Of a DNA stretch of 39,302 nucleotides, positions 1 to 39,302 are shown one piece after another. This DNA is from a virus. The stretch is taken from positions 1 through 39,302 of IMG/VR virus record IMGVR_UViG_3300046507_000504, one strand, 5' to 3'. How positions within the stretch are numbered: the stretch's first letter is position 1; each line of letters starts with the position of its first letter. A model generated the notes under the pieces. It had not been told where the DNA came from. It worked only from the letters and a program-made list of their open reading frames with translations, and searched no databases. Position numbers and translations under genes: made by a program.

Positions 1-25
1 ACACTTGCCCGAACGACGGACGAAG

Positions 26-56
26 AAAAAGCGCCTTCATCGGTCGATGGGCGCTT
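26..56 (-). terminator. attenuator terminator in the early leader
   Basis: Minus-strand hairpin: AAGCGCC (56-50) pairs with GGCGCTT (35-29), with an inner CATC/GATG stem, followed by TTTCTTCG. It is a good rho-independent terminator. It sits between target A and the antisense RNA, so early transcripts must read through it to reach the replication genes. It also ends transcription from the ogr operon upstream. Duplicated at 39201-39231 by the terminal redundancy. Confidence 0.8.
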
Positions 57-58
57 GT

Positions 59-85
59 GCGCCTCCTAACTGGGCTGTCAAACCC
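59..85 (-). promoter_or_regulatory. leader target A (seqA-like) with anti-terminator arm
   Basis: Read on the minus strand, this segment contains TTTGACAG and, nine bases on, TTAGGAGGCGC. TTGACAG and TAGGAG are complementary to the two exposed parts of the antisense element at 39090-39143. Its last bases, GGCGC (63-59), pair with GCGCC (54-50) around an ACAA loop. That hairpin excludes the adjacent terminator, which needs the same GCGCC. Antisense pairing at TAGGAG would thus favour termination. The layout parallels seqA of satellite phage P4. Pairing is seen in the sequence; function is inference. Confidence 0.65.
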
Positions 86-112
86 GGTCGCCGATTGTGC
101 GGCGACGCGGCA

Positions 113-142
113 AGCATCGCGCCACCGTGGGGTGCGTGTCAA
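113..142 (-). promoter_or_regulatory. candidate early (leader) promoter
   Basis: On the minus strand a perfect TTGACA (142-137) is followed after 18 bases by GATGCT (118-113), a weak -10. It would start transcription near 106, just upstream of leader target A and the attenuator, the expected place for the promoter of the replication operon. The -10 match is poor, so this is only a candidate. The 367-base gene-free stretch from 224 through 1/39175 to 39033 otherwise holds the RNA regulatory elements listed here. A 9-bp perfect inverted repeat, GCCGGCCTC/GAGGCCGGC (186-209), may end the upstream operon but has no T-run. Confidence 0.35.
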
Positions 143-224
143 CAATGTCTGGGACATATTCTTCGTCATCTTCAGGCGGACGGTGGCCGGCCTCTGCGGC
201 GAGGCCGGCATGGCAGGGTATGGA

Positions 225-830
225 TCAGTGCTTCGTCGGCGAGGGCGTCTCGATACGCGTACCCGGAACCCGGTCGAGGGCGTTCAAGAGCACGTTACCC
301 AGGCCGCGGTTGAGCTCGGGCGTGCCGCCCTCCACGTAGATGCGCACCTCGAGCGGCACGGTGTCGCTCGGTGCCGGCGCTTCGGCCTTTTCATCCGTGG
401 GCGCGCTGGCCTGGTTGATAGTGGGATCCACGTACTCGCCGCTGACGATGTCGGGGTGCGCGGCCATCAGCGATTTGAGCGTGAGCTGCAGGATCACAAG
501 GCCCAGCGAGCCGCCGGCGAGAATGACTAGCGTGGCGACCAGGGTATGGAACCGGTCCACCGAGACGAATGCGTTGCATCCACCGAACGACGATGCCTCC
601 CTGGCCGGATTCAAGGGGAGTGCAAGATCGATGACGCCGAGGCCTTCGCCGGGAAGATCACGCAAGCCCTTCGCGCTCGAAGCGCCAAGGCCCAGCAGTT
701 CGACCAGGGCGACCCACGGCAGGTAGTGGACGCCCTCATGGCGGGCCAGCGGATACGTCGTTCCCGTGGGGCCGACGAACACGCACGCCAGGGTGGCGAT
801 CGGAGTAGTGAGAGGATTGAGCTTGGGCAT
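225..830 (-). CDS. unknown protein with one membrane segment, last gene of the ogr operon
   Basis: 201 aa from the ATG at 830, preceded by AAAGGA six bases upstream. A longer frame to 968 exists, but its N-terminus is of low quality. Residues about 25-70 have the feel of a Bro-N/antirepressor-type N-terminal fold (an aromatic-rich strand, then a helix ending in LGLG), but similarity is too weak to assign. A hydrophobic stretch at about 95-117 could span the membrane; the tail after it is acidic and Pro/Ala-rich. It lies downstream of ogr and the 139-aa gene on the same strand, so it is probably expressed with the lytic regulators. No function is assigned. Confidence 0.6.
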   Translation of the reverse strand: MPKLNPLTTPIATLACVFVGPTGTTYPLARHEGVHYLPWVALVELLGLGASSAKGLRDLPGEGLGVIDLALPLNPAREASSFGGCNAFVSVDRFHTLVATLVILAGGSLGLVILQLTLKSLMAAHPDIVSGEYVDPTINQASAPTDEKAEAPAPSDTVPLEVRIYVEGGTPELNRGLGNVLLNALDRVPGTRIETPSPTKH

Positions 831-924
831 GAGGTTTCCTTTCGACAGGCAAGGGGAGTCCGTTCCGGCCTCCTGTCGAAGGGCCGGTGGATGGGTAAAT
901 GAATGCGATGGCGCCGCTAAGGCG

Positions 925-1344
925 TCAGTTGAGGCTGCGCAGCATCCGCATGAGTCGGTTAGACGCACCTTCGCTCGGCGCTTCGCTCGCGGACTTAGCC
1001 CGCTCGTGTGCGAGTTCCATGAGTTCGGACGCGGTGAAATTCGCGACCTGGCCAGATACCGGGTCCACGACGCGGCAGACGAGTGATGTCGACAGGCTTA
1101 TGTCGATCCACGCGGGTTGCGTGCGCGCCTGGATTTCCGCAAGAGCCGCGACGGCGATTGCGTGCGCGGTGAAGGCATCGGGAACCTGATGGTCGGCAAC
1201 CAGAGCAACGGCGCAGGCTTCTAGCAACTGCTGATCGTCCAGGTGCATTGCGGCGTGCTGGTCGATGTACCGCACCGCTGCGTAATGCCTGGCTGAGTTA
1301 ACGACACGCGCGTCGCGCGGATCGATGTCGGTAAGTGATGACAC
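925..1344 (-). CDS. unknown soluble protein downstream of ogr
   Basis: 139 aa from a GTG start at 1344, chosen because AGGGGG precedes it by four bases and because the longer frame upstream overlaps ogr entirely. The sequence is Ala-rich and helical throughout, with no membrane segment and no recognised motif. It begins 20 bases after the ogr stop and so belongs to the same operon. The end (RSASE-like, then SNRLMRMLRSL) looks like a short amphipathic helix. I do not recognise the family. Confidence 0.6.
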   Translation of the reverse strand: MSSLTDIDPRDARVVNSARHYAAVRYIDQHAAMHLDDQQLLEACAVALVADHQVPDAFTAHAIAVAALAEIQARTQPAWIDISLSTSLVCRVVDPVSGQVANFTASELMELAHERAKSASEAPSEGASNRLMRMLRSLN

Positions 1345-1364
1345 GTAACCCCCTGTGGTCTCGG

Positions 1365-1703
1365 TCAGTTCGATTTGCCCAGGCCAAGCCTGGTGTGTTC
1401 GTGGTGCATCGGCAGCGGCGTCACATGGGCATGCGTGTGCGTGGCCACGGCTGCCCGGGAGACGACGATGTCGTTCGCGCGACGAGCAACCAGCGGGACG
1501 TTGACGTCCGCCGACGGCATCGCACTGGCAACCGTCATGCGGACGATTCCCACCGACACGACGTACTGGCAACCACACTCAAGATTCGTGCATTGCACGT
1601 ACTGTTCCGTCACGATGTCGGACAGTTTTCGCGACGTGTAGGTAACCGCCTTCGCTTTGCAGTGAGGGCAGGTGTGCCCGCCGCGTTGTTTCGGTGGTGT
1701 CAT
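1365..1703 (-). CDS. ogr: Ogr/Delta-family zinc-finger late transcription activator
   Basis: 112 aa. Residues 12-46 carry the Ogr/Delta signature: CPHC, then a TSRKLS segment, EQYVQC, TNLEC and GCQYV, giving the CX2C...CX4C zinc site. P2 Ogr is 72 aa, so this one has about 40 extra C-terminal residues, rich in His, Ala and Thr. The family activates the late (head, tail, lysis) promoters by binding short dyads upstream and contacting RNA polymerase alpha; candidate dyads here are at 17227-17250 and 23558-23581. In P2 ogr follows gene D. Here it is the second gene of a short operon divergent from the repressor, four bases after the RHH-like gene, placing late activation directly under repressor control. 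GAGG precedes the ATG. Confidence 0.9.
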   Translation of the reverse strand: MTPPKQRGGHTCPHCKAKAVTYTSRKLSDIVTEQYVQCTNLECGCQYVVSVGIVRMTVASAMPSADVNVPLVARRANDIVVSRAAVATHTHAHVTPLPMHHEHTRLGLGKSN

Positions 1704-1706
1704 CGT

Positions 1707-1925
1707 TCAAGCCTCGTTCGGCGTTGTAGCCGGATGCTGTGCGCGAAGAAGGGGGATGCCCAGCAAGTACACCTCGCGCAGCAATGCGGAGCGAGTGGTG
1801 CCCATAGCCTGAGCAAGACGATCAGCTTCCGCGCGTTCTTCGGGTTCGACACCGAACTCAACACGCACGAGATGCTTTTCGCCTCGCGGGGCATAACGTT
1901 TGGATGGAGATAAGGAGATGGGCAT
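1707..1925 (-). CDS. small ribbon-helix-helix-like DNA-binding protein
   Basis: 72 aa. After a basic N-terminus comes a strand (LVRVEFGV) followed by two helices (PEERAEADRLAQAM and TTRSALLREVYLLGI), the length and pattern of an Arc/CopG ribbon-helix-helix fold. It is the first gene transcribed leftward from the repressor-operator region and is followed four bases later by ogr. By position it is the lytic-side regulator, in the place Cox or Cro occupies in other temperate phages. No clear Shine-Dalgarno precedes the ATG at 1925, so the transcript may be nearly leaderless or the start may differ slightly. The RHH call is by pattern only. Confidence 0.6.
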   Translation of the reverse strand: MPISLSPSKRYAPRGEKHLVRVEFGVEPEERAEADRLAQAMGTTRSALLREVYLLGIPLLRAQHPATTPNEA

Positions 1926-1966
1926 GCTGGGTTACGATAGGAATGTGCCTGACAATCGGCATGCTA

Positions 1967-1983
1967 TACCACGTGGTGTGGTA
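1967..1983. promoter_or_regulatory. operator-like inverted repeat O1
   Basis: TACCAC (1967-1972), five bases, GTGGTA (1978-1983): a perfect 6-bp inverted repeat in the cI/RHH divergent region. On the minus strand it exactly fills the 17-base gap between a weak -35 (TTGCAG, 1989-1984) and a weak -10 (TAGCAT, 1966-1961). A bound repressor would therefore block the RHH-ogr promoter. The same motif recurs at 2007-2023. Confidence 0.6.
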
Positions 1984-2006
1984 CTGCAACATGCTACAGG
2001 CGGAAT

Positions 2007-2023
2007 TACCACGATGCGTGGAT
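2007..2023. promoter_or_regulatory. operator-like inverted repeat O2 over the repressor start
   Basis: TACCAC (2007-2012), five bases, GTGGAT (2018-2023): the same architecture as O1 with one mismatch pair, starting exactly 40 bp further on, close to four helical turns. It overlaps the ATG at 2014 taken as the repressor start, so it would suit autorepression. Alternatively the true start lies further in. Confidence 0.5.
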
Positions 2024-2724
2024 CGCATACGACAAGGGGTGGTTTTTTTGCTTCACTGGACGCGGCCTCCGTGCCCGTCCCGAACGCCGGCGATGTGATC
2101 GACCGGATGCGCGAAGTGCTCGGCTTGAGCTCCGACGTGGAGCTTGCTGAGCACCTGAAGCTCGGGCGAACGACGCCGGGCATGTGGCGGCTGCGCAATC
2201 GGGTGCCCACGGAGAATTGTGTCGAGGTCGCTGCACAACGCGGGGTCTCACTCGACTGGCTGGTCTTCGGTACCGGTGAAGCCGCGCGCGGCGTCACGCG
2301 TCAATATTCTGACGATGTAACTGCAGTGGCTGGCCACGTCGTGGTCGCACCACTGCGCGGCTTTGCCGACACACCCGGTGCGGAGCCACTCGTCTTGCCG
2401 GAATTGCTCATACGGCAGCGTGGTGTCGAGGGCGACCTCGGATCGTTGCGTTACATGATTAATCCGACAGACGGCTTGAGCCCGCGCCTGCCGAAAGGCC
2501 GTATTTTGCTGGTAGATGCGGGGATCACCCGCCACGAGGACGTGGTCGACGGCGAGACCTATGTGGTTCGGATGTGGGACCGTGTGAACGTGCGTCGCAT
2601 CTTCATCATCGGCCGCAACGAGTACCGTCTCCGCGGCGACAGTGAGCACGAGGAACGCCGTGATCTGACCGGGCCGGACTACCAGCACCTGGCGATTGGC
2701 GGCCGGGTTATCGACGCAATCTAG
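2014..2724 (+). CDS. cI: CI-type phage repressor (HTH plus LexA-like fold without catalytic residues)
   Basis: 236 aa from the ATG at 2014, with AGGCGG ten bases upstream. Residues about 27-85 match the phage CI repressor helix-turn-helix family: VIDRMREVLGL, then SDVELAEHLKL, TTPGMWRLRNRVP and GVSLDWLVFGTG. The second half has the S24/LexA layout (KGRILLVDAG, DGETYVVRMWDRV), but the usual DSM serine region reads DGL and the expected lysine before the last strands reads VRRI. Autocleavage is thus not expected and induction would be SOS-independent, as in P2. It shares an operator region with the divergent RHH-ogr operon and is followed 50 bases later by the MASE1 gene on the same strand, which is probably co-expressed in the lysogen. 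Confidence 0.82.
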   Translation: MRGSHTTRGGFFASLDAASVPVPNAGDVIDRMREVLGLSSDVELAEHLKLGRTTPGMWRLRNRVPTENCVEVAAQRGVSLDWLVFGTGEAARGVTRQYSDDVTAVAGHVVVAPLRGFADTPGAEPLVLPELLIRQRGVEGDLGSLRYMINPTDGLSPRLPKGRILLVDAGITRHEDVVDGETYVVRMWDRVNVRRIFIIGRNEYRLRGDSEHEERRDLTGPDYQHLAIGGRVIDAI

Positions 2725-2774
2725 GCCGCCCTGTAGTACATTGCCGCCGGGGAATCACAGCAGAAATTTCTTTC

Positions 2775-4415
2775 ATGATCGACCGTGCATCGGATGCTTG
2801 GAACGTCCAGCGACTACTCGCTGGACGGTCAACCAGAGTCATCATCAACATCGTTACGGCAATGGCTTACATGGTGGCCTACCTTGGCCTGCGTGACGTC
2901 TCAAACGATCAGTGGTATCTGCCAGCAGGCCTGCGCTTCGCCGCACTCCTGGTCACGCCGTCTCGTCTGTGGCCGTCGCTGTTCATCGGCGACGTGGCGG
3001 CTCTCGCGACGTTCCGTGCCGCGATGATTCCCGAGTATGGCCTTCTGTACTACGCGTGCAGCTCGCTCGCTACGTGGCCGGTGGTCGCGTTGGTCGTTAG
3101 TCGCCTCGGGACGATCAACGATCGCCTCGGTGTTGGTAGCGCGGCCGATGCCATCGCGCTCATCGTTGCCGGCCTGCTTTCCGCCGAGCTGGTCACCCTG
3201 GCCAACAAGGCGATGCTGGCCTACCTGAAAATCGGCGGTGGCCACATGGTGTACGCGGACCTCATCGGATGGTCGATGGGTCAGGTACAAGGCATCATGC
3301 TTGCCCTTTTTGTGGTGGCTCTCTTCGCCAAAGGGCGCGACGCCCGGCCTGCTGAGCGGTTTTTCCTCGCTGACTCACTGGCGGCTGTCGCACTCTGCGT
3401 CGCGCTGGTGAGCTTCGTCCTGGTCATGGCGCCTCACGATGCGGGCGCCCTGATCGCCATGCGGCTCTGTTTGCTGCTGCCCGCCGTCGCTTTGACGTTC
3501 CGCCACGGTTGGCGTGGCGCAGCGGTCGGCTCGATCGCGGCCAGCATTGCCCTGTTTTCGACCATCCCGCATCAGGAGGCGGGTCAGGTAGACAGCGCGG
3601 GGATGCTGATGCAGGAGGTCTTCGCGTTCGTCTCGGCCTCCTTGTTCGTCCTCGGCGCACGGACGCACCAGGTCGAAAAGGCCGGCGCCGGTTGCTCCGA
3701 CGAACAGGCCGATGTCCTCCGCCACACGCGCGAGCAGTTCGAGTCGCATGAGAAGCGTCAGCGCGAGACAGCGCTGCGCGCGGAAGCCATGCAGAGCGAT
3801 TCACGCGAGCGCCTGGGTCCGCTCGTCACGCTGCTGCGCAAGAGTGGACAGGCCGAAGTGGCCATGAGCCTGGTCGGCATGGCACACACGCAGGCCTCGC
3901 ATTTCGGCCGGACGGTGGTCGACAGCATTTACCCGCTTACCTTGGAGCGTTTGGGCCTGTTCGCCGCGTTGGAGTCGGAAGCGTTCGCCGCTCACTTTGC
4001 CGGCACCGCGCACACATTCGACCTGGTCGGCCGGCCTCATGCCATTTCCCTGCCGGCGAAGCTCGCCGCGTATCGCGTGCTTGGCGAGGCGGTCGAGTGG
4101 ATGCTGGTATCGAAGCCACAGCGGATCCGCGTCGGCATCGACTGCTCGGCCACGCCGGAGGGCGAGTCAACGATCTGCATGGAAGTACAAGCGATCGTTC
4201 CGTCGATCACAGCCCGTTCCTCCGTGCAGACAGCCCGGCTCGCTCAGCTGCGTAACCGCGTCATGGCCTACGGCGGCTCACTCCACAATGTGCCGGGGTG
4301 CTTGAGCATGGTCGTGCGCGACGAACAGAGGGATGCGGCAACCGCGTCCGATAGCCTGCCGCGCGTTAGCCATGTACGCGGGCCCGCGATCGCGGAAGAC
4401 ACTCTCACCCGCTAG
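2775..4415 (+). CDS. MASE1 membrane-sensor protein with degenerate histidine-kinase C-terminus
   Basis: 546 aa from the ATG at 2775. Residues about 20-295 hold eight or so hydrophobic helices with the MASE1 pattern (WYLPAGLRFAALL, LWPSLFIGD). A charged linker follows at 296-345. Residues 380-515 resemble NarX/UhpB-type kinases: LTLERLGLFAALE, then an N-box-like YRVLGEAVEW and a final AYGGSLHNVPG. No H-box histidine is seen, the N-box Asn position is Trp, and the G-box is absent, so kinase activity is unlikely. It lies just after cI on the same strand and ends at a strong terminator, the position of a lysogenic-conversion gene. It may dampen or titrate a host signalling complex (inference). 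No clear Shine-Dalgarno is seen. Confidence 0.8.
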   Translation: MIDRASDAWNVQRLLAGRSTRVIINIVTAMAYMVAYLGLRDVSNDQWYLPAGLRFAALLVTPSRLWPSLFIGDVAALATFRAAMIPEYGLLYYACSSLATWPVVALVVSRLGTINDRLGVGSAADAIALIVAGLLSAELVTLANKAMLAYLKIGGGHMVYADLIGWSMGQVQGIMLALFVVALFAKGRDARPAERFFLADSLAAVALCVALVSFVLVMAPHDAGALIAMRLCLLLPAVALTFRHGWRGAAVGSIAASIALFSTIPHQEAGQVDSAGMLMQEVFAFVSASLFVLGARTHQVEKAGAGCSDEQADVLRHTREQFESHEKRQRETALRAEAMQSDSRERLGPLVTLLRKSGQAEVAMSLVGMAHTQASHFGRTVVDSIYPLTLERLGLFAALESEAFAAHFAGTAHTFDLVGRPHAISLPAKLAAYRVLGEAVEWMLVSKPQRIRVGIDCSATPEGESTICMEVQAIVPSITARSSVQTARLAQLRNRVMAYGGSLHNVPGCLSMVVRDEQRDAATASDSLPRVSHVRGPAIAEDTLTR

Positions 4416-4420
4416 ACCAA

Positions 4421-4456
4421 AAAAAGGGAGGCCCGGTTACCTGGGCCTCCCTTTTT
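4421..4456. terminator. bidirectional rho-independent terminator
   Basis: AAAAA, then GGGAGGCCC (4426-4434), an 8-base loop, GGGCCTCCC (4443-4451) and TTTTT. The 9-bp GC stem, flanked by A and T runs on both sides, sits between the convergent MASE1 gene (ends 4415) and the secreted-protein gene (ends 4469). It isolates the repressor transcript from the late transcript. Confidence 0.95.
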
Positions 4457-4468
4457 GTGCGCGCAGAT

Positions 4469-4900
4469 TTACTTGACGTAGACCTGCCAGGACACCGCGC
4501 CGTCAGCGGCAACGTGACGCGCGACGACCATAGCCGCGTCCTCATAGACGACATCCGTCGACGCCGGCGCGACCGCGATCTGCTGAACGGCGTCGTCGCC
4601 CACCGGAAGCGCGAGCAGCTCGCCGCCGATGAAGGTAAAGGCCGCCCTGGGCGAGCCGGAGGCGTCGGCGACTTCGGTATAGCGCACGCCGCTGCGAGTG
4701 AACTGAAACACCTGGTAGTCGGGGGACAGGCTCAGATTCTGTCCGCTCGGGCTGACCTTGCCTAGGTCGGACGAGCTCACTGCCACCGCGTTCGGCCGCC
4801 CATTGCCGCCTGACGCGCAGCAGGGTGGTAGTTCGAAGGCCATAGCGGAGGCACAGGGAGCAAGCATCAGCATGCCCAAGATCGCGTTCAATGGTTTCAT
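4469..4900 (-). CDS. predicted secreted protein, unknown cargo
   Basis: 143 aa from the ATG at 4900, with AAAGGGG upstream. The N-terminus is a Sec signal peptide (basic MK, hydrophobic LNAILGMLMLA, cleavage likely after ASAMA), followed by ELPPCCASGG. The mature part is about 120 aa of alternating strands with a CC pair near its start and no recognised enzyme motif. It sits downstream of gene D at the end of the leftward late operon, a usual site for added genes in P2-like phages, and converges with the MASE1 gene. It could be periplasmic and act in host-surface change or late in infection. No family recognised. Confidence 0.7.
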   Translation of the reverse strand: MKPLNAILGMLMLAPCASAMAFELPPCCASGGNGRPNAVAVSSSDLGKVSPSGQNLSLSPDYQVFQFTRSGVRYTEVADASGSPRAAFTFIGGELLALPVGDDAVQQIAVAPASTDVVYEDAAMVVARHVAADGAVSWQVYVK

Positions 4901-4970
4901 ACGTCCCCTTTTTGGTGGTTGGAAATGGGTGCCAGGCGCGCAACGCGGCGCCCGCGGAAGTCTGCCATGG

Positions 4971-6053
4971 TCACGGGGCCGGTAGGTTTAAAGCGTCGGC
5001 CTCGCCATCGTCTTCGGATTCATCGCCTTCATCCTTGGCGGGATGATCGGACGCCGAGGCTTTGTTCTCGAGGGACACGTGCGTTGTATAGCCACCGTCG
5101 CCGGTCCACGTGTGAGTCGCGTCTTCCACAATCCAGTCGAACGCTGCGATTTCATCGCCCCACCCATAGGTCTTCGCCGGCATCTCGGGAAGTGCGTCCG
5201 GGTAGCCCTTGGCAAGGGCAATCTCGAAGGTCGCAGCGCCACGCTTCACGCGTGCCATTTCTGCCGAGGCAGCGCGCTGCGCGTCTTCGGGCGTAGCGAA
5301 GTGGCCGCGTAGAACCTTCACATGGCCGCCCTGGCCGGATAGCGTGCTCTTGGTTGCCGCGGCATCCACATCGTGCCATCGCGCTCGCACGCCGGTGTAG
5401 GAGTCGCGGTCGGCGACGTGAAACCGATGGCGATCGCCGGAAGCACGACGGATGGTGAGCGTGGGTAGCACCTTGCCGCTTACCGTGGCCCCTTGGCCGA
5501 TCGGGGCGAAGATGAGATAGCCGTTCTTCACCGTCGCCACGGCGTCGAACATGGATCCTACGCGGCGCAGCAGGGCGATATCGCTCTCGGTCTGGTCGAT
5601 CTGCTCTACAACGATGGCGCCGAGCTTGGGCGAAATGCGTGGCGTTAGGCCGTTCTCGCCGGCGATGACCTTGACCAGGTGGTCGACCGTCGAGTTGCTG
5701 AAACTGCGTTCCTTGCGCGTGTTGATCGAGCTGGCCAGCTTCGCGCTACGACCATGCACCGTGATGACATCGGGCGTGCCAGCGTGCTCAACCTCATCGA
5801 TAGTGAAGCCGCCCTGCAGCTGCACGCCCGAGCGAAGAAACCCCATCATGACTGATGCAACGACGCCGCGGCGGGGCAGCGCTAAGCCGCCATCGGTGGC
5901 ATCGAACGACATGGAGATTTCGTCAGCATGGCCACCGCGGGTGATTTTCATGGACAGCTGGGTGAGACGCGATCGCAGGACCGATGTGACGTCCTTTCCA
6001 TCGATTTCGATGCGAGACGCGGGAATGCCACTGGTGGCCAGCGTGCCGGCCAT
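4971..6053 (-). CDS. D: P2 gpD-like baseplate hub / late control D protein
   Basis: 360 aa from the ATG at 6053; a GTG three bases earlier is also possible. It has the length and organisation of P2 gpD (387 aa): an N-terminal IEIDGKDVTSVLRSRL segment, a mid part with HGRSAKL and LTPRISPKLG, and a barrel ending in a TGDGGYTTHVSLENK strand, with an acidic tail. gpD forms the central hub that carries the gpV spike under the tail tube, equivalent to T4 gp27. It overlaps the stop of gpU and is the last conserved gene of the tail operon. Confidence 0.93.
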   Translation of the reverse strand: MAGTLATSGIPASRIEIDGKDVTSVLRSRLTQLSMKITRGGHADEISMSFDATDGGLALPRRGVVASVMMGFLRSGVQLQGGFTIDEVEHAGTPDVITVHGRSAKLASSINTRKERSFSNSTVDHLVKVIAGENGLTPRISPKLGAIVVEQIDQTESDIALLRRVGSMFDAVATVKNGYLIFAPIGQGATVSGKVLPTLTIRRASGDRHRFHVADRDSYTGVRARWHDVDAAATKSTLSGQGGHVKVLRGHFATPEDAQRAASAEMARVKRGAATFEIALAKGYPDALPEMPAKTYGWGDEIAAFDWIVEDATHTWTGDGGYTTHVSLENKASASDHPAKDEGDESEDDGEADALNLPAP

Positions 6054-6487
6054 CACGCGGCCGCCTGCGTCGAGCTCGAGGGCGCCTCATCTGCCGGCAC
6101 CGCGTCGTCCCGCGTGAGTGAGAGGGAGAACTCCACTTTGCGGGGCGTGCCGTCTTCGAAGTGATAGGTTTGCGTCGTCTGGATACTGTCGATGTGATAG
6201 GTGCCGTAGACGTAGCCGGCACCGTCGACCAGGACGTAGGCGTCACCGCCTTGGCCCATTGTCTCCAGGCGCGTGATCGACGCCAGCGTTCCCGTGACAC
6301 CAGGCGCCACGACGCCGGTGATCGTGATTTGCTCTTCGCCTGGTCCGATCTTCTGGTAGGCATCGCGCAAGCCCACCCGAGACAACGCTGGGTGCTTGAA
6401 CTGCATACTCCGCTGCAGCTGGTGGTAACCTGCCGTTGTGACGCCGAAAGCAAAGGGCCCGAGGGCCAACATGTGTGTCGCTGCCAT
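6053..6487 (-). CDS. U: P2 gpU-like tail protein
   Basis: 144 aa with the gpU pattern: MLALGPFAFGV at the start, QLQRSMQFKH, VGLRDAYQKIGPGEEQITITG, then a LysM-like end with YVYGTYHIDSIQ. P2 gpU (159 aa) is needed for tail completion and lies between T and D, as here. It starts two bases after the tape-measure stop and its stop overlaps the start of D. The last 20 residues are Ser/Ala-rich and probably disordered. Confidence 0.93.
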   Translation of the reverse strand: MAATHMLALGPFAFGVTTAGYHQLQRSMQFKHPALSRVGLRDAYQKIGPGEEQITITGVVAPGVTGTLASITRLETMGQGGDAYVLVDGAGYVYGTYHIDSIQTTQTYHFEDGTPRKVEFSLSLTRDDAVPADEAPSSSTQAAA

Positions 6488-6489
6488 GA

Positions 6490-9336
6490 TTAATCCTCGT
6501 CGTTGTAGGCCGAGCGCTTACGCACATCGACCTGGCGGCGGTGGTTGTCCAGTGCGTTGTTGACGGCCATCGTGGCCTCTTGGTGGCTCATGCCGCGCGC
6601 GTCGACGTTCACCTGGTAGGTGTCGCCGCCTGCAGCTGCGGCCGCGATCGGCTTGGTGCTGACGATCGACGCATTAGCGCCGCCACCGCTGCCGGCCGGG
6701 TTGCGTGCGATCGCATCAGAAATCTGCCGCGCGCGATCGCTGTCACCGGGCATGATCCACTGCAGGGGTTCGGGGCCGGTGGCCGTGCCACTGATCTTCT
6801 GCCACATCGCGTAAAGGCGTTCGATCACCGAGCGGACGGCTTGGATCTTCGTCTCGATCCATTCCAGGGCGGTGCCGGCGGCGCCCTTGATGCCCGCCCA
6901 GAGGTTGGTAAAGAAATCACCGATCTTGCCCCAGGTCACTACGACCCATCCCGCGGCGTTGCCAATGGCTTCGCCAAGGCCGATGAACATCCGGATGCCG
7001 TAGGTCAAGCCGTCGACCAGGACGCCGAGCACGGCACCGATAGCCTGGCCGAAACCCACACCGTTCGCCCTGGCCGCGTCCAGCTGTTGCGTGGTGGCCT
7101 TTACCGGCTCCAGCAATTGCATGAACCAACGCCACACGTCGCCGGCAACCTGGGCGAGCCAGGCGAAGGCAGGTGCGAGCGGTGCGACAGCTTGCCTGGC
7201 GCGCTCGAGCGCCGGGGCGACCCCGTCGCCGATACCTTGGCCGACGCCCTGGAACCAGGCCTTGATGGGTTCCCAATACTTGCGGATGGCGAGGCCTACG
7301 GCGATCACGAGCAGGAGCACCGCGCCGATGGCGAGTGCTGTACCCGCCGAGGCGCCCGCAATCGCCATGAGAACGCCGCGCGCCGCGAGCCCAACTCGCG
7401 ACAGCAGGCCAACCTGCGCCGCGCCTGCAGCAGCCGTGGAGCCCGCCGCGGCGGCGCCGCTGCCGGCGGCCGCTGCAGCGCCGCCGAGGATCCGCCCCAT
7501 GGCCAGGCGGATGCCCGTCGCCTTGAAGGCAAAGCGGAGTAGGGCGAACTGGCTCAGGAGACCACCGAGCGCGATCATCAGGCCGCCAACTGCCGTCATG
7601 ATGAGACCGAAGCCGCCAGCGGTGACGGTAAGCGCCTTGGCGATGCGCGGATGGGCTTCGGCGAAGGAATTCACCCGGCGCAGGATGGTGACCAGCTTGC
7701 CGAGGCCGGCGACGTACAGCGGAAGGATCTGCGTGCCGAGCTCGCGATACAGGTCGCGCTTCTTCGCCTCGAGGTCGGCTTCCATGCCGCCGGCAGTGCC
7801 ACCCGCTTCCTTGTACAGCGCGTCGACACCATAGGCCTTCGGCGCCGCCGCCAGGTGCTTGGCGATGTTGTTGCGTTCCAGGTACAGCGAGGCGAACAGG
7901 TCGCCGCCCTTGCGACCGGAAAACAGGCTGTTGATCTTGCTGATGACCTGCTGGTCATTCAGCGCACCATGCGGATTGATCTTCGGCACGATGCGCTGCA
8001 TCAGGAATTCGAACGGGTTGGTTCGGTAGAGGTCGGCATCCTTGAGCGCGTCGGGGAGCAGCTTCTTGACGTGACCCGTCGTGCCGTATTTCACGGCATC
8101 CTTCTTGATGAGGCCGAGGCTAACCAGTTCCTCGGCCGACTGCTGCGTTGTGCGACCCGCGGCGAAATTCTGGTACGCGGTGGCCAGGCCGGTACCGGCG
8201 CGATGGCCACCCATTTCCTGCATGGTGTGGAGCAGGCCGAAGAAGAACGACGAATCATCCAACTGCTTGGCGGCGACACCGCCGGTTTTGATCATGTTGA
8301 GCAGGTCTTCCGGCTTGACCAGGCCACCGGAGGCGACATACGCCTGCGTCGCGTAGTCCAGGACGCGCTTCAAGCTCTCCGGACTCTTGGCCGCGCCGCG
8401 GAGCTCGGCGACCTTGAGCAGATCCATGAACATGGCCTCGGCGTTGTCGCCGTGTCCCTCGCCATGGCCACCCTGCGCCATGACCGTTTCGATGCCGAAC
8501 TTCATCCGCGCCAGGTAGGGCGTGACCTGCTCGGCCTCATGCATGTCGCGTAGGACGCTGTTGGCTTCCTTGAAAAGCTTCAGGTTGTCTGTCGCGCTGG
8601 ACCCCATGATGTCCATGCCCCGGGCGAACTTGACCGCGTCGCTCACGGCCGCATCGCCCACGCCTTGCGCACGCAGCTGCGCGGTCTGCTGCTGGAAGGC
8701 CTTGGCCTCGTCGATCGTCGGCCTGACGGCGCCCAGGATGCCCTGACCCGTCGCCAGCGCCGCGGCACCGCCAACGGCCATGTGCGCGCCAAGGGCCTGC
8801 GTCGCGTGCAGCTGGGAGCGCGCGGTGGCCATGCGCTGCTGCTGCTGGCCGATTGCGGTCAGGCGCTTCTGCTGCGTGGCCATCTGTGCGTTCACCGCGC
8901 CGATCTGGCTGGCCAACGAACGCTGGGCCGCACCCATGGCCTTGGTGTCGATGCCGGCGGCGCCCAGGGCCGTGCGCATGCCGGCTAGCTTCTGCGTGTT
9001 GGCCTGGTACTGGCGCTCGAGCTCGGCGGCCGTGCGCTTCGCCTTGCCGAACTCCCTCGTCTGCGCGCGCGAGGCATTGGCCGATCCCGCGATCGCTTTA
9101 CCCAGCTCGGTAGCCTTCGCGCGCGCGGTGGCCAGCTTGCCCTGCAGGTCGCGGGTGCCGGCGCGCAGGTCACGGAAGCCCTTGAGCTCGTCCTGGGCCT
9201 TGTTCAGTTCCTTGAGGCGCTGGCGAGTGTCGCGCAGCGCCTTGGCGGACTGTGTGGCCTGGCCGGTGATCGATTTCAGCGGTGCTGTCGCCTTCTCGAT
9301 CAGCGACAACACCACGCTCAGCTTCAAATCCGCCAT
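6490..9336 (-). CDS. T: tail tape-measure protein (P2 gpT-like)
   Basis: 948 aa from the ATG at 9336, just after the TGA of E'; upstream in-frame codons to 9378 overlap E' and are not used. The N-terminal 190 residues are a long Gln/Ala/Lys coiled coil (LKELNKAQDEL, AKRTAAELERQY, QQKRLTAIGQQQQRM). The centre carries hydrophobic stretches (GGFGLIMTAVGGLMIALGGLL; ASAGTALAIGAVLLLVIAVGL) that would insert or line the tube. The C-terminus has a TYQVNVDARGMS motif common in these proteins. Its length sets the contractile tail length. It is larger than P2 gpT (815 aa), predicting a somewhat longer tail. Confidence 0.93.
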   Translation of the reverse strand: MADLKLSVVLSLIEKATAPLKSITGQATQSAKALRDTRQRLKELNKAQDELKGFRDLRAGTRDLQGKLATARAKATELGKAIAGSANASRAQTREFGKAKRTAAELERQYQANTQKLAGMRTALGAAGIDTKAMGAAQRSLASQIGAVNAQMATQQKRLTAIGQQQQRMATARSQLHATQALGAHMAVGGAAALATGQGILGAVRPTIDEAKAFQQQTAQLRAQGVGDAAVSDAVKFARGMDIMGSSATDNLKLFKEANSVLRDMHEAEQVTPYLARMKFGIETVMAQGGHGEGHGDNAEAMFMDLLKVAELRGAAKSPESLKRVLDYATQAYVASGGLVKPEDLLNMIKTGGVAAKQLDDSSFFFGLLHTMQEMGGHRAGTGLATAYQNFAAGRTTQQSAEELVSLGLIKKDAVKYGTTGHVKKLLPDALKDADLYRTNPFEFLMQRIVPKINPHGALNDQQVISKINSLFSGRKGGDLFASLYLERNNIAKHLAAAPKAYGVDALYKEAGGTAGGMEADLEAKKRDLYRELGTQILPLYVAGLGKLVTILRRVNSFAEAHPRIAKALTVTAGGFGLIMTAVGGLMIALGGLLSQFALLRFAFKATGIRLAMGRILGGAAAAAGSGAAAAGSTAAAGAAQVGLLSRVGLAARGVLMAIAGASAGTALAIGAVLLLVIAVGLAIRKYWEPIKAWFQGVGQGIGDGVAPALERARQAVAPLAPAFAWLAQVAGDVWRWFMQLLEPVKATTQQLDAARANGVGFGQAIGAVLGVLVDGLTYGIRMFIGLGEAIGNAAGWVVVTWGKIGDFFTNLWAGIKGAAGTALEWIETKIQAVRSVIERLYAMWQKISGTATGPEPLQWIMPGDSDRARQISDAIARNPAGSGGGANASIVSTKPIAAAAAGGDTYQVNVDARGMSHQEATMAVNNALDNHRRQVDVRKRSAYNDED

Positions 9337-9337
9337 G

Positions 9338-9457
9338 TCATTCCCGATTAGCGCCGCTGCGTTCGACGGCGCGTTCATGCCACACCATCAATTCGGCCGG
9401 CCCCATCGCGTCCATTTCGCGGGGCGGCCAGTGGAAGACGACGGCCAGGTCGGCCAT
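9338..9457 (-). CDS. E': GpE' small tail protein, made by -1 frameshift from E
   Basis: A 39-aa frame from the ATG at 9457 reads MADLAVVFHWPPREMDAMG and then AELMVWHERA, the compact P2 GpE' family signature (hydrophobic, HWPP, W-x-ERA). It is in the -1 frame relative to E and open upstream to the slippery site at 9505-9511, so the main product is an E+E' fusion of 86 + 55 = 141 aa spanning 9762 to 9338. In P2 and many tailed phages such a pair is the tape-measure chaperone. The gene is too short for most gene finders. Confidence 0.85.
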   Translation of the reverse strand: MADLAVVFHWPPREMDAMGPAELMVWHERAVERSGANRE

Positions 9458-9465
9458 CACGTCCT

Positions 9466-9762
9466 CTACCCGATCGGGAAGCTTTCCTTCGCTTGCCTCG
9501 TCAACAAAAAACCGGAGATCTCCGTGGCGATCTGCACCAGGTCGGCAGGGTCCATTGCGGACACTTCGGGCTTGAGCAGGGGCGGGGTCGTGATGCGCGG
9601 CAACACGATTTCGAGCGAGCCGACATCCATGTTCAGCAGGTTGACCAGCGACGTGCCGCGCAATTCGCCGGCGGCGGGCTTGCGCACGTCGATCTTCTCA
9701 ACGAGCGTGTCGCCGCGCTTGATGGGGCTTTCGAGGGTGATGGTCTTGGAAACGATATCCAC
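9466..9762 (-). CDS. E: tail assembly protein E (zero-frame product)
   Basis: 98 aa from a GTG at 9762, with AGGA seven bases upstream. The sequence starts with short strands (KTITLESPIKRGDTLVEKID) and has RTITT-like and DPADLVQIATEISGFL segments, as in the tail assembly / Mu gp41-like chaperones encoded before tape-measure genes. A TTTTTTG heptamer near codons 84-86 diverts some ribosomes into E'. Together E and E+E' should coat the tape measure during tail assembly. It lies between FII and T as in P2. Confidence 0.9.
   Translation of the reverse strand: MDIVSKTITLESPIKRGDTLVEKIDVRKPAAGELRGTSLVNLLNMDVGSLEIVLPRITTPPLLKPEVSAMDPADLVQIATEISGFLLTRQAKESFPIG
9505..9511 (-). promoter_or_regulatory. 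programmed -1 frameshift slippery heptamer
   Basis: On the minus strand the E frame reads GGT TTT TTG, giving T TTT TTG, the heptamer known from the P2 E/E+E' frameshift. A one-base slip back continues GTT GAC GAG and stays open for 16 codons up to and through E'. Position (near the end of E), frame and downstream product all fit. Confidence 0.85.
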
Positions 9763-9826
9763 GGTGGTGTCCTAAGCAAAAAGGGATGATTTGAGGCGAC
9801 GCCGGGGCTAGTCCGGCGCCGGCGAA

Positions 9827-10339
9827 TTACCACTGGCCGATGGCGTTACGTTCGGCGGTCTTGATGTCGATTCCGTTGATGCGGACCACGTTGGCCAGGT
9901 TGTCGATGAAGACAACTTCCGCACCGTTGACGGCAAAGCGGTAGACGGCGACTTCGAAGGTGTACTTCCACTCGCTGATGGTCTGCGCCTTCGCATCGCC
10001 CGGATCGACTTCCGAGTAGCGGCCGCGCATATAGACCTCGACGGCATCCAGCTGGCCGGTGGCGTCGTTCTGGTAGGCGCCCAGGAAGCGGTTGCCGACG
10101 GCGTCGACGGTGGTCGCGCCGAACGAGCTCAGCGCATCCAGGCGATAGCCGTTGGTGGAGAGGGTCGCCTGCAGCTTCTCCATGCCCAGGTCGATCATCG
10201 TCGGGGCGGCCATGCCACCGTTGATGACCTCTTCCATCTTGCGGGTGAGCTTGGGCAGGCCCAGGCTGTTGGTCTCGCCAGTCCAGCCGATGCCGTCCTG
10301 GAAGTGATTGAAGTTTTTGAGGACGCGGGGGAGGCTCAT
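9827..10339 (-). CDS. FII: major tail tube protein
   Basis: 170 aa, the same size class as P2 FII (172 aa), with the family start MSLPRVLKNFNHFQDG, then LPKLTRKMEEVINGGM and the MIDLGMEKL strand. Near the end it has ISEWKYTFEVAVYRFAVNGAE. It polymerises into the hexameric inner tube of the contractile tail. It follows FI, separated by 77 bases that hold a strong hairpin (10387-10412). Confidence 0.96.
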   Translation of the reverse strand: MSLPRVLKNFNHFQDGIGWTGETNSLGLPKLTRKMEEVINGGMAAPTMIDLGMEKLQATLSTNGYRLDALSSFGATTVDAVGNRFLGAYQNDATGQLDAVEVYMRGRYSEVDPGDAKAQTISEWKYTFEVAVYRFAVNGAEVVFIDNLANVVRINGIDIKTAERNAIGQW

Positions 10340-10386
10340 AAAACGGTGTCTCCGTGGGGGAAGGTGTCGCCGGCGGCGCCGGCGGG

Positions 10387-10412
10387 GCCAGGCGACCCGA
10401 GGGCCGCCTGGC
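10387..10412 (-). repeat. intergenic hairpin between sheath and tube genes
   Basis: GCCAGGCG (10387-10394) pairs with CGCCTGGC (10405-10412), with an inner CCC/GGG, making a stable hairpin directly after the FI stop and 48 bases before the FII start. No T-run follows, so it is probably not a full terminator. It could stabilise mRNA ends or set the sheath:tube expression ratio. Confidence 0.6.
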
Positions 10413-10416
10413 GAAT

Positions 10417-11598
10417 TCAGGCCGCGGCCTGGCTGGCGATCGCCGAGGACAGGTTCACGAAGAACTCGTCGGTGAATTCCTGCTGCAGGGTGACGTCCTC
10501 GAACGGCGGCACGGGCGTGTACTTGTAGGAAATAACGCCACGGCCGTTTTTGAGGTCATCGGTGCTGTTGAGGTCCGGGTTCCAGAACGCCTTAAAGCCG
10601 ATCAGGTAGCCCGCGGCGACCAGCTTCGACCCGGTGTTGTTGAAACCGTCGATGATGTCTTTGACGAGAACGGGCGAAAGCGGCTGGTCGATGTACGGGA
10701 ACATCGCCTCGGCCATCGAGTCGGCGAGCACCTGGGCAGTGCGCGTGTAGCTCTCGAAGATGAACTCCGAGTCGTCGCACGTGCGCGAGCCCCAAAAGCG
10801 GAAGCCCTGGCGATTGATGAGCGTGGTGATGCCCTGGGCATTGAGCAGATCCGCGTCGGTGCCCACCTGCTGGAACGCGAAGTACACATCCTTGGTGATG
10901 CCCGTCACGCCGTCGACCGGCACGTTGGAAATCGTCTTGTGCCAGCCGACGTTCTGGTCGATCTGCGCCCGCAGGCCCATCGCGATCGCAATCGTCAGCG
11001 CGGTAGCGGTCTTCGCGCCCACGGCGTCGAAGTAGCTGAAATCCGGCCACACAAGCATGAGTTCACGCTGGGAGAACTGCTGCCGATAGGTAAGGCATTC
11101 GGCAACGGTAGCAGCGTCAGCGCACGACGCGTAGCTAAACGCACGCAGCTTCTTGGCCACGATGGCCTGGGCCGCGGTTACCTCTTGCGTGTCCAATCCC
11201 GGGCAGCCGAGGATGCGGGGCTGCACGCCCAGGCGAGATTGCGCCGTGAGCATCGCCTGCAGGCCGGTATAGACGCCATCCGCCGTCACCGTGCCGATGA
11301 CGTTGACGCTGGTCTGCGCATCGTCTGCACCTTCGGTGACGCGAACAACGACGATAGGGCAGGTGACGAGGTTGCTGATCTGCAGCAGCGACTGGCCCAG
11401 CGTGCCCTTCGTGCCCGCCTTGCCGAGCAGCGACTTCGCGTTGGTCACCAACACGGCCGTGTTGAGCGGAAAGGTCGTGGCATCGGCATCTTCGCCGGTG
11501 GCCACGAGGCCGATGATTGCAGTGGAAATGAGCTTCACCGAAAGCGAGGTACCGTTGACCTCGTCAGTGCGTGCGCCGTGATGGTATTCAGTGGCCAT
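10417..11598 (-). CDS. FI: contractile tail sheath protein
   Basis: 393 aa, almost the length of P2 FI (396 aa). It opens with the family MATEYHHGARTDEVNGTS and has the sheath landmarks PLNTAVLVTN, GYRVT-like VVVRVTEG, QPRILGCPGLDTQEV, LVWPDFSYFD, VGWHKTISNVPVDGVTG and QGFRFWGSRTC. It surrounds the tube and contracts on infection. It heads the FI-FII-E-T-U-D block; only 25 bases separate it from the 210-aa gene upstream and no late-promoter palindrome is visible there, so it is probably read through from V. Confidence 0.97.
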   Translation of the reverse strand: MATEYHHGARTDEVNGTSLSVKLISTAIIGLVATGEDADATTFPLNTAVLVTNAKSLLGKAGTKGTLGQSLLQISNLVTCPIVVVRVTEGADDAQTSVNVIGTVTADGVYTGLQAMLTAQSRLGVQPRILGCPGLDTQEVTAAQAIVAKKLRAFSYASCADAATVAECLTYRQQFSQRELMLVWPDFSYFDAVGAKTATALTIAIAMGLRAQIDQNVGWHKTISNVPVDGVTGITKDVYFAFQQVGTDADLLNAQGITTLINRQGFRFWGSRTCDDSEFIFESYTRTAQVLADSMAEAMFPYIDQPLSPVLVKDIIDGFNNTGSKLVAAGYLIGFKAFWNPDLNSTDDLKNGRGVISYKYTPVPPFEDVTLQQEFTDEFFVNLSSAIASQAAA

Positions 11599-11623
11599 GG
11601 TGTTCCTCGGGGTGGGTGGGGGC

Positions 11624-12256
11624 TTAGTTGCCGAACGCGTTCGTCGTGTACTGGAACGAACTCACGGAGCGCTGAACTCCGAGCCGGTAAAGAATTACGG
11701 TGATGGCACCATGGGACGCGTCCTGCGTCGTGACCAAGATGGCGCTGGAGGTTGCCGACGCTGTCTGCGTCGTCGTAAGGGCCGTCTGGCCGGGCGCGCT
11801 GTTTGCGGTTGAATGACTCGCGTTGCCGATGGCTTGACCGTCTTGCGTCACTCCGATGACGCACGACCAGTTCGCGACGGAATCGCCGGCAGGTAGCCAC
11901 ACGCCGGAGTCCAGACCCGTCTCTGTGTTGCTGATGAGGCGATGGATCTGCCAAGTGCCGTCGTTAAGCATGTAGAGCTTCACGGTCGCTGTGCCGCGCA
12001 GGCTGTTTGAAGCGGTGTAGTTCTTCCCGTTGAAGCCGAGGTTGTAAACGGCGGTGCCCTTAGCTGCCCAAAAGTTAGACACGTCGGTCCCGCCCGATGC
12101 GTACTTGACATCAGCACGTTTCGACCCGTACTTGATATTCGCGTAGTGCGTCGGAGCACCGCCCACCTTCAAGCCGTAGACGACAGTCCCATCGCCTACA
12201 GTGTCTGGGTCAAACAGTGCGTCGAAGTCGACCCCGGTTGTCCGATAGCCGCTCAC
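11624..12256 (-). CDS. unknown fibre-module protein
   Basis: 210 aa from a GTG at 12256 overlapping the preceding stop (GTGA). It begins with GYRTTGVDFDALFDPDTVGDG, a pattern often seen in short phage structural accessory proteins, and then consists of Ser/Thr/Asn-rich strands with alternating aromatics, like a beta-rich virion decoration or receptor-binding domain. It stands where P2 encodes the fibre chaperone G, but there is no similarity to gpG. With the 126-aa protein it is probably a virion accessory or fibre partner. Function unknown. Confidence 0.7.
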   Translation of the reverse strand: MSGYRTTGVDFDALFDPDTVGDGTVVYGLKVGGAPTHYANIKYGSKRADVKYASGGTDVSNFWAAKGTAVYNLGFNGKNYTASNSLRGTATVKLYMLNDGTWQIHRLISNTETGLDSGVWLPAGDSVANWSCVIGVTQDGQAIGNASHSTANSAPGQTALTTTQTASATSSAILVTTQDASHGAITVILYRLGVQRSVSSFQYTTNAFGN

Positions 12257-12633
12257 TCGTCGATTACTCCCGGCTGCGGAACCTCGACGTTGTTTGAAAC
12301 GGGTGGGGGAACCGCCTGCGCTTCGTCGTAAAGCGCAGCGAACGCTGCCTTAATGATGAGGACGGCCCCAGCTGCGGAGATGTGCGACAAGTCAGCCTGC
12401 GTGACGGGGTCGACGCCCGAGCCGAAACAACGTGTCGCGATATCGTCGAGCATCGTCGTTAGCGGGGCTTGGTCACCGCCCGGGCCCTGGTATTCGTCGT
12501 TGACGAAAATGCACGGGCGTGCGCCGAAAGTGATCTGTACGCCCTTCGACTTCGGGTCATACAGCATCGTGGTCGTCAGTGAAATCACTTCGCTTGTGAC
12601 GCCGTCGGCGATGATCTGAATGCGTGGATTCAT
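12253..12633 (-). CDS. unknown small protein after the tail fibre
   Basis: 126 aa whose ATG at 12633 overlaps the fibre stop (ATGA), so it is translationally coupled. Residues 1-55 are strand-rich (RIQIIADGVTSEVISLTT; GVQITFGARPCIFVND), the centre is helical and the last 20 are Pro/Val-rich and likely disordered. Position and coupling to the fibre gene suggest a fibre-related chaperone or partner in place of P2 gpG, but the sequence is not recognised. Confidence 0.7.
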   Translation of the reverse strand: MNPRIQIIADGVTSEVISLTTTMLYDPKSKGVQITFGARPCIFVNDEYQGPGGDQAPLTTMLDDIATRCFGSGVDPVTQADLSHISAAGAVLIIKAAFAALYDEAQAVPPPVSNNVEVPQPGVIDE

Positions 12634-14720
12634 TTGGACTTGCGCTCCAATTTTTCAATTCGGCGGACAAGCGCCGCGCTGTGCTTGATCAGTTCCTCAA
12701 TAGACAAGGCGTTGTCCATTGAGCATTCGAGGGCAAGGCCGGGCTTATCGACGGAGAGGCGCTTCACCTTTCGACCGTTCGCCTTGGCGCCAAGTGCGTT
12801 GCGCGTGAACTCGCGAACCCATTTCGGATCGTGCTTTTGAAGCCACTGCGCGATAACGCCATGGTCCTCGCGACCATCACGCTTCCACTTCCACGAGCGG
12901 AAATTCCTGGCGACCTTGAGGGCAATGCCTCGCGTCACCGCCATGCGGCGGATCTCGGTTTTCTCGCGTCGGTCGGAAACGTTGAAACCACCCGAAGCGG
13001 TGATTAGTCCCGTGGCGAAGAAGTTGCCGTCACGCGTCATCTGGTGCGTATTGGTGGCACCCGCGTGGAAGGCAATCATCTGGTTGCCGCCGTTGTAGTA
13101 CGCATCCATGGCGGCGATGTGGACGTTGCCCCACATCGTTGCGCGCCAAACCATGTACGCACTTTGCGAACTTTGTGCGGCAATTTGAAGTGCCGGGGTG
13201 CGGTTCCCATTCCAGTCGACGAACGACCCCCCTAGCCCCTGCTCGGTCGTGCTCAGGTATCCGACCTCAAACGAATTCTGGCCGAACGATGGGTACATTT
13301 TCACGCCGCCGCCGGCGGTCTGGCCGCGAAGGTAGCCGTCGTTCGTCACCACCCACGAGCCTACGGACGAGGCCGCCCCGTTGGGGCGCATGTAGATGGC
13401 GCCTGCACCGGTGGGTGCGAGTACGAGTGCGCCCGTGCTCGAGGTGAGATTCTGGCCGACGGTAACCTGCGCCGCGAATGTGGCGATGCTATCGGCGCGC
13501 GTGATGGCGAGCGCGTAGCCGAGCCACGTACCGTCGTCTGCGTACCGGCCAATGCCGAAGTTTGAACCGAAGTTGCTGCCGGTCTCGTTAGAGGCATCAC
13601 CCGGGACGAAAGACCATCGCGCCTTTCCGGAGATTTTGCCGATGATGGAGCCGGACACCGCGGACGTGGCGCGGTTGATGACCAGGTCGCCGGACATTGT
13701 GTCGCCAGCCTTGTTCACCTTGGCATCGAGAGCGGTCTTGTCGGCCTTGGCGGCGAGTGAGTCGGACAGCCCGATGATGTCGACCTGTTGATGCGAATGC
13801 TGCTTAGCAGCTGCCCCGATGTCGCCCAGGACCTGAGCGGGGGTGCGCGGGACCATGGGGTCCGTGCCGTTCGCGGCGCCAACGAGGAAGCTGCCGGCGA
13901 CGACAGTAGCCACGCCGGTGCCGCCTCGGACGACAGGAAACACGCCACTGTTAATGTCGCCGGCGTCATGCTGATGCGGTGATGGCTTGAAGGTCGCAGG
14001 CACGCCGGTGAGGTTCGCGTAGGCCTGGTAGAACGAGCCGTCCTGTCCATCGAGCAGGTCGGCATCGAGACCCTTGCCGGAACCGACGTCAAACGTCGAC
14101 GCGCTCTTCAATCCAAGGGCTGCGCGGAACGCCAGCGCTGTCGCCGAGGCTAGAAGGCTCTTGACGAAGGTGGACGGCGCGCCGGCGCCGAGGCGTGCGT
14201 TCAGAGCGGCCAGAAGACTCTTAGGGGTGATAACCCGAGTACTGTCGGTGCCCGTCGTCGTCTCGTCGTCGGTGGCGAGCTCAACCACGCCCAGGCGCTC
14301 GGTCGTTGCCTGGGGATTGCTGAAGTTGGTGTCGCCGAAAGTGATCTGCGTGGCGTCGATGTCGGCGAACTGAATGTCAACCGCCAGAAGCATGGCGGCC
14401 TGGGCCGACTTCTCCACGATCACATCAGCCTGGCCGTACGACCCGAGCATCGTCCCGTCCGTGAGGTACAGGCCGAAGCCGCGGATGGAGTAGGCATCGC
14501 CGCTCGTGTCGCTGATGGTGACGTGGATCGTGTCGGCGGCCGTCGCCCCGCCGGCGATCGTCGCGACGCGCTTGACCTCGCTCGGTACGGCGTCCCCGGA
14601 TGCGAAGGCGGTTGAGGTGAGGCCGGCCGTGGCGACAACCACAGCATTCGTGCCGTTGCCCTGGGCGTTGCGCAGGGCGGCGTATCCGGCCGCGGTGATC
14701 TTGATGGGTAGAGCGGCCAT
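12630..14720 (-). CDS. H: tail fibre with C-terminal self-cleaving S74 chaperone
   Basis: 696 aa from the ATG at 14720, overlapping the gpI stop; the frame extends upstream to 14966 only as a shadow of gpI. The N-terminus (MAALPIKITAAGYAALRNAQ) is the P2-H-type baseplate-attachment domain. The mid part carries HQHDAGDINSG and RGGTGV motifs common in trimeric fibres. The last 115 residues start with SDRREKTEI (Ser582, Lys587) and end in a coiled coil, the intramolecular chaperone (peptidase S74) fold that trimerises and then cuts itself off. It recognises the host surface. The overlapping downstream genes probably complete the fibre module. Confidence 0.93.
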   Translation of the reverse strand: MAALPIKITAAGYAALRNAQGNGTNAVVVATAGLTSTAFASGDAVPSEVKRVATIAGGATAADTIHVTISDTSGDAYSIRGFGLYLTDGTMLGSYGQADVIVEKSAQAAMLLAVDIQFADIDATQITFGDTNFSNPQATTERLGVVELATDDETTTGTDSTRVITPKSLLAALNARLGAGAPSTFVKSLLASATALAFRAALGLKSASTFDVGSGKGLDADLLDGQDGSFYQAYANLTGVPATFKPSPHQHDAGDINSGVFPVVRGGTGVATVVAGSFLVGAANGTDPMVPRTPAQVLGDIGAAAKQHSHQQVDIIGLSDSLAAKADKTALDAKVNKAGDTMSGDLVINRATSAVSGSIIGKISGKARWSFVPGDASNETGSNFGSNFGIGRYADDGTWLGYALAITRADSIATFAAQVTVGQNLTSSTGALVLAPTGAGAIYMRPNGAASSVGSWVVTNDGYLRGQTAGGGVKMYPSFGQNSFEVGYLSTTEQGLGGSFVDWNGNRTPALQIAAQSSQSAYMVWRATMWGNVHIAAMDAYYNGGNQMIAFHAGATNTHQMTRDGNFFATGLITASGGFNVSDRREKTEIRRMAVTRGIALKVARNFRSWKWKRDGREDHGVIAQWLQKHDPKWVREFTRNALGAKANGRKVKRLSVDKPGLALECSMDNALSIEELIKHSAALVRRIEKLERKSK

Positions 14721-15265
14721 CAGCTGACTCCGTTGAACGAAAGGCGTGCGTAGGCGACGGCGCGGCCGGCGGCGATAACGCCGATGCCGCCCGTGGTTAC
14801 GACGCCTTGGGTGAAGGTGAAATGCGATCGCACCGGCTTGGCGCGGCGGACCTCGGCGATGATGTCGTCCACGAACTCGGCAGACGCTTCCTGCCCGCCC
14901 TGGCTGGGCACGGTCAGGACCAGATTGAAGGTGTGCGGCACGCCCTCGGGTACGGTCTGCCACCACTCCTGGATTTCGACGTGGCCACCGAACGAGGTGA
15001 CAACGTCACGCACGGCCTTCGCGGTGCCTTTTCGACGTGCGATATCGATCGCGGTCTTGACCCGGTTGCGCTTGATCGCCACGGACCAGTACGGCTTCCA
15101 CGAGTCGACCGACAACGACCAGGCTAGGTAGGGCAGCTGGTCCTCAGCGATTTCGTCGGGGTTCCACAACGTGGCGATCGGCACGGGGATGTCGAGCACG
15201 TCCCTGCCCACGGCCTCTAGGGCACGTTCGAGGTCGGACGCATTAGGCGGCAGCAGGCTACTCAC
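14720..15265 (-). CDS. I: P2 gpI-like baseplate protein
   Basis: 181 aa from a GTG at 15265 overlapping the end of J; P2 gpI is 176 aa. Family landmarks: LLPPNASDLERALEAV, IPVPIATLWNPDEIAEDQLPYLAWSLSVDSW, and KGTAKAVRDVV. It links the baseplate wedge (J, W) to the tail fibre. The longer frame upstream is the complement of J in another register and is not used. Confidence 0.95.
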   Translation of the reverse strand: MSSLLPPNASDLERALEAVGRDVLDIPVPIATLWNPDEIAEDQLPYLAWSLSVDSWKPYWSVAIKRNRVKTAIDIARRKGTAKAVRDVVTSFGGHVEIQEWWQTVPEGVPHTFNLVLTVPSQGGQEASAEFVDDIIAEVRRAKPVRSHFTFTQGVVTTGGIGVIAAGRAVAYARLSFNGVS

Positions 15266-16247
15266 CGATGCCCCTGTAGGTGAGGGTGATCGCCGTGCAG
15301 TAGGCGGCCTGCGTGTCGCCGACAACGATGGTGGCCATCGGCTTGTTGAGTACAACGTTCTGGATACCGGCGACCTGCAGGGCGCCGTACAGGCCGGACA
15401 ACGTGATGTCGCGCCCCATGCGGCGCGAGGCGGCCAGATAGGTGTTGAGGCTCGTCTGCGCCGCGGCCATGGCCACGCTCGAATCCGGACCAGCGAACGA
15501 CCACATATCCGCGTCAATTTCGAAGGGGAGGATCTCTGCCGATTGCACGGTGACGTAGTCCGTCAGTGGCCGCACGCTCTCGGCGCTAACTGTGGCGTCG
15601 ACCAACTGCAGGAGGTCGTCGGAGGCCTCGCCACTGCCCATCCGCGAGAGGACGGAGACGAATACCTGGCCTGGCCATGCTGCGTTGTCCATCGCACTGT
15701 TCATGGCCGTCACGAGCTCGGCCGTCGCGCCGTGGCTGGCCAGCACCTGGTTGACCAGGGCCTTGATGTCGTCCGGCTCGGGGCTGGTCGCGCTTGCGTC
15801 CAGGACGTCGCCGGATGCGCTGCGTGCGTGGTAAACGTAGGCCGCTTCGGGGCCGGCAACGGAGAACGACGACGGCGCGAGCAGGATCCGCTCGAGGAAG
15901 TCGCCGTCTTCCTCCAGCACGGGGTCGGGAACGCCGTGATCCGGATCCGCCGGCGTGATGACCAAGCGCAAGACGCCAAGGAGTGCGCCCAGGTTGTCCA
16001 GGTTCTTGCCCTTGGCAAAGGGCAGCATGACCGCGCGGGCCGCGTCGTTGACGCGCTGGCGGGTCATCAGAGCGACGTAGGAGAAGACCTGCAGAATCTT
16101 CGCCGGCAGGCTCGAATCCTTCGTGGCGTCAAACTGGTTCCACAGTTCCTCGAGCTTGGCCGCAGCGGTCGCGTAGATCGTTTCCAGGTCCAGCGCTTCG
16201 ATGACATCGGGCGGCGGCAGTTGATTGAGTTGGATGGCCGTTGTCAC
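15258..16247 (-). CDS. J: baseplate wedge protein J
   Basis: 329 aa from a GTG at 16247 overlapping the W stop (GTGA); P2 gpJ is 302 aa. It has the baseplate J architecture (T4 gp6-like): LPPPDVIEALDLETIYA at the start, LDNLGALLGVLRLV, an AYVYHARSASGDVLDA core, and QVFVSVLSRMGSGEASDDLL. It forms the inner baseplate wedge with W. The short spacing and overlaps in V-W-J-I-H show one translationally coupled unit. Confidence 0.96.
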   Translation of the reverse strand: MTTAIQLNQLPPPDVIEALDLETIYATAAAKLEELWNQFDATKDSSLPAKILQVFSYVALMTRQRVNDAARAVMLPFAKGKNLDNLGALLGVLRLVITPADPDHGVPDPVLEEDGDFLERILLAPSSFSVAGPEAAYVYHARSASGDVLDASATSPEPDDIKALVNQVLASHGATAELVTAMNSAMDNAAWPGQVFVSVLSRMGSGEASDDLLQLVDATVSAESVRPLTDYVTVQSAEILPFEIDADMWSFAGPDSSVAMAAAQTSLNTYLAASRRMGRDITLSGLYGALQVAGIQNVVLNKPMATIVVGDTQAAYCTAITLTYRGIGE

Positions 16248-16600
16248 GAGGACGTACCCCCAGCGATGGTGAGGCGATAGCTCTGGGCTGCAGCGTCGTC
16301 AACCAGCGTGGCTTCCAGCTGCACGGCAAAGCGGCCGTTCGCGGCGTCAAGCGACGCGACGGCGACACGCTTGACGTTGATGCGCGGCTCCCAGCGCCGA
16401 AGTGCAGTGGCCACTGAGGCGTACATCAGCGTGCGGTTAGCCTGGTTCGCGGGCTGGTCGACCATATCGGGAAGGCGCGAGCCGTACTCACGACGGGCGA
16501 TGCGCGAGCCGATCGGCGTCCAGAGAATGTCGGCGCATGACTGGACGACGTCTTCGAAGGCCGAGATTTCGGCGCCGGTGTTGTGATCCATGCCGGTCAT
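16244..16600 (-). CDS. W: baseplate protein W (T4 gp25-like)
   Basis: 118 aa, close to P2 gpW (115 aa). It has the gp25/GPW pattern: DVVQSCADILWTPIGSRIARREYGSRLPDMVDQP, followed by ALRRWEPRINVKRVAV. gp25-like proteins nucleate sheath polymerisation on the baseplate. The ATG at 16600 overlaps the end of V by 4 bases. Confidence 0.96.
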   Translation of the reverse strand: MTGMDHNTGAEISAFEDVVQSCADILWTPIGSRIARREYGSRLPDMVDQPANQANRTLMYASVATALRRWEPRINVKRVAVASLDAANGRFAVQLEATLVDDAAAQSYRLTIAGGTSS

Positions 16601-17181
16601 TGCGGGCCTTTCGTGATGGCGCCCGTTTCCGGATGTACGTGGCCCTTGCCGCTGATGCCCGCGGCGATCACGTCGGTGTCGCCAGTGACGGTGCCTTTGG
16701 CGTGGTTGTCGCCGTCTACGTCGACGTTCTTGGTCACCTTGAGGTTCCCGTCGACCACGGCGTCGCCGGTGAACAGAAAGCCACCAGGCGCAGTGACTTC
16801 GACACGACCGCCGGCGGGAAGCGTGCCGCGTAGTACATGGCTGGCGATGTCGTAAAGCAGCACGGCGCCGTCGCCGAACGCCATGATGACGTTGTCCTCC
16901 GTCGCCCCGTCCGGGATGGGATTCTTGTCAGAGGGGATGCCGGCAAGAACCACGCCGCCGCCGAGGTCACCGTAGGGGGAGAGAACGAGCACCTGCTCGC
17001 CAACGGCTGGGGGAGACCAGTGGCGAACCTTGTCGGTGGACGCGCGCAACGATACCCACGGCAGCGGCGCAGTAAGGAGTCCCCCGACCTGCACGCGAGC
17101 GCGTGCCGGCCGTGTGGTCACCGATTGAACGGTGCCTTTCCGAATGAGGTTTGCCAGGGCTCGGGCGAGGTCGGAGGACAT
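16597..17181 (-). CDS. V: baseplate spike protein V
   Basis: 194 aa (P2 gpV 211 aa). An N-terminal OB fold (GTVQSVTTRPARARVQV, PLPWVSLRAS, PPAVGEQVLVLSPYGD) leads into a repetitive beta-helix (DAVVDGNLKVTKNVDVDGD) and a tip with GKGHVHPETG; the H-x-H tip motif binds iron in P2 gpV. It pierces the outer membrane. First gene of a late transcription unit, with a GTTCTGT-N10-ACAGAAC palindrome 46-69 bases upstream. Confidence 0.96.
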   Translation of the reverse strand: MSSDLARALANLIRKGTVQSVTTRPARARVQVGGLLTAPLPWVSLRASTDKVRHWSPPAVGEQVLVLSPYGDLGGGVVLAGIPSDKNPIPDGATEDNVIMAFGDGAVLLYDIASHVLRGTLPAGGRVEVTAPGGFLFTGDAVVDGNLKVTKNVDVDGDNHAKGTVTGDTDVIAAGISGKGHVHPETGAITKGPQ

Positions 17182-17226
17182 GCCAAGCAGCTTCGCCGAC
17201 GCCTATTTTTTAGGCACGCGGCTACT

Positions 17227-17250
17227 GTTCTGTACGCGTTCCTACAGAAC
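17227..17250 (-). promoter_or_regulatory. late-promoter palindrome upstream of V (candidate Ogr site)
   Basis: GTTCTGTA (17227-17234), eight bases, TACAGAAC (17243-17250): a perfect 8-bp inverted repeat containing TGT-N10-ACA. An A/T run (TAAAAAATA, 17212-17204) follows on the minus strand and could be the -10. P2 late promoters carry a TGT-N12-ACA dyad bound by Ogr. Here the spacing is 10, and exactly the same in the O/P region (23558-23581). Confidence 0.72.
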
Positions 17251-17256
17251 AAGCGG

Positions 17257-17721
17257 TCAGTCGGTGAGGTGCTTTAGCAGGTGGTCGCGCACCATCTGTC
17301 GGTCGGCGTCGGAAAATCCGAGCAATTGACGGCGCGCGTAGCGAACCTCGGGGCCGCCAGGCGAGACGCGATCGCGCAGGCCTTCCTGGTGGACTCGGGC
17401 AATACGCTCAGCGCGGCCGGTGAATCCCACGGCCGCCTCAGTGGTGCTGGCCATGACCTTCAACCAGCGTGCGGTGCGCAGCTTGGCGAACATGGCGCCT
17501 TGACGCCGGCGGATGCCGCCGCGCTTCGCTCGCAGGTTCTTACCCGGCCTGCGTGCGGTGAAGGGCGTGCCGTCAGGCTCTTTCTGTTCCCTGATTCGCG
17601 CCACCTGCGAGCGACGCAGGTCCGCGCCAATCACGCGCGAGAGAGCCTTCCGGCTGGCGGCTGAGAGCTTGGCCGCTAGGGGTGCTACCCACGCTTCGAG
17701 GTGAGTCAGCTCGTCGGCCAT
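17257..17721 (-). CDS. S: tail completion protein S
   Basis: 154 aa, like P2 gpS (150 aa): LEAWVAPLAAKLSAASRKALSRVIGADLRRSQVARI, then GTPFTARRPGKN and an RRQGAMFAKLRTARWLKV region. gpS and gpR complete the head-proximal end of the tail. The start overlaps gpR by 16 bases. Lys/Arg-rich and probably in contact with packaged DNA or the head neck. Confidence 0.93.
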   Translation of the reverse strand: MADELTHLEAWVAPLAAKLSAASRKALSRVIGADLRRSQVARIREQKEPDGTPFTARRPGKNLRAKRGGIRRRQGAMFAKLRTARWLKVMASTTEAAVGFTGRAERIARVHQEGLRDRVSPGGPEVRYARRQLLGFSDADRQMVRDHLLKHLTD

Positions 17722-18131
17722 GGCCAGGTCTGCGTCATATCCAGCGCGGGGGCAGCGGGATGGTTGAACGTGCCGTCATCGGCGACGGCGACGGGCTCTT
17801 CGACTTCGACGGTGATCTGCAGGTCGACCATGTCGCCGCTGAGCATTTCCACCTCGAAGCGGAACGCCTTGTCCGCCTTTTCCGGGTTCATCAGGACGCC
17901 GGGGAGCTCCACGCGCATCCATTCCAGGACGGCATGCGATACAGCGTCGACGTCGCCCGCGAAGTCCTGGACGATCGCGATCGCCTGGTAGTGATACTCG
18001 AAGCCCTTGCCACTGCCAGCGCCCGAAATCGCGCGGCCGTTGTCGGCAAAAATCGACATCTTCTGCGGGTCGGTCGCGAGCTCGGCCGATGAGCCGAGCA
18101 GCGCGGTACGGAAGGACTGAAGCTTTTTCAT
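17706..18131 (-). CDS. R: tail completion protein R
   Basis: 141 aa, close to P2 gpR (155 aa). It begins MKKLQSFRTALLGS and has the family IFADNGRAISGAGSGKGFEYHYQAIAIVQDFAGD segment. It forms the tail terminator with gpS. Its ATG at 18131 overlaps the stop of the spanin gene (ATGA), linking the lysis and tail-completion genes. Confidence 0.92.
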   Translation of the reverse strand: MKKLQSFRTALLGSSAELATDPQKMSIFADNGRAISGAGSGKGFEYHYQAIAIVQDFAGDVDAVSHAVLEWMRVELPGVLMNPEKADKAFRFEVEMLSGDMVDLQITVEVEEPVAVADDGTFNHPAAPALDMTQTWPWPTS

Positions 18132-18613
18132 GGGCCGGGCGCCGTGTGATCGCGGACCCAGCCCTGTAGCGCCGTCAGCTGCTCGGCGGTTTCGTGGCAG
18201 ACACCGTAGTTTCCGACGATGACATCGATGGCTTCAGATGCTGCAACGGCTTCGCTGGCCGCATCAGGATCTCCGGGGGGACCGACGATGGGCATACCAG
18301 CTGCCGCGGCGTCGTGCAGCCAGACAAAACCATCAGGGAGAAGGTAGCGGCGATCAGCAGCTGGCGTGACATAGCGGGGAATCTCCTGGCGGATGGCGGC
18401 CGTGGTGTCATGGATCACCTGCAGGCGATCGTGGTACTCGGTGATGCGGACGACATCAGCCCGGGCGGCACTGGCTTCAAAGTCCGCGGCGATGGCGACG
18501 GTTTGCGCCGCCTGCAGCTGCGTGGCGAGGTCGCGCGCTTCATGGTGCTGCCACCACAGGAGTCCGCAGGCGACGAGCAGGAGGGTGACGAGGGTGATGG
18601 CCAAGGTCTTCAT
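18128..18613 (-). CDS. inner-membrane spanin (Rz/LysB-like)
   Basis: 161 aa. An N-terminal signal anchor (MKTLAITLVTLLLVACGLLWW) is followed by a helical periplasmic part (HHEARDLATQLQAAQTVA...ARADVVRITEYHDRLQVIHDTTAAIRQEI) of the Rz type. Gene position after the endolysin and an Rz1-like lipoprotein gene nested in another frame identify it as the i-spanin that fuses inner and outer membranes at lysis. The C-terminal 40 residues are low-complexity and acidic. Confidence 0.85.
   Translation of the reverse strand: MKTLAITLVTLLLVACGLLWWQHHEARDLATQLQAAQTVAIAADFEASAARADVVRITEYHDRLQVIHDTTAAIRQEIPRYVTPAADRRYLLPDGFVWLHDAAAAGMPIVGPPGDPDAASEAVAASEAIDVIVGNYGVCHETAEQLTALQGWVRDHTAPGP
18175..18372 (-). 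CDS. outer-membrane spanin lipoprotein nested in Rz (Rz1/LysC-like)
   Basis: 65 aa from the ATG at 18372, with AGGAGA nine bases upstream, wholly inside the Rz gene in another frame. The signal sequence MSRQLLIAATFSLMVLSGC ends in a lipobox (LSGC, lipidated Cys19), followed by a short Pro/Ser-rich mature part (CPSSVPPEI, RPAKPL). This is the usual nested o-spanin layout of P2 lysB/lysC and lambda Rz/Rz1. Confidence 0.82.
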   Translation of the reverse strand: MSRQLLIAATFSLMVLSGCTTPRQLVCPSSVPPEILMRPAKPLQHLKPSMSSSETTVSATKPPSS

Positions 18614-18617
18614 GGGA

Positions 18618-19184
18618 TCACATCTCCACGCGGTTCAGGACCCATCCCTGCAGGAACTGTCGCAGGCCCGGGTTGGCTTCGGTTCGGGTGAGGTAATACT
18701 CGGCTTGCGAGCCATTAAGCCCGCGCAGCAACGCCGTGGCGCCCATCGGGCCACGCCAGCGAAGGTAGGTCTTCAGTGCGGCGATCGTGGACGGCCCAAT
18801 GTTCCCGTCGACCTTCAGAGGGGCGTAGCGCGCGCCGGCGACGTTGAATCCGTTGAGCCACCGCTGCAGGAAGACCGAGGCTACGTTAGGGCCACAATTG
18901 ACGCCGGTGTCCACCAGTTCCGCGCCGATGCTGGGATCGATGGACAGCACCTGGTCAAACGCAGGGTAGGTGACGAACCGCTTCCGGTAGATCGCTTCGG
19001 CGACCGAGCGCGGCAGCGATTCCATCGGGCCGGTGTAGCCCGACGCGCGCGCCACGCGCTCGCTGATGCCGAAGCGGGTGGGTCCGCCCGGGTCACCCGG
19101 TGTATTCGTGTACTTGTCGCCGCCCTCGATGTCGATGACGCCGGCGATGATGCGATCGATGCGCTGCTCGGGTAGCTCGATCAC
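18618..19184 (-). CDS. endolysin, glycoside hydrolase 108 family
   Basis: 188 aa from a GTG at 19184 overlapping the stop of the holin gene (GTGA). Residues 9-40 hold the GH108 muramidase signature: RIIAGVIDIEGGDKYTN, then DPGGPTRFGIS, with Glu20 as the likely catalytic acid. The C-terminal half (VDGNIGPSTIAALKTYL) is the peptidoglycan-binding domain of this family. No signal peptide, so it depends on a holin for export. It replaces the P2 gpK lysozyme at the same place in the genome. Confidence 0.92.
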   Translation of the reverse strand: MIELPEQRIDRIIAGVIDIEGGDKYTNTPGDPGGPTRFGISERVARASGYTGPMESLPRSVAEAIYRKRFVTYPAFDQVLSIDPSIGAELVDTGVNCGPNVASVFLQRWLNGFNVAGARYAPLKVDGNIGPSTIAALKTYLRWRGPMGATALLRGLNGSQAEYYLTRTEANPGLRQFLQGWVLNRVEM

Positions 19185-19702
19185 GACGGGCGCCCCAGGA
19201 CGAGACGCCGGCACGTCGCGCCGATGCTGCGGAGCAGATGCGCGAGGTTGCCCTGGTGCGCAAAGAGTCGCCACGCGAACAGGGCGACCGCGATGCTTTC
19301 GATGGCTCCCGGTGGCGGCTTAACGCCGAACGCAATCTTGACGGCGGTGCCGACCAAGGCGACGACGAGGATCCATGACAACCACGCATACGCGAAGCGG
19401 TGCCGAGACGGCCCACGCCGGAACGTGACCAGGCGTAGGGACGCAGCGGTCGACGCGACGAAAAGAAGCAGTGACCACGGGTGGTAGACGCCGCCGTGAA
19501 GCGCCCGAACAAGCGCGTAGAGGCCGAACTGGCCAGCGAAGGCGGCGCCCAACTGCAGGCCGACATAGGCCGCCGTGGCCATGGCCACCCATAGGATGCG
19601 CGATCGCCGCGGCCGTTCACTGAATAGGCCAATGCTCCAGAACATCGCATACACCGCGGCGGTCACCACGGCCAACACTACGCAGAAATGATTGAGTGAC
19701 AT
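19181..19702 (-). CDS. multi-spanning holin-like membrane protein (3TM-holin type)
   Basis: 173 aa with about four hydrophobic helices (5-27, 37-62, 70-92, 104-126). The segment RHRFAYAWLSWILVVALVGTAVKIAFG matches the pattern of the putative 3TM phage holins of xanthomonads and pseudomonads. It lies directly before and overlapping the endolysin. With the smaller membrane protein upstream it gives a holin/accessory-holin pair; which of the two opens the pore cannot be told from sequence. Confidence 0.75.
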   Translation of the reverse strand: MSLNHFCVVLAVVTAAVYAMFWSIGLFSERPRRSRILWVAMATAAYVGLQLGAAFAGQFGLYALVRALHGGVYHPWSLLLFVASTAASLRLVTFRRGPSRHRFAYAWLSWILVVALVGTAVKIAFGVKPPPGAIESIAVALFAWRLFAHQGNLAHLLRSIGATCRRLVLGRPS

Positions 19703-19705
19703 GGG

Positions 19706-20059
19706 TCAGGCTCCACGCTTCAGGAGGGAGGTGAAATCGAACGTCTTGACGCGTTCGATGACTTGGGTGGTCACGGTGATAGCGAGCGCCCCGGCAAGGA
19801 ACGCGGCGATGCCCGTGCTGTGTAGCGGAAGGCGCTGGATGAGCTCGGGCGCGGCGACGTAGCCCGCGCCGGCGCTGATGACCAAGTAGGCCAGGCGCAT
19901 GCCGACGGACTGGTCACGCGCGCTTGTGACGAACAGGGCGCCCCCGGCGATGGCGCCGACCAGGGCGTTGGCATCCACGCCGGGGACGAGCGCGGAGGCG
20001 GCCGTCGCGGTGGCAGCGGCCGCGGCGATCGCGAGGGAAGCGGTGGCAGGTTCGGTCAT
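19706..20059 (-). CDS. small holin-like membrane protein
   Basis: 117 aa. A start rich in Ala/Thr is followed by LVPGVDANALVGAIAGGALFVTSARD, LAYLVISAGAGYVAAPEL and IAAFLAGALAITVTTQVIE, three hydrophobic helices in the style of the putative phage holins that follow gpX in P2-like phages of Pseudomonas and Xanthomonas. It would be the holin or its partner. A three-base gap separates it from gpX and from the next holin gene. Confidence 0.78.
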   Translation of the reverse strand: MTEPATASLAIAAAAATATAASALVPGVDANALVGAIAGGALFVTSARDQSVGMRLAYLVISAGAGYVAAPELIQRLPLHSTGIAAFLAGALAITVTTQVIERVKTFDFTSLLKRGA

Positions 20060-20062
20060 GGA

Positions 20063-20287
20063 TCAGTCCCACAGTTGAGTAAGGGGAACGACGGCGGGCG
20101 CCACACTCTGCCGGGGTGGCAGGATGACGGGCGTGCCCTCGGGAAGAATTGGCCCCAGATCGGCCAGGCCGCGGTTGAGCTCGAGCACGGCTTCGGTGAC
20201 GCCACGGGTCGCGCCGAGCTCACGCCAACAGATCGCGTCGACGGTGTCGCCCTGGCGAGCTCGCACCACGTCGGCGCCGATGACCAT
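20063..20287 (-). CDS. X: tail protein X (LysM-like)
   Basis: 74 aa from the ATG at 20287 overlapping the L stop (P2 gpX is 67 aa). It has the tail protein X pattern VVRARQGDTVDAICWRELG, then VLELNRGLADLGPILPEGTPVILP, a LysM-type fold thought to act at the tail hub. The frame is open further upstream but that part is a shadow of gpL. Confidence 0.92.
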   Translation of the reverse strand: MVIGADVVRARQGDTVDAICWRELGATRGVTEAVLELNRGLADLGPILPEGTPVILPPRQSVAPAVVPLTQLWD

Positions 20288-20772
20288 CAGATGAGTTCCA
20301 CGACGGTGCGGCCGCGCTTGAGGATGTCGGCAATGGCAAACGTGGCGTCTCGCCGCCAATCGCGTGCTGCAGAGTCCTCGAAGTCCGCGCGGTAGTCGCC
20401 GGCACGGGTGGTGTCCCACTGGCGGTAGTTGTCGGCGACATCGGCCTGCACGGTGCAATACACCGCGCGCCGATAACGCTGTACCAGGATCGACGCACCA
20501 CCTACGGTCTCGCCGATGTCTTCGGCGCTTGCCCAGCCGGCCGCGACTTGCTTCGCCTTGTAGCCGGCCAGCTTGTCGTTCGCCCAGATCATCGCCTCAA
20601 TCACGCATGCGCGGAGGCGCTCATCCGTGACGTTGCCGGACAACCGGGACGACGCGCGCAGGTCGGGCAGCACGATCGCTGGCCAGAAGCCATCGTTGTC
20701 GATCGTCACGGCCGGTGATGGCACGGTCGCGGGAGTTGATGCGGTGCCACCGTTGGCGGTCAGACTGGACAT
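20287..20772 (-). CDS. L: head completion protein L
   Basis: 161 aa from the ATG at 20772. A GTG at 20814 is in frame but has no better ribosome site, and the MSSLTANGG start fits relatives better. Family landmarks: GFWPAIVLPDLRASSRLSGNVT, RLRACVIEAMIWANDKLAGYK, and RRAVYCTVQADVADNYRQWDT. gpL (P2, 169 aa) joins the filled head to the tail through the connector. The gene lies between M and X as in P2. Confidence 0.92.
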   Translation of the reverse strand: MSSLTANGGTASTPATVPSPAVTIDNDGFWPAIVLPDLRASSRLSGNVTDERLRACVIEAMIWANDKLAGYKAKQVAAGWASAEDIGETVGGASILVQRYRRAVYCTVQADVADNYRQWDTTRAGDYRADFEDSAARDWRRDATFAIADILKRGRTVVELI

Positions 20773-20870
20773 ATCAGGCTCGCGAATAAAGCCGGCGGTG
20801 GACGGGTGGGTCACGGAGAGCCATGAAGGCTTTCGATCGCCACCCGTGCCGCCGGGCGCCGGGGGAAGGC

Positions 20871-21599
20871 TCAGGCACCGCCCGGGGGCGGCTGTTCGGG
20901 GTTGCCGGCGTCGCCGGCGGTGTTCGGGTTGTTCTTCAGGTGCCGCTCGATCTGCTCGATGTCCTTTTTGGCACCTACGGCCTTGTCGAGCTCGACCGCA
21001 CGGCGCAGCAGCGCCAATGCCCGCACAGGATCTTCGTCGCGAAGCTGGCGGCCCAGGGCCATGTGGAGCTTCGCCTTCACCTGGTCGGGCATGTCAGCGC
21101 CATCCGTGAGCTCAACGCCGGTGAGCTCGGCGGCCGCGGCCAACACTGCCGTAGCGAACGGCTTCTTGGCCTGCTGCGCGCGAAGGCCGGCTTCGGCGAT
21201 TTCCTCAGCGATGTAGGTCGCGGGATTTCGGGCGAAGCGATCGGGCATCGCCAGTCCGTGTTTCAGGGCATAAGCGGCGATCTTCATCGCACCGTCGTAA
21301 TCGCCGACATCGATACGCCAAGCCAGGATGAAACCGACGATGTCGTCTGGCGTACCGGCGTCCGAAGCGATCACGCCGTCGATATACGGGACGTACTCAG
21401 GCAGCATGTCGCGCTTCGCGGACACCTTGCGCTCTGTCGACTTAATCTCCTTGAGCCGCCGGCGATCGTCGTCCAGCTTCTTGTGCATGAGCGATACGGC
21501 ACGGGCCTCAGCGCCGGACACCACCTGCCCAGGCGCCGCGTTAGCGGCGGCCTGGGAGGCGAGAACGCGCATCTTGTGTTGCTGCGCGGGCGAGAGCAT
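20871..21599 (-). CDS. M: terminase small (endonuclease) subunit M
   Basis: 242 aa (P2 gpM 247 aa). It starts MLSPAQQHKMRVLASQ, has LKEIKSTERKVSAKRDMLPEY, and DDIVGFILAWRIDVGDYDGAMKIAAYAL, typical of gpM, which with gpP recognises and cuts cos. A C-terminal TPR-like helical tail (PVRALALLRRAVELDKAVGAKKDIEQIERHL) precedes a Pro/Gly end. The ATG overlaps the capsid stop (TAATG). Confidence 0.95.
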   Translation of the reverse strand: MLSPAQQHKMRVLASQAAANAAPGQVVSGAEARAVSLMHKKLDDDRRRLKEIKSTERKVSAKRDMLPEYVPYIDGVIASDAGTPDDIVGFILAWRIDVGDYDGAMKIAAYALKHGLAMPDRFARNPATYIAEEIAEAGLRAQQAKKPFATAVLAAAAELTGVELTDGADMPDQVKAKLHMALGRQLRDEDPVRALALLRRAVELDKAVGAKKDIEQIERHLKNNPNTAGDAGNPEQPPPGGA

Positions 21600-22630
21600 T
21601 AGTGACCTGCCCCCGCGGACCAGTCGCCGATCACGATGTTTTCAGCGAACGCGGCGAAGTCGAGGTCTTCGACCACGTAATCCTCGTTGCTGGACTCGTA
21701 GTTGGCGATGCGGTTTTTCTCCGGCTCATCCTTGACGAAGCGGCGGCGCTTGCCGTTCTGGTAGTAGATCGACAGGTTTTCCGGCGCCGTAAGGAGCAGC
21801 GCGTTGTCCGGGAAGAACGGAACCGACAAGCCCGGGTGGCCACCGATGGCCTTCTGGCTGACCAGGACCTGGGCGGCGAGCTCGTCCTGGGCACCCTGTT
21901 CGCGGTTGATGAGCGGGAAATACTTGTCGTGCATCAGCTTGCGGCCGACGATGACACGGAGCGCACCGTTGCCCTGGTACCACGGCTCCAGGAGCTGCTG
22001 CAGATCTTCGACAAGGGCGTCGAGGTTGTTGTAGTCACCACCCGGGCCCACGCGGATCTGTCCCGATGCGGGGACCACTTCCTTCATGTTGCGCTCGGGC
22101 GCCTGCTCGCGAATGATCTGGAGCCAGCCCTTGTTGAGGTCCTGGAGCAGCGGGTGAGCGGTTGGATCGGTAGTGTCAGCACGCGACACACCGTTGAAGC
22201 CGATCATCATCCGGTCCAGACCCTGCTGGTTGACGATCATGTTGGCCAGGCGCGGCTGGAAGTCTTCGAACTTCGCCCACTGGTCCAGACGGGTGTACGT
22301 GATGGCGGTATCGAAGTTGGTCTGCACGCACGCGTAGCCGCGCTGGTCCAGCACGCCGACGTCACGCGGAACGCGCGTCGCAGTGCCGACGATCTGCGTG
22401 CGACTGGCGATCGGGCCACTGACGCCCAGGCCGATCTTCTCGCCCTGCATTTCGTCGACGCCGACGATATTGACGAGCTTCAGGAAGCTGTTGTCCTCCT
22501 GAATCTTGTCCTCGAGCTTCTGCTGCACGCTCGGGTCGACGGCGAAGGTCACCGTCGCTTCATCGACGCCGTTCACCTCCGCGATCCGGTGCAGGTACGC
22601 GTTGTACTTTTTGCGGGTTTCGTTCTTCAT
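21599..22630 (-). CDS. N: major capsid protein N
   Basis: 343 aa (P2 gpN 357 aa). The N-terminus MKNETRKKYNAYLHRIAEVNGV is the sequence removed on maturation by the scaffold protease in P2. Then SFLKLVNIVGVDEMQGEKIGLGVSGPIASRT, LDQWAKFEDFQPRLANMI, MIGFNGVSRADTTDP and LDALVEDLQQLLEPWYQGNG follow as in P2-family HK97-fold capsids. It forms the icosahedral shell with scaffold O and portal Q. Confidence 0.97.
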   Translation of the reverse strand: MKNETRKKYNAYLHRIAEVNGVDEATVTFAVDPSVQQKLEDKIQEDNSFLKLVNIVGVDEMQGEKIGLGVSGPIASRTQIVGTATRVPRDVGVLDQRGYACVQTNFDTAITYTRLDQWAKFEDFQPRLANMIVNQQGLDRMMIGFNGVSRADTTDPTAHPLLQDLNKGWLQIIREQAPERNMKEVVPASGQIRVGPGGDYNNLDALVEDLQQLLEPWYQGNGALRVIVGRKLMHDKYFPLINREQGAQDELAAQVLVSQKAIGGHPGLSVPFFPDNALLLTAPENLSIYYQNGKRRRFVKDEPEKNRIANYESSNEDYVVEDLDFAAFAENIVIGDWSAGAGH

Positions 22631-22667
22631 TGTGTGCTCTGGCTGGGTGGGGGACGGGGGCAGTGCC

Positions 22668-23480
22668 TTAGAAGTCGGTCAGCTGCTGTGCGCCGCCATC
22701 GGCGCGCTGACGCTGCTGGGTCTGCGCCGGCTCGGTGGCGAAGCGCTTGTCGAAGGCGTCCAGGCGCGAGCGCAGGGCGGTGTTCTCGTCGGTCAGGCGG
22801 CGCATTTCGCCGTCCACGCGCTCGAACTGGCGGGCGTTTTCGGTGGACTGCGTCTGGCCGTTCGTGGCGATTTCTTCGATGGCGCCCTGCAGGTCCGTGT
22901 AGCGCTCGCCGTCCGACTTGTCCTTGCTGGCGAAAATGGCCTTGACCTTGTCCAGGACGGTGACCGTCGCCTTGACGTCTTCCCATGCGAGCGGGGTCTC
23001 GACGGCCTCGCTGAAATGGTTGGCCGGGTCCTGCTTGCGCGCCGTGAGCGGGCTGTCGGCAGGGCTCTTGGCAGTGAATTCGAGCATGCCGGTACCGAGG
23101 CTCGCCGGCGTATCGGTTACAGCCAGGCCGGTGAGGTAAGCCTTGCCCGTCTTGGCGAAGTTCGGGCTGACTTCGATGCTGGTGAAGACCTTCTGCCAGG
23201 CGGCGGTCATCTTGACCAAGTCGTCGGTACCGGAAATGGTGGCGACCAGCTGCAGCTTGTTGTCCGGGCCTTCTTTGGTTTCCAGGGCATCGACAAAGCC
23301 GTAGTTGCGGAACGGACTGTCCGGGGTGTAACCGCGGATGTGTTCCATGTTCACCGTGGCGGTGTAGGTGGCCTTGCTGTAGCTCGCAGCCATCTGTTCG
23401 ATCCAGCTGCGCTCGATCGTGCGGCCGTCGACGGTGGCGCCTTCGGTGGCGACAACGGCTTTCGTGGTTTTCTTTGCCAT
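22668..23480 (-). CDS. O: capsid scaffold and maturation protease O
   Basis: 270 aa from the ATG at 23480 (P2 gpO 284 aa). The N-terminal half is a serine protease of the P2 O type: Asp18 (TVDGRTIE), His47 (NMEHIRGYTPDSPFRNYG) and a serine in FTSIEVSPNF (101-105) match the known D-H-S triad in order and spacing. TDTPASLGT follows. The C-terminal half is a helical scaffold (GAIEEIATN, LTDENTALRSRLDAFDKRF). It builds the procapsid and cuts N, Q and itself. Divergent from P across a shared late-promoter palindrome. Confidence 0.95.
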   Translation of the reverse strand: MAKKTTKAVVATEGATVDGRTIERSWIEQMAASYSKATYTATVNMEHIRGYTPDSPFRNYGFVDALETKEGPDNKLQLVATISGTDDLVKMTAAWQKVFTSIEVSPNFAKTGKAYLTGLAVTDTPASLGTGMLEFTAKSPADSPLTARKQDPANHFSEAVETPLAWEDVKATVTVLDKVKAIFASKDKSDGERYTDLQGAIEEIATNGQTQSTENARQFERVDGEMRRLTDENTALRSRLDAFDKRFATEPAQTQQRQRADGGAQQLTDF

Positions 23481-23557
23481 GGGCGGGGGCTCGCTTCGGG
23501 AATAGGCGGATGAGTCGCCAGCATCGGTACCCCCGCGCGGAGCGGCAACGCGCGCGT

Positions 23558-23581
23558 GTTCTGTACGGCGGCCCACAGAAC
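23558..23581. promoter_or_regulatory. late-promoter palindrome between O and P (candidate Ogr site)
   Basis: GTTCTGT (23558-23564), ten bases, ACAGAAC (23575-23581): the same arms and the same 10-base spacing as upstream of V. It sits in the divergent gap between O and P, where P2 has its divergent late promoters. The dyad centre is 90 bases from the O start and 56 bases from the P start chosen here. Core promoter hexamers are not clear on either side. Confidence 0.7.
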
Positions 23582-23625
23582 AACGCGCGCGGGAGTTGGC
23601 CCGGAACGCTCCCTACGCTGTGGTC

Positions 23626-25404
23626 ATGCTGCTGCCCTCGACTGACACCGTGGATCCACGACGGCTCGCCCGACACCTGTATTTCGAAGGGTGGGGCGTG
23701 ACCCTGATCGCCGAAAAATTGGAGCAGTCCCGCTCTACCGTCGCCGCATGGAAGCAGCGCGACCGCTGGGATGACACCAAGCCCATTGACCGGGTCGACA
23801 TGGCATTGGAAGCCCGCATGTGCCGCCTGGTCCTCAAGGAGGACAAGTCGCCGGGCGACTTCAAGGAAATCGACCTGCTTGGACGCCAGCTCGAGCGCAT
23901 TGCACGCGTGCGACGTTACGAAGCCCCGGGTGGGCATGAGGGTGACCTGAACCCCGCGGTGGCCAACCGCAACGCCAAGCCTAAGAAGAAAGCGGTTGCA
24001 AACGAATACAGCCCCGAGCAGCTGAAGCGACTGGTCGATGCGTACCACGAGCGCATGTTCGGCTACCAGCGGACGTGGCACGACGCCCTGTCTCACCGCA
24101 TCCGCAACATCCTGAAGTCGCGACAGATCGGCGCGACGTTCCACTTTGCCGGCGAAGCGCTCGTAGACGCTGCCCAGCATGACGAGAATAACCAGATTTT
24201 CCTGTCCGCCAGCCGCGCCCAGGCGAATGTGTTTCGCCAGTACATGCAGGCCTTCGCCAAGGACGCGGCCGACATCGAGCTCAAGGGTGGGCGGGATTCG
24301 CCGATCGTGCTGCCCAACGGTTCCGAGCTCATCTTCCTTGGGACCAACGCGAGGACGGCACAGAGCTATCACGGCAACCTGTACTTTGACGAATACTTCT
24401 GGGTCCACGCTTTTCAGACGCTGCGAAAGGTCGCGTCGGGCATGGCGATCCACAAGCGGTGGCGGCAGACCTATTTCTCCACGCCGTCCGCCCTCAGCCA
24501 TGACGCGTATCCCTTTTGGAGCGGGTCGCTCTTCAACAAGGGCCGCGCGAAGTCCGATCGCATCGATGTCGATGTCAGCCACGCCGCACTGGTCAGCGGC
24601 ATGCTTTGCGGCGATGGACAGTGGCGGCACATCGTCACGGTGCTCGACGCGCTGGCCCAAGGGTGCAACCTATTCGATATCGAGCAGCTGCGCAGGGAGT
24701 ACTCCGACGAGGAATTCCGCCAACTGCTCATGTGCGAGTTCATTGACGACAGCGCGTCGGTGTTCCCGTTCAACCTCATCCGCCGTTGCATGGTCGACAG
24801 CTGGGATGTGTGGGACGACTTCCGCGCAATGGCGCCGCGGCCGATCGGTAACGCGGAGGTCAGCATTGGCTTTGACCCTTCGAAAGGGACGAGCGGCGGC
24901 GACCCTTCCGGTTGCGTCGTGACAGCACTGCCCACGAGAGAGCGCGACACGTTTCGCAGTATCGAAAAGCAGCAGTGGCCCGGGCAGAACTTCGCCTCAC
25001 AGGCCGGCAACATCAAGGCGATGTGCGACCGCTACAACGTGCGCGACATCGCAATCGACGTCACCGGTATCGGCCAGGGCGTGTACGAGCTCGTGAAACA
25101 GTTCTTCCCCGCCACGCGGGCTCTGCACTACTCGGCCGAGCTCAAGGCGCAGATGGTGATGAAGGCGTCGGACGTGATGACAAACGGACGCCTCGAATTC
25201 GACGCCGGGTGGACCGACCTAGCCGCGGCCTTCATGGCCATCCGCAAGACCATCACCCCCTCGGGGCGCCAGGTCACCTATTCCGCCAGCCGCTCAGACG
25301 ACGTGGGCCACGCCGACCTCGCCTGGGCGCTCATGCATACCCTGATCTATGAACCCCTGGCTGGCCCGCAAGCACGCGGCCGGTCGATCGTGGAGATTTC
25401 CTGA
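23626..25404 (+). CDS. P: terminase large (ATPase) subunit P
   Basis: 592 aa from the ATG at 23626 (P2 gpP 590 aa); an in-frame TTG at 23596 is less likely. An N-terminal HTH (GVTLIAEKLEQSRSTVAAWKQR) is followed by a Walker-A-like ILKSRQIGATFHFA, Walker B LYFDEYFW, and a nuclease-type acidic motif in GFDPSKGTSGGDPSG. It powers DNA entry into the procapsid, with gpM cutting cos. The first late gene on the plus strand, overlapping Q by TGATG. Confidence 0.96.
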   Translation: MLLPSTDTVDPRRLARHLYFEGWGVTLIAEKLEQSRSTVAAWKQRDRWDDTKPIDRVDMALEARMCRLVLKEDKSPGDFKEIDLLGRQLERIARVRRYEAPGGHEGDLNPAVANRNAKPKKKAVANEYSPEQLKRLVDAYHERMFGYQRTWHDALSHRIRNILKSRQIGATFHFAGEALVDAAQHDENNQIFLSASRAQANVFRQYMQAFAKDAADIELKGGRDSPIVLPNGSELIFLGTNARTAQSYHGNLYFDEYFWVHAFQTLRKVASGMAIHKRWRQTYFSTPSALSHDAYPFWSGSLFNKGRAKSDRIDVDVSHAALVSGMLCGDGQWRHIVTVLDALAQGCNLFDIEQLRREYSDEEFRQLLMCEFIDDSASVFPFNLIRRCMVDSWDVWDDFRAMAPRPIGNAEVSIGFDPSKGTSGGDPSGCVVTALPTRERDTFRSIEKQQWPGQNFASQAGNIKAMCDRYNVRDIAIDVTGIGQGVYELVKQFFPATRALHYSAELKAQMVMKASDVMTNGRLEFDAGWTDLAAAFMAIRKTITPSGRQVTYSASRSDDVGHADLAWALMHTLIYEPLAGPQARGRSIVEIS

Positions 25405-26438
25405 TGCGAAAGAAAAACGCCAATGCTGCACGACGATCCGGCATCAACGAGCCGGTGGCCGCGGTCGCCCGAACGCCAGGTGCCCAAGCCTTCACTTTCG
25501 GTGAGCCGGAGGCGATCGACCGCGCCTCACTGCTCGACTACCGTTACATCTACAGCAGTGGCCGGTGGTACGAGCCGCCCGTAAGCCTGGTCGGGCTGGC
25601 CAACATGGTCCAGGTCGCGCCCCATCACGCGTCGGCGCTGTACCTGAAGCGCAATCTCCTGGTTGAGTCGTTCGTGCCGTCGTCGTTCCTGTCGACCCGC
25701 GAATTTTCTTCGATGACCATGGACTATCTCACCTTCAACAACGGCTACTTTCAGGTGCATCGGTCGATCGGCGGAAACCCGCTAAAGCTGTTGCGCATGC
25801 CATCGCTGCAGACGCGTGTGGGACTGCAGCCGGGCCAGTTCTGGTTTTGCCCCGAGGGGCGCCAGGAGACCGAGTTCAAGCCGGGGGACGTCGTGCACTT
25901 GTTCGACGTCGACCTGAAGCAGGAAATCTATGGCGTGCCCGAGTACCTGAGCGCGCTCCATGCCGCCCAGCTGAATCGATCGGCCACCCTGTTCCGGCGC
26001 AAGTACTACGACAACGGCTCGCATGCCGGCTTCATCCTTTCCATGACCGATCCGGCGCAGGACCCTGAGGACATCGACGCGATCCGTGACGCCCTCCGCA
26101 ACTCGAAAGGGCCAGGTAACTTCCGCAACCTGTTCGTCTACACGCCCGGTGGAAGCAAGGACGGCATCAAGCTGATTCCTATCAGCGAGGTGGGAGCTCG
26201 GGACGACTTCGCGTCGATCAAGAACACCAGCCGCGATGACGTGCTGGTGGCTCACCGCGTGCCACCGCAGCTGCTCGGCGTGGTCCCGACCAATGCCGGC
26301 GGGTTCGGCAACGTTGACGAGGCGCGCAAGGCGTTCATGCGCACCGAGATCCGGCCCATCCAAACCCGCATGGCCGCGCTTAATGAGGATCTTGGCGTTA
26401 ACGCGATCGCGTTCCGCAACGACGACCAGGACGAATGA
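25404..26438 (+). CDS. Q: portal protein Q
   Basis: 344 aa, the same length as P2 gpQ (344 aa). Landmarks: FTFGEPEAI, WYEPPVSLVGLA, HHASALYLKRNLL, LTFNNGYFQV, QEIYGVPEYLSALHAAQLNRSATLFRRKYYDNGSHAGFIL and FMRTEIRPIQTRM. It forms the dodecameric DNA gate at one vertex. It is the last essential gene before cos, and a strong terminator lies 54 bases after its stop. Confidence 0.97.
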   Translation: MRKKNANAARRSGINEPVAAVARTPGAQAFTFGEPEAIDRASLLDYRYIYSSGRWYEPPVSLVGLANMVQVAPHHASALYLKRNLLVESFVPSSFLSTREFSSMTMDYLTFNNGYFQVHRSIGGNPLKLLRMPSLQTRVGLQPGQFWFCPEGRQETEFKPGDVVHLFDVDLKQEIYGVPEYLSALHAAQLNRSATLFRRKYYDNGSHAGFILSMTDPAQDPEDIDAIRDALRNSKGPGNFRNLFVYTPGGSKDGIKLIPISEVGARDDFASIKNTSRDDVLVAHRVPPQLLGVVPTNAGGFGNVDEARKAFMRTEIRPIQTRMAALNEDLGVNAIAFRNDDQDE

Positions 26439-26492
26439 GCGGGGAGGCGGCTTGAGTCGGGACACGTACCTGAGGTCGATCAGGCATTAACA

Positions 26493-26520
26493 GGGGCGGC
26501 CACGGGCCGCCCCTTTTCTT
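26493..26520 (+). terminator. rho-independent terminator after P-Q
   Basis: GGGGCGGCC (26493-26501), ACG loop, GGCCGCCCC (26505-26513), then TTTTCTT. A 9-bp GC stem with a T-rich tail, clearly ending the P-Q operon. Confidence 0.93.
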
Positions 26521-26528
26521 TGTACGCT

Positions 26529-26801
26529 ATGGGCAACATGCGCACGCCGACCAGTTCCCACGAGGCCTTGCGGACTCTTGCCGTTATGGCGGGCGTCCTC
26601 GAGTACTGCCCCAAGCACCAGACCTTCTACCGGGGCTCGAACGGCCCCGAGCTGGCGATGCCGTACTACGACCGGCACATCGATGCAATGCGCGCGTTCT
26701 TCGGGTCGCCGGTGGCGTTCTACACCGCCCTGAAGCACGAAAGAGCGAAGACCACGCTGACCTATTGCCCGGCGTGTACCCGAGCAGTCGGGCTCGTCTA
26801 G
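26529..26801 (+). CDS. unknown small Cys-pair protein between portal and cos
   Basis: 90 aa from the ATG at 26529; a second ATG at 26538 is equally possible and neither has a good ribosome site. It starts after the P-Q terminator. It contains YCPKHQTFYRG near the middle and TYCPACTRAV at the end, so two Cys/His pairs (C-x-x-H, C-x-x-C) could hold one zinc. Codon use and GC match the neighbours. No family recognised, and being so close to the terminator it would need its own promoter or read-through. Confidence 0.5.
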   Translation: MGNMRTPTSSHEALRTLAVMAGVLEYCPKHQTFYRGSNGPELAMPYYDRHIDAMRAFFGSPVAFYTALKHERAKTTLTYCPACTRAVGLV

Positions 26802-27123
26802 CGCGCAGCACCCGACACATCCGTCAGCCGTTCCGTACAGCCCTACAAGCGATTCTCTCTCCTAGCCAGCGCCGCAGTCGGCGCATCAGTCGCGTGTGGA
26901 CGGCGCGAGCGAGGGGCCCGCGTGGCGGGTCGACGGGCGGCGGCCGGCGCCCCCGGGGGCCTGGGGCAGGGCGGTCTGACCTTGGCGCGCGCGGTCATCC
27001 CCCCTCCTCGCCTGCGCGCTTCTCTCCCCTAATCTGTTGCAGTTGATGCACCAGCTACCGATCATGCGCGCCAACGCGTCCGACTGGCGCGCGGCGCCGC
27101 CCGCGTGACGCAATTTGATGCAG
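26802..27123. other. gene-free GC-rich packaging region
   Basis: 322 bases without a convincing gene, very GC-rich except near its right edge. It holds a perfect 12-bp palindrome GCCCCCGGGGGC (26949-26960), the cos-like sequence (26994-27012), and three copies of the octamer TGGCGCGC: direct at 26983-26990 and 27085-27092, inverted at 27066-27073, the last two forming an inverted repeat with an 11-base spacer. TTGATGCA occurs at 27043-27050 and 27115-27122. The arrangement around the cos-like sequence suggests terminase binding sites. Confidence 0.6.
26994..27012 (-). other. candidate cos site (P2-type cohesive end)
   Basis: On the minus strand the 19 bases read GGCGAGGAGGGGGGATGAC. The P2 19-base overhang, as I recall it, is GGCGAGGCGGGGAAAGCAC: 14 of 19 identical, including the first seven. 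The next bases (CGCGCGCG) also resemble the P2 left end (TGCGCGC). Orientation agrees with P2: reading from the overhang leads into gene Q. The gap next to Q is where P2-family cos lies. End sequencing of virion DNA would confirm. Confidence 0.75.
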
Positions 27124-27969
27124 CTAGGTAGCGTTTTCGGTCATCGGCATCAGGTCTCGGTGTTGCAGCCGTTGCGATATGTAGTTCAGGAGCGAAATCG
27201 CTCGCAGGCTGTTGTCGAAGGTGCCGTAGTCAAGGGATTCGCCATGCATAACTTGGTGCCGGTTTAGCTTCGTGAATCCGGCGTCCCGCTGTTTCTCATT
27301 AAGAAGAATGGGAATCTCCTGCTTGAAAGGAGCTAGGTAAGCGTCTACCAATCGAGAAGCAAGACCCCCGGTGGTATCGGCCAAGCTTTCTGCAATTGCG
27401 CGTCTTTGATCTGCTCTGAAGAACGACTGGCCTCTAATTTTGTCCCAGCAGATGCCATCGACCTGCGCGAATAGGAGAGGTATAGCGAGGGAGTGTTCCC
27501 CCCGGTCTACTGCTTGAAATGCAGCATCGAACATGGCTGATCTTTGAGGATGCGCTGCCGACAGTTCGGCCTGGATTCCGTGCATGCGTTGGCTGAAATG
27601 CACTCGCATGAGCGCTGTCGCCTCGTCCATCCGTCCCTCAGTGACGAGGTCGACATACGTGTACGGGAAAGGGATCGTCATGTCGCCGTCGGCGAACCAC
27701 CCGTCGTCTGCTAATACCGTCAGCACCTGGCGCACGGAGTCGGGGACAGTCGTAACCCACGTAGCCAGCGATTCAATGAAAGTGCGAATTGCAGCCTCGT
27801 TTTCGGTGAACCACTGACCGACCCGGCCAATCATTTCAGCGAGGCCAGCCCAGAGTTCTGAGATTTCGGCTGGTAGCTTGCCGGTTTGCAAAGGCTCCGA
27901 AGGTCCAAGTGGGCTTGGTGCGGCCGTGAGCTGGGTAAGGCTGGTACCTTCGATCGGCTTGTCGGGCAT
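27124..27969 (-). CDS. HEPN-like protein, candidate antiphage/exclusion cargo
   Basis: 281 aa, ATG at 27969 preceded by AAGGA at six bases. The C-terminus reads KLNRHQVMHGE, then SLDYGTFDNSLRAISLLNYI. Arg237 and His242 form an R-x4-H motif, the catalytic signature of HEPN ribonucleases. The central AIPLLFAQVDGIC segment belongs to the same family of solitary proteins as I remember it. The N-terminal 100 residues are helical and variable. It is alone, has lower GC than the phage, and lies just inside cos where P2 carries old and where P2-like phages swap defence genes. A role as an RNase that aborts other phages' growth is inference. The family is not formally named here. Confidence 0.68.
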   Translation of the reverse strand: MPDKPIEGTSLTQLTAAPSPLGPSEPLQTGKLPAEISELWAGLAEMIGRVGQWFTENEAAIRTFIESLATWVTTVPDSVRQVLTVLADDGWFADGDMTIPFPYTYVDLVTEGRMDEATALMRVHFSQRMHGIQAELSAAHPQRSAMFDAAFQAVDRGEHSLAIPLLFAQVDGICWDKIRGQSFFRADQRRAIAESLADTTGGLASRLVDAYLAPFKQEIPILLNEKQRDAGFTKLNRHQVMHGESLDYGTFDNSLRAISLLNYISQRLQHRDLMPMTENAT

Positions 27970-28086
27970 ATTGAGTCCTTCTCAACTGCAAACTTTGGGA
28001 CGTAAGGCGCGCACGGGTGCACGCAATCATTGCTGCGCTTGCGCTACAGCCGGGGGCATAGCCAATACCTTGCGATGCTTTTCTCA

Positions 28087-28115
28087 ATTTTGTTGAGAAC
28101 TGATCTCAACAAAAT
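28087..28115. repeat. perfect 12-bp inverted repeat between accessory genes
   Basis: ATTTTGTTGAGA (28087-28098), ACTGA, TCTCAACAAAAT (28104-28115). A further TCTCAA at 28082-28087 repeats the half-site. It starts nine bases after the stop of the 145-aa gene on the minus strand and 118 bases upstream of the HEPN-like gene. There is no T-run after the stem, so an operator or promoter element is more likely than a terminator, although an AT-rich attenuator is possible. Confidence 0.65.
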
Positions 28116-28123
28116 CAAATGTT

Positions 28124-28561
28124 TCATCTTTCGACGGCGATCACCAGGCTGCTCGGTGCTTCGCCTGGACGAGGGATGGGAGGCGACGAGCCATAACGCG
28201 CGTCATGGCATGCGGGCGTCGACGGATAGAGGCCCCAGGGATTCGCGAGGTCGTGCAGCTCGACGTAGTACTCGCGGGCACGCGGCCGCCCATCAATCCC
28301 TCGCCAGTGCAGCAGCCGCGGGTAGCGGTCGGGGCGATTGACCTTCGGCTTCACCTGTAGCGCTCTGATGAGCTCGATCGACGGTGGCATTGTGAGGTGG
28401 TTGCGCCTGGCCACCGACTCAAACTCTACGAAGTTGATCCACACGCCGGCCGGCTTCGATTCGTCCTCGAGCGTCGGCGTCCAGGCGCCACGCATCAGCA
28501 ATTCCGCGTAGACCCCGAGGAACAGATCGGCGTGCGGGTGATCGTTGCGTGCGTCCAGCAT
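28124..28561 (-). CDS. unknown protein of the accessory pocket
   Basis: 145 aa from the ATG at 28561, with GGGAGAG five bases upstream; the longer frame to 28657 runs into the repeat array and is not used. Sequence: HADLFLGVYAELLMRGAWTPTLEDE, VWINFVEFESVARRNHLTMPP, LLHWRGIDGRPRAREYYVEL. It looks like a folded alpha/beta protein but matches nothing I know. It lies between the GTAAC array and the HEPN-like gene on the same strand. It could be the array's binding protein or a partner of the HEPN-like protein. Confidence 0.55.
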   Translation of the reverse strand: MLDARNDHPHADLFLGVYAELLMRGAWTPTLEDESKPAGVWINFVEFESVARRNHLTMPPSIELIRALQVKPKVNRPDRYPRLLHWRGIDGRPRAREYYVELHDLANPWGLYPSTPACHDARYGSSPPIPRPGEAPSSLVIAVER

Positions 28562-28650
28562 GGTGACTCTCCCGGTTGGGCAGGGCGGCCCGTCATTTGT
28601 TAAGGCCCGCGGCGGAAAAAACGCTCTCAAAGTTTTGAGGTTCGACCTAA

Positions 28651-28920
28651 GTAACATCAGTAACGCTATCTAAGAATGCCACAAAAACGCTTACAAAACA
28701 TGGTGTTGGCTGTTACACGGCGAAGTAACGGCGAAGTAACGTGAAAAGTAACGTATTCATAAGTGCCTGAATTACCTCATATTAATGGAAGAAAAATGTT
28801 ACTTCATGAAAGGTAACGACGTTACTCCCCGTTACTCAGATGTTACTTCGGCAAAAACCTCAATTCACTTGAAAAAACATGAGCTTGGGTGGCAAACGCT
28901 TGTTCGGTTACTTTTGTTAC
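28651..28920. repeat. two-sided AGTAAC/GTTACT array in AT-rich DNA (candidate origin or centromere-like site)
   Basis: Thirteen GTAAC/GTTAC pentamers in 270 bases. GTAAC starts: 28651, 28660, 28725, 28736, 28748, 28813. GTTAC starts: 28712, 28798, 28821, 28831, 28842, 28907, 28916. Eleven extend to AGTAAC, and CGAAGTAAC occurs three times. Neighbours are often 9-12 bases apart (one helical turn). The left cluster is mostly forward, the right mostly reverse, around an AT-rich centre (28753-28797); GTAAC-GAC-GTTAC at 28813 is palindromic. The gene-free stretch 28562-29006 contains nothing else clear. Iteron-type origin, operator array or partition site are the options. It contrasts with the high GC around it. 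Confidence 0.8.
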
Positions 28921-29006
28921 TGAAACCCGATGGCCAAGACTTTGAGAGCTAAAAGGGCATTTCGGCGGGCAAGAACGGCCTGTCGTTGCCCCTCTCCGTG
29001 AGCGTG

Positions 29007-30638
29007 CTACGTCAGCTGGTGATCGATTGAGGCGTCCTCGGCGGCGATCCAGGCGCCGGTCTTTCGATGCACACGCAGCACGCGGGCCGCGCCGCCGTGG
29101 GGAATGATGACCAGGTCCAGTACGGTGCTGCCCTCGTCGGTGAGGTCGATACCACGCCGGTACACCACGATGCGCGAGAAGGTGTCGGCCACCAGCTGGC
29201 GAGCCTTGAGCCTGGCGTCGTAGTCCTGGGCTTTCACCGCCTCGACTAGTTCGGCCCAGGCCTGCGCAGCGGCCGGTGTCTTCCGCGATAGCACGGCGAG
29301 CTCGGCCTCCGCGGACGAGAGCACGCCGCGCGCCGCGACGAGGTCCGCCTCGATGCCGCGGATCTGGCGCAGCAGCGTGGGAGGCGGGGCATCGTCGTCC
29401 TGCAGGAGCACGTCGGTCAGTCGCTGCAGCTTTCTCTCGAACTCGGCTTCCCGCGCACGTGCGGTAGCCACACGCTGCCGCGCCGGTGCGTCAAGAGACG
29501 TTCGGTCGAGCAGGGCGTTTAGGTTGATCTGGTCGGCGCAGTACGTGAGAAGCGCACGCTCGATCGGGGCCACGCTGGTGCTACCGCCTTTCACCGGGCA
29601 ACGTCGCCCAGACTGATCGGAACAGCACGCGAGGCGGCGGTGGCCATCCTGCACTTTGCCCTGTGCATCCCGCCGGCGAGACGTGAGGTTTTGCGCCACC
29701 ATCGCGGAGCCGCAATAGCCGCAGTAGGTCACGCGCAGGCCCGTGATGATGCCCGGGATTTCGCCACGACCCTTGCGGCGGCCGCGCTGCGTGAGTGCCA
29801 CCTGCAGATCGGCGAAAGCGTCATCGGTGAGCGCGGCCGGGTAATAGCCCTCAAGGCGGTATTCGATATCTCCAACGCTAAGCGTTTTCGCGCCGACCAA
29901 TGCCGGCAGACGAAAGAGCTTGTACATATGCGATGCGACCGTCCGCTCACTGACAGCGAGGCCCGCTTCGTTCAGTCGGTCTACGATCTTCGCGGCGCCG
30001 TGGCCATCCAGGAATAGGCGGACGGCCAGGCGCACGGCCTCGAGGCGCTCGGGCACAAACTCCCAGGCGCCGTCGACCAGACGTAGCCATTGCGGATCCT
30101 TGCCGTTGCGTATGACGCCGCGGAACGTGCCGGCCTGCCAGCCTTCGCACTGCCGTCGAATCGCGGCGCGCACGCGTTTGCTCTTCGTATCGCTCTCTTC
30201 GTGAGCTCGGATCATCACCAGGAGGCTGTAGACCAGCTCCATCGGGTTCGCTTTCAGACCCTCCCGGTTGTATTCGCGGCCGTCGCTGGCCGTGACGACC
30301 GTGATGCCGGCATTGACCACCTGGGCGAGCTGGGCTTGGGCCTGAATTGGCTCGGCGCGGCTTAGCCGATCGAGGCCTTCAACCACCAGGACGGAGCCGG
30401 CAGCGATGCGGCCCTCATCGATGGCGCGAAGGAAGGCGCCCAAGGCGCCTTGCTTGACATGCCGCTGGTGAAAAGCGCTGAGACCTTCGTCCCGAAGCGA
30501 CAGGGACTCATCAAGGGCGATCCCTCGATCGCGCGCCCATCGCTCGGCGTACTCCGTCTGGCGGGCGGCGCTGCTGCCGGCGGACTGCCTGGAATCGCTG
30601 AACCGTAAATAGCTGTATACTTTCGCGTTTTTAGACAT
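29007..30638 (-). CDS. int: large serine recombinase (integrase)
   Basis: 543 aa, ATG at 30638 with AAGGG eight bases upstream. The N-terminal catalytic domain begins VYSYLRFSDSRQ (nucleophile Ser14 in Y-x-R-x-S), with DEGLSAF and VEGLDRLSR. The recombinase domain holds RVRAAIRRQCEGWQAG and VDRLNEAGL. A zinc ribbon (CGYCGSAM ... LACC ... GRRC) and a coiled coil (AREAEFERKLQRL) follow. Large serine integrases recombine attP and attB without host factors and need a separate directionality factor. P2 itself uses a tyrosine integrase. The attP site should lie next to the gene; flanks are 28921-29006 and 30639-30740. No directionality factor is recognisable. Confidence 0.93.
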   Translation of the reverse strand: MSKNAKVYSYLRFSDSRQSAGSSAARQTEYAERWARDRGIALDESLSLRDEGLSAFHQRHVKQGALGAFLRAIDEGRIAAGSVLVVEGLDRLSRAEPIQAQAQLAQVVNAGITVVTASDGREYNREGLKANPMELVYSLLVMIRAHEESDTKSKRVRAAIRRQCEGWQAGTFRGVIRNGKDPQWLRLVDGAWEFVPERLEAVRLAVRLFLDGHGAAKIVDRLNEAGLAVSERTVASHMYKLFRLPALVGAKTLSVGDIEYRLEGYYPAALTDDAFADLQVALTQRGRRKGRGEIPGIITGLRVTYCGYCGSAMVAQNLTSRRRDAQGKVQDGHRRLACCSDQSGRRCPVKGGSTSVAPIERALLTYCADQINLNALLDRTSLDAPARQRVATARAREAEFERKLQRLTDVLLQDDDAPPPTLLRQIRGIEADLVAARGVLSSAEAELAVLSRKTPAAAQAWAELVEAVKAQDYDARLKARQLVADTFSRIVVYRRGIDLTDEGSTVLDLVIIPHGGAARVLRVHRKTGAWIAAEDASIDHQLT

Positions 30639-30740
30639 GCCGTGAACCCTTCCATGAATGTCGCAGTGCGCGCACCCCGTATAGGTATAGTATCGCTCGG
30701 CTGTCCGTAGGCGCCTCTACATATACCGTCGACTGGACAA

Positions 30741-30767
30741 AAAAAAGCGGCCCTGGGCCGCTTTTTT
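30741..30767. terminator. bidirectional terminator upstream of the integrase
   Basis: AAAAAA, GCGGCC (30747-30752), CTG, GGCCGC (30756-30761), TTTTTT. It ends the early operon coming from the right just after the 93-aa gene, so the integrase must have its own promoter in 30639-30740, where AT-rich TACTATACCTATA-like sequence is seen on the minus strand without a clear -35. Confidence 0.9.
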
Positions 30768-30772
30768 CGTCA

Positions 30773-31054
30773 TCAGTGGGGCGGTCCCGGTGGCCGCGAA
30801 TGGACACGGATGTGCCCGTTACCCTCAAGGAACTTTCGATAGCAGGCGAGCATCACGCCCCAGGCTTCCTTTGCAACCTCGGGGCCCGATTCAACGATGC
30901 GGCCGTCTTCGTCAACGATCGCGAGCGATGCTCGCTTGCCGTCACGCGTACGCGCCGCGATACCTTCGAAGATGACCGCACTCAACTCGGCACTCTGCAG
31001 GCCGATGAGGCTCCGCTTGTCGATCGCCTTTACCTCCGCAATTTTCTTACCCAT
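30773..31054 (-). CDS. unknown small protein, last gene of the early operon
   Basis: 93 aa from the ATG at 31054, overlapping the upstream gene by 8 bases; a GTG at 31063 is possible. It starts MGKKIAEVKAIDKRS and contains a strand-rich middle with GKRASLAIVDEDGRIVESG, followed by WGVMLACYRKFLEG. No recognised motif. It is followed at once by a strong terminator. Confidence 0.6.
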   Translation of the reverse strand: MGKKIAEVKAIDKRSLIGLQSAELSAVIFEGIAARTRDGKRASLAIVDEDGRIVESGPEVAKEAWGVMLACYRKFLEGNGHIRVHSRPPGPPH

Positions 31055-31322
31055 TTGCTCCACCGCTGGCCGACGTTGCCGTCCTGTTGCATAGACGCCA
31101 CTCGATCTGATTGAGTCGACTGCTGCGAGTCCTCTCCACCAGTCCCAGGCGTGCGAGTGTCTCCAATGCGCTACGAACTTGACGTGCCGTCACCTTTGGT
31201 CGCCCATCCATAAGGCAGTTGCGGACGACGTAGGTGGCAACGACGGGTCCACGCCTTCGAAGCACTGCGAGCACGTCCTCTGCAGGTAAGGGCTCCGGAG
31301 CGCCTCTACCTTTCGGTGCCAT
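31047..31322 (-). CDS. small winged-helix-like protein
   Basis: 91 aa. LPAEDVLAVLRRRGPVVATYVVRNCL, then ARQVRSALETLARLGLVERTRSS and a strand NQIEWRL make a winged helix-turn-helix pattern. It probably binds DNA; a regulator of the early or integrase genes, perhaps the excision factor, is possible. It overlaps its neighbours on both sides, so it is translated as part of the early chain. Start ATG at 31322 (TGATG with the upstream stop). Confidence 0.65.
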   Translation of the reverse strand: MAPKGRGAPEPLPAEDVLAVLRRRGPVVATYVVRNCLMDGRPKVTARQVRSALETLARLGLVERTRSSRLNQIEWRLCNRTATSASGGANG

Positions 31323-31573
31323 CAGCCGGTCCTCCGTTCGAAACCGATGACGTTTGCGCCCTGTACCTGGCCTGCGACGGCCTCGGGAAGCTTGCCGATA
31401 TCGTCAGCCAGGCGAAGCGCGTCGATTTCGGTTTTCACTGCGCTGATGTACGTGCCGGCGACCAGCGCCGTCGCCTTGGCACGCTCAATGACCTCAGATT
31501 TCACGTCAGGGTCGCCCAGCTGCTCGAGCATGGCGACCAGGTGGTCACGGACATCGCTCATCTTGTTTTTCAT
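31322..31573 (-). CDS. unknown small helical protein
   Basis: 83 aa, ATG at 31573 overlapping the end of the HNH-like gene (ATGA). MKNKMSDVRDHLVAMLEQLGDPD, then VIERAKATALVAGTYISAVKTEIDALRLADDIG: two long helices that could pair. The sequence fits a small phage protein often seen near HNH or Myb-like genes, but I cannot name the family. Confidence 0.62.
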   Translation of the reverse strand: MKNKMSDVRDHLVAMLEQLGDPDVKSEVIERAKATALVAGTYISAVKTEIDALRLADDIGKLPEAVAGQVQGANVIGFERRTG

Positions 31574-32268
31574 GCCTCGCTCCTGCGATTGATTTTTCGA
31601 TTGAGGGCGCCCTTCAGCTGGATAAGCTGGACGACCTCCTTGGGATAGTTGTGGTAGGTGTTTCGCCGCATGAGTTCAGCGCGCGACACGAGCTGGAGGG
31701 CATCGAGCGTGATTTTTTCAACGTCGGTCGACTTCCGTCCTGGCAGAAACGCCACGGCGTGTCCGCCCGGAATCGGGCCGTTTGCCTGCTCCCAGACGAT
31801 TCGGTGCACCGCTACCCAGCGACGGGCCGGAGCCCGCGTGGGGTCATCCGTCACCTTGCGCTCGAGGTAGCCATCTTTGCTCATGCGCTCACTGCCGATC
31901 GGCAGGTAGTTGTGCTGCGCTGCGCCGCTCATCGAACCCTTCTTGAATTGCGTTTCCGCCATGCGACCGGGAGCCCATCCAGGGCGACGAACGCCTTTAT
32001 TGCTGGGGGTCTGGCCAGGCTTGAACTGCGTGGCCCGCATCTTCGGATCTTGCTTCCCCCGGAGCACCCGGCCCGATCGATCGCTTGCATAGAACGCGTC
32101 GGTCTTCGCAAGGCGTAGCCTTGCTGCGCGCTGGTAGACGGTAGTGACGCTGCGTCCGAGAGCCGTCGCTACGACCGCCGTCTGCTCGTGTGGGTAGCGG
32201 GCACGCAGGATGTTGTCCTGTTCCGGCGTCCAGGGAATGCGCGTGATAATGCCGCGGCTCTTGGTCAT
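31570..32268 (-). CDS. Myb-like / HNH-type DNA-binding protein
   Basis: 232 aa. Residues 12-54 read WTPEQDNILRARYPHEQTAVVATALGRSV and then TTVYQRAARLRL, a SANT/Myb-like helix-turn-helix. Residues about 155-215 have VHRIVWEQANGPIPGGHAVAFLPG, then LQLVSRAELMRRNTYHNYP, the layout of phage HNH proteins; the first His is in VHR, but the middle Asp/Asn of a canonical HNH is not obvious. It may be a nuclease or only a DNA-binding protein. It lies within the early operon, away from the terminase. Confidence 0.72.
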   Translation of the reverse strand: MTKSRGIITRIPWTPEQDNILRARYPHEQTAVVATALGRSVTTVYQRAARLRLAKTDAFYASDRSGRVLRGKQDPKMRATQFKPGQTPSNKGVRRPGWAPGRMAETQFKKGSMSGAAQHNYLPIGSERMSKDGYLERKVTDDPTRAPARRWVAVHRIVWEQANGPIPGGHAVAFLPGRKSTDVEKITLDALQLVSRAELMRRNTYHNYPKEVVQLIQLKGALNRKINRRSEA

Positions 32269-32438
32269 GTCAGCCCCGCTTGCTTAATCGCTGCGCGCAA
32301 CGCTTCCGTGTATTGGGTGACCGCGCAGGCGTACCCGTCTTCCCATTCGTGAGTTGCGTTCACGGTTGGAATGCGCTTCGCCACTTCCATAGCGTCAATC
32401 ACGCCCGTCAATGCGGACAGCGGCAACGAGTCAGCCAT
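32265..32438 (-). CDS. unknown 57-aa protein
   Basis: 57 aa from the ATG at 32438, preceded by a near-perfect GGAGGTG. Its stop overlaps the next start (ATGA). Sequence: MADSLPLSALTGVIDAMEVA, then IPTVNATHEWEDGYACAVTQYTEALRAAIKQAGL, mostly helical. The gene overlaps its upstream neighbour by eight bases. The strong ribosome site and the overlaps are the main support. No family known. Confidence 0.62.
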   Translation of the reverse strand: MADSLPLSALTGVIDAMEVAKRIPTVNATHEWEDGYACAVTQYTEALRAAIKQAGLT

Positions 32439-32973
32439 GGTCCACCTCCTTTAGGGCTGCGTCGAAGGCACTGCCTGCGATTTCCTCACACGGCGATCCA
32501 ATCTCGGCCGCCGTCGCCAGGTAGATAGTCCCGTTGCGTTCAACGAGCCGGTAGCCGCAAAGCAAAAGCGTGCCCCAATCTGTTCCCAGCGCGTCGAACA
32601 CCGGGATGATCCGCGTGCTCGAGGTCGGTCGATGGGCGGCATAAATGGCTTGCACGCGCCGGAGCTCGTCGACCCGTTCTGCCTTGCCCAAGGAGGTCTT
32701 TGTCGAGATTCGCGCACGTGGCGCCTGCGTGTATCCGTTGCTCGCTGACGGAATAGTCCAGATATCGGTGGGCATCTTCGGCTCGAACTTGAGCCCGTAA
32801 AAGCCGCGGCTGGTACCGGCGCTCCTGTACACGGGTGTTGCGCCGTCAAAGCGCGCGGCAAACGCTTTGGCTTCGGCCACGACGCCAGCGTTCTGCTGAG
32901 CATATTCGGCCCAAGCTGCCCTGGTCTCCGGTGTCGAGGCACGGTAATAACGAACGGTCATGCCATCAGCCAT
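32431..32973 (-). CDS. DUF5420-like phage protein
   Basis: 180 aa from the ATG at 32973 with AAGGAGG six bases upstream; upstream codons in the frame are a shadow of the next gene. Pattern: VRYYRASTPETRAAWAEYA, KAFAARFDGATPVYRSAGTSRGFYGLKFEPKMPTDIWTIP, then GTIYLATAAEI. This resembles small phage proteins grouped as DUF5420, of unknown role, common in replication modules. The match is by memory of pattern only. Confidence 0.68.
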   Translation of the reverse strand: MADGMTVRYYRASTPETRAAWAEYAQQNAGVVAEAKAFAARFDGATPVYRSAGTSRGFYGLKFEPKMPTDIWTIPSASNGYTQAPRARISTKTSLGKAERVDELRRVQAIYAAHRPTSSTRIIPVFDALGTDWGTLLLCGYRLVERNGTIYLATAAEIGSPCEEIAGSAFDAALKEVDHG

Positions 32974-33274
32974 GCGAGGCCTCCTTGCGGGCTGCACGAC
33001 GGCGCCCATTGGTTGGGAAAGGGAGCGGCGCCGGCAGCGCCATGGGGAACTGCCCGTAGAGCACGCCCCAATCGTTTTCGGCCAGCTGCAGCGTGGCGTG
33101 CAGCCCCGTCGAGCGGCCGCACTTGCATTCAAGGGAATGGCGCACCGCCGGCACGTCCGCCTGCATCGTCTCGCGTAGGGTCCGGCCGTGATGCTCAATG
33201 TGCCGCGGCTCGTGGCCGCCCTGGCGGCAAAGCGCGAAGCGATTGCCCGGGTGACAAATCTGGATCTGGCGCAT
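32966..33274 (-). CDS. unknown Cys/His-rich protein
   Basis: 102 aa from the ATG at 33274, with AAGGGGGAG eight bases upstream (a GTG at 33283 overlaps the previous gene). It reads MRQIQICHPGNRFALCRQGGHEPRHIEHH, then ECKCGRSTGLHATLQLAENDWG, so Cys and His pairs could bind zinc, as in transcription or nuclease accessory factors. The C-terminus is Pro/Arg-rich and ends in basic RRRAARKE. No family named. Confidence 0.62.
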   Translation of the reverse strand: MRQIQICHPGNRFALCRQGGHEPRHIEHHGRTLRETMQADVPAVRHSLECKCGRSTGLHATLQLAENDWGVLYGQFPMALPAPLPFPTNGRRRAARKEASHG

Positions 33275-33276
33275 GG

Positions 33277-33798
33277 TCAGCACTCCCCCTTCGAGGCGCG
33301 GTGGTAGCCAGTGACGTCCCCGCCGTCGACCACGCCGGTGGCGATGAGCCGGCCGAGCATGTGTGCGGCACGCGAGGGCGAAAGCTCGGCCATGGCCAGG
33401 GGCTCGTTGAGGCTCGCGCCTCCGTGCCGGCGGACGGCCGTCACCAACGTGGCGAAGGCCGGGTCGGCTGCGCCGGCGCGCAAGGGACGCGCCGCGCCGT
33501 CGAACAGATCCACCGAAGCCCTGCGGATCTGCAGGGCGCGTTCCTCGCTGACGACGCCCAGGGCCATGGCCAGGGCGATCGCACCGCTGACGTATGCCAG
33601 GTGTTGCGGGCGAGCCTGCGGGTGGCTTGCCACGTCGGCGCTGAGCACACCGGCCATGCGCAGGATCACGCCTTCCGTCTGCTCGGGCGTCAGGAGCGCG
33701 TGAGAGGCGTTCGCGGCAGTGCGCGGGGGCAATGTCTGCCCTGCAGTCGGCGTGCGTGCTGTGGGCGCGCCAGGCGCCCGGGAATTGGCTTTCGACAT
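33277..33798 (-). CDS. unknown early protein with winged-helix-like C-terminus
   Basis: 173 aa. The first 35 residues are Ala/Pro/Thr-rich and likely disordered. The middle is helical (LTPEQTEGVILRMAGVLSADV; GAIALAMALGVVSEERALQI). The end, LNEPLAMAELSPSRAAHMLGRLIATGVVDGG, has the shape of a winged helix-turn-helix. Translation starts at the ATG at 33798, one base after the RdgC stop. A DNA-binding role in replication is possible but not shown. Confidence 0.6.
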   Translation of the reverse strand: MSKANSRAPGAPTARTPTAGQTLPPRTAANASHALLTPEQTEGVILRMAGVLSADVASHPQARPQHLAYVSGAIALAMALGVVSEERALQIRRASVDLFDGAARPLRAGAADPAFATLVTAVRRHGGASLNEPLAMAELSPSRAAHMLGRLIATGVVDGGDVTGYHRASKGEC

Positions 33799-33799
33799 G

Positions 33800-34714
33800 T
33801 CAGTTGGCCTCCGGTCGGGGGATACGGAACGTGGTCTCCAGGTGCGTGAGCAGGCGCGTCACTTCCAGGACGGCGAGAGCGAAGTTGTTTTCAACCTCGG
33901 CGTCTTGCGACTCGTGCTCCTGCAGCGCGCTGTCGAGCAGTACATCGGTGGGCCGAAGTGCGCGGATACTGAGGTCTTCGGCGAGCACCAGATCGAGCCG
34001 GTCATCGAACGTCAGGCCGGTGGTAAAGCACTGCTTGCCGCTGCGCAGGTGCTCCCGGATCTCATCGGTGTCCAGGTCCTGCCGCCGGCACCGGACAACA
34101 GCACCGTGCGACGTCGCAGGGTCGCGGAGCTCGCACTCGTCACCTAGGGTCAAGCCAGCCGGCATTTCGCCGGTGGCCAACCAGTGCGTCATGAGCAGAC
34201 GCGGGCTTTCCTCGGGAGCCAGGCGTACGGCAGGGAACGAACCGAATGCCTCCCGCAGCTGCGACAGCACGTTTTCGGCGCGCTGGCGGGAGCGCGTGTC
34301 GATGACCACCCAGCCATCGCCCAGGTCGATCCATCCACGGGTTGCGCGGGTGCTGATGAGCGCACGGGGGAGCAGTTCGTTCCAGACATCGTCGCGGATG
34401 CCTTTCCGCTCGCGGGCGCCGACCTTGCGGTCTTCATCATCGGCGATCTTCTGCGCGCGCTTGGCGACTTCCTCGTTCACCGCACGGGCGGTGATATCCC
34501 GGACGCGCAGCTGATGGGTGAAGCCGACAGTGCGGCCATGGCGGACGACCAGGCGATCGCCGGTTGGCCCGTAGGGCGAAGCGAACCCGGAAGCGGACAG
34601 TTCCTGGGGGCCGGGGTCGCGTGTTGTGTGCAGCGCCAATTCCGCCTCGATTTCATCGATAGATGACCTGGGCGGCGCGCCGATGCGGTAGACGGTCAGA
34701 TTGCGAGGAAACAT
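33800..34714 (-). CDS. rdgC: RdgC-like recombination-associated protein
   Basis: 304 aa from the ATG at 34714; E. coli RdgC is 303 aa. The start MFPRNLTVYRIG, then GFASPYG, LVVRHGRTVGFTHQLRVRDITARAVNEEVAKRA, and KGIRDDVWNELLPRALIST RATRGWIDL are RdgC hallmarks (the RALISTR-like segment and the DGWVVIDTRSRQRAENVLSQLREAFG part). RdgC makes a ring around DNA and inhibits RecA. In a phage it may protect replicating DNA or steer recombination. It belongs to the early chain just downstream of the primase-helicase. Confidence 0.9.
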   Translation of the reverse strand: MFPRNLTVYRIGAPPRSSIDEIEAELALHTTRDPGPQELSASGFASPYGPTGDRLVVRHGRTVGFTHQLRVRDITARAVNEEVAKRAQKIADDEDRKVGARERKGIRDDVWNELLPRALISTRATRGWIDLGDGWVVIDTRSRQRAENVLSQLREAFGSFPAVRLAPEESPRLLMTHWLATGEMPAGLTLGDECELRDPATSHGAVVRCRRQDLDTDEIREHLRSGKQCFTTGLTFDDRLDLVLAEDLSIRALRPTDVLLDSALQEHESQDAEVENNFALAVLEVTRLLTHLETTFRIPRPEAN

Positions 34715-34721
34715 GGGCGCC

Positions 34722-34913
34722 TCAGCGGTGGACGACGTAGGGCGCCGCGGCAATAAACGCCGTGGCGGTGAGGATGACGCCAGCCACGAACCCGACCAGG
34801 ACAGACGGGTCGCGGGTGGGGCGGGGGATGGCCAGGCCGGCGGCGACGTGGCCACTTGCCGTAGACTTGAAGCGGGGCTCGAGCGCCACCGCCGTATCGA
34901 TCTTTCTGTTCAT
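34722..34913 (-). CDS. small tail-anchored membrane protein
   Basis: 63 aa from the ATG at 34913 with AGGAG five bases upstream. A polar N-terminus (MNRKIDTAVALEPRFKS) is followed by one C-terminal transmembrane helix (VLVGFVAGVILTATAFIAAAPYVV). It begins 87 bases after the primase-helicase stop, and seven bases after it comes RdgC. Membrane placement of an early protein suggests exclusion or anchoring of replication, but nothing is shown. Confidence 0.6.
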   Translation of the reverse strand: MNRKIDTAVALEPRFKSTASGHVAAGLAIPRPTRDPSVLVGFVAGVILTATAFIAAAPYVVHR

Positions 34914-34999
34914 TGCTGCTCCTGGTTGGTGGGGCGGTAGCGCGTGGGGAGTGTTGCGATCACTCCCCCGAGCCCCGCTGTTACTGCCGGCGAACCGGC

Positions 35000-37696
35000 T
35001 CATTCGCCGTTGGGTCGTTTGAAAATCCAACAGCGGACGCTTAGCGATTTGGGACCGTCCGTGGCTTCGGTCACACTCTTGGCACGAAGCGGGCTACGGA
35101 CGGTTTTGTTGGCCTCAACGAACTTGTGAACCTTGCTGGTGGGCAGATGCTCGTGGAGCTCGCTCAGCGTCGGTAGATCACGCCAGCGCTCAGCGGCACG
35201 GGCCAGCCATTCGTTGAGATTGACGGCGATCTGGCCCTTTTCGGCGCTGTGATTGAGGTACGGGTGCAGGCCGGTGCCGTCGAGCTCGTAGAAGCGATCC
35301 CAGAAATTGCGCACGATCGGGTGATCGGAGCCGATGACTTCCTCGCGCTCAACGATCATTCGCTGGATCTGGGCGTAGGTTTCCCCGCGAAAATCGGCCA
35401 TGGAAGGAACAACGAGCTCCATCGCTTCGGCCATCGCCATCAGCTGCGCATGGTTCTTGGCCAGGCGGATGCTCTTTACCCTTTCCAGGGCCATAAGCTC
35501 GGCTTCGTAGACCGGCATGCGCTCCGCGAAGCGCTCCATCACCTGTGTCTCGGCCTTGGCGGCGCCCACCACGAAGTAGCTCAGTTCGTCCGCCGTCATC
35601 GCATTGAGACGGTCAGACTTCTGTTTGCCTTCGGGCGTGTGACCCTCGCGTGTCATGAACACGTGGCAGATACGCTGCATCACAGCGTCGTCAGCCTTCA
35701 CCGGGCGGTTCTGCTCGATCACGATCGACCCGCGGAACGGCGGCTCGTACGTCTCGTTGCCGGAGTTCTTCACACCGGTGGTGCGCGTCGAACGGCCGTT
35801 GTAAAGCGACTTCAACTCGTTGTAGTCGAACTTGAGCGCCTTCGCGCCGTCGTCGCCGCGGTCGCCTTCCATCAGCACCACCGGAAGGTTGGCCACCTGC
35901 ACGAACGTTCGCGCGCGGCCTGCAGCGGTCGACTTCGAAGGGTCGAAACCTTCGTAGGTCGGGCGGCCGGTGAGACGGTTGAGGAAGGTGACCAAGGAGG
36001 TTTTGCCCGAGCCTGCCTCGCCTACCATTTCGAAGAACGGGAAGCTCTCCTGGCATGCGCGCACCTGCTCGGCGAACAGCGATCCGAACCAGAACGCCAG
36101 GGCGACCAGTCCCTTGCCGCCGTAGACGTCGCGCACAAGCCGCGGCCACGTCTGATTGAACGAGTTGGGGTCGGCGTTGATCGAGTGCGGGACGCTGCTG
36201 GTCGTTTTAACGTTGGTCTTCTTGTCGAGCTCGAAGTATTCCTCTTCATTCACCTCGAACACGCGTCCCTCGCGCACGGCGACGTTCTGGAAGACGTAGG
36301 CGTTGAATTCGCGGGCGTAGCCGATGAAATCGATGGTGTCGACCTCCTTGAGCTTCCTCAGGCGATCGTCGTACGTGCGGGCGAGCTTTTCCTTGCTGCC
36401 TTTCCAGCGTGCGCCGGACAGCAGCGAGAGTAGGCGGATGTCGAACTGCGCGGGCGTCGCCACCTGCTCGGCAGTAAAGGCCGACTTGACGGGGCGCTTC
36501 CTGGCCATCTTGATGTTGAAAAAATACTGCGAGTCGTCGGTAATCGCATTGCGCTGGAAATACAGCGGCTCCGGCAGGCACGACGCAATTTCGGCCACGC
36601 TGCAGGCCTGCTTGAGCGCTTCGTCGGTGAGCTCTTCATCGCTACGCTCATCGCCGTCTTTTTCGCGCAGGGACTGCTTGGCCTTTTCGAGCCGCTTCTC
36701 GCTCAGTTCGAACCAATACACGCTATCGCCGAATTCGAACGGGAAGCTGGTGTGCTCGCTGCGCTTGTACATCCTCCGTGCTTTCTCGGACGGCGAAGGT
36801 GCCAGGGCGATGTTGCCCTCGTGCCGGTAGTCGGTCAGGTGGTCATCGGCAAGTCGGCTGCGTTGATGCGCCTCGTTCCAGTCAATTTTCTTGCCGTCAA
36901 GCGGCTGCGGGATGATTGCCGCCGTCGCATGCCAGCCATCGGCGCGTGACTTCTTGACGTGGTCTTCGAGGTATTCGCGGCCACCGCGGTCGCCATCGGG
37001 TGCCCACACCAGCTTTGGCCGCTTCCCGCCCTCGGGAAACAGCTTGTCCAGGGTGTGCTTCGGGTAGTTGGAATTGGAAATGGCCGAGATTGCAGCGATG
37101 CCGTTGAGGCAAAGCGCGATCGCGTCGAAGATTCCCTCAGTGATCCAGATTTCGTCTGCGGTCAGCACGTCGACCAGCGACGCCGGCGGCACCCACGCAT
37201 GGCCGCGGTACGACTTTCCGTACTGGAAGTGGGCCTTCATTTTTCCGAACCGGTGGGGACGATCGATGATGCGTTCCCAATAGCCGCACCCGGGCAGGTC
37301 GAAGCGCACCGTGGCCGAGCCAATGCCCAGGTCACGGCTGTGGTAGTAGTCCTGCGTGTAGGCGCCCTTGAAGCGGCCGATTTCGAAGCCGCGCATGTTG
37401 ACCAGGTACGCGTCGGCCGCCGCCATCGGCGATTCCACCGTTTGCGGGTAGCGGTCCGACCACGACTGGAACAGGTCGTCATAGAGCTCCTTGACGTAGC
37501 CCTCCCACCCGCACTTCGATTTGCGGCTGCACCACAGCTTCCAAGGTGATTCCGCGCTGGCCCACACTTCCTTTTTGCTGCAGGCGGGGCATTTGCCATC
37601 CTGCAGCCACTTCGAGTTCGGCCGCGCCTTAAAAGCGTAGTCGTCCATGAGGCGTTTGGTGATGTCCCGATGGAGGGACGCGTCCATCATGGTCAT
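35000..37696 (-). CDS. Toprim primase-helicase (P4-alpha/phage-replicase type)
   Basis: 898 aa. N-terminal zinc finger of four cysteines (Cys36, Cys39, Cys56, Cys62), then a Toprim fold with Glu187 (IWITEGIFDAIAL) and Asp235/Asp237 (WAPDGDRGG), the DnaG-type active site. A linker leads to an ATPase with Walker A GEAGSGKT (559-566), and a Walker B-like VVLMEGDRG. The C-terminus is helical. It makes primers and unwinds DNA at the origin. P2 has the rolling-circle protein A here instead; this phage therefore likely replicates as a theta form, as P4 does. The start ATG at 37696 overlaps the previous gene (ATGA). Confidence 0.88.
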   Translation of the reverse strand: MTMMDASLHRDITKRLMDDYAFKARPNSKWLQDGKCPACSKKEVWASAESPWKLWCSRKSKCGWEGYVKELYDDLFQSWSDRYPQTVESPMAAADAYLVNMRGFEIGRFKGAYTQDYYHSRDLGIGSATVRFDLPGCGYWERIIDRPHRFGKMKAHFQYGKSYRGHAWVPPASLVDVLTADEIWITEGIFDAIALCLNGIAAISAISNSNYPKHTLDKLFPEGGKRPKLVWAPDGDRGGREYLEDHVKKSRADGWHATAAIIPQPLDGKKIDWNEAHQRSRLADDHLTDYRHEGNIALAPSPSEKARRMYKRSEHTSFPFEFGDSVYWFELSEKRLEKAKQSLREKDGDERSDEELTDEALKQACSVAEIASCLPEPLYFQRNAITDDSQYFFNIKMARKRPVKSAFTAEQVATPAQFDIRLLSLLSGARWKGSKEKLARTYDDRLRKLKEVDTIDFIGYAREFNAYVFQNVAVREGRVFEVNEEEYFELDKKTNVKTTSSVPHSINADPNSFNQTWPRLVRDVYGGKGLVALAFWFGSLFAEQVRACQESFPFFEMVGEAGSGKTSLVTFLNRLTGRPTYEGFDPSKSTAAGRARTFVQVANLPVVLMEGDRGDDGAKALKFDYNELKSLYNGRSTRTTGVKNSGNETYEPPFRGSIVIEQNRPVKADDAVMQRICHVFMTREGHTPEGKQKSDRLNAMTADELSYFVVGAAKAETQVMERFAERMPVYEAELMALERVKSIRLAKNHAQLMAMAEAMELVVPSMADFRGETYAQIQRMIVEREEVIGSDHPIVRNFWDRFYELDGTGLHPYLNHSAEKGQIAVNLNEWLARAAERWRDLPTLSELHEHLPTSKVHKFVEANKTVRSPLRAKSVTEATDGPKSLSVRCWIFKRPNGE

Positions 37697-37962
37697 GCGA
37701 TCGAAATCCCCAGGTACTCGGCAGCTTCAGCGGCGCTCGCCTCGGGCAGGGCCACGAAGAAACCGTCCACCCACAGTTCTAGGCCGCGGTCTTGGTCGCG
37801 GGTGACGGCCAGGTACGGGTTGAACGCGCTCACATAGCCGAACGGGCTCAGGCCGTTGCGGTACTCGATGACGGTCACCGAGCGACCGAGCGTTGATGTG
37901 CGTTCGGTGATCATCAATCGGGCACCATCGGAACCGACAAGGGTGAGGGTGGGCTTCGTCAT
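37693..37962 (-). CDS. small early protein, repeat family member 1
   Basis: 89 aa, coupled to the primase gene by ATGA. It has a strand-rich N-terminus (LTLVGSDGARLMITER) and ends with LELWVDGFFVALPEASAAEAAEYLGIS. The end resembles those of the next three genes upstream (pattern hydrophobic-strand, G, strand, S/T-A, helix, LG). One of four tandem, ATGA-linked relatives. Function unknown. Confidence 0.65.
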   Translation of the reverse strand: MTKPTLTLVGSDGARLMITERTSTLGRSVTVIEYRNGLSPFGYVSAFNPYLAVTRDQDRGLELWVDGFFVALPEASAAEAAEYLGISIA

Positions 37963-38258
37963 GGCATGGCCTCGTTCTTCGACGGGTATTCGATGCCCAG
38001 GAACTGCGCGACCGAGCGCGCGCTCACATCTGATAGGTCGAGGTGGAAGCCGTTGACCAGCAGCTGGCAGATGCCGCGCTGATCGCGTATCACTCTGGGG
38101 CGATCTTTCTCATCGGCGACGAACGTGACGATGTCGGTGTACTTGAAGTCACGGCCTTTCTTGAAGACTGTCGCAACAAGACCGCCGCCGAAGAATCCTT
38201 TTGACACTCGGGTTTGGAGTCCACCCATAGCCTTGACAGTGACCGATTCGATCTTCAT
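37959..38258 (-). CDS. small early protein, repeat family member 2
   Basis: 99 aa. MKIESVTVKAMGGL start, then VVATVFKKGRDFKYTDIVTFV and an end CQLLVNGFHLDLSDVSARSVAQFLGIEY that lines up with member 1 (LWVDGFFVALPEASAAEAAEYLGI). Linked by ATGA to both neighbours. A shared fold with members 1, 3 and 4 is seen by eye. No known function. Confidence 0.65.
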   Translation of the reverse strand: MKIESVTVKAMGGLQTRVSKGFFGGGLVATVFKKGRDFKYTDIVTFVADEKDRPRVIRDQRGICQLLVNGFHLDLSDVSARSVAQFLGIEYPSKNEAMP

Positions 38259-38509
38259 GCAGGCACCTTGGCGAGCGCCACAAAAGCCATCACTGCGGCA
38301 CCTTCGTCCGCTGAAACTGGTAGCGTCGTGGAGCCCAGCACAAGGGTGTGTCCCTCGATCCGCGCGTCGTCCGCGCCGACTAGAGCGCCATGGACGATGC
38401 GCTGGTGCAGGCCCCGGCTTTCGAACACCGTGACGTCAAGGACGTTGCGAACCGAACGCATATGCATGGTCACGCCGGCGGTCAGGTCGAGCAGCAGTTC
38501 GTTGGCCAT
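38255..38509 (-). CDS. small early protein, repeat family member 3
   Basis: 84 aa from the ATG at 38509 (GGAGG seven bases upstream; GTG at 38512 is possible). MANELLLDLTAGVTMHMRSVRNVLDVTVFESRG and a C-terminal IEGHTLVLGSTTLPVSADEGAAVMAFVAL, weakly like members 1 and 2. ATGA overlap with member 2. Unknown function. Confidence 0.62.
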   Translation of the reverse strand: MANELLLDLTAGVTMHMRSVRNVLDVTVFESRGLHQRIVHGALVGADDARIEGHTLVLGSTTLPVSADEGAAVMAFVALAKVPA

Positions 38510-38808
38510 CACGTGGCCTCCGCGTCGATCGCAGGGTGTAGAAAGGCTTCGATCGCGTCGGCTTCGGCTGTGGTGACGACCACGGAGAGGTCGCCCAGCC
38601 AGAGCATGTGGGCCACCGACGAGCGGACGATCTTCACTCGCGTGAGGTCACACTCCACCACCAGCGCGCTATCGAGGGCTTCGGTATCGAGGGAAGCGGT
38701 GACCTGGTCGGTGGCGCGGCGCACGTTGAGGCCGATATTCATGCCCATGGCAAGCGGCATGGCCAGGTCGCAAGCCTGGGTCAGCATGGCGAGGGACAGG
38801 CGCGTCAT
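38509..38808 (-). CDS. small early protein, repeat family member 4
   Basis: 99 aa. A helical N-terminus (MTRLSLAMLTQACDLAMPLAMGM), then a strand part (NIGLNVRRATDQVTASLD; ALVVECDLTRVKIV) and an end MLWLGDLSVVVTTAEADAIEAFLHP that fits the pattern of members 1-3. The ATG overlaps the stop of the first early gene (ATGA). Unknown function. Confidence 0.62.
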   Translation of the reverse strand: MTRLSLAMLTQACDLAMPLAMGMNIGLNVRRATDQVTASLDTEALDSALVVECDLTRVKIVRSSVAHMLWLGDLSVVVTTAEADAIEAFLHPAIDAEAT

Positions 38809-39032
38809 GCCGGCTTCTCCACCTTCAGAGCGACGCAGACGGCGTTCAGCGCGGATGCCAGGCGCACGTCGACCGTGAGCAGCAGCTGATGCGCTTCCGT
38901 GGGCGTGACGGTGTGGTTGTACCAGGCGGCGATGATGCCGCTGTGGGCACAGTAAGCAGCCTGCAGGGCTGCGGTCATTTCAGCGGCGGCGTGCTGACGC
39001 ACGAGCTCGCGAGCGCGGTTGCGCTTGGGCAT
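38805..39032 (-). CDS. first gene of the replication operon, unknown
   Basis: 75 aa from the ATG at 39032 with TTAGGAG seven bases upstream. A basic start (MPKRNRARELVRQH) leads to two helices (AAEMTAALQAAYCAHSGIIAAWYN; TPTEAHQLLLTVDVRLASALNAVCVAL). The in-frame extension to 39215 is a translation of the leader RNA and should not be annotated. Its ribosome site is target C of the antisense element, so its translation is the switch point of the operon. The protein itself is unrecognised. Confidence 0.7.
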   Translation of the reverse strand: MPKRNRARELVRQHAAAEMTAALQAAYCAHSGIIAAWYNHTVTPTEAHQLLLTVDVRLASALNAVCVALKVEKPA

Positions 39033-39039
39033 GGTGGTG

Positions 39040-39074
39040 CTCCTAAAGTTGGAGACCGCCACCACGCTGTCAAA
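39040..39074 (-). promoter_or_regulatory. leader target C overlapping the ribosome site of the first early gene
   Basis: Minus strand: TTTGACAG (39074-39067) and TTTAGGAG (39047-39040), the latter seven bases before the ATG at 39032. Both parts are complementary to the antisense element just upstream on the same transcript. Pairing would hide the Shine-Dalgarno of the 75-aa gene and could uncouple translation from transcription of the whole chain. The TTGACA here resembles a -35 box but is better explained as an antisense target, because the same sequence recurs in target A. Confidence 0.68.
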
Positions 39075-39089
39075 CGGGGTGACGGACGA

Positions 39090-39143
39090 CGCAGGATTGA
39101 CAGACCGGTAGGAGTCACCGGCGAGCCCGAAGGCTCTCCTGCG
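39090..39143 (-). ncRNA. C4-type antisense RNA (P1 c4 / P4 CI RNA class)
   Basis: On the minus strand this 54-nt segment folds as a three-way junction. The outer stem is CGCAGGA (39143-39137) with UCCUGCG (39096-39090). Hairpin 1 is GAGCC-UUCG-GGCUC (39136-39123). Hairpin 2 is CCGGU-GACUCCU-ACCGG (39121-39105), with CUCCU exposed in the loop, followed by single-stranded UCUGUCAA (39104-39097). The strand CTCCTACCGGTCTGTCAA is complementary in two parts (UAGGAG and UUGACAG) to target A (59-85) and to target C (39040-39074), where UAGGAG is the Shine-Dalgarno of the first early gene. Two antisense modules, one against a ribosome site, define C4 RNAs of P1/P7 and CI RNA of P4. A covariance search with the Rfam C4 model would settle it. 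Confidence 0.78.
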
Positions 39144-39175
39144 CCGCCCGCCAAAAAGGGGGAGACGCGCCGCGC

Positions 39176-39302
39176 ACACTTGCCCGAACGACGGACGAAG
39201 AAAAAGCGCCTTCATCGGTCGATGGGCGCTTGTGCGCCTCCTAACTGGGCTGTCAAACCCGGTCGCCGATTGTGCGGCGACGCGGCAAGCATCGCGCCAC
39301 CG
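39176..39302. repeat. terminal redundancy of the contig, copy 2
   Basis: Second copy of bases 1-127. It holds the same leader target A (39234-39260) and attenuator hairpin (39201-39231). Joining 39175 to position 1 restores a continuous early leader running in the minus direction from about 142 through 1 and 39175 to 39033. Confidence 0.95.

Follow-up and report, generated by a model that had tools for sequence, protein, structure and literature searches.

The window analysed here is the whole of the IMG/VR virus record IMGVR_UViG_3300046507_000504, positions 1 to 39,302. The ends of the record share an exact overlap of 127 bp, indicating a circular molecule with a true length of 39,175, so that positions 1-127 are the same bases as 39176-39302 and features in the overlap are listed twice. 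This overlap bears out the suspicion of an initial annotation, made from the letters of this DNA, that the leader of the replication operon spans the circular junction. The window contains P2-type genes for tail sheath, tail tape measure, tail and major head proteins and the small terminase (matches to phrog_23, phrog_28, phrog_52, phrog_76, phrog_70 and phrog_74), and its named relatives by primase are Peduoviridae. The phage is P2-like (Peduoviridae), and a comparison of its DNA with named phages returned two short matches only.

Several other genes of the window have recognizable domains. The gene at 2775-4415 (plus strand), which adjoins the repressor gene, encodes a protein of 546 aa that contains a MASE1 membrane sensor domain and is possibly a cargo or lysogenic conversion gene. 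The large integrase encoded at 29007-30638 (minus strand) matches phrog_95 and, more weakly, a DNA-invertase, which suggests a serine recombinase, unlike the tyrosine integrase of P2. An RdgC-like protein (E 6e-81) is encoded downstream of the primase at 33800-34855 (minus strand).

The leader contains a C4 antisense RNA (RF01695), which is the only RNA family that passes its curated threshold when the window is searched with Rfam release 15. The covariance-model search, proposed by the initial annotation as a check, returned a full-length match (model positions 1-87) with 71.7 bits and an E value of 3e-12, the gathering cut-off being 45 bits. The predicted fold has the three expected stems, P1 of 17 bp, P2 capped by a UUCG loop, and P3, at a free energy of -50.3 kcal/mol (z = -6.1), and none of 200 shuffled sequences was equally stable. 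The compact three-way-junction RNA recognized earlier is thus confirmed, but the extent assigned to it (39143-39090) is only the core of an element that runs from 39158 to 39075. The score is below that of the relatives (71.7 vs 86 bits), with the loss mainly at the b' loop. The a' stretch of the window is identical to a' of phage P1. From the sequence, the 5' end is a putative RNase P cleavage site at the GG motif, which would give an RNA of ~77 nt. The features of the leader and its operon are collected in Table 1.

Table 1. Features of the C4 leader, its operon and the repressor gene, in window coordinates.
Feature	Position	Strand	Evidence or remark
CI-like repressor gene, presumed protein immunity layer	1996-2724	+	Phage_CI_repr HTH and S24-like
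-35-like TTGACA box	137-142	-	Sequence; also in L002, L003, L004
-10-like GATGCT	39288-39293 (same bases as 118-113)	-	18 nt downstream of TTGACA
Upstream target a1, TTTGACAG	39250-39257	-	Exact match to a'; inside c4-a1b1 match
Upstream target b1, TTAGGAG	39238-39244	-	6-nt complement of b'
Terminator-like hairpin GCGCC..GGCGC + TTTTT, between b1 and C4	39201-39229	-	isrK covariance model, 39.4 bits
C4 antisense RNA	39075-39158	-	RF01695, 71.7 bits; MFE -50.3, z -6.1
Putative RNase P site UUUUU^GGC	39152	-	GGC at expected place
Antisense stretch b', CUCCUA, P3 loop	39109-39114	-	Complement of b1 and b2
Antisense stretch a', CUGUCAA, P3-P1 junction	39097-39103	-	Complement of a1 and a2
Downstream target a2, TTTGACAG	39067-39074	-	Exact match to a'
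Downstream target b2, TTTAGGAG, Shine-Dalgarno (SD) sequence of ORF1	39040-39047	-	Exact match to b'
ORF1, 75 aa, predicted C4-controlled leader cistron	38805-39032	-	ATG at 39032; no family match
Small cistrons ORF2-ORF5, which overlap or abut their predecessors	37693-38808	-	No family match
Primase, 898 aa, last overlapping cistron	35000-37696	-	phrog_1139, Toprim_2

Both antisense stretches are exactly complementary to the downstream sites named in the initial annotation (39074-39067 and 39047-39040), the second of which covers a ribosome-binding site. A second target pair, a1/b1 (39257-39238, minus strand), which had been missed, lies upstream of C4. Its a1 falls in a match to c4-a1b1 (RF03163; 39294-39242, E 1.2e-10), a leader motif that places a1 in a small hairpin; the match scores 45.5 bits against a cut-off of 46.7, and both a1 and b1 agree exactly with the antisense stretches. 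The pattern TTGACAG(N3-30)TAGGAG occurs in the window at the downstream target, at the upstream target (listed twice through the end overlap) and, on the plus strand, at the complement of C4 itself; there are no other places in the window, and 0 are expected in shuffles. Duplexes between matched stretches were calculated at about -8.4 to -8.9 kcal/mol, compared with -2.0 to -4.5 kcal/mol for mismatched ones.

The C4 RNA is found at the same place in the closest relatives by primase, the loci L002 and L003 (84% identical primase) and L004 (63%). These loci have CUGCUAA as a' and TTTAGCAG at both a1 and a2, compared with CUGUCAA and TTTGACAG in the window. Their b' is UUCCUUUGUGC or GUUCCUAAGUC, and these loops fit their own SD regions, GCACAAAGGAA or CTTAGGAAC, the downstream and upstream a targets being changed correspondingly. 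The initial annotation had held that a lack of compensatory changes in related phages would speak against the RNA; such changes are present, and this objection therefore falls away.

For a broader comparison, loci were collected from viral contigs using C4 stem patterns and from gammaproteobacterial genomes using the Rfam model, which had matches in 24 of 369 genomes. The resulting 167 loci represent 134 distinct a'/b' combinations (codes), with the loci not phylogenetically independent and a small part of the pattern-found set maybe not true C4. Part of the loci were picked by patterns that included P3, one of these searches also fixing a' as CUGUCAA, but the targets were never selection criteria. 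An exact 7-nt partner of a' is present downstream (a2) in 83% of codes and upstream (a1) in 83%, compared with 2% and 6% when codes are swapped between loci. For b', a partner of at least 6 nt is found downstream (b2) in 78% and upstream (b1) in 83% of codes (9% and 19% with swapped codes), and three sites are jointly matched in 95 of 132 codes against 4 of 3114 swapped combinations. Across 155 sequences, all 22 pairs of the P1 and P2 stems show compensatory double-sided changes. Pairing was found in 74% of the stem-pair cells (40-58% in a slid register), a count that includes loci pre-selected for the P1 stem; in the set found by the covariance model alone, 61% of the cells pair in a fixed register.

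Three pairs of close prophages (L169/L306, L161/L223 and L154/L155) differ by an AG/GA dinucleotide swap that is the same at a1, a' and a2. Both a' and b' of L223 and L306 are those of the window, CUGUCAA being a common a'. L249, whose record is as long as the window, shares no 31-mers with it. A primase profile scan of the genome contigs added three distant loci only. A scan of viral contigs for TTTGACAG(N3-30)TTAGGAG was left unused; among the matches listed, most were chance-like.

Some genomes contain more than one C4 locus. The virus record G003 (42,597 bases; loci L004 and L142) encodes two C4 RNAs, at 10168-10254 and 40512-40595, with the codes CUGCUAA and AGACCAA, each of which has an exact downstream partner. 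C4 genes form a tandem array in the genome G267 (C9:1700-3092), where four matches on one strand, at 1700, 2055, 2653 and 3007, lie within 1.4 kb, and genome G280 has ten dispersed matches.

The sequences flanking the C4 RNA also recur. In the window, a TTGACA box 60 nt upstream of a1 (142-137, minus strand) and the GATGCT following it, a pair also present in L002, L003 and L004, form a putative leader promoter; a consensus scan called no sigma-70 promoter there, probably because the -10 element is weak. The terminator-like hairpin between b1 and C4 would be the 3' end of an isrK-like leader RNA. The match to isrK (RF01394) has 39.4 bits against a gathering cut-off of 50 (E 2.3e-7), and with this score below the cut-off, kinship with isrK is claimed only in the sense of working alike. 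A consensus scan over 38000-39302 reported no terminator, probably because the stem is interrupted. Among the 72 codes with enough upstream sequence, 40 have TTGAC at a distance of 55-65 nt upstream of a1 and 69 have a 5' hairpin ahead of a1; 58 have a terminator-like element between b1 and C4, compared with 1 of 72 in a control stretch. Thus, the leader is a conserved module in which a putative promoter and a hairpin precede a1/b1, and a terminator-like element, C4, a2/b2 on the SD, and ORF1 follow in this order. Folding predicts the SD and ATG of ORF1 to lie inside a local hairpin, a prediction that the other codes support modestly.

The b2 target TTTAGGAG is the SD of ORF1 and is followed after 7 nt by the ATG. 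ORF1 heads six cistrons that extend from 39032 down to 35000 and end in the primase, their starts overlapping or abutting the previous stops; ORF1-ORF5 received no name from Pfam, PHROGs or NCBIfam. ORF1, proposed as the first early gene, may not hold that position, since other genes on the same (minus) strand, including one for an Ogr/Delta-like zinc finger, lie upstream of the leader. It had also been suggested that the ORF of the first gene is over-extended through the antisense RNA and hides it. The longest ATG ORF (39215-38805) does cross C4, and its ATG has no SD-like sequence. However, calling it a pure artefact goes too far, because the counterpart frame is open through the CI RNA in P4 as well, where eta/kil is a reading frame through that RNA (PMC10111431). 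Selection on a read-through ORF over C4 was also considered as a possibility: the frame of ORF1 is open through C4 in 64 of 104 codes compared with 41 and 23 for the other frames, a weak excess in GC-rich DNA.

Phages P1 and P4, run as positive controls in the same analysis, show the same layout as the window, in agreement with the logic of P1 c4 and P4 CI RNA put forward earlier. The C4 RNAs of P1 and P7 (RF01695) share with the window the three-way fold with a UUCG-type P2, b' in the P3 loop and a' in the junction, as well as an upstream a1/b1 and a downstream a2/b2 that covers the SD of a small ORF. P1 also has the same a', CUGUCAA, whereas its b' is CACUAAC (CUCCUA in the window) and its controlled operon is icd-ant (antirepressor) rather than small ORFs and a primase. 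The P4 locus resembles the window in having a promoter, seqA, a terminator-like hairpin, CI, seqC and a nested short ORF, and in controlling a replication operon (P4 alpha primase); in both, the RNA lies between upstream and downstream targets ahead of the replication genes. In contrast to the window, P4 has a different code and relies on CI RNA for immunity, and the window primase (phrog_1139) belongs to another family than the alpha primase. The window adds a CI/S24-like repressor gene, in line with the protein repressor supposed in the initial annotation, and the presence of this gene together with the C4 locus makes two immunity layers likely. Since P1 has both C4 and a protein repressor, this combination is not unprecedented.

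The IsrK-STnc1160-orf45-anrP locus of the Salmonella prophage Gifsy-1 likewise has a short terminated leader RNA, a C4-like RNA downstream, a small ORF and a coupled downstream gene (PMC4825925), but the isrK match of the window is below the cut-off and the gene downstream encodes a primase in place of an antirepressor. In Acinetobacter baumannii, C4-like sRNAs have the same fold and a variable a' loop, with RNA-seq evidence for processing at GGW or GGC (PMC5320573); they occur as many dispersed copies, compared with one copy in a phage replication leader in the window. P2 itself was expected to be without such a system and had no C4 match in a search whose performance on phage records is proved by the P1 and P4 matches. 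Among ten named phages that share this primase family, nine likewise have no C4, which makes the device an optional one for the group. The sole carrier is U2F1 (Bracchivirus), a P2-like phage whose C4 differs from that of the window in its a' (AUUUCCAC) and in its position about 3 kb upstream of the primase. In the P2-like relative Stenotrophomonas phage Smp131 (L128), an sRNA-Xcc1 match (RF02221, 73.5 bits) at 4950-5037 takes the place of C4 upstream of the primase; sRNA-Xcc1 is listed close to isrK and C4 in Xylella (PMC12189769).

We interpret the window locus, with a probability of roughly 0.87, as a C4-type antisense RNA immunity locus that blocks translation of ORF1 and the replication genes. 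The leader transcript would carry a1/b1, the terminator-like hairpin and C4, followed by a2/b2 over the SD of ORF1, and RNase P would probably excise C4 at its 5' GG. Free C4 in a lysogen would bind a2/b2 through a' and b' and block translation of ORF1, and the resulting loss of translational coupling, together with Rho-type polarity, would silence all of the replication genes in the block. A block at ORF1 should have this effect given the head-to-tail overlap of ORF1-ORF5 and the primase, judging from this layout and from what has been published on how C4 and CI RNAs behave (PMC5320573, PMC4825925, PMC10111431, PMC12197685). Pairing with a1/b1 may cause early upstream termination as in P4, or a short a1/b1 (IsrK-like) RNA may titrate C4. 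The specificity of superinfection immunity would reside in the code of 7-nt a' and 6-nt b'.

The C4 RNA might instead act chiefly by ending transcription prematurely, either at the hairpin that follows a1/b1 or at a downstream Rho site, rather than on ORF1 translation first. P4 CI works through termination (PMC4825925, PMC10111431), the window has the seqA-CI-seqC layout of P4, and the terminator-like hairpin recurs in most codes (58/72 vs 1/72). However, b2 is placed exactly on the SD of ORF1, and a stop before C4 would abolish its own synthesis. Moreover, the hairpin folds with or without a1/b1 bound and offers no clear switch; a flip between antiterminator and terminator on C4 binding is likewise unsupported by folding. 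Termination as the chief mode of action is a serious but rather unlikely candidate. It is also conceivable, though we consider it unlikely, that the short leader RNA with a1/b1 and the terminator is a positive regulator in trans, with C4 as a brake that is released by titration of C4 or by opening of the hairpin over the ORF1 SD. The isrK match (39.4 bits, E 2e-7) is in favour of this, as is the predicted hairpin over the SD and ATG of ORF1, which agrees with the IsrK model (PMC4825925). In addition, the spacer opposite b2 pairs with its own b2 at -12.5 kcal/mol compared with -11.0 kcal/mol for b2 of other codes, but this hairpin effect is modest, the loci are not independent, and the isrK score is below the Rfam cut-off. 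Activation of this kind is compatible with translational repression by C4 and does not exclude it.

It is very improbable that the RNA is a vestige with no control of the phage left, or that it acts only against other phages sharing its code. C4-like RNAs do persist as many copies in some genomes (PMC5320573), and the CUGUCAA a' is common. Against this, all four target stretches in the window are still exact, and the code differs from those of close relatives in a coordinated fashion, which decay does not explain. The GC-rich composition of the region and the mechanical ORFs that cross it might be expected with a chance fold and chance complementarity, but the covariance-model E value (3e-12), the fold z-score (-6.1), the expectation of 0 target motifs and the co-variation in 134 codes refute chance, whose probability we regard as negligible.

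The C4 family, its fold, targets and upstream motif, and the heteroimmunity of P1 and P7 through few changed nucleotides are already known (PMC2864571, PMC5320573). Thus, the window C4 is a good example of a known immunity device, not a new kind. In the open-access papers searched, no description was found of a co-varying code on this scale or of the natural dinucleotide swaps, and since most subscription papers lie outside this scope, priority is not claimed.

In the window, an RNA immunity layer is added to a P2-like phage and is placed on the replication operon instead of an antirepressor. In the wider set, changes in the a'/b' code are accompanied by changes in its targets over >100 variants. 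The odds appear evenly balanced that C4 loci constitute a large combinatorial RNA immunity code in which a' and b' modules reassort independently and very similar prophages are heteroimmune. If so, modules of 7 nt (a') and 6-12 nt (b') would be subject to matched changes at up to six sites, and some prophages would owe their heteroimmunity to a coordinated dinucleotide swap. At the RNA level, the window phage would then be co-immune with L223 and L306 and heteroimmune to L002 and L003. Superinfection immunity of prophages would become predictable from about 13 nucleotides, and the nearly identical natural locus pairs make the predicted immunity testable.
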